IMG/VR virus record: IMGVR_UViG_3300035698_034576 | Coordinates: 1-64,000 of that record | Length of the DNA stretch: 64,000 nt | From: a virus | Strand: one strand, 5' to 3' | Part shown: positions 1-64,000 of the stretch, in pieces | How the letters are laid out: each line of letters starts with the position of its first letter | How positions within the stretch are numbered: position 1 is the stretch's first letter | Notes under the pieces: generated by a model | The model's input: only the letters and a program-made list of their open reading frames with translations | What the model was told of the DNA's origin: nothing | Database searches by the model: none | Translations under genes and position numbers: made by a program

Positions 1-2
1 AC

Positions 3-146
3 GAGTCTATTTCCCACAAGTTAACCATTATGAAGAAAGATGACGTCTCACGAGTCCAACTAACTTGTGACGAAGGTTCAATAAACATAGATCAACTCTA
101 TCGAAATGGTAAAATGTTTGACTTGCAAAATCCAGCTACTTGGTAA
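3..146 (+). CDS. C-terminal end of an unknown protein (partial, cut by left edge)
   Basis: An open frame runs from the left edge to a TAA at 144-146 and encodes about 47 residues ending in LQNPATW. Its start lies outside the window. It has no recognisable motif. It is followed after 27 nt by the next gene, whose start carries the repeated leader, so it is probably one of the same series of small accessory genes. No function can be assigned. Confidence 0.5.
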   Translation, partial: ESISHKLTIMKKDDVSRVQLTCDEGSINIDQLYRNGKMFDLQNPATW

Positions 147-155
147 TTTAATAAA

Positions 156-173
156 AATTTAAAAATTTGTATC
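156..173 (+). promoter_or_regulatory. Repeated 18-nt gene leader (translation-start element)
   Basis: AATTTAAAAATTTGTATC sits directly before the ATG at 174. Nearly the same sequence abuts the start codons at 1070, 1382, 1713, 30355, 34871, 35424, 39244 and 39724. It lacks a Shine-Dalgarno sequence and ends right at the ATG, so it probably acts in translation initiation or as a common mRNA 5' segment. Confidence 0.6.
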
Positions 174-395
174 ATGGAAAAGTTTAATGAAACAGAAGTT
201 TTGACCACTAATGAATGGTTAAAGTGTGAAAGCGGAACTAAAGCCTATCGAGTAAAGACCTATAATGATAGTGGAGACTTAGTTGAGAAAGAATACATCT
301 TGTTGGGATTTGACAACTCAGATGATTTGTTTGAAGATGCTAAAAATTGTGCACCAGGATATTACACTGATAGTGTTAAAGTAACCCGTAAATAA
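174..395 (+). CDS. Small hypothetical protein (73 aa)
   Basis: The gene starts with ATG directly behind the repeated leader. The product is acidic, with Glu/Asp-rich stretches and no membrane segment, signal peptide or motif that I recognise. It is followed after 16 nt by another small gene. It probably belongs to the phage accessory set expressed together with the next genes. The function is unknown. Confidence 0.7.
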   Translation: MEKFNETEVLTTNEWLKCESGTKAYRVKTYNDSGDLVEKEYILLGFDNSDDLFEDAKNCAPGYYTDSVKVTRK

Positions 396-411
396 TCTAA
401 AAATTATAATA

Positions 412-636
412 ATGGAAACAATTGAAAGTCTTGCAAAAGAAATGCAATCATTCTTATTTGTTAAATCGTCTGTGATTGAAAAAGCGGAAAAATCAAAAGT
501 AACTACCAAAAACAATCAAGACTTCAAAACACTTGTTTTAGACTGGGGAGATGGAAAGTATGATGAGGACCCAAATTGCGTCATTCAAGAAATCGAGTGG
601 ATTTTGAGTCAAGAGCTAAAAACCAAGAATAAATGA
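412..636 (+). CDS. Small hypothetical protein (74 aa)
   Basis: Starts METIESLAKE and ends at a TGA overlapping the ATG of the next gene (ATGA type), which implies translational coupling. The C-terminal half is rich in acidic and tryptophan residues (LDWGDGKYDEDP, IEWIL). No family is recognised. There is no membrane segment or signal peptide. Confidence 0.7.
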   Translation: METIESLAKEMQSFLFVKSSVIEKAEKSKVTTKNNQDFKTLVLDWGDGKYDEDPNCVIQEIEWILSQELKTKNK

Positions 637-998
637 AAAAAGAAAAGTTTACTAAAATTCAGTACAGGGACTTTATTAAAGATAAGATAGCCACTTCTCC
701 CAGGTTGGCAATTAAAACTCTTTTGATGCTGTACTCAAATCAAACTCAAGAAGAGCAAGACCAAAGTTTCTCAAAACACAAAGATGGGTTCGGATTCAAT
801 AAAATGGATGCAGAAAAATTATCAGCCATTGCTCAGCAATATATCAGGGAGAATGGAATAAATGCTACTCAACTGAAAACTGTTCAAAACAAATTACCTA
901 AATATTGGAAGCAAGTTCTCAGAGAAGCCGATAAATCAAAATTGCACAAACAAATGACAGAAGGTAAACAATTAAATTTATTTGAAAATAATTGCTAA
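633..998 (+). CDS. Phage protein of the 'LPKYWKQ' family (121 aa), unknown function
   Basis: The start overlaps the previous stop. The body shows an NQTQEEQ segment, then GFGFNKMDAEKLSAIAQQ, then TQLKTVQNKLPKYWKQVL. I know this pattern (…DEQ…GF.G.DA..L…LS.KQ…KK.PKY..QL) from small proteins of unknown function in many phages and plasmids. A damaged paralogue lies at 34032-34316 and shares NQTQ-EQ, GF, DA and PKYWKQ. The stop codon lies at the upstream edge of the next promoter. Confidence 0.75.
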   Translation: MKKEKFTKIQYRDFIKDKIATSPRLAIKTLLMLYSNQTQEEQDQSFSKHKDGFGFNKMDAEKLSAIAQQYIRENGINATQLKTVQNKLPKYWKQVLREADKSKLHKQMTEGKQLNLFENNC

Positions 999-1003
999 AA
1001 AGT

Positions 1004-1033
1004 TTTTTATATCAAAAATTTTGCTATCTTTAC
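1004..1033 (+). promoter_or_regulatory. Early-type promoter
   Basis: An upstream box TTTTTATAT begins at 1004 and a downstream box TATCTTTAC at 1025, 21 nt start to start. The flanks ATTTTG and CAGTGTAAT are shared with copies at 34805, 35358 and 39163, and more loosely at 30295. The downstream box resembles the Bacteroidota -7 element TAnnTTTG. It drives the gene starting at 1070. Confidence 0.7.
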
Positions 1034-1069
1034 AGTGTAATCAGTTCTAATAATTTAAAAATTTGTATC

Positions 1070-1354
1070 ATGAGTATTGTAAAAAGAGAGAGTAAAAGAA
1101 GAATCGATTTGGACGGACCTGATGGAAATGCTTTTTTCCTGTTAGGAGTAGCTTCAAAGTGGGCAAAACAATTGAAAATGGATTCAAAAGCCATTGTAAA
1201 AGAAATGCAGTCAGGAGACTATAAAAATCTTTTGACTGTGTTTGAGAAAAACTTTGGTAGCTTTGTTGATCTGGAAACAGATAATCCTGAATACTTGAGC
1301 TTATTTGAGCCAACCGGACTTGATTTGCTGAAAAAGTCACTGAGAATGAAATAG
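1070..1354 (+). CDS. Hypothetical phage protein (94 aa)
   Basis: The start at 1070 is chosen because the repeated leader (1052-1069) ends there; an upstream in-frame start at 992 would run through the promoter. The product begins MSIVKRESKRRIDLDGPDGNA and continues with a helical region (LGVASKWAKQLKMD) and GDYKNLLTVFEKNFG. I recognise the arrangement as a small conserved phage protein without known function. It is soluble and has no catalytic motif that I can see. Confidence 0.75.
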   Translation: MSIVKRESKRRIDLDGPDGNAFFLLGVASKWAKQLKMDSKAIVKEMQSGDYKNLLTVFEKNFGSFVDLETDNPEYLSLFEPTGLDLLKKSLRMK

Positions 1355-1363
1355 TAAAAACAT

Positions 1364-1381
1364 AATTTAAAAGTTTGTATC
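1364..1381 (+). promoter_or_regulatory. Repeated 18-nt gene leader
   Basis: AATTTAAAAGTTTGTATC directly precedes the ATG at 1382. It differs from the 156-173 copy at one base and has no separate promoter in front, which suggests a translational rather than a transcriptional role. Confidence 0.6.
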
Positions 1382-1696
1382 ATGGAAAAATTAAAAAACA
1401 CCAAAAAAATTACATTAGCCACTTTAAAAAGCTTTGCTAAAAGAAACGAAAAAAATATCTATTCTAATCTTGTAAGCTCTTTTAGTGGAATGACAGATAT
1501 GGTCGAGGACAATGATAAGCCTCAATGGAATAAGTCCGAAGTAGCAGAGCCAACTGGGTATTGTAAGACAGGCATATCAGGAATTTACACAGTGGGTCAA
1601 AGCCGAGATTATTTTGAAATCTATGAAGATTCTCAATACTTTGGGATAGAGGTTTATAATTCTTGCGGAACTACAATTTTAGCAGTTAAAAAATAA
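1382..1696 (+). CDS. Hypothetical protein (104 aa)
   Basis: Lysine-rich N-terminus (MEKLKNTKKITLATLKSFAKRNEKNIY) followed by a more acidic central part and a compact C-terminus (YFGIEVYNSCGTTILAVKK) that may be beta-structured. It sits between two copies of the repeated leader, directly before the ligase gene. No family is recognised. Similar short proteins with the 'TLKSFI' start occur in Bacteroidota phages, but that is recollection rather than evidence here. Confidence 0.7.
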   Translation: MEKLKNTKKITLATLKSFAKRNEKNIYSNLVSSFSGMTDMVEDNDKPQWNKSEVAEPTGYCKTGISGIYTVGQSRDYFEIYEDSQYFGIEVYNSCGTTILAVKK

Positions 1697-1712
1697 TTTA
1701 AAAGTTTGTATC
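1695..1712 (+). promoter_or_regulatory. Repeated 18-nt gene leader of the ligase gene
   Basis: AATTTAAAAGTTTGTATC abuts the ligase ATG at 1713 and fixes that start codon. It is identical to the copy at 1364-1381. Confidence 0.6.
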
Positions 1713-3644
1713 ATGGAAAAACTAGAAGTATTAAAAGCAGCAAACAAAGCCTATCGTGAGGGAGAAGCTATAATGAGCGACAAGGATTATGATGCTCTTG
1801 AAAAAGAAGTCCGAAAAAGCTTCCCTGACCATCCAATATTTAAAACCGGAGTTATTGAAAAACCTACGAAAAGAATGGCAAAACTTCCAAAGCCAATGTT
1901 TTCTCTCGATAAGCTAACTTCAATGGAGGAGATTGAGCAGTGGGCAAAATCAAAAAATTTACCTCTTGACACTATAGTTATCATAACCGGGAAATATGAT
2001 GCAATTTCATTAGTGGTAAAAGAAAGAACCGGAAGTGCTTGGACCAGAGGAGACGGAACAGAGGGTCAGATCAGCGATGGTCACTATTTAAAAACTGGAG
2101 AGAAAAAAAATAATGTTGATTACATTACCGCTGGTGAGCTGATTATGAAGGAGGAATATTTTGTAAACAATGTTGATAAGTTTCAAAAGCAAAATCCTCC
2201 ATATACTAATTCAAGAAATATGGCGGCAGGCTTATTTAATTCAGATGATTCAAATAATCCTGACTTAGTTGGATTCAATTACATGAGGTACACAATTTTT
2301 GATGAAGAAATGGAGAAATTGCACCAGCTTGAAAAGTGTAACAAATTGAATTCAACTCCTGTAGAATACGGAATATTTACTCTTGGAACAGTGCTAAGAG
2401 AGGGAGAAGATCTGCTCAATAAATTATATGAAGAGTGGAACAATCATCCTTTTAAATTAGATGGGCTTGTAATTGATGTAAATAGCGCCCCTAAAAGAAA
2501 ATCTTTAGGAAGAGAAAGAAACAACAATCCAGCCTATGCAAAGGCAATCAAACTAGGATGGGAAGAACAAGTACAAGCAAAGGTGACAGGAGTTGAGTGG
2601 TCAGTTTCAAAAGAGGGCTCTATTATTCCGGTTATCTTAATTCAACCAACGTTTATTTCAGGAGTCACTGTAAGAAGAGCCTCTGGATACAATGCGGCTT
2701 ATGTATTTGCCAACAACATCGCAAAAGATAGTAAAATCACAATCAAAAGATCTGGAGAAGTAATCCCAAAGCATTTAAACACAATAGAGTTTGATGGAAA
2801 AGAGGTATTTGCCATGAAGAAAGAAATAACTCTTTGTCCCTCTTGCAATTCTCAATTAAAATGGTCAAAAAATGATAAAGGGGAATTAGTCGATCTTAAA
2901 TGTAACAACAAAAGAGATTGTAAAGAGCAAACAATTAAAAAACTAGTTCATTTTTTCAAGACAATGAAAATTGATGAATTTGGAGAACCTTCTGTAAGAA
3001 AACTTTATGAAGCTGGATTCCTTACATTTGAAGACATAGTTTCAATGAAAATAGCTGACTTTGATAATATAGATGGATTTGGAGAAAAATCTTCATTAGC
3101 TCTGATCAATGAAATTAAGCTTAAAATTAAAGATGTTAGCTGGGTTAATTTTGGACATGCCATTAGTTGTTTCGACGGGTTAGGAACAAAGAAGCTAATT
3201 CTGTTTAGTGAAATTCTTGATGAGGGATATGGATTAGAAGAGCTGATGTGGATGTTAAGCAATAGCTCTATTGTGACTCCAGCTTTATTATCTATTCCTG
3301 GACTGTCTTTTAAAACTATAGAAGCATTTTTTTCAGGACTTCCGGAGTTAATTTTTCAAATAGAAATGATTAAAGCTAGAGGAGTAAATATTACCTTCCC
3401 CGTAAAAGAAACGCTGAAGCCTAAAGAAGGAGTTTTGAGTGGAAACGTATACGTTTTCACTGGGTTTAGAGACAAGAGCTTAGAAGAGGAAATAATTAAG
3501 CATGGGGGATCAATAGCAACTGGTGTTTCTAGTAAAGTTACACATTTGGTAGTTAAAGACCTAAGTAGTAAATCTTCCAAAGTCATCAAGGCTAAAGAGG
3601 CAGGTATCAAAATACTTTCCAAAGAAGATGTTTTAAATTTTTAG
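1713..3644 (+). CDS. ligA: NAD-dependent DNA ligase
   Basis: Seals nicks in duplex DNA using NAD+, acting in phage replication and recombination. The order of domains is that of LigA: a short N-terminal Ia region (SDKDYDALEKEV), adenylation domain with the lysine K94 in GKYDAIS, TRGDG near residue 111, NSRNMAAG and LDGLVIDVN, an OB fold containing PVILIQP and VTVRRASGYN, a four-cysteine zinc finger (CPSC…CNNKRDC), helix-hairpin-helix repeats, and a C-terminal BRCT domain. At 643 aa it is near the usual 650-700. Oddity: the KxDG motif reads KYDA. The Ia domain is short. The start is fixed by the repeated leader. Confidence 0.95.
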   Translation: MEKLEVLKAANKAYREGEAIMSDKDYDALEKEVRKSFPDHPIFKTGVIEKPTKRMAKLPKPMFSLDKLTSMEEIEQWAKSKNLPLDTIVIITGKYDAISLVVKERTGSAWTRGDGTEGQISDGHYLKTGEKKNNVDYITAGELIMKEEYFVNNVDKFQKQNPPYTNSRNMAAGLFNSDDSNNPDLVGFNYMRYTIFDEEMEKLHQLEKCNKLNSTPVEYGIFTLGTVLREGEDLLNKLYEEWNNHPFKLDGLVIDVNSAPKRKSLGRERNNNPAYAKAIKLGWEEQVQAKVTGVEWSVSKEGSIIPVILIQPTFISGVTVRRASGYNAAYVFANNIAKDSKITIKRSGEVIPKHLNTIEFDGKEVFAMKKEITLCPSCNSQLKWSKNDKGELVDLKCNNKRDCKEQTIKKLVHFFKTMKIDEFGEPSVRKLYEAGFLTFEDIVSMKIADFDNIDGFGEKSSLALINEIKLKIKDVSWVNFGHAISCFDGLGTKKLILFSEILDEGYGLEELMWMLSNSSIVTPALLSIPGLSFKTIEAFFSGLPELIFQIEMIKARGVNITFPVKETLKPKEGVLSGNVYVFTGFRDKSLEEEIIKHGGSIATGVSSKVTHLVVKDLSSKSSKVIKAKEAGIKILSKEDVLNF

Positions 3645-3669
3645 ATAAGTTAAATTACTGTACTTTTAT
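3638..3669 (+). promoter_or_regulatory. Middle-type promoter
   Basis: TTTTTAGAT at 3638-3646 and TACTTTTAT at 3661-3669 lie 23 nt apart, start to start. The same boxes at the same distance occur at 8846, 18542, 24471, 28700 and 32024. The upstream box overlaps the ligase stop codon. It would drive the genes from 3706 into dnaE. Confidence 0.65.
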
Positions 3670-3705
3670 GAACTACTCACAAAGCAAGTTTTACGCTACA
3701 TAAAT

Positions 3706-4167
3706 ATGAAAAAAAATAGAGACTTAAGCATTTCAAACTTTTTAGAAGTTTTACAAAAAGAGTACTTTATATCTTTACTTAGGGGCAAAATATACCCTTC
3801 TGTTAAAAAGAAAAGTTATTACAAAAAACTATTGGGGTACAAGAAAGAAAAAATATTAGACGTATCCCATAAATATGGGCTTCCATGTATTTTTGATAAC
3901 GATGCAATTTACGAAGCAAAAAAGCTATTGGTTTTTGGAAATAAAAGCCCTGTTTTCTTCTATAAAAATGAAGCTGAAAAATCTGATCTAGAAATATCAG
4001 ATCAAATAAATTATTATTCCAAACAAGCCACGGTAATGGTCCACCTGGGTAATACCACTTCAATTGGAGAAATAACCTATTTCGATATTTTTGAAAAAAC
4101 AGTAAAAGTGAATATAGATGGAGTTGTAGACTGGTATTCAACTGAAAATGTAAAAAGAGTTTTGTAA
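3706..4167 (+). CDS. Hypothetical protein (153 aa)
   Basis: First gene behind a middle-type promoter. The N-terminal half is basic (KKKSYYKKLLGYKKEKILDVSHKYGLP), and the C-terminal half looks like a small beta-rich domain (TVMVHLGNTTSIGEITYFDIFEKTVKVNIDG). Its TAA overlaps the next ATG (TAATG), and the operon leads into dnaE, so a replication-linked role is possible. No family is recognised. Confidence 0.65.
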   Translation: MKKNRDLSISNFLEVLQKEYFISLLRGKIYPSVKKKSYYKKLLGYKKEKILDVSHKYGLPCIFDNDAIYEAKKLLVFGNKSPVFFYKNEAEKSDLEISDQINYYSKQATVMVHLGNTTSIGEITYFDIFEKTVKVNIDGVVDWYSTENVKRVL

Positions 4168-4616
4168 TGATAAACTTTCTCCACAAACAAGTTATTTTTG
4201 ATTGCCATTTTATGTCTTTTATAGAGTTTGTTGAATTCTACAAAAAAGAGTATGATTTGGATAAATTAGCTTGCAGTGTAATATGGCATGGCATAAGAGA
4301 ATTTTCTAAATCTTACCAACAGGATCTGGTTAAATCAAATAACATAAAAGAAGAGGGTTTTAAAAAAATAAAGAATCAGATAATTTTGAATTCCCAAACC
4401 ACCTCTTTGGAGGAAAAAGAAGAGGAAGTTTTAGATACTGATAGAAAAGCTATTATAGCCTTAAGTATAGTTGACAAAAAAATAATGAAGAAACAAAAAT
4501 TAGCATTGCTTTTAGAGGAAGGGTTTAGCTTGTTAGAGATTAAAAATATTTTAAATGTATCCCCTGGATACTTAAACCACATGCTTGATGGAATTAAAAA
4601 AGTGGATAAAGTCTAA
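4167..4616 (+). CDS. Hypothetical protein with C-terminal helix-turn-helix-like segment (149 aa)
   Basis: The start overlaps the previous stop and the end overlaps the dnaE start by 29 nt, so the three genes are probably co-translated. The last 40 residues (LALLLEEGFSLLEIKNILN, then VSPGYLNHML) look like a helix-turn-helix with the recognition helix near the C-terminus. The rest is helical and charged. It could be a DNA-binding or primosome-associated factor; I do not recognise the family. Confidence 0.6.
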   Translation: MINFLHKQVIFDCHFMSFIEFVEFYKKEYDLDKLACSVIWHGIREFSKSYQQDLVKSNNIKEEGFKKIKNQIILNSQTTSLEEKEEEVLDTDRKAIIALSIVDKKIMKKQKLALLLEEGFSLLEIKNILNVSPGYLNHMLDGIKKVDKV

Positions 4617-6210
4617 AAGACTATCTGTTGATTTTTTGGAAGGAGAGACAACCTTTACTATACAAGGAGTAGAAGGATGTCTCTATATTATGGAACCTAA
4701 AAAAATACTCATAGGGGAAGATATGCGATTAATCTTTAATGAGAATGAGTTTTTATCTGACAAATGTTCCTTTTATGTTTTTGAGTGGGGAGGCAAATGG
4801 TTTTATGAGCCTAAAGATTACGAAAAAGTATCTTTTACTTTTTTGGAAAATATAGGAAAAGTTTCTTCTTTTTTAGATATAGAGGATTTTCCATTCTTAG
4901 GTTTGCACGGCATGTTTGAAATTTATAATGGCTCCGGATTGTATCAAGACTGGATTGATAAGGCTAAATTTTTAGGATATAAATCATTGGCTTTAGCTGA
5001 AAAAAATACTTTAGCGGGAGTTTTAGAATTTCAATCAGAATGCAACAAGAACAATATAAAAAGCATTATTGGGGAAGAGATATATGTTAAAGAAGGGAGC
5101 AAAACTTATTCAGTAAAGCTATATGTTAAAAATGAAAAAGGTTGGAAGATATTGCTCAGTATTCACAAAATAGTTTTAGTAGATAATCCGAGGCCATTTA
5201 TTGAGGAGCATGTTCTACTTAATCTATTGGATGAAAATATTTTTGTTGTGTTTGACAAAGGGGTTTTGCTTAATAGGAAAATTATTTTTGACTATTCTTT
5301 AAAAGCTGGAAGTGAAAATTTATTCTACCAGTGGGATACTGTCATTTACAAGAATGTCACTAGGGACAATGAGCTACTCCAAACGCAAAAAAATAATCTA
5401 GATTTCTTTAGAAAAGGAATGATAGAGTTTATTCTTATAAACGATGCCTACTATATTAACCAAGAGGATTATGAGATAAAGAAAAAACTTAATGAGATGA
5501 ATCCTAATAGTGAAATAGATGAAGTAGCAACAAACCAGTATTTGAAAGACCTTGATGATAATTACTTTTTAATGGAGAGTTTATTTCCAGAAGGAAAAGA
5601 TGATTTTGATAAGCTGTTCCCATCAATTATTTCTAATGCAAAAAAGATAGCGAAAGAATGTAACTTTCAATACAAAATATCTGAAGCTCGCTTACCCCAA
5701 TTTGAACAAAAGCATTTGCCTATTGAGCTTCAAAAAAAAGATAATAATTCACTTTTTTTATTTTTAATAGAGAAGGGAATTAAAGAGAAGCTTGTTGAAA
5801 GGGATGGGATTAAGGATTTGGATCCTTATTATGAAAGAATAGAGAAAGAAGCAAAAGTAATTCAAGAAGGTGGTTTTGTAGATTATTTTTTAGTTCTTTG
5901 GGATATTGTTAGGTATTCTTTAGCTAATGATATTTTGATAGGGCCAGGCAGGGGCAGCGCTGCTGGGAGCATCATATCACATTTGCTGAACATTACAAAC
6001 ATAGATCCTCTTAAGTATGATTTAATATTTGAGAGGTTTCTTAATGAGGGCAGAATAGGATATGTAGAAAAGGTAGAAATGATTATTGTAGAGACAGAAG
6101 ATGGATGTTTTGAATATAAAAATAATTCAAAAATAGCTATTCAAAGAGATGGAGTTAACAAAACAGTTATTTCCAGTGAATTAAAAGAGGGTGATTTGAT
6201 ACATGATTAG
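4588..6210 (+). CDS. dnaE: DNA polymerase III alpha subunit, N-terminal part
   Basis: N-terminal portion of a bacterial-type replicative polymerase (C-family). After about 100 non-conserved residues comes a degenerate PHP domain: the usual LHxHS is LHGMF and the TDH motif is AEK, so metal-binding residues are lost. The palm begins with GPGRGSAAGSII and DPLKYDLIFERFLNEGRIG, matching the conserved nucleotide-binding region. Right after GRIG the frame runs into an intein-like segment of about 49 residues and stops at TAG. The catalytic DxD motif is in the next ORF. ATG 4588 is preferred to TTG 4585. Activity requires the two parts to associate or be joined. Confidence 0.85.
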   Translation: MELKKWIKSKRLSVDFLEGETTFTIQGVEGCLYIMEPKKILIGEDMRLIFNENEFLSDKCSFYVFEWGGKWFYEPKDYEKVSFTFLENIGKVSSFLDIEDFPFLGLHGMFEIYNGSGLYQDWIDKAKFLGYKSLALAEKNTLAGVLEFQSECNKNNIKSIIGEEIYVKEGSKTYSVKLYVKNEKGWKILLSIHKIVLVDNPRPFIEEHVLLNLLDENIFVVFDKGVLLNRKIIFDYSLKAGSENLFYQWDTVIYKNVTRDNELLQTQKNNLDFFRKGMIEFILINDAYYINQEDYEIKKKLNEMNPNSEIDEVATNQYLKDLDDNYFLMESLFPEGKDDFDKLFPSIISNAKKIAKECNFQYKISEARLPQFEQKHLPIELQKKDNNSLFLFLIEKGIKEKLVERDGIKDLDPYYERIEKEAKVIQEGGFVDYFLVLWDIVRYSLANDILIGPGRGSAAGSIISHLLNITNIDPLKYDLIFERFLNEGRIGYVEKVEMIIVETEDGCFEYKNNSKIAIQRDGVNKTVISSELKEGDLIHD

Positions 6211-6271
6211 AGATGAACAAATAATTAATATCTAAAAGTTGTTATGAAAATAGTAAAAAAAATTAGAAAAG
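6061..6271 (+). other. Insertion splitting dnaE at the active site, intein-like
   Basis: DnaE homology ends at GRIG and resumes at GSLPTWANSL, leaving about 210 nt between. The first 150 nt are in frame and encode a segment (IIVETEDGCFEY … IQRDG … SSELKEGDLI) that resembles the middle, block-B-like part of Hint/intein domains. No N-terminal Cys or C-terminal His-Asn is seen, and in-frame TAG (6208) and TGA follow. A new ATG at 6244 opens a frame that would join the polymerase if the A8 run at 6255-6262 had one A fewer. It may be a degraded intein, half of a split intein or another intervening element. Confidence 0.5.
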
Positions 6272-8302
6272 AGATCAGGGAGTTTACCCACATGGGCGAA
6301 CTCCCTGACTAGCGATATTGACACAGATATTGCTGGAGAAAAAAGAGGCGAAATAAAGAGATATTTAGAAAGCACCTATGGAGAAGATTATGTCTGCTCA
6401 GTAGGAACTTATGGAACATTTCAATTATCAGCTGGAATTAAAGATTTACTCAGACAAAAAATTCCATTTAAGGCAATGAATAAAGTTGTAAAGACAGCAA
6501 AATTTGAAAGAAATGAACCTATTTCATCTTTATTTGAAAAAGCCCTTAAGAGCCCGGGTTTAAAATCTATTCTTAAAAATAATGTAAAGGAGATAAACCA
6601 GTTAAGAGTAATCCATAAAGGAATTAAAAATGCATCAATACATGCCGCGGCAATGATTATTGTCCCAAAAGAATATGGGGATATATTTTCACAGATGCCA
6701 GTTAAAAAAATGGATGATTTATTAATTTCAGAGTGGGAAGGAGAACCACTTGCTAATGCCGGGTTCTTAAAAGAAGATTTGCTAGGGACAAATCAACTTA
6801 ATAAGTTTGCCAATATTATAAGACTGATAAAAGAAAAAGGAGTAATTGACTTCGATTTTTATAATATCCCATTGGATGATTCAGAAGTTTATCACTTTTA
6901 TAAAAGAGGCTTTACAGCCGATAACTTTCATTTTGGATCAGACCTAATGACAAAGTACACTATTAAGATACAACCAGATAACATAAATGACCTGATAGCA
7001 ATTATGGCCTTGGTTAGGCCTGGGACATTAGAATCTGGAGCTGCAGACAAATATGGCATTTATAAAGACGATCCCTCTAAGGCAAAATTTATGCCCGGCC
7101 TAGAGGGTATAACCAGCAAAACATTTGGCTTTATAGTTTATCAAGAGCAAGTTATGAAGATTTGCCAGGAAATAGGTGGATTTACACTTTCCGAAGCAGA
7201 TTTAATACGTAAGGCTATTGGTAAAAAGAAAATGGATTTACTCCATTCTTTTAAAGAGAAGTTTATTAGTCAAGCTATTTTATTAGGACATGATAAGACG
7301 TTAGTAGAGGATATTTGGGGATTAATGGAGTTACATGGATCATACTCTTTCAATAAGTCCCATAGCGCCGCATACGCTATCACAGGGTACATTTGCAACT
7401 GGTTTAAGGTAAATTATCCTTTAGAATTCTGGATAACAACTTTGCAATATGCAGATAAAGATGATATTCCAAAATTTATATCAGAAATTAATCGTATCAA
7501 TGGTATTGTCAAAATGAAACATGCAGACATAAACTTATCCAAGGATATTTTTTATGCCTCAAAAGATAAGAAAAGTCTTTACTGGTCTTTAGATAGGATA
7601 AGAATGCTTGGAGTTGTTGCTTCAGAGGCTTTGAAAGAAGAAAAAGATTTGGGAGACTTTACATCATTTGATAATTTTTTACATAGGATTAATGAAAATG
7701 ATAGAAAAGTAAACAAAGCCGTAATTGAAAATCTTATATTTTCAGGAGCCTTTGATGAAGTAGAAAATATAGAAAAAATTCAGGATAGACTTTTGTTAAT
7801 TTATAAAATGGCAGAATCTTTAAAAATAAAAGAAGAAGACATAAGTATCAATAAAAAACCATTTCCTCTAAATAAAGAATATTGGTGGCAATTGCAACAA
7901 AGAAGAGTATCTGAATTTTCATACTTTGATTATAAAAAAATAATTGAAGAGGAAGCTCTTGATACTTTTTCTGAAATTGAGACCTATTATAAGAATGGAT
8001 TTGAAATTAAAAAAGGAGGCTTCGCTGAAGAAAAAGTTATAACTGCAGGGATAATAGTGGAAGTGAATCAAAAAGAAAGTACAAAGGCTGGTAATTTTGC
8101 TGTACTAAAGATAGATAATAATTTTGAAGTCTTTTCATTTATTATATGGAATGAGCTTTGGGATAAAGTCAAGAATGATTTAGCAGAGGGATTTTTAATA
8201 GCTTTTTCTGGAAAGGTTCAAAAAGAAAAATATTACGATTATATGAGTGTACAATCATCAAAAAATACAAAAATTAAAATTATTTATAATGGAAAAAATT
8301 AA
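6257..8302 (+). CDS. dnaE: DNA polymerase III alpha subunit, C-terminal part
   Basis: Contains the catalytic centre: SDIDTDI carries the metal-binding aspartates, followed by GEIKRYLESTYGEDYVCSVGTYGTFQ, the HAAA region, FVYQEQVM-like YQEQVMKICQE, and SFNKSHSAAYAITGYICNWFK, then a helical region and a C-terminal OB-like fold (KVITAGIIVEVN…). Conserved sequence is visible from about 6275, although the first in-frame ATG is 6476, which would remove the DxD motif. A likely real start is ATG 6244, one base out of frame across an A8 run. The stop overlaps the next gene. Confidence 0.8.
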   Translation, partial: KKLEKRSGSLPTWANSLTSDIDTDIAGEKRGEIKRYLESTYGEDYVCSVGTYGTFQLSAGIKDLLRQKIPFKAMNKVVKTAKFERNEPISSLFEKALKSPGLKSILKNNVKEINQLRVIHKGIKNASIHAAAMIIVPKEYGDIFSQMPVKKMDDLLISEWEGEPLANAGFLKEDLLGTNQLNKFANIIRLIKEKGVIDFDFYNIPLDDSEVYHFYKRGFTADNFHFGSDLMTKYTIKIQPDNINDLIAIMALVRPGTLESGAADKYGIYKDDPSKAKFMPGLEGITSKTFGFIVYQEQVMKICQEIGGFTLSEADLIRKAIGKKKMDLLHSFKEKFISQAILLGHDKTLVEDIWGLMELHGSYSFNKSHSAAYAITGYICNWFKVNYPLEFWITTLQYADKDDIPKFISEINRINGIVKMKHADINLSKDIFYASKDKKSLYWSLDRIRMLGVVASEALKEEKDLGDFTSFDNFLHRINENDRKVNKAVIENLIFSGAFDEVENIEKIQDRLLLIYKMAESLKIKEEDISINKKPFPLNKEYWWQLQQRRVSEFSYFDYKKIIEEEALDTFSEIETYYKNGFEIKKGGFAEEKVITAGIIVEVNQKESTKAGNFAVLKIDNNFEVFSFIIWNELWDKVKNDLAEGFLIAFSGKVQKEKYYDYMSVQSSKNTKIKIIYNGKN
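6275..6308 (+). repeat. Perfect 10-bp inverted repeat at the dnaE junction
   Basis: TCAGGGAGTT (6275-6284) and AACTCCCTGA (6299-6308) are perfect inverted repeats around a 14-nt loop that itself contains CCCA/TGGG. The hairpin lies exactly where polymerase homology resumes, within coding sequence. There is no T-run, so it is unlikely to be a terminator. Confidence 0.6.
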
Positions 8303-8801
8303 AGTAGTTTTAGATAAAACAACAGTTTTTTTATCTTTTAAGCCTTTTGATGAAGAGATAGATATTGACGATCTCACAATGATTCATTATGACAATTTGA
8401 GTGGTGAGATTATAACCATATCTTCATTACTAAATAGGATGGGCCTTTTAAAAGCTGAAGCAGAAAATTTGGCAAAGAAGAACAAGCATTTGCTAGAAGT
8501 TTTAGCGGCAGAAAAAAGAAGGTCTATTAGAAAGGATTGCATTTCAAAAAATACAAAATTTACAGCCCAGCAAGTAGAGGATGAAATTACGTTAGACACC
8601 GAATACAAGAGAGAGAAAGAAAGCTACATAGAGGACCAAAGATTATTTGGAATTTTAGAGTCATTGTACTGGGCTATAAATGCAAAAAGTCAAAAACTAT
8701 CAGTGCTAATGAAAGGAACCACTCCGGAAGAATTTGAGCAGGAGATAGTAAATGGAGCTATCAATGGTATTATGATAAAAAAGAAAGAAAACTTTATTTA
8801 A
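8289..8801 (+). CDS. Hypothetical protein between polymerase and SSB (170 aa)
   Basis: Starts 14 nt before the dnaE stop (MEKIKVVLDK). The sequence is mostly helical, with a central coiled-coil-like region (LLKAEAENLAKKNKHLLEVLAAEKRR) and a conserved-looking ILESLYWAINAKSQKLSVLMKG segment. Its place between dnaE and the ssDNA-binding protein suggests a replication accessory, for instance a loader or recombination mediator, but no motif proves it. Confidence 0.65.
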   Translation: MEKIKVVLDKTTVFLSFKPFDEEIDIDDLTMIHYDNLSGEIITISSLLNRMGLLKAEAENLAKKNKHLLEVLAAEKRRSIRKDCISKNTKFTAQQVEDEITLDTEYKREKESYIEDQRLFGILESLYWAINAKSQKLSVLMKGTTPEEFEQEIVNGAINGIMIKKKENFI

Positions 8802-8845
8802 ACAAACAATATTTGTCTATTTAAAATATTTTCTTTTATAAACTG

Positions 8846-8876
8846 TTTTTAGATGAATAAATACAATGTAATTTAG
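8846..8876 (+). promoter_or_regulatory. Middle-type promoter of the SSB gene
   Basis: TTTTTAGAT at 8846 and TAATTTAG at 8869, again 23 nt start to start. The ssDNA-binding protein gene begins 33 nt downstream behind an A-rich leader. Confidence 0.65.
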
Positions 8877-8908
8877 ACATAAATTATTAACACTTAAATA
8901 TTAAAAAA

Positions 8909-10156
8909 ATGACATTTGACAGAAGTAAGTACAGAGCTACTAAATTAAAAGAGTTAGAAAAACAAGAGGAAGAAGTAAAAGATTTGACCGGATTTGATTC
9001 TGCATTTTGGAAAATAGAGGAGGGTAAAAATACTTTCCGTATTTACCCAAAGCATGAACAATCCTCCTCTTATGTTTATGCAAAAGTTACCAATTGGTTG
9101 CCCCAAAAAATTGAAAAAGATGGTAAAGAAAAGTGGGACAGAAGACCTATTCTAGATGCTAGGAAGCATGGAGGTTTTGAAAAAGATTTGGTAGACCAAT
9201 ACCGGAAATATGTTCGCAGAATGATTAAGTCAGATGATGTATCTGATTCTGATTCAAAAAGAATTTTTGACATTATAACTGATTTTAAAACAGGCATTGA
9301 TGCCAACTCTTCTTGGATTTTATATGCTGGAAGAAAAGTTGCTTCTGGGTGGAAAGAAGCCAGACTGCTTGAATTTGGAGCCAGTGTAAAAGGAGGTTTA
9401 AATCAACTTTCAATAACGGACAGTGAAGATGTAAATGCAAAAGATTCTTTTACAGATGTTGATAAGGGAAGACCTGTTTTGATTAAATACTCCCCTAAAG
9501 AGTCAGACAACAAGAAAAAATATGTTGTTAACAAATTAGATGATGCTGTTGTTTTGACAGATGAGCAGCTTATTGCCTTTGAAGAATTAGAAACTCTTGA
9601 AAAACTATATGGCATTGGGTCATATAAAAAAGAGTATTTTTATAAAGCTTTGGATGGCCTTGAGCATTATGATGCTGAAAATGAAATAGGAGCGTTCACT
9701 CAAGAGGATTGGCTAGACATTTGTGAAGCTTTATCTGCTGAAATTGAAAAATATTTCTCCGAAGAGCCTGCAAAAGAAAAGTCTTCAAAAAAGAAACTCT
9801 CAAAAGATGAGGAGGTAGAAGAGAGGTTTGATGAGGAAGAAGGAGAAGAAGAAGAAAAATTTGAGAAAATATCCAGAAGCGATCTTAAAGATTTTATTAA
9901 AGAAAAAAATCTTAAAGTAAAAGTTTACAAAAAAGATACGGATGAAGACGTTCGCAATAAAATAGTAGTAGCTATTGAATCGCAGGAAGAGCCTGAGAGA
10001 AAAATTGAAACGGATTCTTTCCCTAAAAAGGAAGAGTCTAAAGAAGAGAAAAAAGAAGAGAAAAAAGAAGAGAAAAAAGAAGAAGCGGAGAAACCATCTT
10101 CTTTATCTAGGTTGGAACAAATGAAAGCATCCATTAAAAATGGGGCTAAAAAGTAA
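8909..10156 (+). CDS. gp32-like single-stranded DNA-binding protein
   Basis: Phage replication SSB of the T4 gp32 / large-phage type. The N-terminal 280 residues hold the binding domain (FWKIEEGKNTFRIYPKH, then DARKHGGFEKD, then ILYAGRKVASGWKEARLLEFGASV, then DKGRPVLIKYSP). A highly acidic region follows (EEVEERFDEEEGEEEE), then a short SAP-like segment (ISRSDLKDFIKEKNL), then a KEEKKEEKKEE repeat and a basic tail. The acidic tail is typical of SSBs that recruit partners. It is monocistronic between its own promoter and a strong terminator, consistent with high expression. Confidence 0.8.
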   Translation: MTFDRSKYRATKLKELEKQEEEVKDLTGFDSAFWKIEEGKNTFRIYPKHEQSSSYVYAKVTNWLPQKIEKDGKEKWDRRPILDARKHGGFEKDLVDQYRKYVRRMIKSDDVSDSDSKRIFDIITDFKTGIDANSSWILYAGRKVASGWKEARLLEFGASVKGGLNQLSITDSEDVNAKDSFTDVDKGRPVLIKYSPKESDNKKKYVVNKLDDAVVLTDEQLIAFEELETLEKLYGIGSYKKEYFYKALDGLEHYDAENEIGAFTQEDWLDICEALSAEIEKYFSEEPAKEKSSKKKLSKDEEVEERFDEEEGEEEEKFEKISRSDLKDFIKEKNLKVKVYKKDTDEDVRNKIVVAIESQEEPERKIETDSFPKKEESKEEKKEEKKEEKKEEAEKPSSLSRLEQMKASIKNGAKK

Positions 10157-10172
10157 ATTCTTTATAAACATT

Positions 10173-10203
10173 GGGGCAATCTGTTTTTAAGATTGCCCCT
10201 TTT
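10173..10203 (+). terminator. Rho-independent terminator after SSB
   Basis: GGGGCAATCT (10173-10182) pairs perfectly with AGATTGCCCC (10190-10199) around a 7-nt loop and is followed by TTTT. Confidence 0.9.
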
Positions 10204-10214
10204 AAAGTTCAAAA

Positions 10215-11252
10215 ATGAAGAAACCAATAGGGGTATTTTTTTCAGATACCCACCTTGAAGAGAGAACAATAAGCATCAACGAATCAATATTTATAGAGGC
10301 TGATAATTTAGCCCTTAAATTGGGAGTTCCTTTATTTCACGGAGGGGATATTTTTACCTCTAGGAAAGCACAGTCATTATCCGTTTTAAATGCATTTGGA
10401 GATATTTTAGAGAACCTTTCCTCTGAGATGTATATTATTCCAGGAAATCATGATAAAACAGATCTAGACTCCACAGTCTCTTATATAGACAGTTTTAGAC
10501 ACTTCCCAAACCTACATCTTAATAGAGAAATTGGTCATATTCAAGTGAATAAAAATACCTCTATTTGGTCCCTACCTTATTTCAAAGAAGAGGGAAATTA
10601 TCCTGAATATTTAAAAATAATGACCGAGAGCTCTGCTTTTAATGAAGAAATTAATAACATTTTGTTGACCCATATCTCTATAAATGGAGTTAAAAATAAT
10701 GATTTATCTGTTGTGGATAATAAGATAAGCCAAGATTTATTCTCTAAATTTGACCTTGTCATAATAGGCCATTACCATCAAAGAAAAGAAATTGGCGATA
10801 ACATGTTGTATTTAGGGTCTTCTTACCAAGGAAATTTTGGGGAAGATGACCAAAAAGGTTTTATGGTGCTATATGATGATTTAACATTTGAATTTGTTCA
10901 ATCAACCTTTCCAAAATACGTTACCGAACAAATTGATTTAGATACAATTTCCAATGAAGAACTGATAGCTGTTCACACAAACGCAATGATGAATAAAGAT
11001 TCTTTTGTGAGAATGGTTGTTAAAGGGAAAGAGGAAAAGAGAAAAGCTTTTGATAAAAAAAGATATGAGGATGATGGAATAAAAGTTGTATTCAAAGATT
11101 CCTCTATTGAAGCCGAAATGGATAAAGCCTCAAAGGGGGATTTTGTCAGCTTTAACAAGAGCAACATTGTCGAACAGTTTAAAAACTGTTGTAAAGAAGA
11201 GGATTGGGATTATAATCATGGATTAGTTTATTTGGAAGAAATTTTGAAATAA
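10215..11252 (+). CDS. Mre11/SbcD-like recombination endonuclease subunit (gp47-like)
   Basis: Metallophosphatase nuclease that works with the Rad50/SbcC-like ATPase encoded downstream to process DNA ends. The calcineurin-like motifs are visible in order: FFSDTHLEE, FHGGDIFTS, IPGNHDKTD, LLTHISI and IGHYHQRKE. At 345 aa the length matches T4 gp47. It precedes recA and the gp46-like gene, giving a compact recombination operon. Confidence 0.88.
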   Translation: MKKPIGVFFSDTHLEERTISINESIFIEADNLALKLGVPLFHGGDIFTSRKAQSLSVLNAFGDILENLSSEMYIIPGNHDKTDLDSTVSYIDSFRHFPNLHLNREIGHIQVNKNTSIWSLPYFKEEGNYPEYLKIMTESSAFNEEINNILLTHISINGVKNNDLSVVDNKISQDLFSKFDLVIIGHYHQRKEIGDNMLYLGSSYQGNFGEDDQKGFMVLYDDLTFEFVQSTFPKYVTEQIDLDTISNEELIAVHTNAMMNKDSFVRMVVKGKEEKRKAFDKKRYEDDGIKVVFKDSSIEAEMDKASKGDFVSFNKSNIVEQFKNCCKEEDWDYNHGLVYLEEILK

Positions 11253-11294
11253 AGTTATCAATTGAGAGCAAACAAAGTAATTACATTTATAGTT

Positions 11295-12803
11295 ATGGCA
11301 AAAATAAAAGAAGATAAAACTAAAGGCTTAGATAAACTGTCTATATCCTTAGTTAAGATAAATAAAGCTTATGGGGAGGGTAGTATTTTAAAAGCAAAAG
11401 GGGATGGTCCAGTTAAAGGTATAGAAAGAATCCCTATGGAATTCCCAGGGATTAATAGGGTTCTCGGGGAGGGTCTTCCAAAAGGTAGAATAATTGAGAT
11501 ATTTGGACCTGAATCAGCTTCTAAAACTACTTTCTGCATTCATGCTATTGCCGCGGCTCAACAAGTTACTGGATTGCCCGCTGCATTTATTGATGCAGAA
11601 CATTCCATGAACCTTGATTATGCTGAAAAACTTGGGGTTGACTTGGAGCATTTATATTTGTCTCAGCCAGGAAGTGGGGAAGAAGCCTTAGAGACCCTAG
11701 ATTTCCTATTAGAGGCTGGATTGAGTTTGATAGTAGTAGATTCTGTTGCAGCACTAGTTCCTAAGGCTGAAATAGATGGAGAAATGGGTGATTCAAAAAT
11801 GGGCCTTCATGCAAGGCTAATGTCTCAAGCCATGAGAAAAATAACAGCTAGAGTTGAAAGAAGTAAAACCGTTGTTATTTTTACAAATCAGCTTCGCGAC
11901 AAGATCGGTTGCATTGGACAAGATACCGAAATAAACTGGTTGAAAAACAATCCCCTTGAGTACGAAAAGATTGATTTGAAAAGCTTTTTTAAAGAAGCCT
12001 TTTCTCTTGAAATAGAAGATCTGGAGGTCAATGAAAAAAAGAGTGTTGAGGCTTTTCAGATTTTTATAGAGAGTTTTAATCACAACCTTGTAAAAAAAGA
12101 ACCTGGGCTAGTTTCCCAGCTAATTAGAAAGAAAGATGCTACAAAATACCAAGTCTCGATTAAGGACAATTCTTTCGATTGTTCTGGGGACCACTTAATT
12201 TTTGTGAAAACCCACTTAGCTAAAGAGGGAACATACTTAAGAGTTGAAGACTTATATTTAAGTAAAAACAAATCTTATCTCTTTTTGACAGAAGACTTGG
12301 TATTTGAAAAAGGATCAATTCATAAAACGGATAAAAAAATAAAAATTTATGATGTTGAGGTAAGAGGGAATCACAATTATTTTTCAAACGGAATTTTATC
12401 TCATAACACAATATTTGGAAATCCGGAAACAACTACCGGAGGAAATGCTCTTAAATTTTATTCGTCAATAAGACTGGATGTGAGGAAATCTACAAAAATA
12501 AAAAATGGCGATGATATAATTGGAGAGGAGATTCGCCTAAAAGCTGTAAAAAATAAAACGTATCCTCCCTTTAGACATACAGTAATGAGACTAATCTATG
12601 GCAAAGGATATTCAATACCAAGTGATATTTTGAATGAAAGTCTTTTATTAGGTATTGTGGAAAAAGCTGGAAGTTGGTTTAATTATGGTGAAACAAAATT
12701 AGGCCAAGGGCAGGATAATGTTGTTTCTATTTTGACTGATAACCCAGAGCTATTAGAGGAATTAAGAACAAAGATAAATCAAGCTTATGTGGAAAATAAA
12801 TAA
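11295..12803 (+). CDS. recA: RecA recombinase containing a mini-intein
   Basis: Strand-exchange ATPase for phage recombination and repair. ATG 11295 is preferred over an upstream TTG. RecA signatures: KINKAYGEGSI, GLPKGRIIEIFGPESASKTT (Walker A near residues 71-79), LIVVDSVAALVPKAEIDGEMGD (Walker B and L1), TNQLRDKIG, then IFGNPETTTGGNALKFYSS after the intein. Oddity: the glycine before the Walker A lysine is serine (ASKTT instead of SGKTT). A 166-residue intein at 11910-12407 must be spliced out. The stop overlaps the SbcC-like start. Confidence 0.92.
   Translation: MAKIKEDKTKGLDKLSISLVKINKAYGEGSILKAKGDGPVKGIERIPMEFPGINRVLGEGLPKGRIIEIFGPESASKTTFCIHAIAAAQQVTGLPAAFIDAEHSMNLDYAEKLGVDLEHLYLSQPGSGEEALETLDFLLEAGLSLIVVDSVAALVPKAEIDGEMGDSKMGLHARLMSQAMRKITARVERSKTVVIFTNQLRDKIGCIGQDTEINWLKNNPLEYEKIDLKSFFKEAFSLEIEDLEVNEKKSVEAFQIFIESFNHNLVKKEPGLVSQLIRKKDATKYQVSIKDNSFDCSGDHLIFVKTHLAKEGTYLRVEDLYLSKNKSYLFLTEDLVFEKGSIHKTDKKIKIYDVEVRGNHNYFSNGILSHNTIFGNPETTTGGNALKFYSSIRLDVRKSTKIKNGDDIIGEEIRLKAVKNKTYPPFRHTVMRLIYGKGYSIPSDILNESLLLGIVEKAGSWFNYGETKLGQGQDNVVSILTDNPELLEELRTKINQAYVENK
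11910..12407 (+). mobile_element. RecA mini-intein (166 aa, no endonuclease domain)
   Basis: Inserted between DKIG and TIFGNPETT. It begins with Cys (CIGQDTEI) and ends ILSHN followed by Thr, so the Cys1, His-Asn and +1 Thr splice residues are all present. A block-B-like CSGDHLIF and the block F region KIKIYDVEVRGNHNYFSNG are recognisable. Its 166 residues leave no space for a homing endonuclease, so it is probably fixed and dependent on splicing rather than mobile. Confidence 0.9.
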
Positions 12804-14883
12804 AATATCAGCAGTAAATCTAGGCTCTTTTAAAAATTTAGATTTAGAAATAAAGCAAGGAAAAACATTCCTAGTGGTTGGTAAAAACAATGATGATAAA
12901 GGTCAAGAATCTAACGGAGCAGGCAAAAGCTGGTTTATAGAGTGCTTTGCAATAGGGTTATTGGGGGAAAGTTTGAAAAAGGTTCCATTATCTGATTTAA
13001 TCCGCAATGGAGAAAAGTCTTGCGAAATAGAGATAGAACTAGTTAATTCCTTTTTAAAAAAGGAGATGTGCATAAAAAGAATTATCCATGCTAAAAAATC
13101 TTCTGAAGTAGACATTTTTATAAATGGGGAAAACAAAGAAGCTTTTTATTCGAGTGTTGCAGATGCCGATAAATTTGTCCTAAATGAGATAGGCATATCA
13201 AAGGATGATTTGCTAGCTTACTATATTATTTCAAAAAGAAGGTATAGAAGCTTTTTTTCCTCCCCAGATGCAATTAAAAAAGAAATAATCTCTCGGTTTT
13301 CTGGGGCTGATTTATTAACAAGCATAGAGGATAAAGTCAATGAATCAGTTTCTAAATTAGAAAAAGAGCTTAACAAAAAAAACATAGAGACCAACCGCTT
13401 AGGAGCTAAATTAGAAATATACAAAGAAGACTTAGAAAAAGAAAAATCTAGGGATTTAAAAATTGAAAAAAATGAAGCTATAGAATTTATTCTGAGTGAG
13501 ATAGAGGTTATTTTAAACAGAATAGTGAATAGTGAAAATAGCATTGAAACCCAAAAAAAAGATTTAAAAATTATTCAGACAGGTATTGATTCCAAAACAA
13601 AGGTTAGAGAAAATATTTTTGTAGAGGATAAAAAAAAATATTTGAAAGATTTGATTGAAAAATCTGAAAATAACCACTTAAAGTTGGAATTGGTAAGGAA
13701 AGAAATAAAGAATCAATTGCACAATTACGAAGAGGAGAAAACATTAATAATAAAAAGCTTAAAAGAGAAAATAGCTATAACAGAAAGTGAAAGAGACGAG
13801 TATAATTTGTTCTTAACAGAAACAAGCAATAAAATAAAAGGCTCAGTAAAGTGTCCAAAATGTTTTCATGACTTTAATTTACAGGATAAAGAATTTTTAG
13901 TAGAGGATGCTAAAAAATTAATCCCAAAAATGGAAAAAGCAATAAGCTTATTCAACGAGTCAATAAAAGAGGATTATGTAAAAGTGGACGATAACAAATC
14001 CCTTATCTCTTCCAAAACAGCGGATCTTGATAATAAATTTAAAAAAGAGCAAGACTTACACAAAAAAGACAATGAGATTTTAGACTATAAAATAAAAGAA
14101 GCAAAAGATTCTTTGTCAAAAACTATAGTGCAAATAGATTCTCTTGATGATGAAATTAATAATTTAACAAAAAATAAAAAATCAGTAGAACAAATCATAG
14201 ATAATTTAAAGTGGAGTATTTCTGCCGATAAGAGTTCTGCCGAAGCTTTGGAAAAAAGACTAGTGGAGGAAGAGGAAAGAATTTTAGAGACAAAGGAAAA
14301 AGAGCTTCTAAAAAAAATAGAAGATATATCCGCTGAAGTATTTAATTCTTTACAAGAGGAAGATAAAGCTCAGAAAGAAGTATACGAAGAATCTCAATGG
14401 ATTTATAATTTTAAAAAGTTTAATTCATTTTTAGCTAACCAAGCAATAGGGACTATTGAGGGGCTAACAAATTACAATCTTGAAAAAGCAAATACAAATC
14501 TTCAAATAAAAATGGATGGCTTTAAAGTTTTAAAGAATAAAGAAATAAGGGAAAAGATTACAACGGTTGTTTTTAGAGAAGGAGAGGAGGATGGTTCTTT
14601 AGATAAATTTTCAGAAGGGGAAAAAGCCAGGATTGAACTGTCAAACATTATATCACTACAACAGCTTATCAATACAAGCTCTGGGTCCGGAGGTCTTGAC
14701 TTTTTAGGGATAGACGAAATTTTAAGCTCACTTGATACTATGGGGGTTGTTTTGATAGCTGACATGCTTTCTAAACTAAATCATACAGTGTTTTTGATCT
14801 CTCATGTAGGTATAGATGTGATTTTTTATGAAAATATAGTGAAAATAGAAAAGAGTAATAAAATTTCAAAGATTTCTTACTAA
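12787..14883 (+). CDS. Rad50/SbcC-like ATPase (gp46-like)
   Basis: ABC-type ATPase partner of the Mre11-like nuclease. The N-terminal Walker A is split by extra residues (GKNNDDKG, then SNGAGKSW near residues 38-50). Long coiled coils flank a zinc-hook motif CPKC, followed by the signature FSEGEKARIELSNI, Walker B FLGIDEILSSLD and a final LISHVG. At 698 aa it is slightly larger than T4 gp46. It overlaps recA by 17 nt, implying coupled expression of recombination proteins. Confidence 0.9.
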   Translation: MWKINKISAVNLGSFKNLDLEIKQGKTFLVVGKNNDDKGQESNGAGKSWFIECFAIGLLGESLKKVPLSDLIRNGEKSCEIEIELVNSFLKKEMCIKRIIHAKKSSEVDIFINGENKEAFYSSVADADKFVLNEIGISKDDLLAYYIISKRRYRSFFSSPDAIKKEIISRFSGADLLTSIEDKVNESVSKLEKELNKKNIETNRLGAKLEIYKEDLEKEKSRDLKIEKNEAIEFILSEIEVILNRIVNSENSIETQKKDLKIIQTGIDSKTKVRENIFVEDKKKYLKDLIEKSENNHLKLELVRKEIKNQLHNYEEEKTLIIKSLKEKIAITESERDEYNLFLTETSNKIKGSVKCPKCFHDFNLQDKEFLVEDAKKLIPKMEKAISLFNESIKEDYVKVDDNKSLISSKTADLDNKFKKEQDLHKKDNEILDYKIKEAKDSLSKTIVQIDSLDDEINNLTKNKKSVEQIIDNLKWSISADKSSAEALEKRLVEEEERILETKEKELLKKIEDISAEVFNSLQEEDKAQKEVYEESQWIYNFKKFNSFLANQAIGTIEGLTNYNLEKANTNLQIKMDGFKVLKNKEIREKITTVVFREGEEDGSLDKFSEGEKARIELSNIISLQQLINTSSGSGGLDFLGIDEILSSLDTMGVVLIADMLSKLNHTVFLISHVGIDVIFYENIVKIEKSNKISKISY

Positions 14884-14920
14884 AAATGCGTAATTTCACA
14901 AATGTTAAAAAATAATTGTT

Positions 14921-15436
14921 ATGGTATTCATTGGGATAGATAATGGAGTTGGCACTGTAGGAATAATAACTGAGGAAGATTATTTTTTTTTCAAAACCCC
15001 AATTAAATTTGGTCAAGATTACACAAAGAAGAAGAAGAACATTTCAAGAATAGATTCTGAAAAATTATTTAACTTATTACTCCCTTATGAGAAGGAGAGA
15101 GTTTTTGTGGGGGTAGAGAGGCCAATGATTAATTCTTTTAGATTTAACGCCTCAATAACCTCAGCAAGGGCTTTAGAGGCAATTCTTAATGTGGTAGAAA
15201 TGCTAAAAATGCCTTATCAGTTTGTTGATTCTAAAAGTTGGCAAAAAGAGCTTCTTCCCATTGGGGTTAAAACTTCTGTAGAATTGAAAGCAGCAAGTTT
15301 TACTATAGGGTGCAGGCTTTTCCCAAAAGTTCAGGATGTTATATTAAAAAATAAAGATGCGGATGGCATTTTGATTGCAGAATGGATAAAAAGGCTTCAG
15401 TTAGGAACCCTTAAGAAAAAATATAAATCCCCTTAA
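14921..15436 (+). CDS. RuvC-like Holliday junction resolvase
   Basis: RNase-H-fold nuclease expected to resolve branched DNA. Visible acidic residues: FIGIDNGVGTVG (first Asp), VFVGVERPMIN (Glu), and DADGILIAEW near the C-terminus (last Asp pair). The 171 residues fit RuvC-type proteins of phages. It follows the recombination operon after a short gap. A role in genome maturation is likely, but substrate preference cannot be read from sequence. Confidence 0.75.
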   Translation: MVFIGIDNGVGTVGIITEEDYFFFKTPIKFGQDYTKKKKNISRIDSEKLFNLLLPYEKERVFVGVERPMINSFRFNASITSARALEAILNVVEMLKMPYQFVDSKSWQKELLPIGVKTSVELKAASFTIGCRLFPKVQDVILKNKDADGILIAEWIKRLQLGTLKKKYKSP

Positions 15437-15437
15437 A

Positions 15438-15728
15438 ATGGATGATAAAAATAACATAATTTCGGAAAGAGGTAAAAAATTACATGAGATATATATAAAG
15501 AGATTTGGAGATGAAGACCTACATATAGTTAAGGGTTTTGAAATTCATTCTGCTAAGTATCAAATGAAATTAGCTAAGTTATCTTTGGATCGGATAAAAG
15601 ATGGTATTTTTGAAAAAAAAATAAAACCTATAATTGTAAAAGTAGGTAAATGCTTAATAACTCATTATGGTAATTTGACAGAACAGGAGATAATAGAAAA
15701 ATATACTAAAAGAAAAAAACGTCTTTAA
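15438..15728 (+). CDS. Hypothetical protein (96 aa)
   Basis: Begins MDDKNNIISERGKKLHEIYIKRFGDE, one nucleotide after the resolvase stop. It is basic overall, with a small predicted alpha/beta body (KPIIVKVGKCLITHYGNLTEQEIIEKYTKR). No motif is recognised. Tight spacing on both sides places it in the recombination operon. Confidence 0.65.
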   Translation: MDDKNNIISERGKKLHEIYIKRFGDEDLHIVKGFEIHSAKYQMKLAKLSLDRIKDGIFEKKIKPIIVKVGKCLITHYGNLTEQEIIEKYTKRKKRL

Positions 15729-15730
15729 AT

Positions 15731-16021
15731 ATGCCAAGATACATGATTTCCCCTTTTATATGTAAAAACGAAGGGTGCCCAAACTTTGAAAAAGTAATTA
15801 AAGAGTATAGTTGGACAGATGGTGACAATCCAAAGTGTCAAATATGCAATGAGATTATGGACGACCATTTTATTGAAAAGATTAATGCCCCAGCTGTATT
15901 AAAGTTTGCTTCTCTTTCCCCAGGAGAGAAAAGAACAATGATGAAAGAGAGAAGCAACAAGCATTTTAAAAAGTATATCGAAGAAGATAAGATAAACAAA
16001 GATAGATCACCTTCTTTTTAA
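15731..16021 (+). CDS. Zinc-ribbon protein (96 aa)
   Basis: Four cysteines in two pairs (CKNEGC near the start and CQIC 20-odd residues later) form an FmdB-like or general zinc ribbon. The C-terminal half is helical and basic (SPGEKRTMMKERSNKHFKKYIEED). Proteins with this plan are common in phage replication clusters, with unknown function. It sits between the resolvase operon and the broken RNase H gene. Confidence 0.65.
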   Translation: MPRYMISPFICKNEGCPNFEKVIKEYSWTDGDNPKCQICNEIMDDHFIEKINAPAVLKFASLSPGEKRTMMKERSNKHFKKYIEEDKINKDRSPSF

Positions 16022-16030
16022 AAAAAAACT

Positions 16031-16787
16031 ATGTTATTAAATAAAGAAAGACAGGAACTTATAACTACTCTTAAAAAGCTAAATATAAAAGTATTGGTTT
16101 TGGACGGAGTTGGCTTATTTGCTATTTCTCAGTTCACACCGGCTGATATGAAAATGCATTTTGAGCATAAATTTTTTGGTAAAAATATTTCATTTTTAGA
16201 GGACAGTTCCACTCTTCAAGCAAGATCAATAGAAGCCTAGTATACAAAAATAAATGATATTGAAGAAGAAGAAGTAAAGATTCACAAAGATGTAAAATAC
16301 TTAACCTTTGGGTAAAAAAAACTTTAATAAAAAGGCTCACATAAATGAAAGTAACTCATATCTATTAAATGGATTTGTTGTCGCTTACTCAGATGGGAGT
16401 TGTTGGCATAAAGATAAAATTTGAGGCTATGGATTTTTTATAAAACATAAAAAGTCAAGAAAGCATGTGGCAATAGGCCCAATAAAAAATACCACTATTT
16501 CCATAATGGAGCTATCTGCTATATTAGGGGTTTTAACATCTGTCTCTAAGACCTCAAAAGTTATTATTTATTCTGACTCAAATTATGCTGTCATGTCAAT
16601 AAATCAATGGGCTGTTGACTGGGACTTAAATGAAAGAAATAACGGGGATTTGTTTATAAGTATCCTTAATGAAATTAAAAAATTCAGAACAAAACCTATT
16701 TTCAAATGGATTCCAGGGCATTTTGAAATTCCAGGAAATGAAATAGCGGATAAATTAGCATCAGAAGCCAGGCGTAGAAATGAATAA
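16031..16787 (+). pseudogene. rnhA: Broken RNase HI gene with extra N-terminal region
   Basis: The C-terminal 145 residues are RNase HI, with all catalytic residues visible: YSDGS, the Glu in IMELSAI, YSDSNYAV, and WIPGHFEIPGNEIADKLA. The frame is broken three times: TAG at 16238, a +1 shift near 16310-16321 (GGGT followed by A8) and TGA at 16423 where glycine-rich sequence should continue (DKI*GYGFF). ORFs 16031-16240 and 16467-16787 are the remaining pieces. The SNF2 helicase start overlaps its end. Either the gene is decaying or the sequence has errors. Confidence 0.75.
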
Positions 16788-18537
16788 AATAGAAAAACTT
16801 AAGGGTAGCTCTTATAAAGTGGTGTCTAGCTATAATCCTAATTTAGTTGACATTCTTCGTAAATTTAGCAACAGAAGTTTTGATGCTAAAGGAAAGTATT
16901 GGAAAGTTAAAATTTCCTCTTATACGGACACTGTTAGATTTTTGGAGATGATAAGGGATTTTAACTTTGACTTTTATAGCTGTGACAAAGAGGTTAATGA
17001 TATGATCACATTTGCAGAGAGAAAGTTTCTTCAAATAAAACAGAATCAAATCTTGTCATTAGCTTCAGAGTCCAATTTTGACGTTAAAGGTTTGAATTTT
17101 GACCTGTATCCCTTCCAAAAAGCAGGGGTTGAATATTTAGTTAAAAACAAAAAAGTGCTCTTAGGAGATCAGATGGGGCTTGGCAAAACGATTGAAGCTA
17201 TAGCTTCTGTACATCATTTGAAAGGGTTTAGCAACTTAACTGTTTGCCCAAACATTCTTAAAATAAATTGGTATAGAGAATGGATAAAATGGGTTCCAGA
17301 TATTAAAGTAGTTATATTGGAATCAAAGGATAATATTGAGTCATTCTTAAATCAAGAATACGATGTAATTATTTGTAATTATAATGCTGTCACAAAATTT
17401 TGTAAAACCCTAAAAAATTCAAAATTCAAATCCTTAATAATTGATGAAGGACATTTATTAAAAACTAAAAAAGCTAAAAGAACAGTCTCTATTAAAAGTA
17501 TAGCAAAATCCATAGATATTGTTTTTGACTTAACAGGCACCGCTATATTAAATAGACCAGTAGAGCTCCTCCCTCAGTTTGATATTTTGAATGTAACAGG
17601 GGAATTTGGTGACGAATGGAAGTTTAAGCTTAGATACTGTGGGGGTAAAAAAAATGGATTTGGCTGGGATTTTTCAGGAGCATCCAACCTTGAAGAGTTA
17701 CATTTGAAAATGAGAGAGCTTTGTTATATAAGGAGAGAAACAAAAGATGTGATGGAGGAACTTCCGGAAGTAACAGCTTCAACAATAGAAGTCGCAATAA
17801 ACAATAAAGCAGAGTATTTATCCGCAGAGAAAAATGTTGTTGAATACCTTAAGAATTTTCAGTATGATTTAGGTAAAATTATAGCTTGGGTAAAAAAGAA
17901 TGGATTTTATTGGGAAGACTTGTCAGATGATGAAAAAAATAATTTTATAAATGAGTATAAAAACATCAAAGTTTTCAATGCAAGTACTGCAGAGCAATTA
18001 GTAAAAATAAATTTATTAAGAAAGTTATCGGCGGAAGGAAAAATAGATAGTATTATTGAATGGGTAGAAAACTTTTTAGAAAGTGGGGAGAAATTAGTTT
18101 TGTTTGGAATTCATGTGGATATAATTAGAAAGATTTCCTCTCATTTTAACTTGATTCCAATTATAGGGGACACAGATCCAAAGACAAGACAAGAAATTAT
18201 TGATGATTTTCAGAAAAATGACAAAACAAAACTTATTATTTTAAACCTTAATGTGGGAGGTGTTGGAATAACTCTCACTTCAGCTTATAATTTAGCTTTT
18301 GTTGAAGTCGGCTGGACACCTGGGGAAATGGATCAAGCTATAGCTAGGATTCATAGAATTGGTCAAAAAAATCATGCAAACATTTACTACTTATTAGGTC
18401 AAGAGACAATAGATATGGATATGTATGATTTAGTAGAGCAGAAAAGAATAATAACCAATGCTGTAAATAAAGGAGTTAAAGCTGAAAAAGAAGTTAAAAT
18501 ATTGAAAGAATTAATAAATAGGCTAAATAACAGATAA
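16780..18537 (+). CDS. SNF2-family helicase with HARP-like N-terminus
   Basis: ATP-dependent DNA translocase, similar to SMARCAL1/annealing-helicase proteins of phages. Residues 1-60 resemble a HARP domain (YWKVKISSYTDTVRFLEMI). The helicase motifs follow: DLYPFQKAGVEYL, GDQMGLGKTIEAIAS (Walker A), LIIDEGHLLK (motif II, DEGH), LTGTAIL (motif III) and QAIARIHRIGQ (motif VI). Its 585 aa fit. The start overlaps the rnhA stop, so both were once an operon. The likely role is fork remodelling. Confidence 0.88.
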   Translation: MNKIEKLKGSSYKVVSSYNPNLVDILRKFSNRSFDAKGKYWKVKISSYTDTVRFLEMIRDFNFDFYSCDKEVNDMITFAERKFLQIKQNQILSLASESNFDVKGLNFDLYPFQKAGVEYLVKNKKVLLGDQMGLGKTIEAIASVHHLKGFSNLTVCPNILKINWYREWIKWVPDIKVVILESKDNIESFLNQEYDVIICNYNAVTKFCKTLKNSKFKSLIIDEGHLLKTKKAKRTVSIKSIAKSIDIVFDLTGTAILNRPVELLPQFDILNVTGEFGDEWKFKLRYCGGKKNGFGWDFSGASNLEELHLKMRELCYIRRETKDVMEELPEVTASTIEVAINNKAEYLSAEKNVVEYLKNFQYDLGKIIAWVKKNGFYWEDLSDDEKNNFINEYKNIKVFNASTAEQLVKINLLRKLSAEGKIDSIIEWVENFLESGEKLVLFGIHVDIIRKISSHFNLIPIIGDTDPKTRQEIIDDFQKNDKTKLIILNLNVGGVGITLTSAYNLAFVEVGWTPGEMDQAIARIHRIGQKNHANIYYLLGQETIDMDMYDLVEQKRIITNAVNKGVKAEKEVKILKELINRLNNR

Positions 18538-18541
18538 AAAT

Positions 18542-18578
18542 TTTTTAGATATACTAATTTATAGTATTTTTATTAAAA
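18542..18578 (+). promoter_or_regulatory. Middle-type promoter
   Basis: TTTTTAGAT at 18542 and TATTTTTATTAAAA from 18565, 23 nt start to start. It directly follows the helicase stop and leads to the DUF932 gene at 18588. Confidence 0.6.
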
Positions 18579-18587
18579 ATTAACAAA

Positions 18588-19379
18588 ATGGACAGAATAT
18601 TAAAAAGTAAGAAAAAAAAGGAAATTATTTCTAAAATAGAAGGAGAAACAGAGCAGTATCTGCTGTCAATACCTACTCCAGAAAAAACAGAATCATACAC
18701 ACCAATTCCCTATAAGCTGATAATCGATTCAATAAAAAAAGAGCTTGAATGGAGAGATTATGAAATATCAAGCATTGACTATCGCACATCAAATAAGGGA
18801 AATAGAGTTATTGGCCTGTATCAATTCCTTTCCCCGGATGAAAGTACAGATATTAATGAAAAGGATAGATTAGTCAAGACTATAGGATTTAGGTCTTCTC
18901 ATGACAAAACTATGTCTTTTGGGATATTTTCAGGAGCCAATGTTTATATATGCTCAAACGGCATGTATTCTAGTGAAGTATCTTACACTAAGAAGCACAT
19001 ATCAAATGTTGATGAAGTAGTTAAAGAAGTTGTTCATAGTCAGCTTAATTTGATTGATATTTCATTTTCAGAGCTGCAAGAATTTAGGATAGCTTTAAAA
19101 GAAACTGTTTTATCAAAAACAGCTTCTGCACAGCTTTTAGGAAGACTTGTTTTTGAACAAGATGTTTTAAGATCGACTCAAATAAACTCTATTAAACATA
19201 ATAGAAGATTCTCTGATAACTTTAGTGATGATACAGCTTGGAGTTTATACAATAATATCACAGAGGCTCTTAAAAGTACTAACCCTATTCTTTTTCAAAA
19301 AAATCATCTAGCGGTTCATAGGCTTTTTCAAAAAGTAATATTAGGTTTAAGCAAAACTTCCAAGAAAAAAAATCTTTAG
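18588..19379 (+). CDS. DUF932 (phage/plasmid-like) family protein
   Basis: A conserved core is visible as TIGFRSSHDKTMSFGIFSGANVYICSNG, where SHDK and the later CSNG are diagnostic, followed by KKHISNVDEVV. DUF932 proteins are widespread on phages and plasmids; their role is not settled. The 263 residues are typical. The gene stands behind its own middle-type promoter, directly upstream of the ribonucleotide reductase. Confidence 0.75.
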   Translation: MDRILKSKKKKEIISKIEGETEQYLLSIPTPEKTESYTPIPYKLIIDSIKKELEWRDYEISSIDYRTSNKGNRVIGLYQFLSPDESTDINEKDRLVKTIGFRSSHDKTMSFGIFSGANVYICSNGMYSSEVSYTKKHISNVDEVVKEVVHSQLNLIDISFSELQEFRIALKETVLSKTASAQLLGRLVFEQDVLRSTQINSIKHNRRFSDNFSDDTAWSLYNNITEALKSTNPILFQKNHLAVHRLFQKVILGLSKTSKKKNL

Positions 19380-19437
19380 AAAAGTATCAAATATATCAAC
19401 AAATAGAAGAAATACTCTTCTGCTAAAAATTAAACAA

Positions 19438-19674
19438 ATGAATTATACCGGGATCATGGTGACAATTACAATGCTATTAACAGTTCTTGCTATATGGCTA
19501 ACAGTCAGAACAACAAGAAGAGTAGAGAGAGGGAGAGATATTCATGGAAAATACACAAGTGAAAAAGTTTGTTTTGTTAATCTATTTGGAAAAGATTTCC
19601 CAGAAAAAAGAGTTAATATGATATTCTTTGGAGTATCAGCAATACTCTTTTTTAGCATCATTCAATTTATTTAA
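19438..19674 (+). CDS. Small membrane protein with two transmembrane segments (78 aa)
   Basis: Residues 5-24 (GIMVTITMLLTVLAIWLTV) and 60-77 (MIFFGVSAILFFSIIQF) are hydrophobic helices, joined by a basic loop (RRVERGRDIHGKY). No family is recognised. It lies between the DUF932 gene and RNR. Its topology would place both ends on the same side of the inner membrane. Confidence 0.65.
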   Translation: MNYTGIMVTITMLLTVLAIWLTVRTTRRVERGRDIHGKYTSEKVCFVNLFGKDFPEKRVNMIFFGVSAILFFSIIQFI

Positions 19675-19693
19675 AGCATAGACAAGATTTATT

Positions 19694-22600
19694 ATGATAT
19701 TTAAGACGAATTTGGCCAAAACGGTTTGGTCCTCAAAATACCGCTATGCTCAAGAATCTGAGCTGCAAACATTTAGAAGACTAGCCAAAGCAATGTCTTC
19801 AATTGAAGAAGACAAAGAGTATTGGGAAAAAAGATTTTTTGAAACAATGGTTAAATTTGTGGATAATAAACCACAAGGACTCAAGTGTACAACCGGTGGA
19901 AGAATCACAGCCAACTTAGGAACAAGATACAAAGGAGCTACTTTATTTAATTGTTACATTTCAGGAGAAGTCACAAATGCCCAAGTAAAATACAACAGAA
20001 CTCTTTCTAATGGAGAAGTGATAAAAGTCAGCTATAAAACCGACAAAGTAGGAGATGATATGAAAAACATCATGTTAACTCTTATGGAACAAACACTTAC
20101 TTTAAGTAAAGAGGGAGGTTGGGGTTCTAATTTCTCCTGGATTCGTCCAAGAGGAAGCCTTGTTGGAGGAGTCGGAGTTGAGCACCCTGGAGTTGTTAAG
20201 TTTCTTGAAATTTTTGATAAGACTTCAGAAGTAATTGTTGCTGGGAATAACGATGGCTACAAAGATCCTTTGGTGGACCGGTACAAAGAAATTCTTGATC
20301 TCAATGATAAAAGAGATAAGAAAAAGCAAAGTAGAAAGGGAGCCCAAATGGCAGTTCTAAATATTGACCATCCAGATATTCAAGAATTTATTACGGCCAA
20401 AGTAAAAGGGGGAAGATTGACAAAATTCAATTTGTCAGTAATGGTAACAGATGCCTTTCTTGATGCGGTTGAGAAGGATGAGCTCTTTGAATTAAAATTC
20501 AATGATGTTGTGTACAAAAAAGTTCTTGCGAGGGAATTGTATGACCTAATAATGAAGTCAACTTACAATAGAGCTGAGCCAGGAATTTTGTTCTATGACA
20601 ACATGCAAGGAAACAATCCATTGGCCTATCTGGGGGATGTAAAAGCTGTAAATCCATGTGTTGTTGGAGAAACTTTAGTCTTGACATCAATTGGTTGGGT
20701 AAAGTTTGAAAAGCTCTATTCCATGTTTATAGGTAAAAAGAAATTGCCAAAAATAATAACAAGAAACAAAGAAGGTAAACTTTTCAATTCTGATTTAAAG
20801 GAAGTCCTTTTGACAGAAAGGAACTCTCAATTGTTCAAAGTTTCTCTTGGCAATTCAGAGTTTTTGATTACAAATGGCGAGCATAAGTTTTATAAAAGTG
20901 ATTTTAGTGAAATTCAAGTTTCAGATATTTTTGAAAAAGTATTAAGAAACGTTTTCATTGTTTCTGGAGGAGAGGACGTTGAGATTTTAGATGTAGAAGA
21001 GTTGGGTTACAAAGAGGACGTTTATGACCTAACAGCAGAACCCAATTTTAATTTCTTTTCTCTTTTGAACAAAGAAGAACACATCAATGAGGAAAAAATA
21101 CTTTTAAATGATTCTGTAGAACTAGATTACTATTCCATTGTTAATACAAAAAATGGGCAAAGATTTGCGTATGATTTAAAGGAGGGAGAAGATAATTTTG
21201 ATAAAGCCCTTTTATTTAAAAAGTCTATTTTGAATGTTGACTGTGGAGAAATCCCGGGAAATACGGTATCATCAACAGTTTGCTTATTAGGATCGCTGAA
21301 TCTAACTCAATATGTAAATAAAAAAAGAGAGTTTAATTGGAAGGAATATGAAGAGGATATTGAGACGTTCACCAGGATGCTTGACAATATTAATGATTTG
21401 CACAAAAAAGATCTTCCAGCTTATTTATGGGCAGTTAAAAATGTAAGGCAATTTGGCATGGGTTTAAACGGATTTGGTTCTATGCTATATATGTTAGGTA
21501 TAGGATATAACTCCTCAGAAGCTGTTGAAATGGCTGAGAAGCTAAATAAAACAAAGCTTGAGATTGCTCTTAGGTCCTCAGCTTTACTAGCTAAAGAAAA
21601 AGGACCTGCTCCAGCATTTTCAGAAAAGTATTTTGAAACAAACTATTGGAATGTTTTCTTGAAAGGTAAGGTTTCTAAGAAAACCATAGATTTGATTAAA
21701 AAAAATGGCCTAAGAAACTTAAAGGTAACAACAAATCCCCCTTTAGGAAATTGTGTTTCTATTGATACAAAAGTTGTTACCGATAATGGAGTAAAAAAAC
21801 TAAGAGAAATATTCAATGAAAATAATGTAAATAGAGAAATTGAAGAAAATTGGAGCAAGTGCATATCTGAAACGAAAGTCTTGACTTTAGATGGTTGGAA
21901 AAAAATCAAAAATTTATATGTCAATAAAAAAACAGAGGGATTAAAAATAAAAACAGAAAAGAAAAATGCCATTTCTTGCACCAAAGCTCATAAACTTTTA
22001 GTTAAGATAAATGAGAAAGAGGCTGTTTGGAAAGAGGCTGGAGATATAAAAGAAGGAGACACTATTTTAGTTGTAAAAAGAGATGTTTTGAACAGAGACA
22101 ACAGAATAAAAGACTTACTTTTAAAAGGTGAAAAGTTTAGCTATAGCAAATTTACAATAGACGTTAAGTCTGTTTCCGACTTAAATTGCAAATTTTGTGG
22201 TAAACCCTTAAAGATTGGAAATCTTTCTAGAAAAAATAAATCATTTTTTAAAGTTAAAGGATGCCCATGTAAAGGGAAAAATAACAAGCTCCAGTTTCAA
22301 TCAGTGTTTGGAGAAAATAGCGAATTATATTTTCAATCTTATAGCCATAAAGGAAGACTAACCTTAGAATGGCATATTGAGAAATATGGAGAAAAAGAGG
22401 GAAAAAGAAGATATAAAAACCTTCTTAAAAAGAGTGACAGAAGCTTGGAGGGTTTTATAGGAAACTATGGAGTTAAAGACGGAGAAAAAAAATACAATCA
22501 ATTTCTAGACAAGCTCAGAGGAGACTCTCTAAAGAAGTTCATAAGGGCTCATGGGGAAGAGGTTGGAATAGAAAGACACAAGATGTTTATAGAAAAGGCC

Positions 22601-23248
22601 AAGAAAGGCTATTTTTCATTAGAATATTGGATTGGAGTTTGCGGTGGGGATGAAGCGTTGGCTAAGGAAAAGTACAAGAGCTTCCAAACAAAAAATCTTG
22701 TTTGGTACACAGAAAAATATGGTTCAGAAAAAGGATTAATAAAATACAAAAAAGTTTGTTCAAAACACAGAAGGCACAATAGACCATTGTGGTATATAGA
22801 CAATTATGGTGAAAAAGATGGTATTCGCTTATTGGATTTATTCTGCAAAAGAAGAGTTTTTGGAACATCTAAAGTAGCTTCTGATTTTTTTGAAAGACTG
22901 GAAAAGGAGATTGGTAAGAGTTGTGAGTATATGCCAAAATCACCTGAAAAACATATAACCTCTATTGAAAAAAATAGGGCTTATTTCATTGACTTTTATT
23001 GTCCTCATTATAACAAGGGGATCGAATTCAATGGGACTTTTTGGCATTTCTCAATAGAAGATGAGAAAAAAGAAGAGCCTAATCCTGTTACAAAATTAAC
23101 TCCATCTCAGACTAAAGAGATAGATGAAAATAAAGCAGAAACAATTGAAAAAACAATTGAACTTCTTACAATATGGGAAAAAGAACTAAAGGATGAAAGT
23201 AAATTAATGGAAAAGTGTATAAAATTTTTAAAAAATGGAAATAATTAA
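19694..23248 (+). CDS. nrdJ: Class II ribonucleotide reductase, N-terminal part, with intein 1 and N-part of intein 2
   Basis: Makes deoxyribonucleotides for phage replication. Class II (adenosylcobalamin-dependent) is inferred from the single-chain layout, the NPCGE-type active site and the C-terminal cysteine cluster in the next ORF; no NrdB-like gene is seen. Extein features: LFNCYIS, GGWGSNFSWIRPRG, NLSVMVTDAF, AEPGILFYDN, then VNP interrupted by intein 1 directly before the active-site Cys (CGEIPG), VCLLGSLNLTQYV, and NPPLGN interrupted by intein 2. The ORF ends inside intein 2, in its endonuclease region, and overlaps the next ORF by 14 nt. Confidence 0.85.
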   Translation: MIFKTNLAKTVWSSKYRYAQESELQTFRRLAKAMSSIEEDKEYWEKRFFETMVKFVDNKPQGLKCTTGGRITANLGTRYKGATLFNCYISGEVTNAQVKYNRTLSNGEVIKVSYKTDKVGDDMKNIMLTLMEQTLTLSKEGGWGSNFSWIRPRGSLVGGVGVEHPGVVKFLEIFDKTSEVIVAGNNDGYKDPLVDRYKEILDLNDKRDKKKQSRKGAQMAVLNIDHPDIQEFITAKVKGGRLTKFNLSVMVTDAFLDAVEKDELFELKFNDVVYKKVLARELYDLIMKSTYNRAEPGILFYDNMQGNNPLAYLGDVKAVNPCVVGETLVLTSIGWVKFEKLYSMFIGKKKLPKIITRNKEGKLFNSDLKEVLLTERNSQLFKVSLGNSEFLITNGEHKFYKSDFSEIQVSDIFEKVLRNVFIVSGGEDVEILDVEELGYKEDVYDLTAEPNFNFFSLLNKEEHINEEKILLNDSVELDYYSIVNTKNGQRFAYDLKEGEDNFDKALLFKKSILNVDCGEIPGNTVSSTVCLLGSLNLTQYVNKKREFNWKEYEEDIETFTRMLDNINDLHKKDLPAYLWAVKNVRQFGMGLNGFGSMLYMLGIGYNSSEAVEMAEKLNKTKLEIALRSSALLAKEKGPAPAFSEKYFETNYWNVFLKGKVSKKTIDLIKKNGLRNLKVTTNPPLGNCVSIDTKVVTDNGVKKLREIFNENNVNREIEENWSKCISETKVLTLDGWKKIKNLYVNKKTEGLKIKTEKKNAISCTKAHKLLVKINEKEAVWKEAGDIKEGDTILVVKRDVLNRDNRIKDLLLKGEKFSYSKFTIDVKSVSDLNCKFCGKPLKIGNLSRKNKSFFKVKGCPCKGKNNKLQFQSVFGENSELYFQSYSHKGRLTLEWHIEKYGEKEGKRRYKNLLKKSDRSLEGFIGNYGVKDGEKKYNQFLDKLRGDSLKKFIRAHGEEVGIERHKMFIEKAKKGYFSLEYWIGVCGGDEALAKEKYKSFQTKNLVWYTEKYGSEKGLIKYKKVCSKHRRHNRPLWYIDNYGEKDGIRLLDLFCKRRVFGTSKVASDFFERLEKEIGKSCEYMPKSPEKHITSIEKNRAYFIDFYCPHYNKGIEFNGTFWHFSIEDEKKEEPNPVTKLTPSQTKEIDENKAETIEKTIELLTIWEKELKDESKLMEKCIKFLKNGNN
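20657..21241 (+). mobile_element. RNR intein 1 (195 aa), directly before the catalytic cysteine
   Basis: Starts with Cys after VNP (CVVGETLVLTSIGWVKFEKL) and ends before CGEIPG, so +1 is the thiyl-radical cysteine of RNR. A block-B-like ITNGEHKFYKS and a block-F-like DVYDLTAEPNFNFF are visible. The C-terminal residues are NVD rather than the usual HN, and about 60 residues with no match to known blocks separate block F from the splice point. There is room for at most a remnant endonuclease. Splicing must occur for any RNR activity. Confidence 0.75.
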
Positions 23249-23375
23249 TATTGAAAATTTAGATTTGCAGGAGGAAGTTGTTGTCTCTATTTCAAAAACA
23301 TCTTTGAAAACGTTTGATATTGAAGTAGAAGATAATCATCACTATATTTTAGCAAATGGAATAATTTCGCATAAC
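21752..23375 (+). mobile_element. RNR intein 2 with Vsr-like endonuclease, split between two ORFs
   Basis: Begins CVSIDTKV after NPPLGN and ends IISHN before Ser. The N-terminal ORF carries splicing block B (ISCTKAHKLLV), a four-cysteine zinc-binding motif (CKFCGKPL…CPC), about six repeats of a roughly 30-residue unit containing KYGEKEG-like cores, then FIDFYCPHYNKGIEFNGTFWH, typical of Vsr-like endonucleases. The frame then stops at 23246-23248. The 47-residue C-terminal splicing part begins at ATG 23235 in another frame (block F: TFDIEVEDNHHYILANG). Either a natural split intein or a one-base break in A6. Confidence 0.8.
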
Positions 23376-24458
23376 TCTTCTGTTCTATGTGATAATATAT
23401 CAAATGGACTAGAACCTGTTTTCATGCACAATTATAATCGCACCCACATTACAGAAGGCTGGCCAAAAGATTATACAGAAGAGGATTTGATGAAAAAATT
23501 AACAAAGAAAAAAGTTGGGGGGACTGATGTTTGGGAAGGAGAAATAAACGGAGAAATTTATTATTATGAGCCCCATAACCGAGGCCTCTGTAAAATTGAA
23601 ACGGTTTATGATTATGGCTATAATTGGGTAAGAGAAAACTATCCTCAAGACCTGAAAGAGAACAAGCCTTATTTAATTACAACAAACGACCTTTCTGTCA
23701 CTGACCACTTAAACGTTCAAGAAGCCTTTCAAAAGTACATTGACCAAGCTGTTAGTAAAACTATCAATATTCCCAAAAATTATCCTTTTGACGAATTCAA
23801 AAAGATTTATATTGATGCTCACAAAAGAGGTTTGTTAGGTCTCACAACCTATAGAGACGGAACAATGGAATCAGTTCTCTCTAAGATAGAGGAAAGTGAG
23901 GATTTGAAAAAGGACAGATCCGTAATTAAAAACGTAAAACTCCCAAACAAATTTGTCAATGGACCTTGTGAAGTTATAAAAAGAGAGAAGCAAAAGTTTT
24001 ACATTCACTTTTCATATCTTATAGAGGACACAAAGAGAAGCTTTCCAATAGCTATTTGGATACAAAGCAATCAAAAACCTCAAGGAGAAGCTAAATATGT
24101 AAACAGAGCTCTGAAGTCTATTGAGATTTTGCTTACTGACTTTGGAGTTCCGGAAGAAGAGGTTGAAAAACTAGAGATGAAATACAAAGAGGACTATCCT
24201 TACAACAAATTAGCAAAAGCCATTTCAATGAGTTTGAGGCACAATTTGCCAATCAAAAATATAGTTCATTCTTTAGAAAACCTTGAGGGAGACACAATAT
24301 CAAGTCTATTAACAGCAATAAGAAAATTCTTATCAACTCACATTGCAGATGGTGAATCTGTATTAGATGGACTTTGTGACTCTTGCGGAGGAACTAACGT
24401 TGTTTATGAAGGAGGTTGTTCAACTTGCAAAGATTGTGGCAGCACTCAATGCGGGTAG
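23235..24458 (+). CDS. nrdJ: Class II ribonucleotide reductase, C-terminal part, preceded by intein 2 C-part
   Basis: The first 47 residues are the C-terminal splicing half of intein 2. The extein resumes at SSVLCDNISNGLEPVF and continues through HNYNRTHITEGWPKDY, DHLNVQEAFQKYIDQAVSKTINIP and HKRGLLGLTTYRDG, all matching reductase C-lobes. The C-terminus has the cysteine cluster CDSCGG … GCSTCKDCGSTQCG used for active-site re-reduction in class II enzymes. The start ATG lies in AAAAAATGG, overlapping the upstream stop by 14 nt, which would allow coupled translation and trans-splicing. Confidence 0.85.
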   Translation: MEIINIENLDLQEEVVVSISKTSLKTFDIEVEDNHHYILANGIISHNSSVLCDNISNGLEPVFMHNYNRTHITEGWPKDYTEEDLMKKLTKKKVGGTDVWEGEINGEIYYYEPHNRGLCKIETVYDYGYNWVRENYPQDLKENKPYLITTNDLSVTDHLNVQEAFQKYIDQAVSKTINIPKNYPFDEFKKIYIDAHKRGLLGLTTYRDGTMESVLSKIEESEDLKKDRSVIKNVKLPNKFVNGPCEVIKREKQKFYIHFSYLIEDTKRSFPIAIWIQSNQKPQGEAKYVNRALKSIEILLTDFGVPEEEVEKLEMKYKEDYPYNKLAKAISMSLRHNLPIKNIVHSLENLEGDTISSLLTAIRKFLSTHIADGESVLDGLCDSCGGTNVVYEGGCSTCKDCGSTQCG

Positions 24459-24470
24459 CATCAACAAAAG

Positions 24471-24502
24471 TTTTTAGATGAATGAATTCTTATTATTTTT
24501 AC
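24471..24502 (+). promoter_or_regulatory. Middle-type promoter
   Basis: TTTTTAGAT at 24471 and TATTTTTAC at 24494, exactly 23 nt start to start. The gene at 24538 follows after an A-rich leader. Confidence 0.65.
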
Positions 24503-24537
24503 TAAGTAATTTCAAACACAAATAATTAATATCAAAA

Positions 24538-24951
24538 ATGAAAGAAGAAAAAGAAGAAGAGAAGACTGTCAAAGGTCCAGAAACAAAGTCCGCAAGAATC
24601 ACTATTGAAAAGATCGAATTGAAAAAAGAAGATTTTTTAATAGGTGAGGAAAGAGCAAAAAGCTACATAAAGGCAATAAGACAGCACCTAGGAGAAAAGT
24701 TTACAATTTACAAGTTGCAAGAGAAGCTGAGACTTACTTTCAATGAGACAGAGCAACTACTGCAAGTGCTTGATTCTTTGGGTTTAGTAAGAAAAGAAGA
24801 AAAGAAATTTGTCTTAATGAAAAATGAGAAACAGAGGCTTGATTTTCTTGAACAAAGAAGTGAATTTATGAAAGCTCAGGCTGTTCGATTCTTAGAGAAT
24901 AGAGAATATTTTCTTCAACTATCAGATCACATCAAAAACAATGGCAAATAA
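24538..24951 (+). CDS. Putative winged-helix DNA-binding protein (137 aa)
   Basis: A highly charged N-terminus (KEEKEEEKTVKG) precedes a winged-helix-like region: FTIYKLQEKLRLTFNETEQLLQVLDSLGLVRKEEKKFVLM. The helix-turn-helix followed by a two-strand wing is typical of MarR/PadR-like folds. The C-terminal helix is amphipathic. It may be a phage regulator, standing first behind a middle promoter, but no homologue is recognised. Confidence 0.6.
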   Translation: MKEEKEEEKTVKGPETKSARITIEKIELKKEDFLIGEERAKSYIKAIRQHLGEKFTIYKLQEKLRLTFNETEQLLQVLDSLGLVRKEEKKFVLMKNEKQRLDFLEQRSEFMKAQAVRFLENREYFLQLSDHIKNNGK

Positions 24952-25093
24952 AACAAACTGGATTCACGAAAGTTGTCAAAAGCACAAAAAAGCGGAAGTA
25001 GTGCTAAAAGAGGAAAAGAAAAAGAGAAAAGAGAAAACTTACCGCCTTGTCCAGGTTGACAGTAAAACCTGGAAAGAGGTGGAAGATGTTTGA
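24941..25093 (+). CDS. Small basic protein (50 aa)
   Basis: ATG 24941 overlaps the preceding stop by 11 nt, and the frame is open to TGA 25091-25093. The product is lysine-rich (EEKKKRKEKTYRLVQVDSKTWKEVEDV) and ends in a short strand-like segment. The overlap and codon use support it as a real gene, but there is no family match. Confidence 0.5.
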   Translation: MANKTNWIHESCQKHKKAEVVLKEEKKKRKEKTYRLVQVDSKTWKEVEDV

Positions 25094-25097
25094 CCTC

Positions 25098-25136
25098 TAA
25101 AAAATTAAATCTTAAAAAATTAAATCTTAAAAATTA
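25098..25136 (+). repeat. Tandem repeat, 15-bp unit, 2.6 copies
   Basis: TAAAAAATTAAATCT occurs at 25098 and 25113 and is truncated at 25128, filling the gap between two genes. It may be a slippage product; the last copy lies next to the start at 25141. Confidence 0.8.
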
Positions 25137-25140
25137 GCCG

Positions 25141-25650
25141 ATGAACCCAATAGAAATGATAGAAGAGCTCTTCAAAAAAAACCTTGAAATCATAATAAAA
25201 AAGAATTCTGATTATTCATTATTGGATGCAGAATCATTTTTTAGAAACTTTATCTCTTCAGCCGAAGTAGCAAAAATTTCAACAGAAAAAGGAATGATTG
25301 TCAGAATGATGGACAAAATCAACAGAGCATCAAATCTTCTTGAAAAAGAAAGGAGTGTCAAAGATGAAACAATAGATGACACCCTTAGTGATTTAGTTAA
25401 TTATGCAGCTCTTCTACATACATTTGTAATGTGGGATAGAAAGAAAAAAGAAAGAGAAGAAGTAAGGACTGGAGATTCTTCTCTTGATTATAAAATTCCA
25501 ACTTTTGAAGCCGCGGTGGATTATGTAAACAAACAACTTGATGCTGACAAAAGGGATAAAATGAAAGAGTTACTATATATGACACCTCCTCCAATTATTA
25601 GGTATGGAGGAATTTGTAAAAATGAGCTAAAAGATATTGAAGAGAAATAG
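25141..25650 (+). CDS. Nucleotide-modification-associated domain (DUF1599/Nmad1-like) protein
   Basis: The N-terminal 100 residues show the pattern KKNSDYSLLDAESFFRNF, VRMMDKINRASNLLEKE and DETIDDTLSDLVNYAALL, which I recognise as the helical, MazG-like Nmad1/DUF1599 domain. Members are linked to modified-base metabolism in phages, either as nucleotide pyrophosphohydrolase-like or dNMP-binding proteins. The C-terminal 60 residues are unassigned. Position after RNR fits nucleotide metabolism. Confidence 0.7.
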   Translation: MNPIEMIEELFKKNLEIIIKKNSDYSLLDAESFFRNFISSAEVAKISTEKGMIVRMMDKINRASNLLEKERSVKDETIDDTLSDLVNYAALLHTFVMWDRKKKEREEVRTGDSSLDYKIPTFEAAVDYVNKQLDADKRDKMKELLYMTPPPIIRYGGICKNELKDIEEK

Positions 25651-25667
25651 ATTAACAATAAGGAATC

Positions 25668-26483
25668 ATGATAGAATACAAATTGATAAAAAAGTTACTT
25701 TTTGAACATAGCCCACAAATTGACTTCATTTCTCAACCAAAAGATGATAAAATGCATTATTGGAATCACTGTTGGTTTAATCCTGAAGAATACTCTGAGT
25801 TTTGGGAAAAAGTAGTTAAAAGTCCTTATGAAGTTTTGCAAGTACAAGATTTTAATGGATATGTTCACAATCTTACTTACCCTATTTTTACAGGCTCTTT
25901 AAAAAAATATGCTAATATCATTTCAGTAAAAAGGGCAAGGGATGGAGAAGTTTTTTCTGTTGGAGATATTGTTTCTGCTACAGATAACCCATATTTCGAT
26001 GGAGAAAACTATATAGAGAAATCTTCTGGAAAATGGAAAAAGGAATACTATTCCACAAAGATAAAATCATTTAAACTTATTGAACAAGGAGTGGTTTGTA
26101 TTTTTGACGAAGGAGTTGAGAAGTATGGACAACTACTCGATCATGTAGAGAAGAAGGAAAGAAAACTTTTATTTAAAGCGGAAGATGGAGTGGACATTTT
26201 TGAGGGAGATGAGTGGTTTTCTCTTCACACAGATTACAACGATGGGTTGAATTTTCATGAGCCTATGGAAATAATTAGGGATAAAAAAGCTTTTCTAAAT
26301 CTATCTAACGAGCACATCAAAAGATTTTCAACACAAGAAGCTGCAGAGAAATATATTTTAATGAATAAAAAAGCCTTGTCAATAAATGATTTTTTATGCA
26401 TAATAGGGGACAATTCTCCTCTTTTTAAAGATGAATTAATAAGAAGAGCAGAGGTAAGGATTAAATTAAACACAAAAAAATAA
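25668..26483 (+). CDS. Hypothetical phage protein (271 aa)
   Basis: It contains two copies of a beta-hairpin-like motif, RARDGEVFSVGDIV near residue 85 and KAEDGVDIFEGDEWFSL near 170, and ends with the segment STQEAAEKYILMNKKALSINDF, which I have seen repeatedly in Bacteroidota phage proteins of unknown role. There is no enzyme motif. It precedes a run of four tightly packed small genes. Confidence 0.65.
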   Translation: MIEYKLIKKLLFEHSPQIDFISQPKDDKMHYWNHCWFNPEEYSEFWEKVVKSPYEVLQVQDFNGYVHNLTYPIFTGSLKKYANIISVKRARDGEVFSVGDIVSATDNPYFDGENYIEKSSGKWKKEYYSTKIKSFKLIEQGVVCIFDEGVEKYGQLLDHVEKKERKLLFKAEDGVDIFEGDEWFSLHTDYNDGLNFHEPMEIIRDKKAFLNLSNEHIKRFSTQEAAEKYILMNKKALSINDFLCIIGDNSPLFKDELIRRAEVRIKLNTKK

Positions 26484-26485
26484 AA

Positions 26486-26680
26486 ATGGCACAAGAGGAA
26501 ACATTCATTGTAAAAGTAAAAGCGTCTTACAACATGACAGAAGAAGAACTCCTAAAAGAAGTTTTGATGGGGGAATATAGTCTGAACACAAAAAGCCGAT
26601 TGAGATTCAACTTTGAGCATGTCAAGAAAAGGCCAATAGAAGAAAAAAAAAGGGGTTACAGCTTCAATTGTAAAAAATGA
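26486..26680 (+). CDS. Small hypothetical protein (64 aa)
   Basis: Two nucleotides after the previous stop. Begins MAQEETFIVKVKASYNMTEEELLKEVLMGEYS and ends in a basic tail. Its TGA overlaps the next ATG (ATGA). No family is recognised. Confidence 0.6.
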   Translation: MAQEETFIVKVKASYNMTEEELLKEVLMGEYSLNTKSRLRFNFEHVKKRPIEEKKRGYSFNCKK

Positions 26681-26808
26681 AGAGTAAGCAAAAGCCCCAA
26701 GAAAAGGATAAAAGCTTGAGTTGTCCAGTTAGAAAAGACTGTTTATTGTTTATAGGAAAAATAAAAGATTGCTCTAGATGTAATTATTACAAAAAGAAAA
26801 TAAAATGA
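26677..26808 (+). CDS. Cysteine-rich microprotein (43 aa)
   Basis: The start overlaps the previous stop, and the stop TGA overlaps the next ATG at 26805. Four cysteines (CPVRKDC and CSRC) probably bind zinc. The lysine-rich ends suggest nucleic acid contact. ATGA overlaps on both sides strongly support it as a real gene. Confidence 0.6.
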   Translation: MKSKQKPQEKDKSLSCPVRKDCLLFIGKIKDCSRCNYYKKKIK

Positions 26809-27014
26809 GTTTCATAAAAAGACTAAAAGAAGAACATTTTCAACTAGAGGAAAAAGTAATTAAACTCTCTTCCTTTTTGTTGTCAGAAAAATCAAACGAA
26901 ATAAGTGAGTTCCAACTAACAATGCTTAAAATTCAGATATTGTCAATGTCAGCCTATTTGACTTGTCTTGAGTCAAGAATTTTGGATCTTGGAAAAAATG
27001 ATGATTCAAAATAA
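26805..27014 (+). CDS. Small helical phage protein (69 aa)
   Basis: Starts MSFIKRLKEEHFQLEEKVIKLSSFL and continues with LTMLKIQILSMSAYLTCLESRIL. This helix-turn-helix-like hairpin arrangement is a frequent unannotated protein in phages (…RLK.E…L..KI..L..FL…QL..M..Y…L..RI). No function is known. It is translationally coupled to the microprotein upstream. Confidence 0.65.
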   Translation: MSFIKRLKEEHFQLEEKVIKLSSFLLSEKSNEISEFQLTMLKIQILSMSAYLTCLESRILDLGKNDDSK

Positions 27015-27095
27015 TAGCATAACATCAAGGGGGCACAAGCAGTTATGTAAAAATTGCTGAGTGTTTCATTCACGCTTAATTCAGATTTAAAGCCA

Positions 27096-27329
27096 ATGGA
27101 AAAAGAATTAGAGGATCACTACAAAGTAAGATTGTTTTGTTTTTTATGTAAGAAAGACTTTACTGTTCTAATTAAAAAAGGAACTCCAATAAGAGAGGAC
27201 AGAGCTTTACTAACTGTATCCTACAGGGACCATGATACCAAAACCTCCTGGGATGAAAATATAGAGTGTCCAATATGTGGAAATACCACTCCTATTATTA
27301 TAAGCTTAAAAGACGAAGAGAAAGAATAA
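27096..27329 (+). CDS. Small zinc-binding protein with two CxxC motifs (77 aa)
   Basis: ATG 27096 is preferred over a TTG at 27054. The product shows CFLCKKDFTVLI and CPICGNTTPIIISL, a zinc ribbon with about 40 residues between the pairs. It is soluble, with an acidic C-terminus. It may be a nucleic-acid-binding accessory; the family is unknown. Confidence 0.6.
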   Translation: MEKELEDHYKVRLFCFLCKKDFTVLIKKGTPIREDRALLTVSYRDHDTKTSWDENIECPICGNTTPIIISLKDEEKE

Positions 27330-27379
27330 ATGAGAAAAACTGAGAAGATAAGATAGCAAAACAAATCTATAGCAAAAAT

Positions 27380-27420
27380 ATTACTTGTTTATTATAAAGA
27401 TTTATTATCTTTATCTTTAC
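27380..27420 (+). promoter_or_regulatory. Probable promoter of the terminase-like gene
   Basis: TATCTTTAC at 27412-27420 matches the early-type downstream box and ACAG-like sequence follows. Upstream, TTACTTGTTTATTATAAAG is A/T-rich but does not match either upstream box at a fixed distance. The next ATG is 27442. Confidence 0.5.
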
Positions 27421-27441
27421 AGCTTATTATAAAATAACAAA

Positions 27442-28602
27442 ATGTCAGCAAAAGAAGTACATATATCAAAGTATGGAATAGAAAACGTAGATAAAAATGG
27501 AAACATAATCTACCCCGTAAAAGTTCAAAATAAAGAAGCTTATAGAGAATGGTTATCCTATGACAAAGAATACAAAGAACTAAGTAAAAACAAGCTCTTG
27601 AAGACCTCCCAGGGCTTTACAGTAAATATCGCTGCGGTCAAATTAGGAAAGATTCATAGAGAAATAGTAGACCTTTCAATAGAAGAAAAAAGATCCATCT
27701 TAAAAAAGTGGAAAGAGTTCCAAAGCACCAAAGGCAAAAAGCTAGCCTCATTTAGAAAAGCATTTAGAGAAATTTCCTCACAAGTACCTGTCCCTCATTC
27801 AGATGTGCTAAAAGAGAGAGAAGTAGAGGTAATTGACTTGTTCTCAAAGCTTTACAGCGTGGATGAAGTGTGGAAGATACTACATAACCAGCTGGGTATC
27901 AGAACTTCCAAGCAAGCAGTGCTTACTTTTAGAAACAAACATGCTGAGGAAATAAGAATATCTCAAGAAAAGTACAAAGAGAGCTTTGATGGTATCAGGC
28001 TGGTACACAAGCGATCACGTCTTGAAGAGCTCTTAGATTTATATAACGATAGAAGGTCTATCTACATAACTAGCAGGAATCAAAATGATTACAGACTTTT
28101 GCTTCAAACGCTTGAACAGGTAAGAAAGGAAGTGGAGGGAGACAGAGTTACAGTAGATGCCAGCTTACAAGTCAGGATAGAGCACACAATAAGTAATAGA
28201 CAAGAGGAAATGCTTAAGGAATTGCCCATTAAGACTATGGTTATCAGTTTAGTAGCAGGTAGATTGGGAATAAATCCTCTTCAGTTGTTAACAAGATTGA
28301 CCAAAAGCTACTATTCAAGATTCAATGGTATGGCTGGATCTACCGCCACTTTCAATTCCTCAGACATTACATATCCCTCCCAAATAGTCTATAACCTAGA
28401 AGAAATCAGTGCTCTGAGTATTGAAAATACAAAAAGGGACAATGATTTAACTGATTATGAGGAACTTACTGATGAAGAGGCTTTAAACTTTATGGATGCT
28501 AAAGAAAGTTTACTCAGCAAGCTTAGAAAAAAGAAGAAAGATTTAAAGGCCAGAAAAGACAGTGTTGAGGTAATCTCTGACTCCCTGTTTAAAGATAAGT
28601 AA
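27442..28602 (+). CDS. Putative terminase small subunit-like protein (386 aa)
   Basis: Central residues (REVEVIDLFSKLYSVDEVWKIL, then LGIRTSKQAVLTFRNKH) look like a helix-turn-helix, followed by a long helical region (RSRLEELLDLYNDRRSIY, LLLQTLEQVRKEVEGDRVTVDAS), a plan known from terminase small subunits. The C-terminus is acidic and ends in a lysine-rich helix. No large terminase is in the window, so the call is tentative; another HTH regulatory protein is possible. Confidence 0.45.
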   Translation: MSAKEVHISKYGIENVDKNGNIIYPVKVQNKEAYREWLSYDKEYKELSKNKLLKTSQGFTVNIAAVKLGKIHREIVDLSIEEKRSILKKWKEFQSTKGKKLASFRKAFREISSQVPVPHSDVLKEREVEVIDLFSKLYSVDEVWKILHNQLGIRTSKQAVLTFRNKHAEEIRISQEKYKESFDGIRLVHKRSRLEELLDLYNDRRSIYITSRNQNDYRLLLQTLEQVRKEVEGDRVTVDASLQVRIEHTISNRQEEMLKELPIKTMVISLVAGRLGINPLQLLTRLTKSYYSRFNGMAGSTATFNSSDITYPSQIVYNLEEISALSIENTKRDNDLTDYEELTDEEALNFMDAKESLLSKLRKKKKDLKARKDSVEVISDSLFKDK

Positions 28603-28699
28603 TTTTCTTGTGTTTACCGGGTGGGAAGGGGAGACTAATTAGCTAGTATATAAGCTTTTATGATTTTGCTAAAAATGAATAATTTGCCATGTGAAATAT

Positions 28700-28731
28700 T
28701 TTTTAGATGAATTAATCCCCTTTATATTTAC
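28700..28731 (+). promoter_or_regulatory. Middle-type promoter
   Basis: TTTTTAGAT at 28700 and TATATTTAC at 28723, 23 nt start to start. It leads to the frameshifted gene at 28760. Confidence 0.65.
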
Positions 28732-28759
28732 TCTATAATTAATTCAAACACAAACTACT

Positions 28760-28983
28760 ATGAAATTTCAATAAAATTAGAGTACAGGGACAAAGTTTAC
28801 ACTTCAAATCACATAGAGGTCACCAAATTCAAAGAGTGTTACTTAGCGAATTTAATCCAAAAAATTGCAAAAGGAGAAATTGCATTTTTCACCTTTAAAA
28901 AAGACAACCAAAAATATTTCTTTGGAGCAAAGATTCTAGAAGAATCCATCATAACTATTTCCTCTACCCCTACGGAGGCTTGA
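28760..28983 (+). pseudogene. Small gene with apparent one-base frameshift after its start
   Basis: ATG AAA TTT CAA TAA is at the expected start position behind the promoter, but stops at once. One base further on, a frame continues for about 70 codons (KLEYRDKVYTSNHIEV … FFGAKILEESIITISSTP) to TGA 28981-28983 without any start of its own. One extra base near 28770 would restore a 74-residue protein. The region 28603-29010 holds this gene and its promoter, and otherwise nothing recognisable. Confidence 0.55.
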
Positions 28984-29010
28984 AAGTATACCATTCCAAA
29001 ATAAAAAACT

Positions 29011-29412
29011 ATGTTAAAAATATTAGAAGAGGTTGCGGCTCGCAGGTTAAAAGAGAATTCCCCAAATAAAGTTATTCAGCTTTCAAAATTCCTAATGGAT
29101 AGGGCAATGGAAGACCTTAATAAAAATATGAGCTTAGGAGGGACTCAGTCTTCAGTTGAGTTGAGCAATTTGAAGTTAAACTTTTTTGATGAGGTTTGGG
29201 AAATAAAAAATAGGGCCTATCGTGACGACACATCAGATGATGATGTTCAAGAAGTGCTGTATGAATTTGCTCACAAAGACTTGCCCCTCCCACTGTCCGA
29301 AATAGTCAACCATAAGCCTCCCCGACCACTTGAATGCTGGATAAAAGCAAGAGAGTTGGACTGTGCAGAGTATATCCAGTGGCATTTAGAGAAAGAGAAA
29401 GACAATAAATAA
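29011..29412 (+). CDS. Hypothetical protein (133 aa)
   Basis: Soluble and helical, starting MLKILEEVAARRLKENSPNK, acidic in the middle (DDTSDDDVQEVLYEF) with several tryptophans in the C-terminal part (ECWIKARELDCAEYIQWHLEKEK). No motif is recognised. It begins a run of small unknown genes that extends to 33.8 kb. Confidence 0.6.
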   Translation: MLKILEEVAARRLKENSPNKVIQLSKFLMDRAMEDLNKNMSLGGTQSSVELSNLKLNFFDEVWEIKNRAYRDDTSDDDVQEVLYEFAHKDLPLPLSEIVNHKPPRPLECWIKARELDCAEYIQWHLEKEKDNK

Positions 29413-29421
29413 TCCAGCAAT

Positions 29422-29670
29422 ATGAAAACAGAATTTTTCCCAATGAGCCACAGGCCGGACGTTGACCCAAACGACCACGAAAATACTCAAACCGTAATAA
29501 TCTTCGATGAAGATTTATTATATTATGACTTCGGGTTCTTCCATTTTGATGATGATGAATGGTATATTTTAGGCGGGATGGCATTTGAGATGAAGTGCTG
29601 GTGTTATGTTCCCAAGCCAATAAATATTAGCTTAAAATGGGCACTTGTCAAACATTTTGGGTATAGATAA
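29422..29670 (+). CDS. Small acidic protein (82 aa)
   Basis: Starts MKTEFFPMSHRPDVDPNDHENTQTVIIFDED and is rich in aromatic and acidic residues (YYDFGFFHFDDDEWYILGG), with a C-terminal CWCYVPKP. It is likely a compact beta-protein. The pattern of a small protein beginning with 'MSHRPD' is familiar from phages, but it has no assigned function. Confidence 0.6.
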   Translation: MKTEFFPMSHRPDVDPNDHENTQTVIIFDEDLLYYDFGFFHFDDDEWYILGGMAFEMKCWCYVPKPINISLKWALVKHFGYR

Positions 29671-29702
29671 TCAAATTACGTTGAATTTTAACCCTTAAAA
29701 CA

Positions 29703-29834
29703 ATGGAAACGCAACAAGAAAATTATGCTGACGACTTTGATGACATTGAGGATGATTTTGATGAAGAAGATTATTTGGAATGGACACACGAAGAAGAACA
29801 GCAGATCGCCCTAAACTGCGAATGCGGAGCTTAG
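29703..29834 (+). CDS. Acidic zinc-ribbon-like protein, probably truncated by an amber codon (43 aa)
   Basis: METQQENYADDFDDIEDD … QQIALNCECGA ends at TAG 29832-29834. Reading through, the same frame continues GLGKYRAVYHVADCCCGAE to TAA 29892-29894. CECG and CCCG would make a complete cysteine pair motif only in the read-through product, suggesting a nonsense mutation or suppression. Either way the gene is small and its function is unknown. Confidence 0.5.
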   Translation: METQQENYADDFDDIEDDFDEEDYLEWTHEEEQQIALNCECGA

Positions 29835-29979
29835 GGTCTTGGCAAATATAGAGCAGTTTATCACGTTGCTGACTGCTGCTGTGGAGCTGAATAAACACTT
29901 AAATAAGAAATCTGCTAATTAACAAAAACGGTAAAATACTTAAATAGCGCTAACGTAAATAATAAACACAGTAAAAGAC

Positions 29980-30258
29980 ATGAAAGAGAAAATAATACAA
30001 ATAAGTAAAGACCTTGAAAAAGGAAGCTCTCTTTGTGGAGGGGATTTTGAGAACGAATTGAAAGCGACTTATGTGAACCTTAGACAAGTTTCCTCCGTTT
30101 CAGGAAGGGAAAAGTTGACTCTACCCTTATCCGGAAATTTTGTTGGATACTACTCTATTGTGAGCATGGGGAATGGTGATAATTTTTACATTGGAGAAAA
30201 AGAAGGGATTGAGCTGATCAGCATTATTGCTCCAACTGAGCACTCTTCTAACATTTAG
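29980..30258 (+). CDS. Hypothetical protein (92 aa)
   Basis: Begins MKEKIIQISKDLEKGSSLCGGDFENELKATYVNLRQV, then a beta-like segment (LTLPLSGNFVGYYSIVSMGNGDNFYIGEKEGIEL). No recognisable domain, membrane segment or signal peptide. It ends shortly before an early-type promoter. Confidence 0.6.
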   Translation: MKEKIIQISKDLEKGSSLCGGDFENELKATYVNLRQVSSVSGREKLTLPLSGNFVGYYSIVSMGNGDNFYIGEKEGIELISIIAPTEHSSNI

Positions 30259-30294
30259 GTTTAAAAAGAAATTTATTTAAAAGTTAAGAAAAAT

Positions 30295-30325
30295 TTTTTA
30301 TATAGTAAATTTTGAGTATCTTTAC
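30295..30325 (+). promoter_or_regulatory. Early-type promoter
   Basis: TTTTTATAT from 30295 and TATCTTTAC at 30317 (22 nt start to start), with CAG following as in the other copies. The repeated leader is at 30337-30354, ending in GTGAG rather than GTATC. Confidence 0.65.
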
Positions 30326-30354
30326 AGCAGATTAACAATTTAAAAATTTGTGAG

Positions 30355-30528
30355 ATGGAAAAAGACTTAAAGAAAAAACCTGAAAAAGAGAGACTTTCCT
30401 ACTTTTGCTCTGCTTGCGATGGTACAACTTATGATGTGGACTATTGTGATAATCCAAGCTGCCCAAACCAACCTTGCTGTGGAAAGCCAAAAAAAGATTG
30501 TCACTGCTACGAAAAAGATCCATCATGA
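30355..30528 (+). CDS. Cysteine-rich small protein (57 aa)
   Basis: Starts directly behind the leader. Nine cysteines lie in the C-terminal 40 residues (CSACDG, CDNPSCPNQPCCG, DCHCY), enough to bind two zinc ions. The stop overlaps the next ATG (ATGA). It is a likely metal-binding protein of unknown role. Confidence 0.6.
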   Translation: MEKDLKKKPEKERLSYFCSACDGTTYDVDYCDNPSCPNQPCCGKPKKDCHCYEKDPS

Positions 30529-30776
30529 AGTACCTACTGACGACAATAATCCTGATTTCAATCTTTCTACTAGCGGCCTATTCTCATGATAGTCACACGA
30601 AAGAGATGAAGAGGTTTGACGAGATAGAGTACAAACTAGATAAATTCATCAACGCTGATTCCTTGAGAACAGAGCACTACCGCACTTGTACTTTTTCAAG
30701 TTGGGAAAATGTAGGAATTGGCTTTGATGGATATTATTATGACATAAACTACAGAAATCTTCATGGAAGAGAATAA
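30525..30776 (+). CDS. Small membrane-anchored or secreted protein (83 aa)
   Basis: ATG 30525 overlaps the previous stop. Residues 3-20 (YLLTTIILISIFLLAAYS) form a signal peptide or N-terminal anchor, followed by a charged, mostly helical outer part (SHTKEMKRFDEIEYKLDKFI). Upstream in-frame starts would run through the cysteine-rich gene and are rejected. Its function is unknown. Confidence 0.6.
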   Translation: MKYLLTTIILISIFLLAAYSHDSHTKEMKRFDEIEYKLDKFINADSLRTEHYRTCTFSSWENVGIGFDGYYYDINYRNLHGRE

Positions 30777-31146
30777 AAAACAAATTATGCCAAAAGAATT
30801 AACATTTGACGAGTGGTTTTCTTTGAATGAGGAATTGCTCTGGGTAAGAGCTGGAGATTCCGGAGCTACTGGTGAACTTGATTTTGACTGGGAAGACTTT
30901 ATCTGGGATGAATGGGAAAAGTATCAAAATAAAAAAACAATGAGGAAAGTGTTTATAATAGGAGACACACATCAAACTGACATTGACAAATTGTTAAAAA
31001 ATAATCCAGATGTTGAAATAGTCAGGATTTATAGTCCGAGTAATGTTCCATTAAACGAAACATTTACCTTAACAAGAATACCTGATTTTGAAACTCCTAT
31101 AATTCTCAAACAAAATCATAAAAGACCATATAAATTTCATAAATAA
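30763..31146 (+). CDS. Hypothetical protein (127 aa)
   Basis: Overlaps the previous gene by 14 nt. The N-terminal 60 residues are very acidic and Trp-rich (ELDFDWEDFIWDEWEKYQ). After MRKVFIIGDTHQTD there is an alpha/beta segment resembling the start of a phosphoesterase-like fold (IIGDTHQTD), but the rest of that family is missing. It could be two small proteins joined; the family is unknown. Confidence 0.55.
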   Translation: MEENKKQIMPKELTFDEWFSLNEELLWVRAGDSGATGELDFDWEDFIWDEWEKYQNKKTMRKVFIIGDTHQTDIDKLLKNNPDVEIVRIYSPSNVPLNETFTLTRIPDFETPIILKQNHKRPYKFHK

Positions 31147-31154
31147 AAACTACA

Positions 31155-31496
31155 ATGAATACACTTAAAGCAGTACCTAATGAAAATTGGTTTAAAGTAG
31201 AGCAAGGATTTGTTCTCGTTAGTGATGAGAAACCTAATCCTAAAATCATAGGTAATAAAAAGATAATGTGTCTTTATCCCCCTGAATTTTCTGATCAGAT
31301 TTATAAGACTTTAGTTGGGTTAGCTAAAAATAAATATCAGTTGAAGGAGTTTTCAGCTTTTGATAGCTATATCAAAGAGGAGGGCTATTGGAAAAATGAT
31401 TTTGATTTATGGTGGGATATAGAGAATCACTTCATTTTCTGGAGATCAGGGGAGCTTAATAATGATATAATATCATGCTTCAAAAAGATTGAATAA
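31155..31496 (+). CDS. Hypothetical protein (113 aa)
   Basis: MNTLKAVPNENWFKVEQGFVLV starts an alpha/beta protein without recognisable motif. The C-terminal half has several tryptophans (EGYWKNDFDLWWDIENHFIFW). The spacer of about 70 nt after it contains an imperfect hairpin (31512-31539) without a T-run. Confidence 0.6.
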   Translation: MNTLKAVPNENWFKVEQGFVLVSDEKPNPKIIGNKKIMCLYPPEFSDQIYKTLVGLAKNKYQLKEFSAFDSYIKEEGYWKNDFDLWWDIENHFIFWRSGELNNDIISCFKKIE

Positions 31497-31565
31497 GGAC
31501 ACTAATCAAGCTTCCCCAGCAGTTTGGTTTGCTGAGGAACTACATTTAAACATCAATCCAATAAA

Positions 31566-31778
31566 ATGAAAGATAAAAAATACGGTAAACCTTACACTAT
31601 ACATGGAATCAGTTACCACTTTCACCCCGATTTGGACTATGACAAAGCAGAAGCCTACTTAAAGGAAATAGGTGAATGGGATTATGTAAGTACCCACGGA
31701 TTCAGTGTGGATGGATGGAGCATTATAGCATCAGCAAACAGCATTTGGGATGAACGAAATAAAAATTCAACAAAATGA
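31566..31778 (+). CDS. Small hypothetical protein (70 aa)
   Basis: Begins MKDKKYGKPYTIHGISYHFHPDLDYDKAEAYLKEIGEWDYV. Its stop overlaps the next ATG (ATGA). It shares the first five residues (MKDKKY) with the following gene, which suggests a common origin of the start region. No family is recognised. Confidence 0.6.
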   Translation: MKDKKYGKPYTIHGISYHFHPDLDYDKAEAYLKEIGEWDYVSTHGFSVDGWSIIASANSIWDERNKNSTK

Positions 31779-32017
31779 AAGATAAAAAATATGATTTGAA
31801 CCTATATCAAGCCCTTGAAATAGTGGTGAAAGGTGGGGCTGTCAGAGGGGATGACTTTGCAGACGGAATCTTCTTGAAGCTAAATTCCTATGGACAATTG
31901 ATAACTATGCATGCTGGTAGAACATATCTTGAAAATGTCAATGTATTTCTTAGAGGCATGGCCAAACAGAAGTTCAGAAGTCTATCTGCTATAGAAATAA
32001 AGGACCTAGTCCCTTAA
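31775..32017 (+). CDS. Small hypothetical protein (80 aa)
   Basis: Starts MKDKKYDLNLYQALEIVVKGGAVRGDDFADGIFLKL; the segment 'ALE.v..GG.V.G..F..G.FL.L' is familiar from small phage proteins of unknown role. It is coupled by ATGA overlap to the gene before. It ends at the next middle-type promoter. Confidence 0.6.
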   Translation: MKDKKYDLNLYQALEIVVKGGAVRGDDFADGIFLKLNSYGQLITMHAGRTYLENVNVFLRGMAKQKFRSLSAIEIKDLVP

Positions 32018-32023
32018 AAATAT

Positions 32024-32055
32024 TTTTTAGATGAGCTAGGTCTTCCTATCTTTAC
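32024..32055 (+). promoter_or_regulatory. Middle-type promoter
   Basis: TTTTTAGAT at 32024 and TATCTTTAC at 32047, 23 nt start to start; it combines the middle upstream box with the early downstream box. ATG 32076 follows. Confidence 0.65.
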
Positions 32056-32075
32056 TGTGAACTAAAAATAAAAGC

Positions 32076-32420
32076 ATGAAAAAAATACCGCAATTTCTAA
32101 TTCAAAAAATAATGATGGGATTAATCATCTTCTTATGGATTGGTTTTTTATTGAGTATGGTTGTAGGGAGAGAGGCTTTATGCTCTGATAAAGGATTTTC
32201 AATGAAAGCAAGGGTAGAGGTTGTTCAATCAAACCCAGACCTTAGGGTTCAAATAGTTCAATCAAACCCCGACTGGAGAATAAAGATTGTTGAGAATGAT
32301 CCATTTGAGTGTGGAGAATGGAGGATTGTCACTTCTCTTCCAGATATTAGGATTCAATATGTAACATCAAATCCTGACATTCGAGTCAAATTTGTAAGTG
32401 CAAACCCAGGAAAAGAATAA
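32076..32420 (+). CDS. Membrane-anchored protein with repeated SNPD(x)R beta-strand units (114 aa)
   Basis: Residues 9-30 form a signal peptide or anchor (IQKIMMGLIIFLWIGFLLSMVV). The rest contains at least four copies of a short unit, QSNPDLRVQIV, QSNPDWRIKIV, TSNPDIRVKFV, with degenerate ENDPFECGEWRIV and TSLPDIRIQYV between, an edge-to-edge beta arrangement like DUF6150 proteins. It would face the periplasm. It may be a surface-exposed host-modification factor; this is inference. Confidence 0.6.
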   Translation: MKKIPQFLIQKIMMGLIIFLWIGFLLSMVVGREALCSDKGFSMKARVEVVQSNPDLRVQIVQSNPDWRIKIVENDPFECGEWRIVTSLPDIRIQYVTSNPDIRVKFVSANPGKE

Positions 32421-32422
32421 AT

Positions 32423-32503
32423 ATGTTTGTTTCAATTTTGATTGTAGGAATTTGTCTATTCGGAATATTCAAAATGTTCTCTAAAAGTAAAAAAGATTAT
32501 TAA
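32423..32503 (+). CDS. Single-transmembrane microprotein (26 aa)
   Basis: MFVSILIVGICLFGIF followed by a basic tail KMFSKSKKDY. One membrane helix with positive-inside C-terminus. It is short, but placed 2 nt after a membrane protein gene, with a clear start and stop. Confidence 0.4.
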   Translation: MFVSILIVGICLFGIFKMFSKSKKDY

Positions 32504-32570
32504 GCACAAACCTTAAAAAAGACCACAGAGGCAATGCTTTATGAGCCGTTGTTGTGTGGCGTTATTTACT

Positions 32571-32807
32571 ATGGAAGATTTAATAACACTACTAGCTAAA
32601 GGGAAACAGGTTACTGATGAGCATATTAAAGTTGAATTATATGAGATCTGCGATAGAGTGCATAGTAGGTGCGATAGCGAATGCCCTGTTTTCCGACTTA
32701 ATGGGAATAAAGTGCCTGATACTGCAAAAGATTTCAATAAAAATAGAGGCTGCGACTGCTTTAAAAACGGAGCTAATATGCTCGATTTTATTCGTAATGC
32801 CACATAA
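32571..32807 (+). CDS. Cysteine-rich hypothetical protein (78 aa)
   Basis: The start at ATG 32571 is preferred to the in-frame ATG 32541. The product reads MEDLITLLAKGKQVTDEHIKVELYEICDRVH, then CDSECPVFRLNG, then RGCDCFKNGANMLDFI. The Cys pattern CDSECP … GCDCFKNG is one I know from scattered phage and bacterial small proteins. It is the first gene of a small cassette-like array, followed at its stop by ATAACGG. Confidence 0.65.
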   Translation: MEDLITLLAKGKQVTDEHIKVELYEICDRVHSRCDSECPVFRLNGNKVPDTAKDFNKNRGCDCFKNGANMLDFIRNAT

Positions 32808-32872
32808 CGGAATAGGACTTGTTATGGTTTCGTGCTTTGTTAATCAGATTATTAAACTAAAAATAAAATAAA

Positions 32873-33082
32873 ATGGAATACAATTTTAAATCAAGACCAA
32901 CAGGGAAATCATTTTCAGAAATGATTCAATTAAAATTTAATATTTTAAAAGGATTAAATTGTGCTGTTGTAACGCTTAACCCAGAAAAAACCAAAAGGGA
33001 CTTTAAATACATGACAGGGTCATCGTTAAAATTAGACCTAAGAAAAGATACTAAAGATGTGTACAACGCTTTTTTAGCATGA
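32873..33082 (+). CDS. Small hypothetical protein (69 aa)
   Basis: MEYNFKSRPTGKSFSEMIQLKFNILKGLNCAVVTLNPEKTKRDF. Mixed alpha/beta, basic. It lies within the cassette-like array, and its stop is followed after 3 nt by the inverted repeat at 33086. The family is unknown. Confidence 0.55.
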   Translation: MEYNFKSRPTGKSFSEMIQLKFNILKGLNCAVVTLNPEKTKRDFKYMTGSSLKLDLRKDTKDVYNAFLA

Positions 33083-33085
33083 ACC

Positions 33086-33173
33086 ATAACGGTTGAGGCT
33101 AAGAGCAATTGCCTTGTAAATACTACTCAATTAATCAGAAATGCTGATGGCAATTGCTTTTAGCCTTTGTTAT
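33086..33173 (+). repeat. 88-bp imperfect inverted repeat, attC-like
   Basis: ATAAC (33086) and GTTAT (33169-33173) bracket GGCTAAGAGCAATTGCC (33097-33113) and GGCAATTGCTTTTAGCC (33149-33165), which pair in 16 of 17 positions, with an unpaired spacer between. Outer short box, unpaired spacer, inner long stem and a loop of 35 nt recall integron attC sites. Each neighbouring small gene is also followed by ATAACG (32804, 33361). No integrase is present. Confidence 0.5.
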
Positions 33174-33187
33174 AAAACGTTTTTATT

Positions 33188-33358
33188 ATGGAACTTACAG
33201 ACAGAGAATTAGCCCTAAGATGGTGGAATAGAAAACCCATTCAAGAAAGAACTGAACTTGCAAAACAAGCAAAAATTCCAGTGGAAAATAGAGATTATAA
33301 TACATTGACAGGTAATGAAATTGAATGGATTTGGCGTAACCAACCGTACAACTCTTAA
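33188..33358 (+). CDS. Small hypothetical protein (56 aa)
   Basis: MELTDRELALRWWNRKPIQERTELAKQAKIP is a short helical region of DNA-binding-like character, followed by a Trp-rich end (EIEWIWRNQPYNS). It follows the attC-like repeat and precedes another ATAACG sequence. It is small but has clear boundaries. Confidence 0.5.
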   Translation: MELTDRELALRWWNRKPIQERTELAKQAKIPVENRDYNTLTGNEIEWIWRNQPYNS

Positions 33359-33401
33359 ATGTTTTATAACGTAAGGATATACGCAACTCTAAATTAATAA
33401 A

Positions 33402-33812
33402 ATGAAACTACAAATAAAAATTCTCAAAAACACTCCTTTTGATAAAGCAGGGACAGTCTTAAATATTTACGACTTTAGGCTGAAGTATTCTTATTTTGCA
33501 ACTAAAGACGCTACGGATGATGAAGTGTTTGATCACATACTTAGCTTTAATGCTGAACCTGTAGGTACGGTGGATAAATGGTTTGAAGCTGTACGCGAAA
33601 ATGGTAAACTTCCCTTAGAAGTAATTATCAACGGAGTGTTGTACGTGAAGCAGCTCGATGGTTCGTATTATTCATTCTTAGTTGATTCAGAGATAAAATC
33701 TTGTGATAAAATCGGAGTGCATAGTATAACTTATGTTGAAAGTCTTTTTAAAAACACTAAGCACAAAAAAGAAGTTCTTTATTGTACTTCAAACATATAT
33801 AAAAAACTGTAG
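33402..33812 (+). CDS. Hypothetical protein (136 aa)
   Basis: MKLQIKILKNTPFDKAGTVLNIYDFRLKYSY opens an alpha/beta protein with a conserved-looking VDKWFEAVREN segment. It directly precedes the damaged thyX gene. No family is recognised. It is probably the last gene of the cassette-like array or the first after it. Confidence 0.55.
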   Translation: MKLQIKILKNTPFDKAGTVLNIYDFRLKYSYFATKDATDDEVFDHILSFNAEPVGTVDKWFEAVRENGKLPLEVIINGVLYVKQLDGSYYSFLVDSEIKSCDKIGVHSITYVESLFKNTKHKKEVLYCTSNIYKKL

Positions 33813-33813
33813 C

Positions 33814-34066
33814 ATGAAAAAAAATAAATGCAGAAATCGTAGCAGACAGTATTAACCTTAAAGGAGATAGAATTACTTCTTATCTGCTTACTTACCCAAG
33901 ATTTATCCATGGTGAAGTTTTAACCCACAGAATGTTTGGTCGAAACTCTGCATCAAGTAGAGCAATACCATTTAAGAAAATGGTTAAAATGGTAGAAGAA
34001 GATCCTTTTATTCCTTCTCTCAACAAACACAATTGCAGCAAAAAGAGCTCTTTCCTTGATTTTTGA
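33814..34066 (+). pseudogene. thyX: Truncated flavin-dependent thymidylate synthase (thyX) fragment
   Basis: In the frame one base off from ATG 33814 (A8 run at 33817-33824), the translation reads AEIVADSINLKGDRITSYLL, then TYPRFIHGEVLTHRMFGRNS, then ASSRAIPFKKMVKMVEEDPF, clearly the first ~60 residues of ThyX including the TYPRFIHxE and HRxFxRNxxSSRA motifs. The homology ends about 34010; the remaining three quarters of the enzyme is missing, and sequence of another gene follows. A deletion or recombination remnant. Confidence 0.8.
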
Positions 34067-34316
34067 CAATCAAACACAAGATGAACAGTCTTCGGAATCA
34101 ACAAGAGAGCAGAATGGGATAGGATTCACCGGAACTGATGCTAACATTCTATCAAGCTTTTGTAAGCAACTTTCCGAAAGAGGCCACTTGTCTTCCAAGC
34201 AAATGGAAATTCTTTTAAAAAAAATGCCAAAGTACTGGAAGCAGATCCTTTCCTTGAGCGATGTTGAGAAGCTAAATTCAATGGTAGTAAATTACATTCC
34301 CCAAGAAACCGCATAA
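34032..34316 (+). pseudogene. Truncated paralogue of the 'LPKYWKQ' gene (at 633)
   Basis: The in-frame sequence TIAAKRALSLIFDNQTQDEQ, GIGFTGTDANILSSFCKQL, then SSKQMEILLKKMPKYWKQIL matches the protein at 633-998, but the N-terminal 20 residues are replaced by the thyX fragment. The only start codons are internal (TTG 34056). It is a joined remnant created by the same event as the thyX truncation, unless TTG is used. Confidence 0.65.
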
Positions 34317-34329
34317 AAAAATCAATACA

Positions 34330-34458
34330 ATGAATAATAGAAAAAGTATCAATGATTCCCCAAGATTCTTTAGAGTAAAAAAGGGACCAAAAGCAGGTGT
34401 CTATGTAAACAGTTTGGAAAACCGTCGACTAGATAGAGTTGGCAAAAAAAGTAAATAG
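34330..34458 (+). CDS. Short protein consisting of the N-terminal tag motif (42 aa), probably truncated
   Basis: Residues 19-40 read KGPKAGVYVNSLENRRLDRVG, the same motif as in seven virion-module proteins. It stops soon after at TAG 34456-34458. One A fewer in the A7 run at 34444-34450 would extend the frame 30 codons. It is likely a decayed member of the tagged family, left at a distance from the others. Confidence 0.5.
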   Translation: MNNRKSINDSPRFFRVKKGPKAGVYVNSLENRRLDRVGKKSK

Positions 34459-34460
34459 TT

Positions 34461-34670
34461 TTGAAAAATATAAAAAACTCTCCTTCTTTGGAGAAAAAAG
34501 TAAGAAAAAAAGAAGCTTCAAAAATTATAAAGATGGCAAAGAACTTGCCTTCCTCTGTTGAAGAAAAGGAGAGAGTGGAGGATCCTTTGATAGAAAGGAG
34601 TGATAACCTAAGTGTTTTTCTACAAGCTCACCAGAAGAGGCAATCGAATCAATTGTTACAGCCCTTTTAA
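34461..34670 (+). CDS. Possible remnant ORF (69 aa), TTG start
   Basis: Lysine-rich and low complexity (SLEKKVRKKEASKIIKMAKNLP), with no ATG and a start 2 nt after the tag gene stop. In another frame the end also reads open to a stop at 34690s. This is probably decayed coding sequence of a tagged protein; it is listed so the stretch is described. Confidence 0.25.
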   Translation: MKNIKNSPSLEKKVRKKEASKIIKMAKNLPSSVEEKERVEDPLIERSDNLSVFLQAHQKRQSNQLLQPF

Positions 34671-34702
34671 GACTTACTAAAGATAAGCTCTAAAATCTTT
34701 GC

Positions 34703-34744
34703 AATCCCATCCCGTCAGATAGACTAAGGGTGGGATTTTTTTTT
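34703..34744 (+). terminator. Rho-independent terminator
   Basis: AATCCCATCCC (34703-34713) pairs with GGGTGGGATT (34728-34737), with one bulged T, and is followed by eight or more T. Confidence 0.85.
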
Positions 34745-34804
34745 GCTTAGAGATAGTTTTGAGTAATAATTTTAAAAAAAAGTGAAAAAAAACACTACAA
34801 AAGT

Positions 34805-34834
34805 TTTTTATATAAGAAATTTTGCTATCTTTAC
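34805..34834 (+). promoter_or_regulatory. Early-type promoter
   Basis: TTTTTATAT at 34805 and TATCTTTAC at 34826, 21 nt start to start, preceded by AACACTACAAAAG and followed by AGTGTAATCAGTGTTAA. The whole 60-nt block is nearly identical at 39140-39200. Confidence 0.75.
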
Positions 34835-34852
34835 AGTGTAATCAGTGTTAAC

Positions 34853-34870
34853 AATTTAAAAATTTGTACC
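34853..34870 (+). promoter_or_regulatory. Repeated 18-nt gene leader
   Basis: AATTTAAAAATTTGTACC directly precedes ATG 34871; it differs from other copies only near the 3' end. Confidence 0.6.
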
Positions 34871-35353
34871 ATGAACATTTCAGAGACTTTATTAAAAGAA
34901 GTAAAAGAGAGCAATATGTATATAATGTTCTGCGACTACGATTCACTTGATGAGGTGTCACTTGAAAAAGCAAATGCAATAAACATAGGATCTTTTGAGC
35001 AAGGGTTAATCCCCCTGGGAACTTTTTTGAAGTGTCCAAAGAAAAAAGAAGTGACTTTAGAGTGGATAATGAACAAAGTCAACAGAGACAGTTATTTTGT
35101 CAACCTAAGCCAAATAATTAAAAAGGCTTTGAATATAGACGGACTGTCAGTTTACCCCACCTCTTATGGAGTAGGTTTTTTCCGGCTGTTTGGAATGAAT
35201 AAAAAAGAAGTTGACAGAGTTCATAATTTCTTCAAAGAAAATGGTATTGAATACCGAAATGAGCTTTCCGATGCAAGATATGTATATCGATTCAAAGTAT
35301 CAAAATCAAGGGATAATATAGAAAAATTAAAAAATATTAAAAAAAGTAGCTAA
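34871..35353 (+). CDS. Hypothetical phage protein (160 aa)
   Basis: Starts MNISETLLKEVKESNMYIMFCDYD; contains YPTSYGVGFFRLFGMNKKEVDRVHNFFKENGIEYRNE and a C-terminal YVYRFKVSKSRDNIEKL. The region looks like an alpha/beta fold found in small unannotated Bacteroidota phage proteins. It is first in a group expressed from the early-type promoter. Confidence 0.65.
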   Translation: MNISETLLKEVKESNMYIMFCDYDSLDEVSLEKANAINIGSFEQGLIPLGTFLKCPKKKEVTLEWIMNKVNRDSYFVNLSQIIKKALNIDGLSVYPTSYGVGFFRLFGMNKKEVDRVHNFFKENGIEYRNELSDARYVYRFKVSKSRDNIEKLKNIKKSS

Positions 35354-35357
35354 AAGT

Positions 35358-35387
35358 TTTTTATATAAGAAATTTTGTTATCTTTAC
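35358..35387 (+). promoter_or_regulatory. Early-type promoter
   Basis: TTTTTATAT at 35358 and TATCTTTAC at 35379, 21 nt start to start; overlaps the preceding gene's stop region. The repeated leader (35406-35423) directly precedes ATG 35424. Confidence 0.75.
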
Positions 35388-35423
35388 AGTGTAATCAATG
35401 TTAATAATTTAAAAGTTTGTACC

Positions 35424-35696
35424 ATGAAAAATTATTCAGTGGAATCAACAGAAAAAGCCCTGTTAAGAAAAGGCTTTCAACACAATGGTGGAAATAGTGG
35501 AATTGAATATTTCGGAAATGAAGAGCACTTTAATGAGGCGAATGTGTGCTCGCATTTCATTTATCACCACAATAACGGCCACTCTACCATAATGGCAACA
35601 GTTGAGAATTCGTTCAAAAATGGAAAGAGCTTTGCCACTATAAATGGAATTCACCCTGTTGAATGGTTTGAATCAGTTAAGAATGACATAAGCTAA
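35424..35696 (+). CDS. Hypothetical protein (90 aa)
   Basis: MKNYSVESTEKALLRKGFQHNGGNSGIEYFGNEEHFNEA … HHNNGHSTIMATVEN. The repeated Gly/Asn-His stretches suggest a small beta protein, possibly metal-binding. It is controlled by its own early-type promoter and leader. The family is unknown. Confidence 0.6.
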   Translation: MKNYSVESTEKALLRKGFQHNGGNSGIEYFGNEEHFNEANVCSHFIYHHNNGHSTIMATVENSFKNGKSFATINGIHPVEWFESVKNDIS

Positions 35697-35706
35697 AATT
35701 AAAGCC

Positions 35707-36012
35707 ATGAAGACAAAAATCGAAATGATGCAAAAAGAGTTGACTGAACGCATGCTGATGCCATTGTTTGAAATACCAGCTATAAATATGGAAGATGGGA
35801 GTGAAAATTGGATATTGTTCGATGTATCCATTAGTCGAAATTCTATCTTTGCTCAACATATTGCCTTATCCTCAAAAGAGGAAAAGAGCAAAAAAATAGC
35901 TTACAAATCCATTCCCATTGACACGGATTTCTGTTTAGACCATCACTTAGAGCAATTGTATGAGCTTTGTATAGATGGCATAATTGAAGGAGACCTGTAC
36001 AGACTGCAATAA
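35707..36012 (+). CDS. Hypothetical protein (101 aa)
   Basis: MKTKIEMMQKELTERMLMPLFEIPAINMEDGSENWILFDVSI is followed by a central amphipathic region and DTDFCLDHHLEQLYELCIDGI. No known motif. It lies in a run of evenly spaced small genes starting ATGAAgAC/ATGAAaA. Confidence 0.6.
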   Translation: MKTKIEMMQKELTERMLMPLFEIPAINMEDGSENWILFDVSISRNSIFAQHIALSSKEEKSKKIAYKSIPIDTDFCLDHHLEQLYELCIDGIIEGDLYRLQ

Positions 36013-36024
36013 AACTTAAAAACC

Positions 36025-36495
36025 ATGAAAAACATAACCACAACTGATAGCTATTCCAAGCAGTTAATATTAAAAGCCCATTTCAATCTTACTAATAAAG
36101 CCGGGAGACCAGAATATTCTCCTACTTCAACGGAAATTCAATCTGAAATTGATAAGATTATAAGTGGAAACAAAAGAGCTGACAGAGATTCAATAGCTGA
36201 TTTTTTCCAAACTGATGATTTGACAACCTATAGAATTTTGCAAAATTTAAGCTGGGGATTCTTTTTAAACCATTTTGGAGAAAATGCTAAAGCCTATTGG
36301 GATAAAGCTCACCCATTCTTTTATCCTGGAAGTGCTTCAAAGGACTACCATTCATTTAGCCTTTTGTTTATTTTGGACCATTTTGATTTATTTTCAAAAT
36401 CCCAATTTTGGACCAGCGCGGGCTGGAAGTTTAACCCAAACATAAAAAAAATGGTTTGGACTTATAATTCCGGCTATTCAAACATCACCATATAA
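36025..36495 (+). CDS. Hypothetical protein (156 aa)
   Basis: Contains LTNKAGRPEYSPTSTEIQSEIDKIISG near the start and an aromatic, Gly-rich C-terminal half (SLLFILDHFDLFSKSQFWTSAGWKFNP). No family is recognised. It belongs with the neighbouring small genes. Confidence 0.6.
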   Translation: MKNITTTDSYSKQLILKAHFNLTNKAGRPEYSPTSTEIQSEIDKIISGNKRADRDSIADFFQTDDLTTYRILQNLSWGFFLNHFGENAKAYWDKAHPFFYPGSASKDYHSFSLLFILDHFDLFSKSQFWTSAGWKFNPNIKKMVWTYNSGYSNITI

Positions 36496-36506
36496 AATTC
36501 AAGACA

Positions 36507-36803
36507 ATGAAAACAAAAATTCCTAAATCAGTAAGAGACTCTATTGAAGAAATAAACGAAATGTTGCCAAAGATTCATGAAGCAGATGAATTTCCTTGTA
36601 GCTACTTTGGAGGCACCTGGCCAATTTATACAGGAATGACAAAGCCGATTGAAATTAAAAATCAGTTTGTTTATATCCGAGCCAACTCCGCTCATGGGAA
36701 TATTGGGCCGGAAAGATTTAACTGTAATGATGAATATCAAGTTGATTCATTGAAATTCCACCTTAAACACATCAAGCAGTCTTATAAAAAAGTTTTGAAG
36801 TAG
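36507..36803 (+). CDS. Hypothetical protein (98 aa)
   Basis: MKTKIPKSVRDSIEEINEMLPKIHEADEFPCSYFGGTWPIYTGM, then YIRANSAHGNIGPERFNCNDEY. Small soluble protein of unknown role; last gene before the virion module, followed by a late-type promoter. Confidence 0.6.
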   Translation: MKTKIPKSVRDSIEEINEMLPKIHEADEFPCSYFGGTWPIYTGMTKPIEIKNQFVYIRANSAHGNIGPERFNCNDEYQVDSLKFHLKHIKQSYKKVLK

Positions 36804-36854
36804 CAAATTAAAGTAATTTAGAAAAGGGTTAGTTTCAATATCAATCTTACTAAA

Positions 36855-36874
36855 TTTTGTTATATTTATTAAAA
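36855..36874 (+). promoter_or_regulatory. Late-type promoter
   Basis: TTTTGTTATATTTATTAAAA; the same element stands before portal (40231), the tagged 434-aa gene (50947), the receiver gene (55733), 58512 and 60162. ATG 36884 follows after 9 nt. Confidence 0.7.
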
Positions 36875-36883
36875 ATAATTGAA

Positions 36884-37168
36884 ATGATTTATAAAAACGA
36901 AAGCATTCTAAAATCTTTTGGGATTGATATTGAAAAAGGAGGAAAGAAAACTGGTGTTTATGCTGACACCCACGAAAACAGAAAAGCTGGAAAAGTTGGA
37001 CAAAGTTACTTTAAAGAAAAAGAAGCCTCAAAAACTTCAACAAAGGGCCAAGATGAAGCATTTAAGCTTATCAACAATCTTCGCTCTAGTACTTTTAAAA
37101 ATCTAAATGATGATGAGCTGTTTGAATTTAGAAAACAGATGGCAAATTATCTTGATCTGAAAATGTAA
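36884..37168 (+). CDS. Tagged virion-module protein 1 (94 aa)
   Basis: ATG 36884 is chosen because it lies behind the late promoter; an upstream start at 36857 would be inside it. Residues 8-42 carry the tag: ILKSFGID, EKGGKKTGVYAD and ENRKAGKVGQSY. The remaining 50 residues are helical (DEAFKLINNLRSSTFKNL, then DELFEFRKQMANYLDL). The tag recurs on unrelated proteins around the portal, so this may be a small internal head protein. Confidence 0.7.
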   Translation: MIYKNESILKSFGIDIEKGGKKTGVYADTHENRKAGKVGQSYFKEKEASKTSTKGQDEAFKLINNLRSSTFKNLNDDELFEFRKQMANYLDLKM

Positions 37169-37990
37169 ATGAGCCTTAATAAGAATAACATATTGAAATC
37201 GTTTATTATCCCGGACCTCAATAAGGGGATAAAAACAGGTATTTATCTTGATACTCCCGAAAATCGAAAAAAGGGACGTGTGGGAATGAAGTATATAAAA
37301 GATAGTGTTTTGTATTATGATCAAAAACAAAACAAGCACATCTTTCGTGAGGTATTAGAAAATGAAAATGCAAAACACGATATACATTTATCTGGAGAAG
37401 AAAAAGTCCAGTACAATAAATTGTTTTTAGAAGGATCTCTTATCCGTCCAGCAAAAGGATATGGATTTTCAGGACTAAAGGAAAGTGATACAAAGAATTT
37501 AAAAATGTATCTAGCTAGCTATTGGCAAAACTACATGCCAAGTAAAACTGTTTCAAAAGAAGAGAATCTGAGAAAAGTTCCCTCTATGGTTAGAAGACTA
37601 AATTCAGTCAAGGAAGAGTACAATGACCAGCTTAAGGCAAAGCCCTGGTTAAAAGACAGTGCATTTGGCACCTTATATAATAGGTATGTAGGGAGAATAG
37701 ATAGTTTGTTAGAAGAGACAGCAGACATTCAAAATAAAGCTAAAGAAACTTTAGATAGTATAGATATTTACAACCAAGAAAAGCATGACCTCGAGGTTAT
37801 GAATAATGAGGAAGTGGATAATAAAATCTATCAACTTAAAGAAAAAGAGAAAGAAGTTTTGGCAGAAAAAAGAAAAAAAGAACTATCAGAAGCTCTCAAG
37901 GGAATAACTGATCCCGATAAAATAAACGAGATCAAAACCTCTTTTGAAATAAGCTGGTACAATGAAGGTCGTAAATATCATGGAGATTAG
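37169..37990 (+). CDS. Tagged virion-module protein 2 (273 aa)
   Basis: Immediately follows the previous stop. Residues 8-42 carry the tag (NILKSFIIPD, IKTGIYLDT, ENRKKGRVGMKY). The body contains HLSGEEKVQYNKLFLEGSLIRPAKGYG and a long charged helical region (KIYQLKEKEKEVLAEKRKKELSEAL). I do not recognise the body. Expected to be packaged or assembled into the head if the tag acts as a targeting signal. Confidence 0.65.
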   Translation: MSLNKNNILKSFIIPDLNKGIKTGIYLDTPENRKKGRVGMKYIKDSVLYYDQKQNKHIFREVLENENAKHDIHLSGEEKVQYNKLFLEGSLIRPAKGYGFSGLKESDTKNLKMYLASYWQNYMPSKTVSKEENLRKVPSMVRRLNSVKEEYNDQLKAKPWLKDSAFGTLYNRYVGRIDSLLEETADIQNKAKETLDSIDIYNQEKHDLEVMNNEEVDNKIYQLKEKEKEVLAEKRKKELSEALKGITDPDKINEIKTSFEISWYNEGRKYHGD

Positions 37991-38012
37991 TAAAATTAAT
38001 AAAATTAACAAA

Positions 38013-38510
38013 ATGGAACATGTTAGATTAAACATTCTTAAATCCTTCGGAATTTCAGATATTAAAAAAGGTGGAAAGAAGACCGGAGTGTACGAAAACA
38101 CTTCAGAGAACAGAAAGCTTGGCAGAGTCGGCCAAAAATATTCTAAGGAGAAAGATACTCCTGAAAATAGAAAGCTTGGTAGAGCTAGTAAGAATAACCC
38201 TGGGATACAGGGGAATCAATCCTCAAATAAAGCCCCTAGCGACAAGAGAGCCAATGAATTTTTTGGAGAATCTAAGCATGGACAAGCGATAGAGGCTCTA
38301 ATGGATGGAACCTGGAATAGAGGAAAGGCTGAAAAGTATCTTGATGAGGTGAGTAGCGATGATAAGAAGTGGTCAAATATAATGAATAAAATATCTAGCG
38401 ATCTTGGAATAGATTCTTCTAAGCATGACACCTATGGAAGTCAAACAAAGGAGATGATTGATAAAATGGGAGAGCTTTATGAAATTAGAGGTGGAGAGGG
38501 CAAAAAATAA
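38013..38510 (+). CDS. Tagged virion-module protein 3 (165 aa), tag partly duplicated
   Basis: ATG 38013 is preferred over an upstream start because it aligns with the tagged gene at 42466 (MEHVRLNILKSFG versus MDHIRLNILKSFG). The tag is at residues 20-45 (GGKKTGVYENT, ENRKLGRVGQKY), and a second partial copy follows at once (DTPENRKLGRASK). The body is helical and charged (GTWNRGKAEKYLDEVSSDDKKW). The family is unknown. Confidence 0.65.
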   Translation: MEHVRLNILKSFGISDIKKGGKKTGVYENTSENRKLGRVGQKYSKEKDTPENRKLGRASKNNPGIQGNQSSNKAPSDKRANEFFGESKHGQAIEALMDGTWNRGKAEKYLDEVSSDDKKWSNIMNKISSDLGIDSSKHDTYGSQTKEMIDKMGELYEIRGGEGKK

Positions 38511-38574
38511 AGCAGCTTCAATAAGCATTGCAGAAAAATTGTAGCTTAAATTTTTTACATTATTTAAAAATCAT

Positions 38575-38582
38575 TATATTTG
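38575..38582 (+). promoter_or_regulatory. Consensus Bacteroidota -7 box (TAnnTTTG)
   Basis: TATATTTG in an A/T-rich region with TTTTTTAC about 20 nt upstream; 48 nt before the lipoprotein gene. A single perfect -7-type match. Confidence 0.5.
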
Positions 38583-38629
38583 CTATCTAATTAGTACAAA
38601 CAATTAAACATTAACTAAATGCCATCAAC

Positions 38630-39049
38630 ATGAAAAAATCACGATTTTCGATTCTTTTGGTCGCAATCCTGTCATTGTTTTTCATAACAATGAGTTGTGA
38701 CTCAACTACAAAACCCGAACCGCCTGGAGAAAAGGATGTGTCCATAAATTTAGAAAATTCCTTTTCACAGACAATGGAGGTCCAGACGATGGAAATCAAT
38801 CTTGCTTCCCAGCAATCGCTTGAGGCGGAAATGACCATTGAAACTGTTTTTGAATATGAGAGAGCACTATTTCCCAGCAATTATATTTTATTTCAAGAAA
38901 AAAAGGGAATCGGTTTGCTTTCAGGAGACTTTCAATTTACAAATACTTATACAAAAAAGCTCGCCAGTGTTAATAATGAATCGAAAAATAGGAAGAGAGG
39001 TTGGGATTCATTCCCTTTATCTAAATCAGAAGCAACTTTTCTGTCATAA
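38630..39049 (+). CDS. Putative lipoprotein (139 aa)
   Basis: A typical lipoprotein signal: basic start MKKSRFSI, hydrophobic core LLVAILSLFFI, then TMSCDSTTKPEPPG with the lipidated Cys near residue 23. The mature part is short, beta-like and acidic (SINLENSFSQTMEV). It has its own promoter and a strong terminator, unlike its neighbours. Phage lipoproteins sometimes block superinfecting phages; that role is inference here. Confidence 0.7.
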   Translation: MKKSRFSILLVAILSLFFITMSCDSTTKPEPPGEKDVSINLENSFSQTMEVQTMEINLASQQSLEAEMTIETVFEYERALFPSNYILFQEKKGIGLLSGDFQFTNTYTKKLASVNNESKNRKRGWDSFPLSKSEATFLS

Positions 39050-39075
39050 TAAATAAAAATTGGTTAAGAAGTGTT

Positions 39076-39111
39076 AGAGGCCAGGATTCACAGTCTGGCC
39101 TCTTTTTTTTT
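39076..39111 (+). terminator. Rho-independent terminator after lipoprotein gene
   Basis: AGAGGCCAG (39076-39084) pairs perfectly with CTGGCCTCT (39095-39103), followed by a T8 run. Confidence 0.9.
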
Positions 39112-39162
39112 GCTTATAAATAAGAAATAAATTTATTTTTTAAAAAAAAACACTACAAAAGT

Positions 39163-39192
39163 TTTTTATATCAAAAATTTTGCTATCTTTAC
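39163..39192 (+). promoter_or_regulatory. Early-type promoter
   Basis: TTTTTATAT at 39163 and TATCTTTAC at 39184, 21 nt start to start, with the same flanks as at 34805. The leader variant AATTTAAAACATTTGTAAA lies at 39225-39243, before ATG 39244. Confidence 0.75.
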
Positions 39193-39243
39193 AGTGTAAT
39201 TGATAGCAATTACGGAAAATGATTAATTTAAAACATTTGTAAA

Positions 39244-39702
39244 ATGATTCAAAAAATTGAGTACCAAAGACAAAGCTCTTCCCAGATGCTAGAGCAGATC
39301 AGGAATACAACTGAAAACTTGCTTACTGGAGGGGTAAAAGTAAATGTTGATTCTTATTCAAACAATTCCTTCATTCCTTACTTGGTTGAAAAAAGAGTTT
39401 TGAAAAAATTAAAGACTTATTTGAAAGGCTTGGAATCACCATTCAAAACCATGAAAGGAAGAGAGATAAACCCTAAAAGCTACAAATGGAACATTCTTTT
39501 AGAGGTCAAAGTGGAAAGATTAAACACAACAGAGCTTCAAATGTTTCAAAATGAAGTAAATGAAAAAGGTTGCGAATGGGGTTTAAACTATCTTTTTGGT
39601 GGATTGAGAGAAAAGAATCATTTATGTCCAACAGAATCTAGAATATCAAGGGAGGTTCTAAATGATAATTTTTTAACCTGGAACGGAGTATCTTGTTTTT
39701 AA
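39244..39702 (+). CDS. Hypothetical protein (152 aa)
   Basis: MIQKIEYQRQSSSQMLEQIRNTTENLLTGGVKVNVDSYSNN, then a central LEVKVERLNTTELQMFQNEVNEKGCEWGLNYLFGG segment. No family is recognised. It is an early-type gene placed just before the late virion operon. Confidence 0.6.
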   Translation: MIQKIEYQRQSSSQMLEQIRNTTENLLTGGVKVNVDSYSNNSFIPYLVEKRVLKKLKTYLKGLESPFKTMKGREINPKSYKWNILLEVKVERLNTTELQMFQNEVNEKGCEWGLNYLFGGLREKNHLCPTESRISREVLNDNFLTWNGVSCF

Positions 39703-39704
39703 TA

Positions 39705-39723
39705 AATTTAAAATTTTGTAACC
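39705..39723 (+). promoter_or_regulatory. Repeated gene leader
   Basis: AATTTAAAATTTTGTAACC directly precedes ATG 39724, a divergent copy of the family. Confidence 0.5.
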
Positions 39724-40161
39724 ATGGAAAATGTAATTGATGAAAAAGTGATAAAAATGTCAGAAGTGAATGACAAGTTTTATGAGAGAGAAAGAAAAAG
39801 AATTGCTAAAACGGGTAACTATCCTAAGTTCACTCAAAAGGAAATGTTTTTTAGAAAGGAAGAGAAAGACAGATATTCAATAGTGAACAGAATGTCCGAA
39901 AATGAATTGGAAGATTTGAAAGATGCTGTTGATGGTGATGGCATGTGGAATCTTTTGAGAAAAGAAGTAAAAGTGAGCAATCGTTGGAAAGACACAATCA
40001 AAGTTGAAGATGTTAAATCCAAGTTCGAGAATGAAACCCCTGGGTATGTCGGGAGAATGAGTGGAGATTTGATAGCACAGAAAAAGGGATCCATTACTCT
40101 GGGAGGAAAAGTTTACACAAGAGAGTTCACAAAAAGATATGATACTAGAGGCTTTTGGTAG
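39724..40161 (+). CDS. Hypothetical protein (145 aa)
   Basis: Charged and helical; contains KRIAKTGNYPKFTQKEMFFRKEEKDRYSIVN and a C-terminal GYVGRMSGDLIAQKKGSITLGGKVYTREF. No family is recognised. It ends at a strong terminator that separates it from the portal gene. Confidence 0.6.
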   Translation: MENVIDEKVIKMSEVNDKFYERERKRIAKTGNYPKFTQKEMFFRKEEKDRYSIVNRMSENELEDLKDAVDGDGMWNLLRKEVKVSNRWKDTIKVEDVKSKFENETPGYVGRMSGDLIAQKKGSITLGGKVYTREFTKRYDTRGFW

Positions 40162-40188
40162 AAAACTACATTAGAAGCCCATTTATTA

Positions 40189-40216
40189 AACCAGCCTATA
40201 AAGGCTGGTTTTTTTT
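40189..40216 (+). terminator. Rho-independent terminator
   Basis: AACCAGCCT (40189-40197) pairs perfectly with AGGCTGGTT (40202-40210) around a 4-nt loop, followed by T-run. Confidence 0.9.
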
Positions 40217-40230
40217 ATAGCTTGATAAAT

Positions 40231-40250
40231 TTTGTTATATTTATTAAAAG
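40231..40250 (+). promoter_or_regulatory. Late-type promoter of the portal operon
   Basis: TTTGTTATATTTATTAAAAG, the late element, starting 15 nt after the terminator. ATG 40276 of the portal follows. Confidence 0.7.
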
Positions 40251-40275
40251 TATTCTGAACTTACACTTTCAATAG

Positions 40276-41943
40276 ATGTTACAAAAAAATAAAAAATATT
40301 ATTCGTATGGGGTAAGTGGATCAAAAAACCGCCCCAAAGACCTTATATCCTCTTTTGAATCTATTGAAGAGGCTAGACAAATCCTTGATATAAAGGAGCA
40401 AAAGATTTTTCAAAAATCATTGACCTCTGATAACCCAGCAGATATTATCAAAGCAATGACAAGGCTAAACGATCCAACTCAATACAGCCCGTCAAATACC
40501 TTTAATAATACAAACGTACATGGAGGCAAGTCTTTACTGGTAGATCCTTATGGTCATCATTCAGCTAGTGGTTATCTCCAAAAAATCAGGCCTATAGATA
40601 ATGGCATTTTGCGCAATATGGCAAAATCTCCATTTGTTAAAGCTATTGTTGAAACAAGAATAGAGCAAGTAGCTTCCTTTGGATCTGTATCAGAAGATAA
40701 AGATGATATTGGATGGATGATAGTTAAGAGGAATGGTGAAAAAGTAGGGGATACCGATAGAGGGGAAATAGATAGAATTACTAAATTTGTTTCTGAAACA
40801 GGTGTTGATGAAAGTCGTTGGGTTAAAGATGATTTTGATAAGTTTCTTAGAAAAATAACTCAAGATACCCTTACTCTAGATGCATTGACATTTGAAATAG
40901 TAAGGACAAAAAATGATAAGCTTTACGAGTTTTTTGCAACGGACGCTGGCACATTTTATTTTGCTGATCCAAGGGAACTATTTTCCCAAAAAACTGAAAT
41001 AAATGGACACATGCCTTTGTATGTACAGGTTTTCCAGGGCCAAGTTATCAATAATTATTATCCATGGGAATTAGCTTATGGAATTAGAAACCCCACCTCT
41101 GATATTTATCAAAACGGGTATGGTAGGTCGGAACTGGAGGATTTAATAAATGTTGTCACTTGGCAATTGTATGGGATGCAATATACAGGTTCTTTCTTTT
41201 CAAGAGGATCTGCACCTAAAGGAATATTGAAGCTCTCTGGAAATGTGAATGAAAGAAGGTTAGCAGAATTTAAGCAACAATGGGCAGCACAAGTCCAAGG
41301 CATTAAAAATGCTTGGAAGACTCCGATTATGGAAGCAGATAAGATGGAGTGGGTTGATTTGCAACGAAACAACAGAGATATGGAATTCTCAAGCTGGATA
41401 GAATTCTTAACAAAGATTCTTTGTGGAGTTTATAAGATAGACCCTTCAGAAATAGGAATGCCAATGTCTGGTGGGGAAGGGGGAAAAAGTATGTTTTCTG
41501 ATGATACAAAGCAGAGGCAACTCTTTTCAAAAGAAAAAGGTTTGAAACCCCTATTGAAATTTATTGAGCAGAAAGTTGATAAATACATTGTTCAACAATT
41601 AAATCCTAACTATAAATTTATTTTTACCGGAGTTAACTTTAGTGATGCCAGTAAGGAGCTTGAGTCAGATATTAAAAAGGTTGGTAACTTTATGGGGTAT
41701 AAAGAGATTAGAAGAAAGCACAATCTTCCTGATGATATTGGTAAAGATGATTTGATTCTAAATCCTATCTTTATGCAGTCAAAAATGGCAGCACAGCAAG
41801 GAGGGAGCATGGGGGCAGAAGACCAATACAATGAAGAAGAATCTGGAGATTATAATTCTGACTGGATGAATGAGGGGGAAAATCCTTTTTTAAAATCTAT
41901 GAATGAAGCCACAGAAACGTTTATCCAAACACTGAAACCATGA
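40276..41943 (+). CDS. Portal protein
   Basis: Forms the dodecameric DNA channel at the head vertex. Recognised from the overall pattern: MAKSPFVKAIVETRIEQVAS, FVSETGVDESRW, the core ELAYGIRNPTSDIYQNGYGRSELEDLINVV, FSRGSAPKGILKLSG, and FLTKILCGVYKIDPSEIGMPMSGG. Its 555 residues fit HK97/SPP1-like portals. The C-terminal tail ENPFLKSMNEATETF carries an LKS motif seen in other virion proteins. The stop overlaps the next gene (ATGA). Confidence 0.9.
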   Translation: MLQKNKKYYSYGVSGSKNRPKDLISSFESIEEARQILDIKEQKIFQKSLTSDNPADIIKAMTRLNDPTQYSPSNTFNNTNVHGGKSLLVDPYGHHSASGYLQKIRPIDNGILRNMAKSPFVKAIVETRIEQVASFGSVSEDKDDIGWMIVKRNGEKVGDTDRGEIDRITKFVSETGVDESRWVKDDFDKFLRKITQDTLTLDALTFEIVRTKNDKLYEFFATDAGTFYFADPRELFSQKTEINGHMPLYVQVFQGQVINNYYPWELAYGIRNPTSDIYQNGYGRSELEDLINVVTWQLYGMQYTGSFFSRGSAPKGILKLSGNVNERRLAEFKQQWAAQVQGIKNAWKTPIMEADKMEWVDLQRNNRDMEFSSWIEFLTKILCGVYKIDPSEIGMPMSGGEGGKSMFSDDTKQRQLFSKEKGLKPLLKFIEQKVDKYIVQQLNPNYKFIFTGVNFSDASKELESDIKKVGNFMGYKEIRRKHNLPDDIGKDDLILNPIFMQSKMAAQQGGSMGAEDQYNEEESGDYNSDWMNEGENPFLKSMNEATETFIQTLKP

Positions 41944-42479
41944 GAGAAAATATACTAAGGTCCTTTAAAGAGTATGACTTAATGAAAGGAAAGAAAACCG
42001 GAATATATACAAACACTCCTGAAAACAGAAAAAAGGGTAGAGTTGGTCAAAAATATTCTAAAGAAGATGAAAAAGAAGAAAGTCCAATAACTGTAGAGGT
42101 AGATGATGAAAGAACTATTTATCATTATGGAAATAAAGGCTCTTTAATTATGACAGAAACAACTCCAGAATACGAATTTAAAGATGATATAACAGAGGAG
42201 AAAATGAATGAGCTAGGATTGGAGGAAGATGATTTTATTTTCAAAATTGAACATATTGAGATTAATGACCAAGAAAAAGGTAAGGGTTTTGCAAAAAAAT
42301 TGATGCAAAGGGCTATGAAGGACTTTAGTTCAAAAACTATTTATCTTAATGCATCTCCTATGGGATTTAAAGGATTGGATCTTGATGATTTAACAAAATT
42401 TTATGAATCCTTTGGTTTTTCTGTTTTTAAAAATGATAGCAATAACAACTTAATGATAAAACAAAATGGATCACATTAG
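41940..42479 (+). CDS. Tagged GNAT-family acetyltransferase
   Basis: Residues 4-41 are the tag (NILRSFKEYD, KGKKTGIYTNT, ENRKKGRVGQKY). The body is a GNAT domain: KIEHIEINDQEKGKGFAKKLMQRAMK gives the acetyl-CoA-binding motif A (Q..G.G.A..L), followed by KTIYLNASPMGFKG and FYESFGFSVF. Its position directly after portal and the tag suggest a protein carried in the head that may modify host proteins on injection. The substrate is unknown. Confidence 0.78.
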   Translation: MRENILRSFKEYDLMKGKKTGIYTNTPENRKKGRVGQKYSKEDEKEESPITVEVDDERTIYHYGNKGSLIMTETTPEYEFKDDITEEKMNELGLEEDDFIFKIEHIEINDQEKGKGFAKKLMQRAMKDFSSKTIYLNASPMGFKGLDLDDLTKFYESFGFSVFKNDSNNNLMIKQNGSH

Positions 42480-42873
42480 ATTAAACATTCTAAAGTCCTT
42501 TGGCATTGACATTGAAAAAGGTGGAAAGAAGACGGGGATTTATACTGACACTTACGAAAATAGAAAAAAGGGAATAGTAGGCCAAAAATATTCTAAGGAT
42601 GAAATCGCAAAGGAGAATACCTACTTCAATACGTATGGAGAGGCAATTAGCTATGCCTATGAGCAAGCATTTAAGAAATTTAAAGTAGATGAGGACGATT
42701 GGTTTATGGCAATGTCTACTGGAGGAAAGCCTTCTCGTAATAAAACAAAGAGTGGAATTATAGCCCTTTATGACAAGGAGACTGGGAAAGAGTCTAAAAA
42801 AGCTTTGTCTATTCAGGTTTACAACATGGACAGGGATAAAAAATCATTTGAACTAAATTGGTACATAAGCTAG
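42466..42873 (+). CDS. Tagged virion-module protein 4 (135 aa)
   Basis: Overlaps the acetyltransferase by 14 nt. The tag occupies residues 6-45 (RLNILKSFGID, EKGGKKTGIYTDT, ENRKKGIVGQKY). The body (YGEAISYAYEQAFKKFKVDEDDWFMAMSTGG, then SIQVYNMDRDKKSFELNWYIS) is a small alpha/beta domain that I do not recognise. Confidence 0.65.
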   Translation: MDHIRLNILKSFGIDIEKGGKKTGIYTDTYENRKKGIVGQKYSKDEIAKENTYFNTYGEAISYAYEQAFKKFKVDEDDWFMAMSTGGKPSRNKTKSGIIALYDKETGKESKKALSIQVYNMDRDKKSFELNWYIS

Positions 42874-42877
42874 TAGC

Positions 42878-43150
42878 ATGAGGACAGGATTAACAATAGA
42901 GCTATTAAAATCAAATTTTAAGGAAGTTGAGGAAAAGTATAGGGGAACCTTAAAAATGAAGGAAGATCCAAAAGAATCTATTTTTTTTGATTGTAAATCA
43001 GATGGTCCAGAGAAAATAAAGGTTTTGGAAGCTATCCGTTTTTTTGAAGATAAAATTAAAAAGCAAGGTCTTGAGATTAATTCTAAAGATAAAAAATATT
43101 TGAATAGTCTAAAAGATCTTTATAAGGAAATGAAAGGAGATCAGCCTTAA
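42878..43150 (+). CDS. Hypothetical protein (90 aa)
   Basis: MRTGLTIELLKSNFKEVEEKYRG is followed by a charged helical region. The N-terminus has LLKSNF, which resembles the ILKSF part of the tag but lacks its second half. Its stop overlaps the next start (TAATG). The function is unknown. Confidence 0.55.
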   Translation: MRTGLTIELLKSNFKEVEEKYRGTLKMKEDPKESIFFDCKSDGPEKIKVLEAIRFFEDKIKKQGLEINSKDKKYLNSLKDLYKEMKGDQP

Positions 43151-43749
43151 TGCAAATAATAAAGGATATAGCAAAATCATTTAATAAATCTAATTCCTCA
43201 ATAGAGAAGGTTTCTTTAATGAGGAAGTCTGGAGTAAAAAATGGTAGAGATTTATCTAGAATAAGCGGTATTCCTATTAGTCAATTTATAAGACTGGGAA
43301 TAGAGGATGGTGCATCAAAAGAGAAGATAAATGATTTAGCAGGTGCAAAATTAGGCTCTGAAGAAATTCATTTTTACGAAATAGTAGGAGCCCTTTTATC
43401 TCTTGATCTTCTTAAAAAACTAATTATTGTAAGTGAACTTGACTTTGCAGAAACTTTACTAATGGGTAGCTCTATCTCTTATGATAAAGAAAATGATGTG
43501 TTAAAGAGTAAAAACATCACTGTAGACATTAGAAGCAGCTTGCCTGGGGACATTAATTTAGATATTGATACATTACTGCTTAAACCTAACATAGGAGGTT
43601 ATTTAGCTAAAAATACCCTCCTGATAAAAGCTATAGAGGATTTATCTATAAATCAACTAGACATATTGTACAAGGGAATTACTGAAAGGAACCCTAACCA
43701 TAGTTTGCTAAGTGAAATAATATTAACTATTCAAAAAAAATTACAGTAA
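43150..43749 (+). CDS. Hypothetical virion-module protein (199 aa)
   Basis: Begins MQIIKDIAKSFNKSNSS; contains SGIPISQFIRLGIEDGASKEKINDLAGAKLG and an alpha-helical C-terminal half. The first residues carry an IAKSF motif as in other module members, without the GRVGQKY part. No enzyme family is recognised. Confidence 0.55.
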   Translation: MQIIKDIAKSFNKSNSSIEKVSLMRKSGVKNGRDLSRISGIPISQFIRLGIEDGASKEKINDLAGAKLGSEEIHFYEIVGALLSLDLLKKLIIVSELDFAETLLMGSSISYDKENDVLKSKNITVDIRSSLPGDINLDIDTLLLKPNIGGYLAKNTLLIKAIEDLSINQLDILYKGITERNPNHSLLSEIILTIQKKLQ

Positions 43750-43750
43750 A

Positions 43751-44260
43751 ATGAATACAGAATATATCCAAGATTATAAAAATAATATATCAAAAAACAT
43801 ATTTAATAGTTTTGATATATTAAAAGCTTTTGCCCCGGAGGGCTCTCGTAAACAAACCAAAAGAGGAGAGTGGTATGTAAAACAAGGAGGTAAATGGGTT
43901 TATGAGAAAAAAGGAGGGAGAGCCTCTAAAGAAACCGAAGATACTAGTTCACAAGAGGGAGGATCGTCCGAGGGAAATATAAAATCTAAATCAAGCCGAA
44001 ATATGGGCTTTTTAAGAGAACTTTCTGACAGTGAGTTTAAAAATTTAGGCATGATTGGTTTTGATAAAATATCAAGATATAAAGCTGTTTATGCAAAAGC
44101 CGCTCATGAGATAATGGAGGAGGGCATAAGGCTTGGATATGTTGAGAAAAAAGATTATGGAAAAGGAAAGGGTAAATACACAACAACAGAGGCTTCAGGC
44201 AAAATGTCCCTATCTTTGATAATTCAGAAAATAAAGGATAATGAGTCTATTAAAGATTAG
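43751..44260 (+). CDS. Virion-module protein with second tag type (169 aa)
   Basis: Residues 20-55 read FDILKAFAPEGSRKQTKRG, then EWYVKQGGKWVYEKKGG, a different N-terminal element that starts with ILKAF and recurs in altered form in the AAA ATPase (AKAFPPGTIKNYNGKRYIKV). The body has FKNLGMIGFDKISRYKAVYAKAAHEIMEEGIRLGYVEKKDYGK, possibly a winged-helix-like region. The function is unknown. Confidence 0.6.
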   Translation: MNTEYIQDYKNNISKNIFNSFDILKAFAPEGSRKQTKRGEWYVKQGGKWVYEKKGGRASKETEDTSSQEGGSSEGNIKSKSSRNMGFLRELSDSEFKNLGMIGFDKISRYKAVYAKAAHEIMEEGIRLGYVEKKDYGKGKGKYTTTEASGKMSLSLIIQKIKDNESIKD

Positions 44261-44277
44261 TTCAAAAATAAGCGAAT

Positions 44278-45666
44278 ATGGAATTTGAAAGAATAGACAA
44301 ACAGGAAACTGCCCTTTTTAATCTAGAAAAATCTAGAAAAACAGGCTATTATAAAGATAATCGCGAAAATCGTCTAAAAAATAGAGTAGGTCAGAAATAT
44401 ACCATAGATGTAACTGACGAAAAAGATCTTGGAAAAGTACAACGCCAACTAGAAGAAGCCCGTAACAGAAAAGATATTTACAATCCTTCAGAAGAAAATG
44501 ACCAGGAGATAGAGAGGCAATTTTTGGAAAATTTCGAAAAATTCGCTAAAGAAGATGCTGAGTGGCTTAAAGAAAATCCAATGGGGTCTCGCACAAGAGA
44601 TTGGAGAAGGAACGATGAAATTATCAGAGCAAATCTTTTATTAGAAGAGGCAGAAGCTTCTAAACAAATTTCTTTAGAAACTGACCAAGATAAAGAGGCT
44701 TTTATACATGCTTCTCAGGTTACAAGAGCAGAGAGCCAATTTTTTATGGGAGAACTTATTGATAAAATTAAGCTCAATCCTGAAAACTCAACTTTCAAGG
44801 AAGAATTGGTTTGGCTAACAACTAAAGATCATGAGAGAGTCAGAAGATTCAATATCTTAGCTAGGGAAAACAATATAACTCAATTAGAACCCTTTAGATT
44901 TGTAAAAGAGACCAATAAACCTGTGCTTGTCTGGGATTCAGAAGAGAAGTATTCTTCATTAACAAATAAAGGACCAAAAGTTAATAAAGAGAATCTTAAA
45001 AGATCAACATATAAGGATTCTTTAGGGGCTTTTGAAGCGTGGGAAACCGAAGGCAGTAAATTAAGTTTTCCTTGGGAGTCTGCCAAAATAGGAGGTTCTG
45101 TTTCATATAATGTTGATGAAGCTAGTGAAGCTATTAGAGATTATCTGAGTAGGCTCCCTATTTTAGAGGTTGATCCTTGGGATGTTGAAGTGTTTTTAAA
45201 ATCTCCTCATGATTTTATAAAAGAAAAAGGCCATTTTAATCTAATAGATAGTGAAGACAAAATTTTTGGAAGTATAATTATATCCACAAAAGAAAAAGAT
45301 TTTTTATTCCTCAGAAAAATTAACGATCACTATGTAAAGGACAGTTCTAAGAAAAAGACTAGCATAGGTAAGTCTTATGTTGTAAAATTATTACCTATAC
45401 TTAATCCTATTTCAGGACTTAATTATAAGCATCCAATATCAGAGTTGCCTTTAATTGTTGTTCCAGAAGTGGCTACAATATCTGAAAGTAGATTGGATAG
45501 AGCTAAAAGAAAAATTAGAGAATATGATTTAGATGAATTGTCTAGGCTTATTGAGGAAGAGGAAGCTTTGCCAAAATATAAGCAAGATAAAGATGATCTT
45601 GACCTTTTATATTTTAAAAGGACTAAATATTTTGAATTTAAAAGGGAAATCGAAAAATATACATAA
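44278..45666 (+). CDS. Large tagged virion-module protein (462 aa)
   Basis: The tag is at residues 12-41 (LFNLEKSRKTGYYKDN, ENRLKNRVGQKY). The body is long and charged, with helical parts (DQEIERQFLENFEKFAKEDAEWLKENP) and a beta-rich C-terminal half (KEKDFLFLRKINDHYVKD). No known domain. At this size and location it may be an internal head protein or an ejected effector. Ends 1 nt before the AAA ATPase. Confidence 0.6.
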   Translation: MEFERIDKQETALFNLEKSRKTGYYKDNRENRLKNRVGQKYTIDVTDEKDLGKVQRQLEEARNRKDIYNPSEENDQEIERQFLENFEKFAKEDAEWLKENPMGSRTRDWRRNDEIIRANLLLEEAEASKQISLETDQDKEAFIHASQVTRAESQFFMGELIDKIKLNPENSTFKEELVWLTTKDHERVRRFNILARENNITQLEPFRFVKETNKPVLVWDSEEKYSSLTNKGPKVNKENLKRSTYKDSLGAFEAWETEGSKLSFPWESAKIGGSVSYNVDEASEAIRDYLSRLPILEVDPWDVEVFLKSPHDFIKEKGHFNLIDSEDKIFGSIIISTKEKDFLFLRKINDHYVKDSSKKKTSIGKSYVVKLLPILNPISGLNYKHPISELPLIVVPEVATISESRLDRAKRKIREYDLDELSRLIEEEEALPKYKQDKDDLDLLYFKRTKYFEFKREIEKYT

Positions 45667-45667
45667 A

Positions 45668-48244
45668 ATGAAAACTGATTTAATTAGTAAGAGCAAAGGA
45701 CTGGGAATAGCTAGATCATTTGAAAATGATATTGAGAAGGCTAAAGCTTTCCCTCCAGGGACAATTAAAAATTATAATGGCAAGAGATATATTAAAGTAT
45801 CAGATGCAAAAGGTTTGGAATGGAAAGACCAATGGAAAATGATCCATAGTAAAAAACAAATAGAGGAAACTCTTGAAGAGTTTGGTAATGTTCCTGGACT
45901 CTCTGGTAAACTTTCTGGATTGCCTGCTGATGCTGAATCAAAACCAAGCGCTCCCTCTGTTGAAAAAAAGGAAACCTCAGGAAATGATTCAAGTAATGAT
46001 CCAGTTATAGGCACTTTAAATAAGGTATCTACATCAAAAGATCATTCTCCTTTGACGAGACTTGAAAATATGTACAGCTATGGGTTGGAAGATCCAATGA
46101 CTTTAGCTACATTTTCTGGAGCCCATTATTCTGAAGTTCAGAAATTTTTAGCAAATAAAAAAGAAACTGAAATTAAATCTGCTTTTACAGAAGTTGAAAA
46201 AGAAAGGATTGCCGCAGCGACAAGAAAGAAAAGACTTTCTCTTTATGCGGAACTAGCTGGCATTTCTGTTCATGATAGATGGAGAACGTATGATACCATT
46301 CTTGAAAACACTATGGAGGGCAAGTTCAAATCTATGATTGCATTTGGATCAGGTGGAGTAGGAAAAGCTCAGCCTTTGTACAGTAAGGTATTAACTCCTG
46401 AAGGCTTTGTAAAAATGGGGGAATTAAAAGTTGGAGATGAAGTTGTAACTCCTAAAGGGAGTTTATCTAAAATCTCAGATATTTATCCACAAGGCAAACG
46501 GGCTGTTTATGAATTAACCATGGAGGATAACACTAAAATTAGATCTGATGTGGAACATTTATGGAAAGTTCTAGACACAGAGGATGATTTTAGTGAAAAA
46601 GTATTATCCCTGGAAGACATAGTGGAAAAAGGCTTAAAAACTGAAAATGGCTGGAGATTTGGAATTCCATTTATTGATAAGCCTTTTGGAGCTCCAAAAA
46701 ATATTGATTTGCCGGTTAACCCTTGGCTTATTGGATGGCTACTTGGAAATGGTTGCTTTTCAAACAATCTTTCCTTTGATATTAATCCATTAGATAAAGA
46801 ATTCCTTTTAAGCAAAATTGAAGAGTATCTTCCAAAAAATTTAAAGATCTCTAAGAAAATAAGCCCCACCAAGTTCAGTATCATTGGGAATGATAAATTA
46901 GATGAAAAAGAATTAGAGCTAGCAATCAATCAGCTGTCCCTGCCTGAAAGAGAAAACTGTTCTGCATTTATTCCTGGGGTATACAAAAGATCTTCTGTTG
47001 AACAGAAGCTCCATATTATACAGGGCTTAATGGATTCAGCTGGATATATAGATCAAGCTGGAATGCTAAAATTTTCCTCTCCATATAAGATATTGGCTCA
47101 GGATTTTTATGATTTAGTTAAATCATTTGGAAGAATGGCTTATATTGAAGAAAAGACCGTATCATTTTTTGGAACTGATTCAAGAGAAAATTGGATAGTA
47201 TCTTTTGATTTAGGAGAAGGGTACCTTCCTTATTCCTCCCCGGCAAGATCTAATGAATACCGTCCTAAGGATAAAGAAGGATCCATGCCAATAGTGGATA
47301 TTTCGTTTATAGCCATAGAAGACACCCAATGTATTTCAATAGAAGATGCAGATAAAATGTATATCACAGATGGTTACATTCAAACCCATAATACATGGAA
47401 CATGCAATTAGCAACTAAGAAATTTGTTGTTAATAGGGAAACAGGAATTATTATGAGAAAAGAGGATTTCAAGAAAACTTTTGGTCCAGATGCTACTTGG
47501 GATGATTCTCACATTAAAACAGTTCCAAAAAATGATTACCGGGAACTGCGCCAGTTTGATCCTACAAAAAAGTTTAGTGCTTCAGATTACGAATATGTAG
47601 TTATAGGGGGTTCAATATCCCCAGTTATGACATATTCAAGTATCTATCAACATAACAAGAAGATTATTGTTTTTGATGATATTGATAAGATCCTTAAGAA
47701 TAGAGAGGGGCTTGATGTTCTTAAAGGGGCTTTGGATGGAGAAATAAAAGATATTTCATGGGGTACTTCAACAACTCCTAAGGATATGCTAGGAGTTGAT
47801 GTTCCTAAAACCTTTAAGTTTGAAGGCAGGGCTATATTTATAACCAACCTAACCAATGAACAACTTAAGACTCCAGAGCTACAACCTATCACTCAGTCTA
47901 GAGCTGAGCCTGTGGATTTAACAATGACAAAAGAGGAAACTATTCAAAAGCTACAGACTTTGGTTAAGACTATGGAAGTTAAAGATGCGGCTGGAGAGGT
48001 TATTGATGCTTCCCCTGAGGACAAGCAACAGGCCTTAGACTATATGATTGAAATGAAGGATATAATTCATGCAGGATACTTCAATGCTAGAAAGCTAGGA
48101 GCGCTAACAAAACTTCTTAAGATTTCCAAAAATGATACCGAACTGTTTAGAAAAATGGCTTCATCTTCTCTACAGGTCCCTACAGGCGAGCAAATACCTG
48201 AGGATTGGATTTTCAATTATGACGATGATGAAGGAATAGTTTAA
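45668..48244 (+). CDS. AAA-type ATPase interrupted by a class 3 intein
   Basis: ATG 45668 is chosen; the in-frame upstream start at 45533 lies inside the previous gene. Residues 1-70 carry the second tag type (AKAFPPGTIKNYNGKRYIKV). The ATPase has Walker A AFGSGGVGK/T, split by the intein, and Walker B KIIVFDDIDKIL, followed by TSTTPKDMLGVDVP and GRAIFITNLT with IT(S/T)LT sensor-like sequence. It may help assembly, packaging or chaperone virion proteins. The extein is 516 aa. Confidence 0.7.
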   Translation: MKTDLISKSKGLGIARSFENDIEKAKAFPPGTIKNYNGKRYIKVSDAKGLEWKDQWKMIHSKKQIEETLEEFGNVPGLSGKLSGLPADAESKPSAPSVEKKETSGNDSSNDPVIGTLNKVSTSKDHSPLTRLENMYSYGLEDPMTLATFSGAHYSEVQKFLANKKETEIKSAFTEVEKERIAAATRKKRLSLYAELAGISVHDRWRTYDTILENTMEGKFKSMIAFGSGGVGKAQPLYSKVLTPEGFVKMGELKVGDEVVTPKGSLSKISDIYPQGKRAVYELTMEDNTKIRSDVEHLWKVLDTEDDFSEKVLSLEDIVEKGLKTENGWRFGIPFIDKPFGAPKNIDLPVNPWLIGWLLGNGCFSNNLSFDINPLDKEFLLSKIEEYLPKNLKISKKISPTKFSIIGNDKLDEKELELAINQLSLPERENCSAFIPGVYKRSSVEQKLHIIQGLMDSAGYIDQAGMLKFSSPYKILAQDFYDLVKSFGRMAYIEEKTVSFFGTDSRENWIVSFDLGEGYLPYSSPARSNEYRPKDKEGSMPIVDISFIAIEDTQCISIEDADKMYITDGYIQTHNTWNMQLATKKFVVNRETGIIMRKEDFKKTFGPDATWDDSHIKTVPKNDYRELRQFDPTKKFSASDYEYVVIGGSISPVMTYSSIYQHNKKIIVFDDIDKILKNREGLDVLKGALDGEIKDISWGTSTTPKDMLGVDVPKTFKFEGRAIFITNLTNEQLKTPELQPITQSRAEPVDLTMTKEETIQKLQTLVKTMEVKDAAGEVIDASPEDKQQALDYMIEMKDIIHAGYFNARKLGALTKLLKISKNDTELFRKMASSSLQVPTGEQIPEDWIFNYDDDEGIV
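46367..47392 (+). mobile_element. Class 3 intein with inactive LAGLIDADG endonuclease (342 aa)
   Basis: Starts with Ala (AQPLYSKVLTPEGFVKMGELKVGDEV) directly after GK of Walker A and ends THN before Thr. The WCT residues of class 3 inteins are present: W in EHLWKV, C in TQCISIED, T in QTHN. The two LAGLIDADG helices read LIGWLLGNGCF and IIQGLMDSAGYI; the catalytic acidic residues are Asn and Ala, so the homing endonuclease is probably dead while splicing is retained. Confidence 0.85.
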
Positions 48245-48264
48245 ACTAATTAAAAATTAAGCAA

Positions 48265-48432
48265 ATGACATCAAAAGAAGATTTTAAAAATCAATACAGA
48301 AATAGTTCCATTGAGGCTTTGGACAGCATTATTGCTGGGATGCTTGCTAGCAAATCCGACAGCAATTTGTTATATGCCCTTACAGAGTTAGTTGATGAAA
48401 AGTTAGAAGAAGAAAGACTGATTTCTTCTTGA
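48265..48432 (+). CDS. Small helical protein (55 aa)
   Basis: MTSKEDFKNQYRNSSIEALDSIIAGMLASKSDSNLLYALTELVDE. Open from ATG 48265 to TGA 48430-48432, with a sensible gap on both sides; helical and acidic. The opposite strand ORF here is a shadow. The function is unknown. Confidence 0.5.
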   Translation: MTSKEDFKNQYRNSSIEALDSIIAGMLASKSDSNLLYALTELVDEKLEEERLISS

Positions 48433-48474
48433 CGATTCAGAGCTAATTGACGATTAATCTTAAAACACAATCTA

Positions 48475-50202
48475 ATGTTTGGAACAGACCTAAGGGGAAA
48501 GCGCCAGCCTATTGGTACAACTACTGTTCGCGGAGACGGTTCAAGGTATATAAAAATATGTCTTGAACCGTATGGCGATAACTGGCTTAGAGTAGTAATT
48601 CCTGGAGAGACAAAAAGAATTATTGAATCTTTAGATACCAAAGGAACAGCTATTCGTAAGTATGATAAGCCTTTAAATGGAGTAAGACTTTTGGACAAGC
48701 TAATTGTTGATTTTTATAAAGATAAAATAGGCTATTCAAAAGAAGCTGCTGAATCTATGCCAGGGAAGTTTAAAGCTATTGGAGGTTTTGAAGGAGCTTC
48801 TGTATATTCTTTTTCTAATTTTTTCACTCAAATAGCAATGGCTAAGAGGCAGAATAAAAAATTAGATAGCAGAGCGGCAATAAGAAAAGCAGAAATTATA
48901 GCTTGGGAAAAACAAGTTGCTTTAGTTGGGGAGGATGGAGCTGGGACCGAACCCTTAGATTATGATTTTGAAGGGGATAAAACTCCAATCAGAGAAGTCT
49001 CTAAAGAAGAAATAGAGGGTTTGTCTTTAACAATGGATGAAGCTTTAAAAACTCTTCGCAGAGGGGTCACTTTTGACGGAGAGCAAAAAGAGGCTTACTG
49101 GGGAGGATTAGAAAAAGCTGGAAAATGGCCTGAAAAATATAGGATAATGCCAGAAATTGTGGCTGAAAGAGCTGCCCTTGAAGACAATTTTAAAAAAGCT
49201 TTTAAGGGAGAGCATGACTGGATTGTTAAGGAAACATTTGATCAAAATATAGATATTTACTTTGATAGATACTTCAGAAACTTCCGTGATCAAATAATGG
49301 TAGATGAAGGAAAGAGAATATCTAAAGAATACGAATTAGACCTTGATGGAGATACAATAACTTTTTATGATAAGTTTTATAATATAATGCATAATCTTAA
49401 AGAGTTTGAAATAGACAGCTTAGCTAAACTTAGATTCAAAAGTAAGATTGGCAAAAATCTTAATGGAAAGTGGAAAAAAGAACATATTGCTATATTAGAA
49501 AATACTGAATTAATTTCCCAAAGTCTTCCTTTAGGCCATTTCATAAATAATCCTCGGCTCAGCACTTTTCAGGCCCCAGATTATTTTATTGGAAGTGGAT
49601 ATGCCTCTTATAATCAGTCATCAAATACTATTGAGTTTTCAAGACAATTTATGAACAATGCTTCTGCCCAAGGACACTTGACAGATCCTTTAGAATTTTT
49701 TTCAGTTGCTCCCCATGAGATAGGACATGCTGTTTCTAGGTATTTCAGGAAAGATATTCATCCTTTAGGGTATCAAGAATGGGTAAGTTTATGTGGGTGG
49801 GATAACAGGCAAGAAAATTTGCATGCAACAGGTGATGATAGAGATATTGAAAGACTAGGAGAGAACAATAGTATCAAGTTGATAACAGAGTATGCTAATA
49901 AGTCCCCTGAAGAAGCTTTTGCGGAATATTATTCATGTTATTTCCAGAATAAAGAAAATATTGACAATTGGCTTGATACAAATGATCCCTCTTTTCTGTC
50001 CAAAACACAAAGGCCTAAAATGAACTATATTTCTTTTTGGAAAGAGGATGTTAGGACAGGAAAAATGCATAAAATGAGTTATCCTAAAGTAAGTCGTGAG
50101 AATGGCATTTATTACAGAAATTCTGTTGTTGGAACTTCTCAAATGACTTCAAACAAAGAAATATTTAGTTTCATGAGAGAGGTCATATTTGACAATGTTT
50201 AA
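48475..50202 (+). CDS. Zinc metallopeptidase-like virion-module protein (575 aa)
   Basis: HExxH is visible as APHEIGHAVSRYF (H414, E415, H418), with a candidate third ligand in SPEEAFAEYYSCYF downstream, the pattern of gluzincin-type zinc peptidases. The N-terminal 300 residues (ADLRGKRQPIGTT-like start, then REVSKEEIEGLSLTMDEALKTLRRG) are unassigned. It could process virion proteins or be an injected effector; the prohead protease is a separate gene at 59160. The start follows a 42-nt gap. Confidence 0.7.
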   Translation: MFGTDLRGKRQPIGTTTVRGDGSRYIKICLEPYGDNWLRVVIPGETKRIIESLDTKGTAIRKYDKPLNGVRLLDKLIVDFYKDKIGYSKEAAESMPGKFKAIGGFEGASVYSFSNFFTQIAMAKRQNKKLDSRAAIRKAEIIAWEKQVALVGEDGAGTEPLDYDFEGDKTPIREVSKEEIEGLSLTMDEALKTLRRGVTFDGEQKEAYWGGLEKAGKWPEKYRIMPEIVAERAALEDNFKKAFKGEHDWIVKETFDQNIDIYFDRYFRNFRDQIMVDEGKRISKEYELDLDGDTITFYDKFYNIMHNLKEFEIDSLAKLRFKSKIGKNLNGKWKKEHIAILENTELISQSLPLGHFINNPRLSTFQAPDYFIGSGYASYNQSSNTIEFSRQFMNNASAQGHLTDPLEFFSVAPHEIGHAVSRYFRKDIHPLGYQEWVSLCGWDNRQENLHATGDDRDIERLGENNSIKLITEYANKSPEEAFAEYYSCYFQNKENIDNWLDTNDPSFLSKTQRPKMNYISFWKEDVRTGKMHKMSYPKVSRENGIYYRNSVVGTSQMTSNKEIFSFMREVIFDNV

Positions 50203-50734
50203 AAATATTTTTACGCAAACAAATTTCAACTACTTTCACTTGATGAACAAGTCAATAGAATCAAAACATTTATCTAAGGAAAATAAAGGGATCACAAAAG
50301 CTGTGATTGGAATAGTTTTTAATAAAGAGGGCAAAGTTTTACTAGGCTTTTCCTCTCTTAATGATAACTTAAGAAAAGATAAGTGGTGTTTTCCTGGGGG
50401 AGGACGTGAGAAAGGAGAGAGTGATTATCAAGCTGGGGTTAGAGAAGTAAAAGAGGAAACAGGTATTACAGCTAAACCTTTGAATCTATCCCCCTTTATA
50501 GACACAGAGGTTCCAAATATAACTTTTGTTATTATGGTAAAAACAGGAGGAAAGCTACAACCTAATGAAGAATTTCATTATTTAGACTGGTTTTCTCCTG
50601 ACAGCCTGCCAAAAAACATTGTAAAGTCAAATGCTAAAATAGTAAATATTGCCATCAAAACAATAGAAGAGGCAACTAAGAATATTTCTTCATTTTCCTT
50701 CATTGGCAAAGATTCAGTAATAGGGAGTTTTTAA
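50195..50734 (+). CDS. Nudix hydrolase
   Basis: The Nudix box is complete in GGGREKGESDYQAG followed by VREVKEETGITA (GX5EX7REUXEEXGU). The fold starts KAVIGIVFNKEGKVLLGFSS and continues with the Nudix beta strands FPGGG and FHYLDWFSPD. The substrate may be an oxidised or modified nucleotide, mRNA cap or nucleotide sugar; it cannot be told. ATG 50195 overlaps the previous stop; ATG 50243 is an alternative start. Position in the head module suggests it could be carried in the virion. Confidence 0.8.
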   Translation: MFKNIFTQTNFNYFHLMNKSIESKHLSKENKGITKAVIGIVFNKEGKVLLGFSSLNDNLRKDKWCFPGGGREKGESDYQAGVREVKEETGITAKPLNLSPFIDTEVPNITFVIMVKTGGKLQPNEEFHYLDWFSPDSLPKNIVKSNAKIVNIAIKTIEEATKNISSFSFIGKDSVIGSF

Positions 50735-50770
50735 CTTAAAGGACTTACAGAATTCAATAAAACTGTGAAT

Positions 50771-50926
50771 ATGAAAGAACCAAAAGTTACATCAAAAGAT
50801 AGGGCTAAATTCCCTAAAGTTCAGGACGCTTATGAAAATGCCTTTAAAAAATCTTACCAGGAAATGATAAAAGCTTCCCTGACTGAACTTATGGATAAGT
50901 TGGGCAAAGCTATTAAAGGAGTTTGA
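50771..50926 (+). CDS. Small helical protein (51 aa)
   Basis: MKEPKVTSKDRAKFPKVQDAYENAFKKSYQEMIKASLTELMDKLGK. Open from ATG to TGA 50924-50926, basic and amphipathic. It ends just before a late-type promoter. No family is recognised. Confidence 0.45.
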   Translation: MKEPKVTSKDRAKFPKVQDAYENAFKKSYQEMIKASLTELMDKLGKAIKGV

Positions 50927-50946
50927 AAACTATTGACCTATGACAA

Positions 50947-50967
50947 TTTTTACTATATTTAATAAAA
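50947..50967 (+). promoter_or_regulatory. Late-type promoter
   Basis: TTTTTACTATATTTAATAAAA, the late element, 16 nt before ATG 50983. Confidence 0.65.
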
Positions 50968-50982
50968 TTAATACATAAGAAA

Positions 50983-52287
50983 ATGGACGGTTTAATTAAC
51001 TTAGAAGATAAAAGAAAGATAATAGCTTCAAATTTTATAGAGTTTGAACCTAATATCTTAAAAGCCAGAGCTGGAAGATATGCTGATACATCAGAAAACC
51101 GATCTAAAAAAAGAGTTGGTGAGCAGTATGGATCTAAGAAAGAAGAGGAAGTTAAGGAGGGGAGGGATCCTAAAAAAGAGGACCCAGAAACATCAAGATC
51201 AAAAAAAGAAGAGGACCCAAAGAAAGAGGGTAAAGAAAAAGTAGCAAAAACAACATCAGAACATGCAAAAGACACTTCAACAGAAGATCTTCAGAATTAT
51301 GTAGATAATTTCAACCCAGATTCAGTTGTATTCAATAATCAAGAGCTTTTTGATGAAGCAAAAAAGGAGCTTGCTTCAAGGTCAAAAGAAGGAAAAAGTA
51401 AAACAGAAGTTGGTATGATGAAGATTGAAGATAAAATATCTTCTTTAAAACAAACCATTGAGGCTACCAGCTCCTTATTAGACACCCTTCCAGAGGGAAA
51501 AATGAAAGAAGGAATTGCTCTTAGCATAGAGCAGGGGGAAGATGAGATAAGAAGCCTAGAAAGTGAAAAAACTTCTCTTGAGAAAAAAAATAAAAAAGAG
51601 AAAGAGCCTAAAATTTCACCAGAAGCCTTCATTGCAACATCATCAGTGAATGATCTAGCCAAGAAATCTAGCGAACTTGCAAAAGAATCTTCAGAAGCTT
51701 TATCAGAAGGAAATTATGAGCTGGCTTCAGAATTAGCAAAACAATCAAGTCAATATGCACAGAGTATATCTGATAAGATGGGAGAAGCCTCTAAATCTAA
51801 TGATAAGGAAAAGCTAATAAAAGAAAGAGCTTCCCTTGTTAAGAAGCAAGATAAGTTACTTGGTCAAGTTAGCTCAACTTCAAAGGGTAGGCAACAAACA
51901 ACCTTAAATAACGCTAGAATAAAAGAAATTGATGCAGAGCTTAGCGGTAGTCCCAAGGAGAAACCTTCTGAAAAGAGCGGGGATAGGGTTACTCTAAATG
52001 ATCACATGTTAAAAGAGGCAAAGGATAAACCTTCTAAAAAAAATATGATTGATGCCAAAATAGACAACAAAGAAGACTTTATCGATTCTATTCAAGAAGA
52101 AGACAATGAAGAGATTAATAAAATTTGGAAAAAAGTTTTAGAAGAGGAAGTTGTATCAGCTTTAGATAAAGAAGGCATAAATGACACTCAAGAAGCCAGA
52201 GATGATATTATGAATAACGATAAATTTCATGATACTATTTTTGGAAATGCTTATACTAAAGCTTTTAAAGAATATTCAAAAAAATAA
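50983..52287 (+). CDS. Tagged coiled-coil virion-module protein (434 aa)
   Basis: The tag is at residues 24-49 (NILKARAGRYADT, ENRSKKRVGEQY). The rest is highly charged and low in hydrophobics (KKEEEVKEGRDPKKEDPETS) with long helical stretches such as KIEDKISSLKQTIEATSSLL and LAKKSSELAKESSEALSEG. It looks like a scaffold-, spacer- or internal-protein-like element rather than an enzyme. It stands alone behind a late promoter, followed by the MuF gene. Confidence 0.6.
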   Translation: MDGLINLEDKRKIIASNFIEFEPNILKARAGRYADTSENRSKKRVGEQYGSKKEEEVKEGRDPKKEDPETSRSKKEEDPKKEGKEKVAKTTSEHAKDTSTEDLQNYVDNFNPDSVVFNNQELFDEAKKELASRSKEGKSKTEVGMMKIEDKISSLKQTIEATSSLLDTLPEGKMKEGIALSIEQGEDEIRSLESEKTSLEKKNKKEKEPKISPEAFIATSSVNDLAKKSSELAKESSEALSEGNYELASELAKQSSQYAQSISDKMGEASKSNDKEKLIKERASLVKKQDKLLGQVSSTSKGRQQTTLNNARIKEIDAELSGSPKEKPSEKSGDRVTLNDHMLKEAKDKPSKKNMIDAKIDNKEDFIDSIQEEDNEEINKIWKKVLEEEVVSALDKEGINDTQEARDDIMNNDKFHDTIFGNAYTKAFKEYSKK

Positions 52288-52308
52288 AAGTTAGCAAATA
52301 TAAAATGA

Positions 52309-54414
52309 ATGTTTTCAAAAGCAGAAATACAAGCTCTGTTAAATGTAATAAACAAGAATAGTTTGTTCTTTATTGCTTCCCAACTTGGGAAGCATTTGTT
52401 ATTACCGGACGATGTTTCTTTTTTAAAAAAGGAAGGAATAGATCTTTCTAAAATAATCACAAAACATAGTCCGCTAGAACAAGCCTATTTGTTTGGCCAT
52501 ATATCTACTCTTCTGGAAAATGATGTTGTCAAGAAGATGACCTTCAAAGACTTCACTAAATACTTGACTAGTGATAAATGGATGCCTCTTATACAAAAAG
52601 AAAAATATGCTCTCACAGCAGTTGAAAACTTTGCATACTATGAAATTCGTGGACTTGGAACAAGATACAATCAAAGGCTTGGTCATTTAGTTTCTGAAGT
52701 AGATAAAAAAACAAAAGAGGCGAGAGAGTTAAGTGTTAAAAAGACGGCAAAAGAGGCTATTGTAAGAAGGGAGAATAAAAAGTGGCTAGCTTCAGAACTC
52801 AGATCAATAACAGAGGATTGGGGAAGAGATTGGGGAAGAGCTTCTGATTTTATAATGACCACAGCTTACTCAAAGGGTTCTGTTGAAGCTGCAAAAAAGA
52901 GGTCTGGAGAACAAGCAAAGGTTTGGATGTCTGTTTATCCGCAAGCATGTAAGCATTGTATCAAAGCCTATTTAACAGATGGAATAGGATCAAGGCCAAG
53001 AGTTTTTCTTGTAACGGATCTTGAGAGGAATGGGACAAATATCGGAAGAAAGACTGCAGAAGCCTTACCCGTTGTTCCTCCATACCATCCACATTGTTTT
53101 ACAAGTGGTAGGACTCCTGTTATGACAGAAGAGGGCTATAAATTTATAAACAAAATAAAAATAGGGGATTTAGTTTTAACTCATAAAGGAAGATTCAGAA
53201 AAGTTAGTCAATTGCATTTTAATAAAATAAAAAAAATTGAGATAGAAAATAAATATTTCAATATTACTTATAAAATAAAGCAATTTGACAAAACCGATAA
53301 ATTTGTTACTATTTGTAAGATAACTCCGGATCATCCTTTTTTATCAAATAATAAGTGGGTGTCAGCTAAAAAACTGAAGATCAATGATACTTTATCTTTA
53401 TTACAAAGAAAATGTTTTAATCCTAAATGTGAAAACTATACTTCTATATCTTCCAAATTTGAAGAAAATCAATATTGCTCCATAACTTGCGGAAATTCTC
53501 GCTCAGCTAATAAACAATGGGAAAATTACTCAGAGGATAAAAAAGCATCAATATCTAAAAATATCAGTGAAGGAAATTTAAGAAGATATAAATTAACATC
53601 AAAAGAATACAGACAAAAATTAACTGAAAATGGACGTATAGCTCATGAAAAAGTAATGTCTACATGGTCAGATGAAAAGAAAAAAGAAGTTATTCTTAAA
53701 ATAAGAAATTCTAATAAAAAAACATGGTCTTCTTTTACTGATAAAGTAAAAACAAAAAAAGCTTCTAAAGCCAGGAAAAAAAATTCTTCTCATGGTAGAT
53801 CAGGAAATTCTCCATTAGAAATTACTTTTTCAAAAATTTTAAGTAAATTTGATCAGAATTTTACTAATAATTTTAAAATAGAAACAAAGAGAACAAACCC
53901 TAATAATTCAAATCAATCTATTTATAGATGGCTGGATTTTTATGACCCTAGATTAAATATAGTTTTTGAAGTAGACAGTGATTATTGGCACTCTGATAAA
54001 GAAAGAGATAGGATAAGAGATAATGAAATTTTTAATCTGATAGGGGCGGATATATTTCATATAAAAGAAGATGAATTTAAAGATTTAATAAAGTTAGAGG
54101 AGAAGGTTGGAAGATTATTATCTAATCATAATGGAGACTACTCTTTCAAAGATGTTAAAATTGTGGATATAGAAGAAGTTTTCTATAAAGGCAATGGAGA
54201 AGGAATGGTTTACACTTATAATCTTTCAGTGGAAGAAGATGAGAGTTATATTGTAAAAGGGATCGCTGTACATAATTGCCGATGTGATCCAAACTATTTT
54301 CACGACGGATCTGAGTGGGACGAAGAAGAAAAAAGGTTTAAAAAACCTAAATATGTATCAAAATACAAACCATTAGTCAAAGTTACTATTAACGGAAAAG
54401 AATATGAAGGATAA
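52309..54414 (+). CDS. MuF-like head morphogenesis protein with intein
   Basis: The Phage_Mu_F pattern is seen in RSITEDWGRDWGRASDFIMTTAYSKG, CKHCIKAYL, and PPYHPHC[intein]CRCDP, the conserved HPxCRC end. MuF proteins bind the portal and assist head assembly or early ejection. The extein is about 307 aa. The intein at 53095-54276 interrupts the HC / CRC motif. The C-terminal extein is short and acidic (EWDEEEKRFKKPKYV). Confidence 0.85.
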   Translation: MFSKAEIQALLNVINKNSLFFIASQLGKHLLLPDDVSFLKKEGIDLSKIITKHSPLEQAYLFGHISTLLENDVVKKMTFKDFTKYLTSDKWMPLIQKEKYALTAVENFAYYEIRGLGTRYNQRLGHLVSEVDKKTKEARELSVKKTAKEAIVRRENKKWLASELRSITEDWGRDWGRASDFIMTTAYSKGSVEAAKKRSGEQAKVWMSVYPQACKHCIKAYLTDGIGSRPRVFLVTDLERNGTNIGRKTAEALPVVPPYHPHCFTSGRTPVMTEEGYKFINKIKIGDLVLTHKGRFRKVSQLHFNKIKKIEIENKYFNITYKIKQFDKTDKFVTICKITPDHPFLSNNKWVSAKKLKINDTLSLLQRKCFNPKCENYTSISSKFEENQYCSITCGNSRSANKQWENYSEDKKASISKNISEGNLRRYKLTSKEYRQKLTENGRIAHEKVMSTWSDEKKKEVILKIRNSNKKTWSSFTDKVKTKKASKARKKNSSHGRSGNSPLEITFSKILSKFDQNFTNNFKIETKRTNPNNSNQSIYRWLDFYDPRLNIVFEVDSDYWHSDKERDRIRDNEIFNLIGADIFHIKEDEFKDLIKLEEKVGRLLSNHNGDYSFKDVKIVDIEEVFYKGNGEGMVYTYNLSVEEDESYIVKGIAVHNCRCDPNYFHDGSEWDEEEKRFKKPKYVSKYKPLVKVTINGKEYEG
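53095..54276 (+). mobile_element. MuF intein with Vsr-like endonuclease (394 aa)
   Basis: Starts with Cys (CFTSGRTPVMTEEGYKF) and ends IAVHN before Cys, so Cys1, His-Asn and Cys+1 splice residues are present. Block B KITPDHPFLSNNKWV and block F VYTYNLSVEEDESYIVKG are clear. Between them is a zinc-binding motif (CFNPKCENY…CSITC), basic repeats, and WLDFYDPRLNIVFEVDSDYW followed by RDRIRDNEIF, typical of Vsr-like homing endonucleases. Catalytic residues seem intact, so it may still be mobile. Confidence 0.88.
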
Positions 54415-55216
54415 AGATATGAGCATATTAAGAGCTATAAGAGAAGCAACAGGACAATCCATGCCTCTTAAAAAAGGATTTAAAGCCTATATGAAATTAA
54501 AAGAAGAGGTTGATTTGTTAAAAGAAAGTTTATCCCTGCTCTCCATGCAGCAAGAAGCAACAAAAAACCATTTCAATAAAGCTCTTGAAGCAAATCCTTT
54601 AAGACTAGCTGAATTTAATAAAAGGTTTAACGCTAGCTTTGAAGATTATATATCAAAAGTTGAGGAGATAAAGAAAAGCCATGATGAAAAGAAATTGCTA
54701 ATGGGCCATTACAAAGAGATCACTATTGGTCTTGATGACTGGCTAAGTAAGTTGATTGAGTATGACAATTTACTTGAAAGTAAAGAGTATAAGTACAAAA
54801 AGTTTTTAAAAGATGGTTTAGGGCTTTACAGGAAGGATTTGCCTCAGTTCTCTTACAAGGATATTCAGGATATATTGGTTAAGCTTGGCAGGGAGGGAAT
54901 AATATTTAGTAAAGTATCTATTCCTATAGATTTAATAAAACCATCACAAATTGATTTTTGCGAAGAAAAGATCCAGAATTTATTAAATAATGGAATTGAT
55001 GATGAAAACTTTGTTCCAATTATATCTAAGGATTTATTTCTTATTGATGGGCACCACAGATGGGCTCAAAAACTAGAGGAAGATGATCAGCAAATAATAG
55101 ATGCTTTTTACATCAACATGAAAGCTGTTGACCTTATAGAAAATCTTAAGAAAGAAGAGGAAAAAGATAGGGCGAGAGAATTGTTAAAGAGAGCTGAAGA
55201 AGCTGGATTGATTTAA
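54404..55216 (+). CDS. ParB/Srx-like domain protein (270 aa)
   Basis: Overlaps the MuF stop by 11 nt. The N-terminal half is helical (EEVDLLKESLSLLSMQQEATK). The second half contains SKVSIPIDLIKPSQIDF and a FLIDGHHRWAQKL motif, the ParB/Srx core, which binds or cleaves DNA or acts as an ATPase in related proteins. Phage ParB-like domains are often fused to head proteins, and the context here is capsid assembly. Confidence 0.7.
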   Translation: MKDKDMSILRAIREATGQSMPLKKGFKAYMKLKEEVDLLKESLSLLSMQQEATKNHFNKALEANPLRLAEFNKRFNASFEDYISKVEEIKKSHDEKKLLMGHYKEITIGLDDWLSKLIEYDNLLESKEYKYKKFLKDGLGLYRKDLPQFSYKDIQDILVKLGREGIIFSKVSIPIDLIKPSQIDFCEEKIQNLLNNGIDDENFVPIISKDLFLIDGHHRWAQKLEEDDQQIIDAFYINMKAVDLIENLKKEEEKDRARELLKRAEEAGLI

Positions 55217-55233
55217 AAAAATTTTAAGATAGC

Positions 55234-55713
55234 ATGAAGAAAGTACCGGAAGAATTAAGAGATATTGTTGAAAGAAGGAATAAGTTTTTAACCATTGCTT
55301 TTTCAGAATTAAAGGACCAAATTAGGATAATAGGAAATCCACAAGCTCCAGCAATTCTCTTTAACGATACGATTATTATAAGTTGTTACGTTAAAAACTT
55401 TAACCTTCATTTCACAAACAAGCCTTATGATGGGGAAATTGTTTCAACGTATAAATTGAAAAGTGGGTTTGTTCTTTCAAAGCAAACTATCAAGAATCAC
55501 CTAAAAGAGAGTGAGCATAGAAAAATCTTTAGAATATCTTTCCAAGGATCCTCTCTATTTTTGACTGGATGGAACTATAGAGGCCGAGGGGAGCAGGAGG
55601 AACTCTATCCTGTTTTTTCCAGGCACAATCCGAAGGTTTATTTTACCCTAAAGAAAGCTGAAGAGGTTTTAGAGAGACTTAGGGGCTTTCATTATATTGT
55701 TGATATATTGTAA
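55234..55713 (+). CDS. Hypothetical protein (159 aa)
   Basis: MKKVPEELRDIVERRNKFLTIAFSELKDQIRIIGNPQAPAILFNDTIIIS, an alpha/beta-rich, basic protein; ends in RLRGFHYIVDIL. No family is recognised. It is followed directly by a late-type promoter. Confidence 0.55.
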   Translation: MKKVPEELRDIVERRNKFLTIAFSELKDQIRIIGNPQAPAILFNDTIIISCYVKNFNLHFTNKPYDGEIVSTYKLKSGFVLSKQTIKNHLKESEHRKIFRISFQGSSLFLTGWNYRGRGEQEELYPVFSRHNPKVYFTLKKAEEVLERLRGFHYIVDIL

Positions 55714-55732
55714 TAGAGGCTGTCCTTATTTT

Positions 55733-55752
55733 TTTTGTTATATTTAATAAAA
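55733..55752 (+). promoter_or_regulatory. Late-type promoter
   Basis: TTTTGTTATATTTAATAAAA, the best match to the late element, 10 nt before ATG 55763 (receiver gene). Confidence 0.7.
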
Positions 55753-55762
55753 ATAAGAGTAG

Positions 55763-56101
55763 ATGAAAATACTTATTGCAGAAGACGACTTCATATCCGC
55801 CCTACTATATAATAAGATCCTTAAGGAGCACACCATATCCATTGTTTTAGATGGAATTGATTTCATACAGGAGCATTCTTCTGAATATGATTTATTTATA
55901 ATAGATTTATATCTAAGGAGGCAGAGTAGCTATGAAATCATAGACTATCTTGTTTCTGTTGGAAATACTAAACCTATTCTTGTAATTTCAGCCATAGATT
56001 TTGATAAAAGACTTATAAAAGAAAGAGACACTGAGATAAGTGTTATGAGGAAGCCTATTTTGTCAAAAAAACTATTAGAATTCATAAATTTAATAAAATA
56101 A
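55763..56101 (+). CDS. CheY-like response regulator receiver domain
   Basis: The receiver fold is visible: acidic pocket AEDD (D8, D9), phosphoacceptor in LFIIDLYL (D48), VISAI with S76 and RKP with K97. It has no output domain. A single receiver in a phage lysis/late region is unusual and may act as an interaction switch or intercept host phosphotransfer. The next gene encodes a PAS protein and the three genes are tightly linked. Confidence 0.8.
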   Translation: MKILIAEDDFISALLYNKILKEHTISIVLDGIDFIQEHSSEYDLFIIDLYLRRQSSYEIIDYLVSVGNTKPILVISAIDFDKRLIKERDTEISVMRKPILSKKLLEFINLIK

Positions 56102-56105
56102 AAGA

Positions 56106-56552
56106 ATGTGTAAAGTTACCGATAGTATAATTGAGAGTGCAAAAACAATTGAGAGAATTGTCACAAAGACAATGAAAGAGATGGAAATTTCAAACATTAC
56201 CATAAAAGCTGGAAAAGATATTGTTTATGTTTCCGACCTCTCTACAAATAAAATTGTTTTTCTAAATGATCAAGCAAAACTTCTTTTTGGAGATGCTGTT
56301 GGAGAGACATGTTTTACCGCCCTTCAAGATAGTGAATTTGAGTGTGATTATTGTAACAATGAAGAGTTATTAGCCAATCCAGAGAAAGAGGTGGAGTGGA
56401 TATTCTTCAACAAGAAACTTGGTAAATTATTTCGCATAGTTAACTATGTAAAAAAATTAGAAGATAAAACTTATAGATTTGAGAGAGCCTCTGATATAAC
56501 AGATCAAGTGGGGGATATAGCTCGCTTGAGTAAAATCCACAAGTTGATATGA
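56106..56552 (+). CDS. PAS domain protein (148 aa)
   Basis: The PAS signature is present: IVYVSDLSTNKIVFLNDQAKLLFGDAVGETC, then CDYCNNEELL, then KTYRFERASDIT. This PAS type with a C..CN motif is common in sensor kinases. No kinase domain follows, so it may sense a small molecule or redox state and pass it to a partner. It lies 4 nt after the receiver gene and overlaps the next by 4 nt. Confidence 0.75.
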   Translation: MCKVTDSIIESAKTIERIVTKTMKEMEISNITIKAGKDIVYVSDLSTNKIVFLNDQAKLLFGDAVGETCFTALQDSEFECDYCNNEELLANPEKEVEWIFFNKKLGKLFRIVNYVKKLEDKTYRFERASDITDQVGDIARLSKIHKLI

Positions 56553-56968
56553 GCGAAACAGAAGAATTAGTAAAAGCGATCGAGACTATGAGTAAGGGTT
56601 TTGAGTCGTTAAGAGATAAAATGGAGAATGACAAAAAATCCTCGAGCTTTGATTATGTAAAGTGGATAGGAGGACTTGTCCTTGTTTTCATAACAGCATT
56701 TTCTGGGAATAGTATTTCTAACGCAAACCTCTTAAATAAAGTAGAAAACAATGAAAAAACTGCTAAAACAATTAGCAGTCGCATTGGCTCTTTAGAATCG
56801 GAAATGGATATTGTAGTAAAGGATCTTTATGCAAGGGATCATCTCAATGTATCTAAGGAAACATTTTACGCTGCATGGTACAATCACATAGAGAAGAATA
56901 ATTATAACTTTAGAAGAATAGGCGAAAAGATTAACATATCCCTCATAACAGAAGAGGGGAATAAATAA
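56549..56968 (+). CDS. Holin-like membrane protein with coiled coil (139 aa)
   Basis: One membrane helix near residues 36-56 (WIGGLVLVFITAFSGNSIS), flanked by an amphipathic N-terminal helix and a coiled-coil tail (LLNKVENNEKTAKTISSRIG). Location before endolysin and its size fit a phage holin or antiholin. It is coupled to the PAS gene by ATGA overlap. Confidence 0.55.
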   Translation: MSETEELVKAIETMSKGFESLRDKMENDKKSSSFDYVKWIGGLVLVFITAFSGNSISNANLLNKVENNEKTAKTISSRIGSLESEMDIVVKDLYARDHLNVSKETFYAAWYNHIEKNNYNFRRIGEKINISLITEEGNK

Positions 56969-56975
56969 AAGAATT

Positions 56976-57377
56976 ATGAAAAAGAGATTTAAAAAAATAT
57001 GGATATTTCTTTTATCCTGGAACGAACTAATAACAATCCCTGTTGGCCTTTTCATTTGGTGGATAGGCCCAACATTGATGCGTTGGTCGGGTTTTGATGA
57101 GACAGCTGGAGCATACGATTCAGTCGTACTAACAAAGATAGTTTTTGCTATAATAGCGACAGGAATACTTTCAGGTTTTGCTTGGATATTTATTAAACTT
57201 GCCTTTCCAGAAGCATATCGGTATCTTGATGAGGCCTTAGGCAAAAACCTAGAAGAAGAAGTTTATAGTGAAGAGTTTTATAATAATAACATGACAAAAT
57301 GGCAAAGATCAAAAGTAGTATTGTGGCTGTTATCTTTATATTTATTAGTGTTGGCCTTTTTGGTCAGTGCGATTTAA
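56976..57377 (+). CDS. Membrane protein, possible holin (133 aa)
   Basis: Three hydrophobic segments (IWIFLLSWNELITIPVGLFIWWIG, VLTKIVFAIIATGILSGFAWIFI, VVLWLLSLYLLVLAFLV) with basic loops. It overlaps the endolysin gene by 79 nt. The arrangement next to the endolysin suggests a holin. Function is inferred from context only. Confidence 0.6.
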   Translation: MKKRFKKIWIFLLSWNELITIPVGLFIWWIGPTLMRWSGFDETAGAYDSVVLTKIVFAIIATGILSGFAWIFIKLAFPEAYRYLDEALGKNLEEEVYSEEFYNNNMTKWQRSKVVLWLLSLYLLVLAFLVSAI

Positions 57378-57838
57378 GGCAAGAGCTTCAAACGAACTAT
57401 AGAGATTTAATAGGAGTAAGAGAGCTAACGGGGAAAAATGACGGAAAGAAAGTTTCTGAAATTATAGAGGCCTCAGGCTTTGATTCAGTATCAAGAATTC
57501 CTTGGTGTGCTGCTTACATTTATTATAACTTTCTTGAAATAGGGCATAGATTGGAAATTAAATACCCAGCTTATGCCCCTTCATATTTTCCTGAAAACAG
57601 AGTTATTTATACAAGAGGAAAAGGGAAAAAGTGCACTCCTTTAGAGGGGGACATTATAGGAATCTATTTTTCATCTAAAGGAAGGATTGCTCATGTTGGG
57701 TTTTATGATGGAGAAAATGAGGATTACATAATTTCCGTAGAAGGAAACACAAATAAAGCTGGAAGTCGAGAGGGTGATGGAGTTTGGGTAAAATACAGAC
57801 CAAAAGGAACTATTTATAAAATAAGCCGATTTTTATGA
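57299..57838 (+). CDS. Endolysin with CHAP/NlpC-P60-like domain
   Basis: A signal-anchor-like N-terminus (IVAVIFIFISVGLFG) precedes a catalytic domain with PWCAAYIYYNFL (C70), GRIAHVGFYDG (H132) and ISVEGNTN … GDGVWVKYRP, the pattern of cysteine peptidases that cut peptidoglycan cross-bridges (TIGR02594/CHAP type). The hydrophobic start could make it a SAR-type endolysin released by the membrane. The gene overlaps the holin-like one. Confidence 0.8.
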   Translation: MAKIKSSIVAVIFIFISVGLFGQCDLRQELQTNYRDLIGVRELTGKNDGKKVSEIIEASGFDSVSRIPWCAAYIYYNFLEIGHRLEIKYPAYAPSYFPENRVIYTRGKGKKCTPLEGDIIGIYFSSKGRIAHVGFYDGENEDYIISVEGNTNKAGSREGDGVWVKYRPKGTIYKISRFL

Positions 57839-58173
57839 TTAAAAAAATAGCAGTACAGGTTATCTTGTCAATCGCATTGATTGTTGTTACTTATCTATAC
57901 TTCACAAAACCGGTAAAGATATTCAACACTGATCAGGTTGAGATAAATAGATTAAATGATTCAATAAACAAGTTGAAATCTGCTTACAGTTTCCTTCTAG
58001 AAAAAGAAAGCGATAGTCTTGTTGATCTTATTGAAAGGAAGGATTCTGTTATAAGAATAAAGAATGCTAATTACTGGAACTTAAAAAAGGAACATGAAAA
58101 AACTATTATTTCTATTATGGCTATGCCTGACGATTCCATCGTTATCCTTTTCTCAAGACTCACTATCCAATAA
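57835..58173 (+). CDS. Inner-membrane spanin-like protein (112 aa)
   Basis: The N-terminal membrane helix VILSIALIVVTYLYFT is followed by a periplasmic coiled coil (DQVEINRLNDSINKLKSAYSFLLEKESD) and a C-terminal tail MPDDSIVILFSRL. ATG overlaps the endolysin stop. The next gene starts inside its 3' end in a different frame, as in Rz/Rz1 pairs, so it is likely the i-spanin. Confidence 0.6.
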   Translation: MIKKIAVQVILSIALIVVTYLYFTKPVKIFNTDQVEINRLNDSINKLKSAYSFLLEKESDSLVDLIERKDSVIRIKNANYWNLKKEHEKTIISIMAMPDDSIVILFSRLTIQ

Positions 58174-58498
58174 AAGGGTTTTTGTAAGCATAGACCAATT
58201 AAGGATAGCTGTTGTAAAAATGGTTAGGCTTGATCAATTGCAAATTGAAGTAGATTCTTTGCTCTGTATAAACAAGAATTTATCAACACTTAACGTAGAT
58301 TATTTTAATCTAGTTAGAATAGAAGAAAAGAAAAATGAAAATTTGCTAAATAGAATTCAATTTTATGAGGAGATTTCTCTAAGAGAGAACGAAAGATATG
58401 AGAACATGGTTAAAGAAAATAAGAAAAAAAGAATCAAACAGGGAGTTGTCGTTTTTGCCGGAGGACTTATACTTGGAATTTTAACTACATTTTTTTAA
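58094..58498 (+). CDS. Putative second spanin component (134 aa)
   Basis: Signal peptide (LLFLLWLCLTIPSLSFS), then a coiled-coil region (LRIAVVKMVRLDQLQIEVDSLL, LRENERYENMVKENKKKRI) and a C-terminal hydrophobic segment GVVVFAGGLILGILTTFF. Overlaps the upstream gene by 80 nt in another frame. It has no lipobox, so it may be a unimolecular or alternative spanin partner rather than a classical o-spanin. Confidence 0.5.
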   Translation: MKKLLFLLWLCLTIPSLSFSQDSLSNKRVFVSIDQLRIAVVKMVRLDQLQIEVDSLLCINKNLSTLNVDYFNLVRIEEKKNENLLNRIQFYEEISLRENERYENMVKENKKKRIKQGVVVFAGGLILGILTTFF

Positions 58499-58511
58499 TT
58501 CATTTAAAAAA

Positions 58512-58530
58512 TTTTAATATATTTAATAAA
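58512..58530 (+). promoter_or_regulatory. Late-type promoter
   Basis: TTTTAATATATTTAATAAA, a slightly divergent late element, 22 nt before ATG 58553. Confidence 0.6.
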
Positions 58531-58552
58531 TAAATAACTAATAAACAAAGTC

Positions 58553-59146
58553 ATGGACAGAATTTATTTAAGACCCGACGGAACTGTAAATATGGACAGT
58601 AATTACATTCCTCAAGAGGATATGGATATAATGACGAAAAAACATTCTGAGCAACCTACCTCACAATTAGGGACCCCAGGAGAGGTTTCTGTTGTAGGAG
58701 AGTTTGGAACGAAAGATTTTCGTAAAACAGTAATTGCTTTTGACGGTGATCTTGGGGCTATTGCCGGTGGAGCAGACCTTGCTCTCGGAGCATTGATTTA
58801 TACTTTTCCAGCTGGGGTTATCAGAGTAAATTCTGTAAAAGCAAATTTCAGCTTGCAGCAAAAAGATGGAAAAGTAACTGCTGACACTCCAGAGGTTGGA
58901 ATTGGAAGTACCGTTGGAACAGGAGTCACAGACACATTAGCGACCACTACTGATAACATTCTTGCAGGAGTTGCTATTACAGATTGCGACGGGACAGTAG
59001 AAAAAAGAGTTGCTTCATCAACTCATACAGTTTTAGAGGATGCTGCTCATACAGTATTCTTTAATGTTGCTGATGGATGGGCTGCTGATGGTGATGCTGC
59101 CCTCGGATTTACTGGTGAAGTAGTTATTACTTGGGAAATACTTTAA
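58553..59146 (+). CDS. Putative capsid decoration or minor structural protein (197 aa)
   Basis: Low-charge, Gly/Ala/Thr-rich and beta-like (GAIAGGADLALGALIYTFPAGVIRVNSVKANFSLQQKDGKV, then STVGTGVTDTLATTTDNILAG). Such sequences are typical of head decoration or fiber-like subunits. It begins the operon of the protease. No family is recognised. Confidence 0.55.
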   Translation: MDRIYLRPDGTVNMDSNYIPQEDMDIMTKKHSEQPTSQLGTPGEVSVVGEFGTKDFRKTVIAFDGDLGAIAGGADLALGALIYTFPAGVIRVNSVKANFSLQQKDGKVTADTPEVGIGSTVGTGVTDTLATTTDNILAGVAITDCDGTVEKRVASSTHTVLEDAAHTVFFNVADGWAADGDAALGFTGEVVITWEIL

Positions 59147-59159
59147 TAAAACTAAGCTG

Positions 59160-60155
59160 ATGAAAAGCAATCGGTTCAACTTTTTCGTTCCTGCTACTAT
59201 CTCTAAGTCAAGAGATAGTAGTGGTAATGAAATTATGGAAGTACAAGGAGTTGCCAGCACTATAATGAGAGATCTTGAAGGAGAATCTTTGGATCCATCA
59301 GGGTTTGAAATAGATTACTTTTTAAAGAGCGGACTGTTAAAGTGGGAGCATGGAAAAGACCCAAAGTCTTATATAGGAACCCCAACTGAGGCTAGAGTAA
59401 CCAGTAACAACGAATTTTTTATAAAAGGAAGGCTCTGGAATGACTCTGAAACAGCAAGAAGTGCTTATGAATTAGCCAAGACTTTAGAAAAAAGCAATTC
59501 AGGAAGAAAAATAGGGTGGTCAATAGAAGGAAATTCCCTTGAAAAGAGTGCTGATGGTAAAAATATTCCAAGAGCTAGAATTACAAATGTGGTTTTAACA
59601 ATGAACCCTGTTAACACAAACACATGGGCAGAAATTGTAAAAAGCAATTTTAAAGCCGACTATATAGAGCCAGAATTTGAGAAAAAAACAAATTATCAAG
59701 GGGAAGCTTGTATTTTCAGCTCAATAGAAGGAAATCAAGAAATATCCATTGACACTGACTTTAACATTGTTAAAAAATCTATTGACCCTGACATAATTAA
59801 GAAAGATGAAACTAAGGGAGTTCCAAAAGATTTTTTAAGTGATTTGATAAAAGAGCATGAAAAATTAATTTGGCTATTAAAAGAAGGCACTAAAGAAGAG
59901 ATTGAAGAGGAATTAAAAATTCAACAAAAGGAATTGGAGACTTATAAAAAAGAGTATAACTCTTTGGGTAAAACAATAAGCACTAATTCTGGAGCAGCTT
60001 TAGTAGCAGAAGATGTTGAAGGTTCTCCAAAGGTTTTGGCTAAAAGTGTAAGCTCTGATTGCATACAGAAATCAGTAACTATTCTTATAAATGCTATTTT
60101 GGAAGGAATTTTACCTAAATCTGAGCAAGAAAAGATAAAAAAAGCGATTGCATAA
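59160..60155 (+). CDS. Prohead protease (S78-like)
   Basis: Serine protease that digests the scaffold during maturation. The HK97-family pattern is visible: VQGVASTIMRDLEGESLDPSGFEIDYF, LLKWEHGKDP (catalytic H64), then GRKIGWSIEGNS (S121) and TNVVLTMNPVN. The C-terminal half is an extended scaffold-like extension, common in fused protease-scaffold proteins. It contains several [I/L/V]xKS motifs (TLEKSNS, SLEKSAD, EIVKSNF, VLAKSVS, CIQKSVT, ILPKSEQ), which may be its own cleavage sites. Confidence 0.85.
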   Translation: MKSNRFNFFVPATISKSRDSSGNEIMEVQGVASTIMRDLEGESLDPSGFEIDYFLKSGLLKWEHGKDPKSYIGTPTEARVTSNNEFFIKGRLWNDSETARSAYELAKTLEKSNSGRKIGWSIEGNSLEKSADGKNIPRARITNVVLTMNPVNTNTWAEIVKSNFKADYIEPEFEKKTNYQGEACIFSSIEGNQEISIDTDFNIVKKSIDPDIIKKDETKGVPKDFLSDLIKEHEKLIWLLKEGTKEEIEEELKIQQKELETYKKEYNSLGKTISTNSGAALVAEDVEGSPKVLAKSVSSDCIQKSVTILINAILEGILPKSEQEKIKKAIA

Positions 60156-60161
60156 AGAAAA

Positions 60162-60180
60162 AATATTATATTTAATAAAA
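60162..60180 (+). promoter_or_regulatory. Late-type promoter
   Basis: AATATTATATTTAATAAAA, late element, 13 nt before ATG 60194 (scaffold). Confidence 0.6.
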
Positions 60181-60193
60181 AATATCTTTTATT

Positions 60194-61075
60194 ATGAAAG
60201 AGGAAATCATGAAAAGTGTTGAGCTGTCACCAGAAAATATAAAAAAGGCCTATGAAGTTTTAGGAATAGAAGCTCCTATTCTTGAAAAGTCTATTAAGGA
60301 TAAACCTATTGATGAAAAAGAGACCGAAGGCGTTTCGGAAGAGACTGTTAAAAAGGCCTTAGAGGTTGGTGAAAAAAAGGCTCCAGAACCAGAGGTTAAA
60401 CTCAAGGAGGAAGAAGAGAAAGAGGAAGAAGAGAAGGAAAGAGAGGAAGAAGAAGAGAAGGAAGAAAAAAAAATAAGCAAATCTGAAGAGTCAGATATTG
60501 TTAAGCAAGCCTCCCTCAAAGAAGAACTCGCAACTTCTCTTGAAAAATCAATTAATGAAAAATTGAAAGCCCTTGGCCAGATAAATATCGATATTTCAAA
60601 TAAAATTGAAAAATCCCTTAATTTGCTTTCGGAAGTTGATTTTAAATTGCAAAAATCCTCCAAAGAAATTGATGACAGGCTTGAAAAATCCTTAAATGAA
60701 GTCAATTCCAAAATTGAGAAATCTATCAATTCAAAAGCGGAAAGAGACGAAACTATTTTAAAGTCTATAAATGAAATTGAGGATAGAGTTAGAACTATTG
60801 AAAATACTCCTAACACAAGAAAATCAATTACCAACGCATACATTCAAAAAGGAATTTCCCCAGAAAATGAGGAAGCGCCTATTGAGAAGTCTTTGTCCTT
60901 ATCAAGGAACAGAAAAATTATATCTGATTTACTGTTAGAGAAATCAAACTATCAGGGATCAAGTCCAAACGGAGAGTATATGAATGCTCTTATGTCTTTT
61001 GAGGCAACTGGTCAATTATCAAAAGCTGTAATGAATGATTTAAGTAAATCAGAAGGTATTAGATTTACATCGTAA
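60194..61075 (+). CDS. Scaffolding protein (293 aa)
   Basis: Extremely charged, largely helical (EEEEKEEEEKEREEEEEK, then IDISNKIEKSLNLLSEV, LQKSSKEIDDRLEKSLNEV). It lies between protease and major capsid protein, the usual scaffold position. At least eleven [I/L]xKS motifs (LEKS, IEKS, LQKS, ILKS, LSKS) are spaced along it, an unusual regularity. The first residues MKEEIMKSVELSPEN may be variable; ATG 60209 is an alternative start. Confidence 0.75.
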   Translation: MKEEIMKSVELSPENIKKAYEVLGIEAPILEKSIKDKPIDEKETEGVSEETVKKALEVGEKKAPEPEVKLKEEEEKEEEEKEREEEEEKEEKKISKSEESDIVKQASLKEELATSLEKSINEKLKALGQINIDISNKIEKSLNLLSEVDFKLQKSSKEIDDRLEKSLNEVNSKIEKSINSKAERDETILKSINEIEDRVRTIENTPNTRKSITNAYIQKGISPENEEAPIEKSLSLSRNRKIISDLLLEKSNYQGSSPNGEYMNALMSFEATGQLSKAVMNDLSKSEGIRFTS

Positions 61076-61097
61076 AAAATATATAAAGTTTGTAAAT

Positions 61098-61105
61098 TAG
61101 GTTTG
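61098..61105 (+). promoter_or_regulatory. Consensus Bacteroidota -7 box before the capsid gene
   Basis: TAGGTTTG matches TAnnTTTG exactly, 23 nt before the major capsid ATG. The upstream region AAAAAATATATAAAGTTTG is A/T-rich with TTTG at 61089. It would allow strong separate expression of the major capsid protein. Confidence 0.5.
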
Positions 61106-61127
61106 TGAATGAATTAAATTTAAAAAA

Positions 61128-62579
61128 ATGAATGAATTATCTGTTGGATTAGACTCCTATATGAGTCAATCCGGAGCAGGTGAAAGCTCACAAGCCGAAC
61201 TTGCCGAACTTCAAAAAGCCTTATCCGCCGGTGCTATCACAGGCAGAGATACTGATGGCTCATCAAGCGCATCTGGAGCCCCTTTAAAAGTTGAATCTTT
61301 GGAAGGCACTCTTAAAGTAATCACCTGGAAAGAATCTGACATCCAGCTATGGAAAAAAGTTCCAAAACTTCCTGCTTATAACACAGTTGAAGAGTACAAT
61401 CAGCTGGTAAGTTATGGCGAAGAAGGCATGGGAGGCTTTAACCTAGAGGGAGAACTTCCTCAAGAAGCTGACTCAGTTTATACCAGACGATCAGAATTGG
61501 TTAAATTCATGGGGGTTACCGGTTCGGTATCTCACCCAATGCAACTTGTAACCACAATGATTGGAGATGTTCTTCAACAGGAGATCAAAAACAAAATTCA
61601 ATGGTTGCTTAAAAAAGCTGACGTTGCTCTTGCTTATGGAGATGCCTCCATAGTACCTCAGCAGTTCAATGGTTTTTACAAACAACATCAAACTGGTGTT
61701 ATGGGTGAAACAGGAACTCTTGCTGATTATTACAACTCTGGCAATACAGTAGATATGGGTGGCAAAATTCTTTCTGAAGCTGGTCTTGAAGACTCTTCTC
61801 TTGGAATTATTGAGAATTTTGGTTACGCCGATTTGCTGATGGGTTCTCCTGAAGTTTTGTCTGGATTTGTTAAAAATTTCCATGACAGTAAATTTATCAC
61901 TCCAAATACTCCATCATTAACTGACGGTGTTATGGGACAAAGGGTGAAAACTTTCATGTCTCAATTTGGTGAGATTGAGCTGTCTTATGATAAATTTTTG
62001 AAAAAACAAAGACCTCGTGCCGCTTCAGCTCCTGCTTTGACAACCGTGAATCCTCTCGCCGCACCAACAGTTACTGCTGCAATTGAAACCTCTACTGCTT
62101 ACTTCTTGAAAGCTGGAGATTACAATTATGCTGTTGCTGCTTTAAACCGTTATGGTGAAGGAGCCATGAGCACTGCTATTTCAGCTGTTACAGCAACTGC
62201 CGGTGATGCAATGGATCTTACTGTTAGTAAGGTGACAAATGCCACTGGATATGTTGTTTATCAGACTGAATTGGATGGTACTATTCTTTACCCGGTCCTC
62301 ACAATTAGTGAAGCTCAAAGAGCTGCTGGTTATGGTGGAGGAACTGCTGGAAAAATCAGAGTTGACGGACGCATTCTAGCCAATACTGAAGAAGCATTCT
62401 TAATTGAGAATTCTGCTCAAGTTTGGTCATTTAAACAACTTGCTCCATTGATGAAAATGGATCTTGCTGTTCTTGCTCCAGCGCAAAGATTTATGGTTCT
62501 GCTTTATGGAACTCCCCAACTTTACGCTCCAAAAAAGATGGTCCGCATCTATAACATTGGGAAAAACCTTCCTTCTTAA
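61128..62579 (+). CDS. Major capsid protein with inserted Ig/FN3-like domain
   Basis: HK97-fold major capsid protein: it starts MNELSVGLDSYMSQSG and shows the core AELQKALSAGAITGRDTDG, ESDIQLWKKVPKLPAYNTVEEYNQL, GFNLEGELPQEADSVYTRRS, and FMGVTGSVSHPMQLV, then FIENSAQVWSFKQLAPLMKMDLAV at the end. Residues ~300-405 are an inserted FN3-like domain (APTVTAAIETSTAYFLKAGDYNYAVAALN…), probably exposed on the capsid surface. Its N-terminal LQKAL may be the cleavage site after maturation. Followed by a strong terminator. Confidence 0.88.
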   Translation: MNELSVGLDSYMSQSGAGESSQAELAELQKALSAGAITGRDTDGSSSASGAPLKVESLEGTLKVITWKESDIQLWKKVPKLPAYNTVEEYNQLVSYGEEGMGGFNLEGELPQEADSVYTRRSELVKFMGVTGSVSHPMQLVTTMIGDVLQQEIKNKIQWLLKKADVALAYGDASIVPQQFNGFYKQHQTGVMGETGTLADYYNSGNTVDMGGKILSEAGLEDSSLGIIENFGYADLLMGSPEVLSGFVKNFHDSKFITPNTPSLTDGVMGQRVKTFMSQFGEIELSYDKFLKKQRPRAASAPALTTVNPLAAPTVTAAIETSTAYFLKAGDYNYAVAALNRYGEGAMSTAISAVTATAGDAMDLTVSKVTNATGYVVYQTELDGTILYPVLTISEAQRAAGYGGGTAGKIRVDGRILANTEEAFLIENSAQVWSFKQLAPLMKMDLAVLAPAQRFMVLLYGTPQLYAPKKMVRIYNIGKNLPS

Positions 62580-62604
62580 TAGTATTTCCTGATTCTTTAT
62601 AATT

Positions 62605-62637
62605 AAGGCCAGAGCATTTTTGTTCTGGCCTTTTTTT
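62605..62637 (+). terminator. Rho-independent terminator after major capsid gene
   Basis: AAGGCCAGA (62605-62613) pairs with TCTGGCCTT (62624-62632), with loop between and T7 following. Confidence 0.9.
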
Positions 62638-62648
62638 GATTGATTATA

Positions 62649-62664
62649 TTTTGCTATCTTTATA
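62649..62664 (+). promoter_or_regulatory. Early-like promoter of the GIY-YIG gene
   Basis: TTTTGCTATCTTTATA at 62649-62664 contains TATCTTTA, the early downstream box, without the exact TTTTTATAT upstream box. The endonuclease gene starts at 62770. Confidence 0.5.
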
Positions 62665-62671
62665 AAAATTT

Positions 62672-62722
62672 GAGGATAGGCAGATTTCGCGACCTGCTGA
62701 AAAGAGGTTGACCTTTATCCTC
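62672..62722 (+). other. Predicted structured 5' leader RNA of the GIY-YIG gene
   Basis: GAGGATA (62672-62678) pairs with TATCCTC (62716-62722), enclosing a hairpin GCAG…CTGC (62680-62697) and GGTTGACC (62707-62714). Together these form a small three-way junction directly after the promoter start. It may be a regulatory RNA for endonuclease expression; no known riboswitch is recognised. The 62580-62769 stretch otherwise holds the terminator and the promoter. Confidence 0.4.
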
Positions 62723-62769
62723 TTCCTCGAATTTAATAAACAAAAAGGTTTTTAATAAATAAAGGTATT

Positions 62770-62988
62770 ATGAAAAATGTTTACGGGTACATCTACTTAA
62801 CAACAAATCGTGTCAATGGGAAAAGATACGTTGGACAACATAGCTCAATTAAATTAAATATTAAATATTTCGGAAGTGGGATTTATTTAAGAAGAGCTGT
62901 AAAAAGGTTTGGACTACTAAATTTTAAAGTTCAATTGCTTGAGCATTGTTACTCTTTGAAAGAGCTTAATGATAGAGAAAATTATTGG
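62770..62988 (+). pseudogene. GIY-YIG homing endonuclease, cut by an IS element
   Basis: NVYGYIYLTTNRVNGKRYVGQHSS is the GIY-YIG catalytic N-terminus, followed by KYFGSGIYLRRAVKRFG and ELNDRENYW. Homology stops at 62988, where the IS element begins; the remaining reading frame to 63069 (PPTPEAICWASR…) belongs to the IS. The 3' part, with DNA-binding domain, is not present in the window. Confidence 0.85.
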
Positions 62989-64000
62989 GTGAACTACCCA
63001 CCCACGCCAGAGGCGATATGTTGGGCTTCAAGGGTCAGTACTCCACGTAACCGTGGCAGTTCGCCTTGATTTTTCCTGTCAGTTCCTGACAAGTAATTTT
63101 TTAAAGCAAAAGATTTTATGTTATTAGCAGCCAAAATATCTCTATCGTGTGTAACTCCACAAGATTTGCAAGTCCAAGTTCTATCGGACAATTTCAAGTC
63201 TTTGCTGATTACTCCACAAGAGCAAGTTTTTGATGATGGAGCAAAACGTCCTATTCTAAGAATGTTTTTGCCGTACCAATCAGCTTTGTATTCTAACATA
63301 GTTACAAAAGTTGACCAGCTTACATCTGAAATTGCTTGTGCTAAACAATGATTTTTAACCATGTTTTTTACTGTCAAGGTTTCCAAGCAAATCGTTTGGT
63401 TCTCACGAATTAGCTTAGTAGAAGTTTTATGCAAAAAATCTTTACGTTTATTTGCTACTTTTTCATGTAGCAAGGCAAGACGTTGTTTAGTGCGCTTACC
63501 TTTGGTCTTTGAATATTTTCGTTGTACATATTTTAGTTTGCTTTGTGCTTTTCGCAGATATTTAGGGTTTTCAAATACCTCTTCCTCAGAAGTGATAGCG
63601 AAGTCTTTAATTCCTAAATCTATTCCAATTGTTGTACTTTCCTTAATAGGGGCTTTAATTGGTATCTCCTCATTTGTACTAACCAATATAGAAGCGAAAT
63701 ACTTACCAGTTGGGGTAACACTTATAGTTGCACTTTTAATAATTCCTTTAATTGGGCGATGCAAAATGATTTCAATGCCCTCTTTAAACTTAGGGATTAT
63801 CAACAAGTCATTTTCAACTATTACATTTTGCGGCACTGAAAAGGATTGTCCACCTTTATGCTTTGATTTGAACTTTGGAAAACCAGCCCCTTTAAAGAAT
63901 TTCTTAAAAGCAATCTCCATATTTTGGATAGATTGCTGTAAAGATTGGCTATTTACTTCTTTCAACCACTCACACTCTTTTTTAAGTTCTGGAAGCTGTT
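62989..64000 (-). mobile_element. IS200/IS605-type element carrying tnpB (right end only in the window)
   Basis: On the minus strand the sequence ends GGTGGGTAGTTCAC at 62989-63002, matching the right-end type of IS605-like elements, with a small hairpin CGCC-AGA-GGCG at 63005-63015 beside it, the position of TnpA recognition hairpins. It is inserted after ATTATTGG of the GIY-YIG gene. The left end lies beyond the window; no tnpA is seen. Confidence 0.8.
62994..64000 (-). CDS. tnpB: TnpB RNA-guided nuclease (partial, 5' end outside window)
   Basis: RuvC-like nuclease motifs are intact: GIDLGIKDFA (RuvC I, Asp), CLETLTVKNM (RuvC II, Glu), zinc finger CSCG…CKSCG, and THDRDILAANNI (RuvC III, Asp). 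The protein ends GVGG with TAG overlapping the element end. The N-terminal residues LPELKKECEWLKEVN still read in frame at the window edge. TnpB uses a right-end RNA as guide; the flanking sequence CCAATAATTTTCTCTATC outside the element would be its guide, targeting the empty site in the GIY-YIG gene. Confidence 0.9.
   Translation of the reverse strand, partial: QLPELKKECEWLKEVNSQSLQQSIQNMEIAFKKFFKGAGFPKFKSKHKGGQSFSVPQNVIVENDLLIIPKFKEGIEIILHRPIKGIIKSATISVTPTGKYFASILVSTNEEIPIKAPIKESTTIGIDLGIKDFAITSEEEVFENPKYLRKAQSKLKYVQRKYSKTKGKRTKQRLALLHEKVANKRKDFLHKTSTKLIRENQTICLETLTVKNMVKNHCLAQAISDVSWSTFVTMLEYKADWYGKNILRIGRFAPSSKTCSCGVISKDLKLSDRTWTCKSCGVTHDRDILAANNIKSFALKNYLSGTDRKNQGELPRLRGVLTLEAQHIASGVGG

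What the first reader, a model, noticed from the sequence alone, without database searches (positions are those of the whole stretch)
21752..24458. Possible naturally split intein in ribonucleotide reductase
Intein 2 is distributed over two ORFs: the N-part (with Vsr-like endonuclease) ends at 23248 and the C-part (47 aa) starts at ATG 23235, overlapping by 14 nt in AAAAAATGG. Both halves retain splice residues (Cys1, HN, Ser+1). Trans-splicing would be needed to make RNR. The alternative is that one A too many in an A6 run breaks a continuous intein.
Basis: partly seen in the sequence, partly recalled or inferred. Interest (0 to 1): 0.72.

Follow-up and report, generated by a model that had tools for sequence, protein, structure and literature searches.

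The report
Naturally split intein in phage reductase
In this phage the gene for the enzyme that makes DNA building blocks is cut in two by a self-splicing protein element that is itself split, so the two protein halves probably have to find and join each other; the arrangement is a variant of a known kind in which the DNA-cutting passenger gene has become fused to the first half.

Summary
Observation confirmed: ORF 19694-23248 (class II reductase N-part, intein 1, IntN2, Vsr/EDxHD-type endonuclease) and ORF 23235-24458 (47-aa IntC, rest of reductase) overlap by 14 nt; Cys1, HN and Ser+1 are present. The split is very probably natural, not an A6 sequencing error. The same intein is split at the same reductase site in other phage contigs (L002, L003, L004, L114, L187, L051) and a 462-kb phage record (L280); IntC starts at the same place while its frame relation to the upstream ORF differs (+1, +2, or in frame behind a stop). 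Of 29 other distinct endonuclease/IntC junctions 24 overlap (1-44 nt) and none is continuous. The IntC start fits this phage's A-rich start context; IntC is under strong purifying selection in a relative pair. The layout is nearly the published 'fractured gene' class (Dassa 2009). Different here: the endonuclease is fused in frame to IntN (0 of 29 others) and has Thr at a nearly invariant Asp; L051, L018 and L019 keep only endonuclease scars. Trans-splicing is inferred, not shown. Intein 1 of the same protein has an odd C-end (VD|C), and no reads were available.

The parts
19694..20656 (+). class II ribonucleotide reductase, N-extein, first part
   Evidence: PF02867 / TIGR02504 matches
20657..21241 (+). 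intein 1 (195 aa) at the NP|C active-site position; Cys1, block-B-like LITNGEH, block F DVYDLT, about 55-aa extra stretch before an atypical C-end ..ILNVD|C
   Evidence: TIGR01445 E=8e-6; alignment A6; C-ends of inteins at this site
21242..21751 (+). reductase extein between intein 1 and intein 2, ends PPLGN
   Evidence: PF02867 to position 393; intein-free relatives
21752..22078 (+). IntN of intein 2 (109 aa, Cys1, TxxH block B)
   Evidence: TIGR01445 E=7.7e-10; local HMM E=3e-39; alignment A4
22079..22354 (+). linker fused in frame to IntN, with a zinc-finger-like CKFC..CPC segment; stand-alone homologues have a stop and a new start here
   Evidence: comparison with L002, L003, L004, L114, L280
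22355..23248 (+). EDxHD/Vsr-type homing endonuclease (helical repeats then nuclease domain), fused to IntN; Thr instead of Asp in NG[D]xWH; own stop TAA 23246-23248
   Evidence: alignment A5, PHROG 3339 homing endonuclease and 22677, Foldseek 3r3p/1cw0, 76 of 78 motif matches have Asp
23235..23248 (+). 14-nt overlap of the endonuclease stop and the IntC start, in AAAAAATGG
   Evidence: 24 of 29 other distinct loci overlap too
23235..23375 (+). IntC of intein 2 (47 aa, MEIINIENLDL..HN), own ATG
   Evidence: TIGR01443 E=7e-10; alignments A3/A7; start-context score
23376..24458 (+). reductase C-extein, starts at Ser+1, ends with a CxxC-type tail
   Evidence: PF02867 392-523, TIGR02504

Best explanation
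Intein 2 of this tailed phage's class II ribonucleotide reductase is a naturally split intein. ORF1 gives reductase-N + IntN with a fused Vsr-type homing endonuclease; ORF2 gives the 47-aa IntC + reductase-C, started at ATG 23235 by coupled initiation at an A-rich start that overlaps the endonuclease stop codon. IntN and IntC would associate (IntN net +6, IntC net -7), use Cys1, Asn47 and Ser+1 in class 1 trans-splicing, and ligate PPLGN to SSVLCDN, leaving an IntN-endonuclease:IntC by-product. The endonuclease once spread the element into empty reductase alleles and may now be decaying. Shown here: anatomy, site, conservation of the split and of the IntC start, overlap as a class rule. Inferred: trans-splicing, coupled initiation, endonuclease activity or decay.
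For: Same site, split, in L002, L003, L004, L114, L187 and L051 and in the 462-kb phage record L280. The IntC start aligns while frame relations differ (+1, +2, in frame after TAA); L002/L003 have GAGGAG/AAGGAG before the ATG. 24 of 29 other distinct endonuclease-IntC junctions overlap by 1-44 nt, with frames +2:14, +1:13, 0:2, and none is continuous. The window endonuclease ends where stand-alone homologues end (KCIKFLKN..). IntC dN/dS is 0.014 at dS 1.29 between L002 and L003. The IntC ATG outscores 95% of 1277 other ATGs in a start-context matrix trained on 49 ORFs of this window and lies above the median true start; 3 of 49 starts have SD-like motifs. It is the only reductase in the record and the exteins are complete. 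L051, L018 and L019 have endonuclease scars but intact IntN and IntC.
Against: No reads or near-identical second assembly were found, so an A5/A6 error cannot be excluded directly. The pattern MEIINIEN biased which relatives were found first (L114, L051, L280 and L187 were found independently of it). Intein 1 in the same ORF has a degenerate-looking C-end (ILNVD|C, about 55 extra residues), so the reductase might not be made at all. Splicing was not tested.
Confidence: 0.88

Rival explanations
1. A single-base error (or true recent indel) in the A6 run breaks an otherwise continuous large intein that would splice in cis.
For: The break lies in a homopolymer, and a one-base difference would join the frames.
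Against: The break coincides exactly with the start codon used by split relatives and with the natural end of the endonuclease; none of 29 other endonuclease-IntC junctions is continuous; the start context fits this phage. A6 is a short homopolymer.
Confidence: 0.05
2. Both products are joined by recoding: +1 ribosomal frameshifting or transcript slippage at the A6 run makes a continuous precursor part of the time.
For: A-rich slippery-looking sequence with the needed frame relation.
Against: Relatives would need other shifts (+2), stop readthrough (L002/L003) or crossing of a 46-nt gap (L051) for the same product, so no conserved recoding site exists; A6 is short.
Confidence: 0.03
3. The locus is a decaying pseudogene: the endonuclease has lost a conserved Asp, intein 1 has an atypical end, and the DNA polymerase gene of the same phage is interrupted too.
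For: Thr in NG[D]xWH; intein 1 end ILNVD; polymerase interruption.
Against: Both intein 2 halves keep all splice residues, extein halves are complete with no stops, reading frames of over 1100 and 400 aa are open; Asp-terminal inteins can splice (PMC4031507).
Confidence: 0.07

Closest known systems
Fractured genes (Dassa et al. 2009, NAR 37:2560; not held, known through citations in PMC3653736 and PMC11766414 and from my own knowledge)
   Same: Phage DNA-metabolism gene (including nrdJ) broken by a split intein with an endonuclease of the Vsr-related family between the halves.
   Different: There the endonuclease is a free-standing gene; here it is one open frame with IntN, and only the IntC side is separate.
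Naturally split inteins NrdJ-1, gp41-1, gp41-8, IMPDH-1 from metagenomes
   Same: Canonical split between blocks B and F, short IntC with its own Met, phage-like origin.
   Different: Different insertion site from NrdJ-1 (from my own knowledge that one lies at the NPC motif); sequence similarity to gp41-1 is marginal (6qaz E=0.28); IntN net basic and IntC acidic here.
I-Bth0305I / EDxHD homing endonucleases and Vsr
   Same: Nuclease-domain fold match (3r3p prob 0.99, TM 0.64 by target; 1cw0 prob 0.99).
   Different: Carries helical KYG..G..KY repeats, sits inside an intein, and has Thr at a conserved Asp of this subfamily.
Aeromonas phage Aeh1 nrdA split by mobE
   Same: Phage reductase gene broken in two with an endonuclease gene at the break (PMC3653736).
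   Different: No protein ligation by an intein is needed there according to that paper; the split nrdA is functional as two genes.

Membership tests
Naturally split intein | N and C splicing blocks with nucleophile Cys1, terminal HN and Cys/Ser/Thr+1 | tested here: met
Naturally split intein | halves encoded by separate ORFs between blocks B and F, conserved in relatives | tested here: met
Naturally split intein | protein trans-splicing observed | not testable with these tools
   needs expression
Fractured gene (Dassa class) | conserved enzyme gene broken in two by a split intein | tested here: met
   PF02867 7-393 and 392-523 in two ORFs
Fractured gene (Dassa class) | free-standing endonuclease gene between the halves | tested here: not met
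   endonuclease is in one ORF with IntN (19694-23248); relatives L002, L004, L114, L280 meet it
EDxHD / Vsr-like homing endonuclease | Vsr-like nuclease fold | tested here: met
   Foldseek 3r3p and 1cw0 prob 0.99, E about 0.2, model pLDDT 71; profile hit to Vsr weak, E 0.4
EDxHD / Vsr-like homing endonuclease | conserved E..NGDxWH motif | tested here: not met
   window has EFNGTFWH; Asp in 76 of 78 motif matches; E, W and H are kept
EDxHD / Vsr-like homing endonuclease | cuts intein-less target allele | not testable with these tools
   needs an assay

The most novel reading that the evidence does not exclude
The window catches an intermediate between a large continuous intein and a fractured gene: the endonuclease is still (or again) fused to IntN while IntC is already an independent gene. 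Together with stand-alone (L004, L114, L280), scar (L051, L018, L019) and empty (L034-L050, L052, L053) alleles at one reductase site it would let the life cycle of gene fracture be reconstructed step by step.
Probability: 0.35. Interest if true: 0.55.

Novelty: new variant of a known kind. Interest (0 to 1): 0.42.

Why it matters
How continuous inteins become split genes is an open evolutionary question. One reductase site here shows empty, endonuclease-free split, three-gene split and endonuclease-fused split forms, and shows that the IntC start sits at the endonuclease's 3' end, which would explain why endonuclease loss leaves a scar instead of a clean gap. It also adds several new natural split-intein pairs, some with IntN basic and IntC acidic, to the pool used in protein engineering.

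Tried and rejected
Near-identical second assembly to check the A6 run: none among IMG/VR hits. Direction of change (fusion ancestral or derived): the intein tree has weak support (31-70 at the deep nodes), left open. Sequence search of the endonuclease against solved structures: only weak Vsr hits, so a model and Foldseek were used. Recoding at A6: rejected because relatives have other frame relations. Alternative code: L002/L003 need TGA read as sense; the window does not need it for the junction. Group I intron in the polymerase interruption: no Rfam match. Genome-contig scan for IntC gave only distant inteins. Dassa 2009 full text is not held, so whether it already describes an IntN-endonuclease fusion could not be checked.

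Full report
What is there. The window is part of an 83,151-bp viral record with portal, large terminase-like ATPase and major head genes, so a tailed phage. ORF1 19694-23248 holds the N-part of a class II (NrdJ-type) ribonucleotide reductase, intein 1 at NP|C, IntN of intein 2 and a Vsr-like endonuclease in one open frame; ORF2 23235-24458 holds a 47-aa IntC and the rest of the reductase. The ORFs overlap by 14 nt (23235-23248) in AAAAAATGG. Cys1, HN and Ser+1 are present. PF02867 is matched at 7-393 by ORF1 and 392-523 by ORF2, and there is no other copy in the record. Intein-free reductases from other phages read NPPLGN|SSVICDNVSNGI straight across this site, which fixes the insertion point.

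Is the split real? Relatives with an intein at the same site were collected by different queries: the IntC/extein protein, the extein alignment, the IntN alignment, a phage-record search and the endonuclease scan. In L004 the gene is in three pieces: IntN stops, a stand-alone endonuclease follows, and IntC starts at MEIINIENLDL overlapping the endonuclease stop by 10 nt. In L114 the overlap is ATGA. In L002 and L003, which read TGA as a sense codon, the endonuclease ends in TAA directly before the same ATG, with GAGGAG or AAGGAG upstream. In L280, a 462-kb phage record, the overlap is 13 nt. In L051 there is no endonuclease, but the 46-nt gap still reads INKQDIVNKCVDFLKGI-stop, the endonuclease C-terminus, before an SD and the IntC ATG. 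L018/L019 have a GTG start and a similar remnant (read by eye). The frame of IntC relative to the upstream ORF is +1 (window), +2 (L004, L114, L280) or 0 behind a stop (L002, L003). An indel or a conserved recoding signal does not predict this; independent starts do.

Class-wide check. I scanned viral contigs with the endonuclease alignment, built local profiles for IntN, IntC and endonuclease and tabulated the junctions. After removing near-duplicates, 29 loci other than the window have an endonuclease directly followed by an IntC: 24 overlap by 1-44 nt, one abuts, four have gaps of 1-22 nt, and none is in one frame with IntC. The window's 14 nt is in the middle of that distribution. In none of the others is IntN in the same ORF as the endonuclease (endonuclease ORFs there are at most 1.7 kb). 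That fusion is the one feature that sets the window apart.

Translation start and selection. A start-context matrix trained on 49 other ORFs of this window shows A-rich, SD-less starts (3 of 49 with SD-like motifs); ATG 23235 scores above the median of real starts and above 95% of 1277 other ATGs. Between L002 and L003 IntC has dN/dS 0.014 (dS 1.29) and IntN 0.13, as low as or lower than the reductase. IntN is net basic and IntC net acidic in the window and in L002-L004 and L114, a possible pairing aid; the polarity is opposite to that of DnaE split inteins as I remember them.

The endonuclease. A model (pLDDT 71) matches the I-Bth0305I catalytic domain 3r3p and Vsr 1cw0 with probability 0.99, at E about 0.2. 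PHROG 3339 is annotated homing endonuclease. The motif E-F/Y-N-G-D-x-W-H has Asp in 76 of 78 matches; the window has Thr (the scan pattern allowed D or T, so other letters are under-counted). Since Vsr itself has Cys there, loss of activity is plausible but not certain. With the scars in L051, L018 and L019, this suggests repeated endonuclease loss while the split intein is kept.

Most likely mechanism. Two chains are made, IntN and IntC associate, and class 1 trans-splicing ligates reductase-N to reductase-C, releasing IntN-endonuclease bound to IntC. Anatomy and conservation are shown; association, splicing and coupled initiation are inferred.

Place among known systems. It works like, and apart from one feature is laid out like, the fractured genes of Dassa et al. 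2009, which PMC3653736 cites for 7 nrdA and 2 nrdJ cases. The free-standing endonuclease of that class was tested and is not met here. I therefore call it a new variant of a known kind. Direction of change is unresolved.

Caveats. Intein 1 must also splice for an active reductase. It keeps Cys1 and block F but has about 55 extra residues before the C-end and ends VD|C. Asp ends can work (PMC4031507). Other phage inteins at this same NP|C site end in Gly, Arg or Gln. No reads were available.

Noticed in passing
window 5767-6787, gap 6058-6310: The only DNA polymerase III alpha gene is interrupted by about 253 nt just before its catalytic DIDTD motif: intein-like codons without Cys1, stops in all frames and a strong hairpin (z -5.2), no Rfam intron. 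How the polymerase is made is unclear; L201 has an HNH-endonuclease-like ORF at the same place.
   Followed up: partly
window 20657-21241; L050, L054, L094, L051, L111, L112: Inteins at the reductase NP|C site end in Asp (window), Gly (L050/L054/L094), Arg (L051) or Gln (L111/L112) instead of Asn. Gly and Arg ends cannot cyclise in the usual way; possible unusual or inactive splicing.
   Followed up: partly
window 45533-48244: Large ATPase (terminase-like and helicase-loader-like matches) with a continuous intein in its Walker A motif (GSGGVGK|AQPLYSK..IQTHN|TWN).
   Followed up: no
L002 1-1716 and L003 1229-3197: Reductases of TGA-recoded phages carry a further split intein with its own endonuclease before CWHPDIEEF, so one reductase is fractured twice.
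   Followed up: no
L050/L054 versus L051: Related reductases, L050 and L051 from the same metagenome, with empty site and with split intein: a natural before/after pair.
   Followed up: partly
L017 2502-5513: Class I reductase whose gene is broken after PVES|C.., with a second ORF carrying an intein ending HN|SSVISNSTNGLEPP; arrangement not resolved.
   Followed up: no
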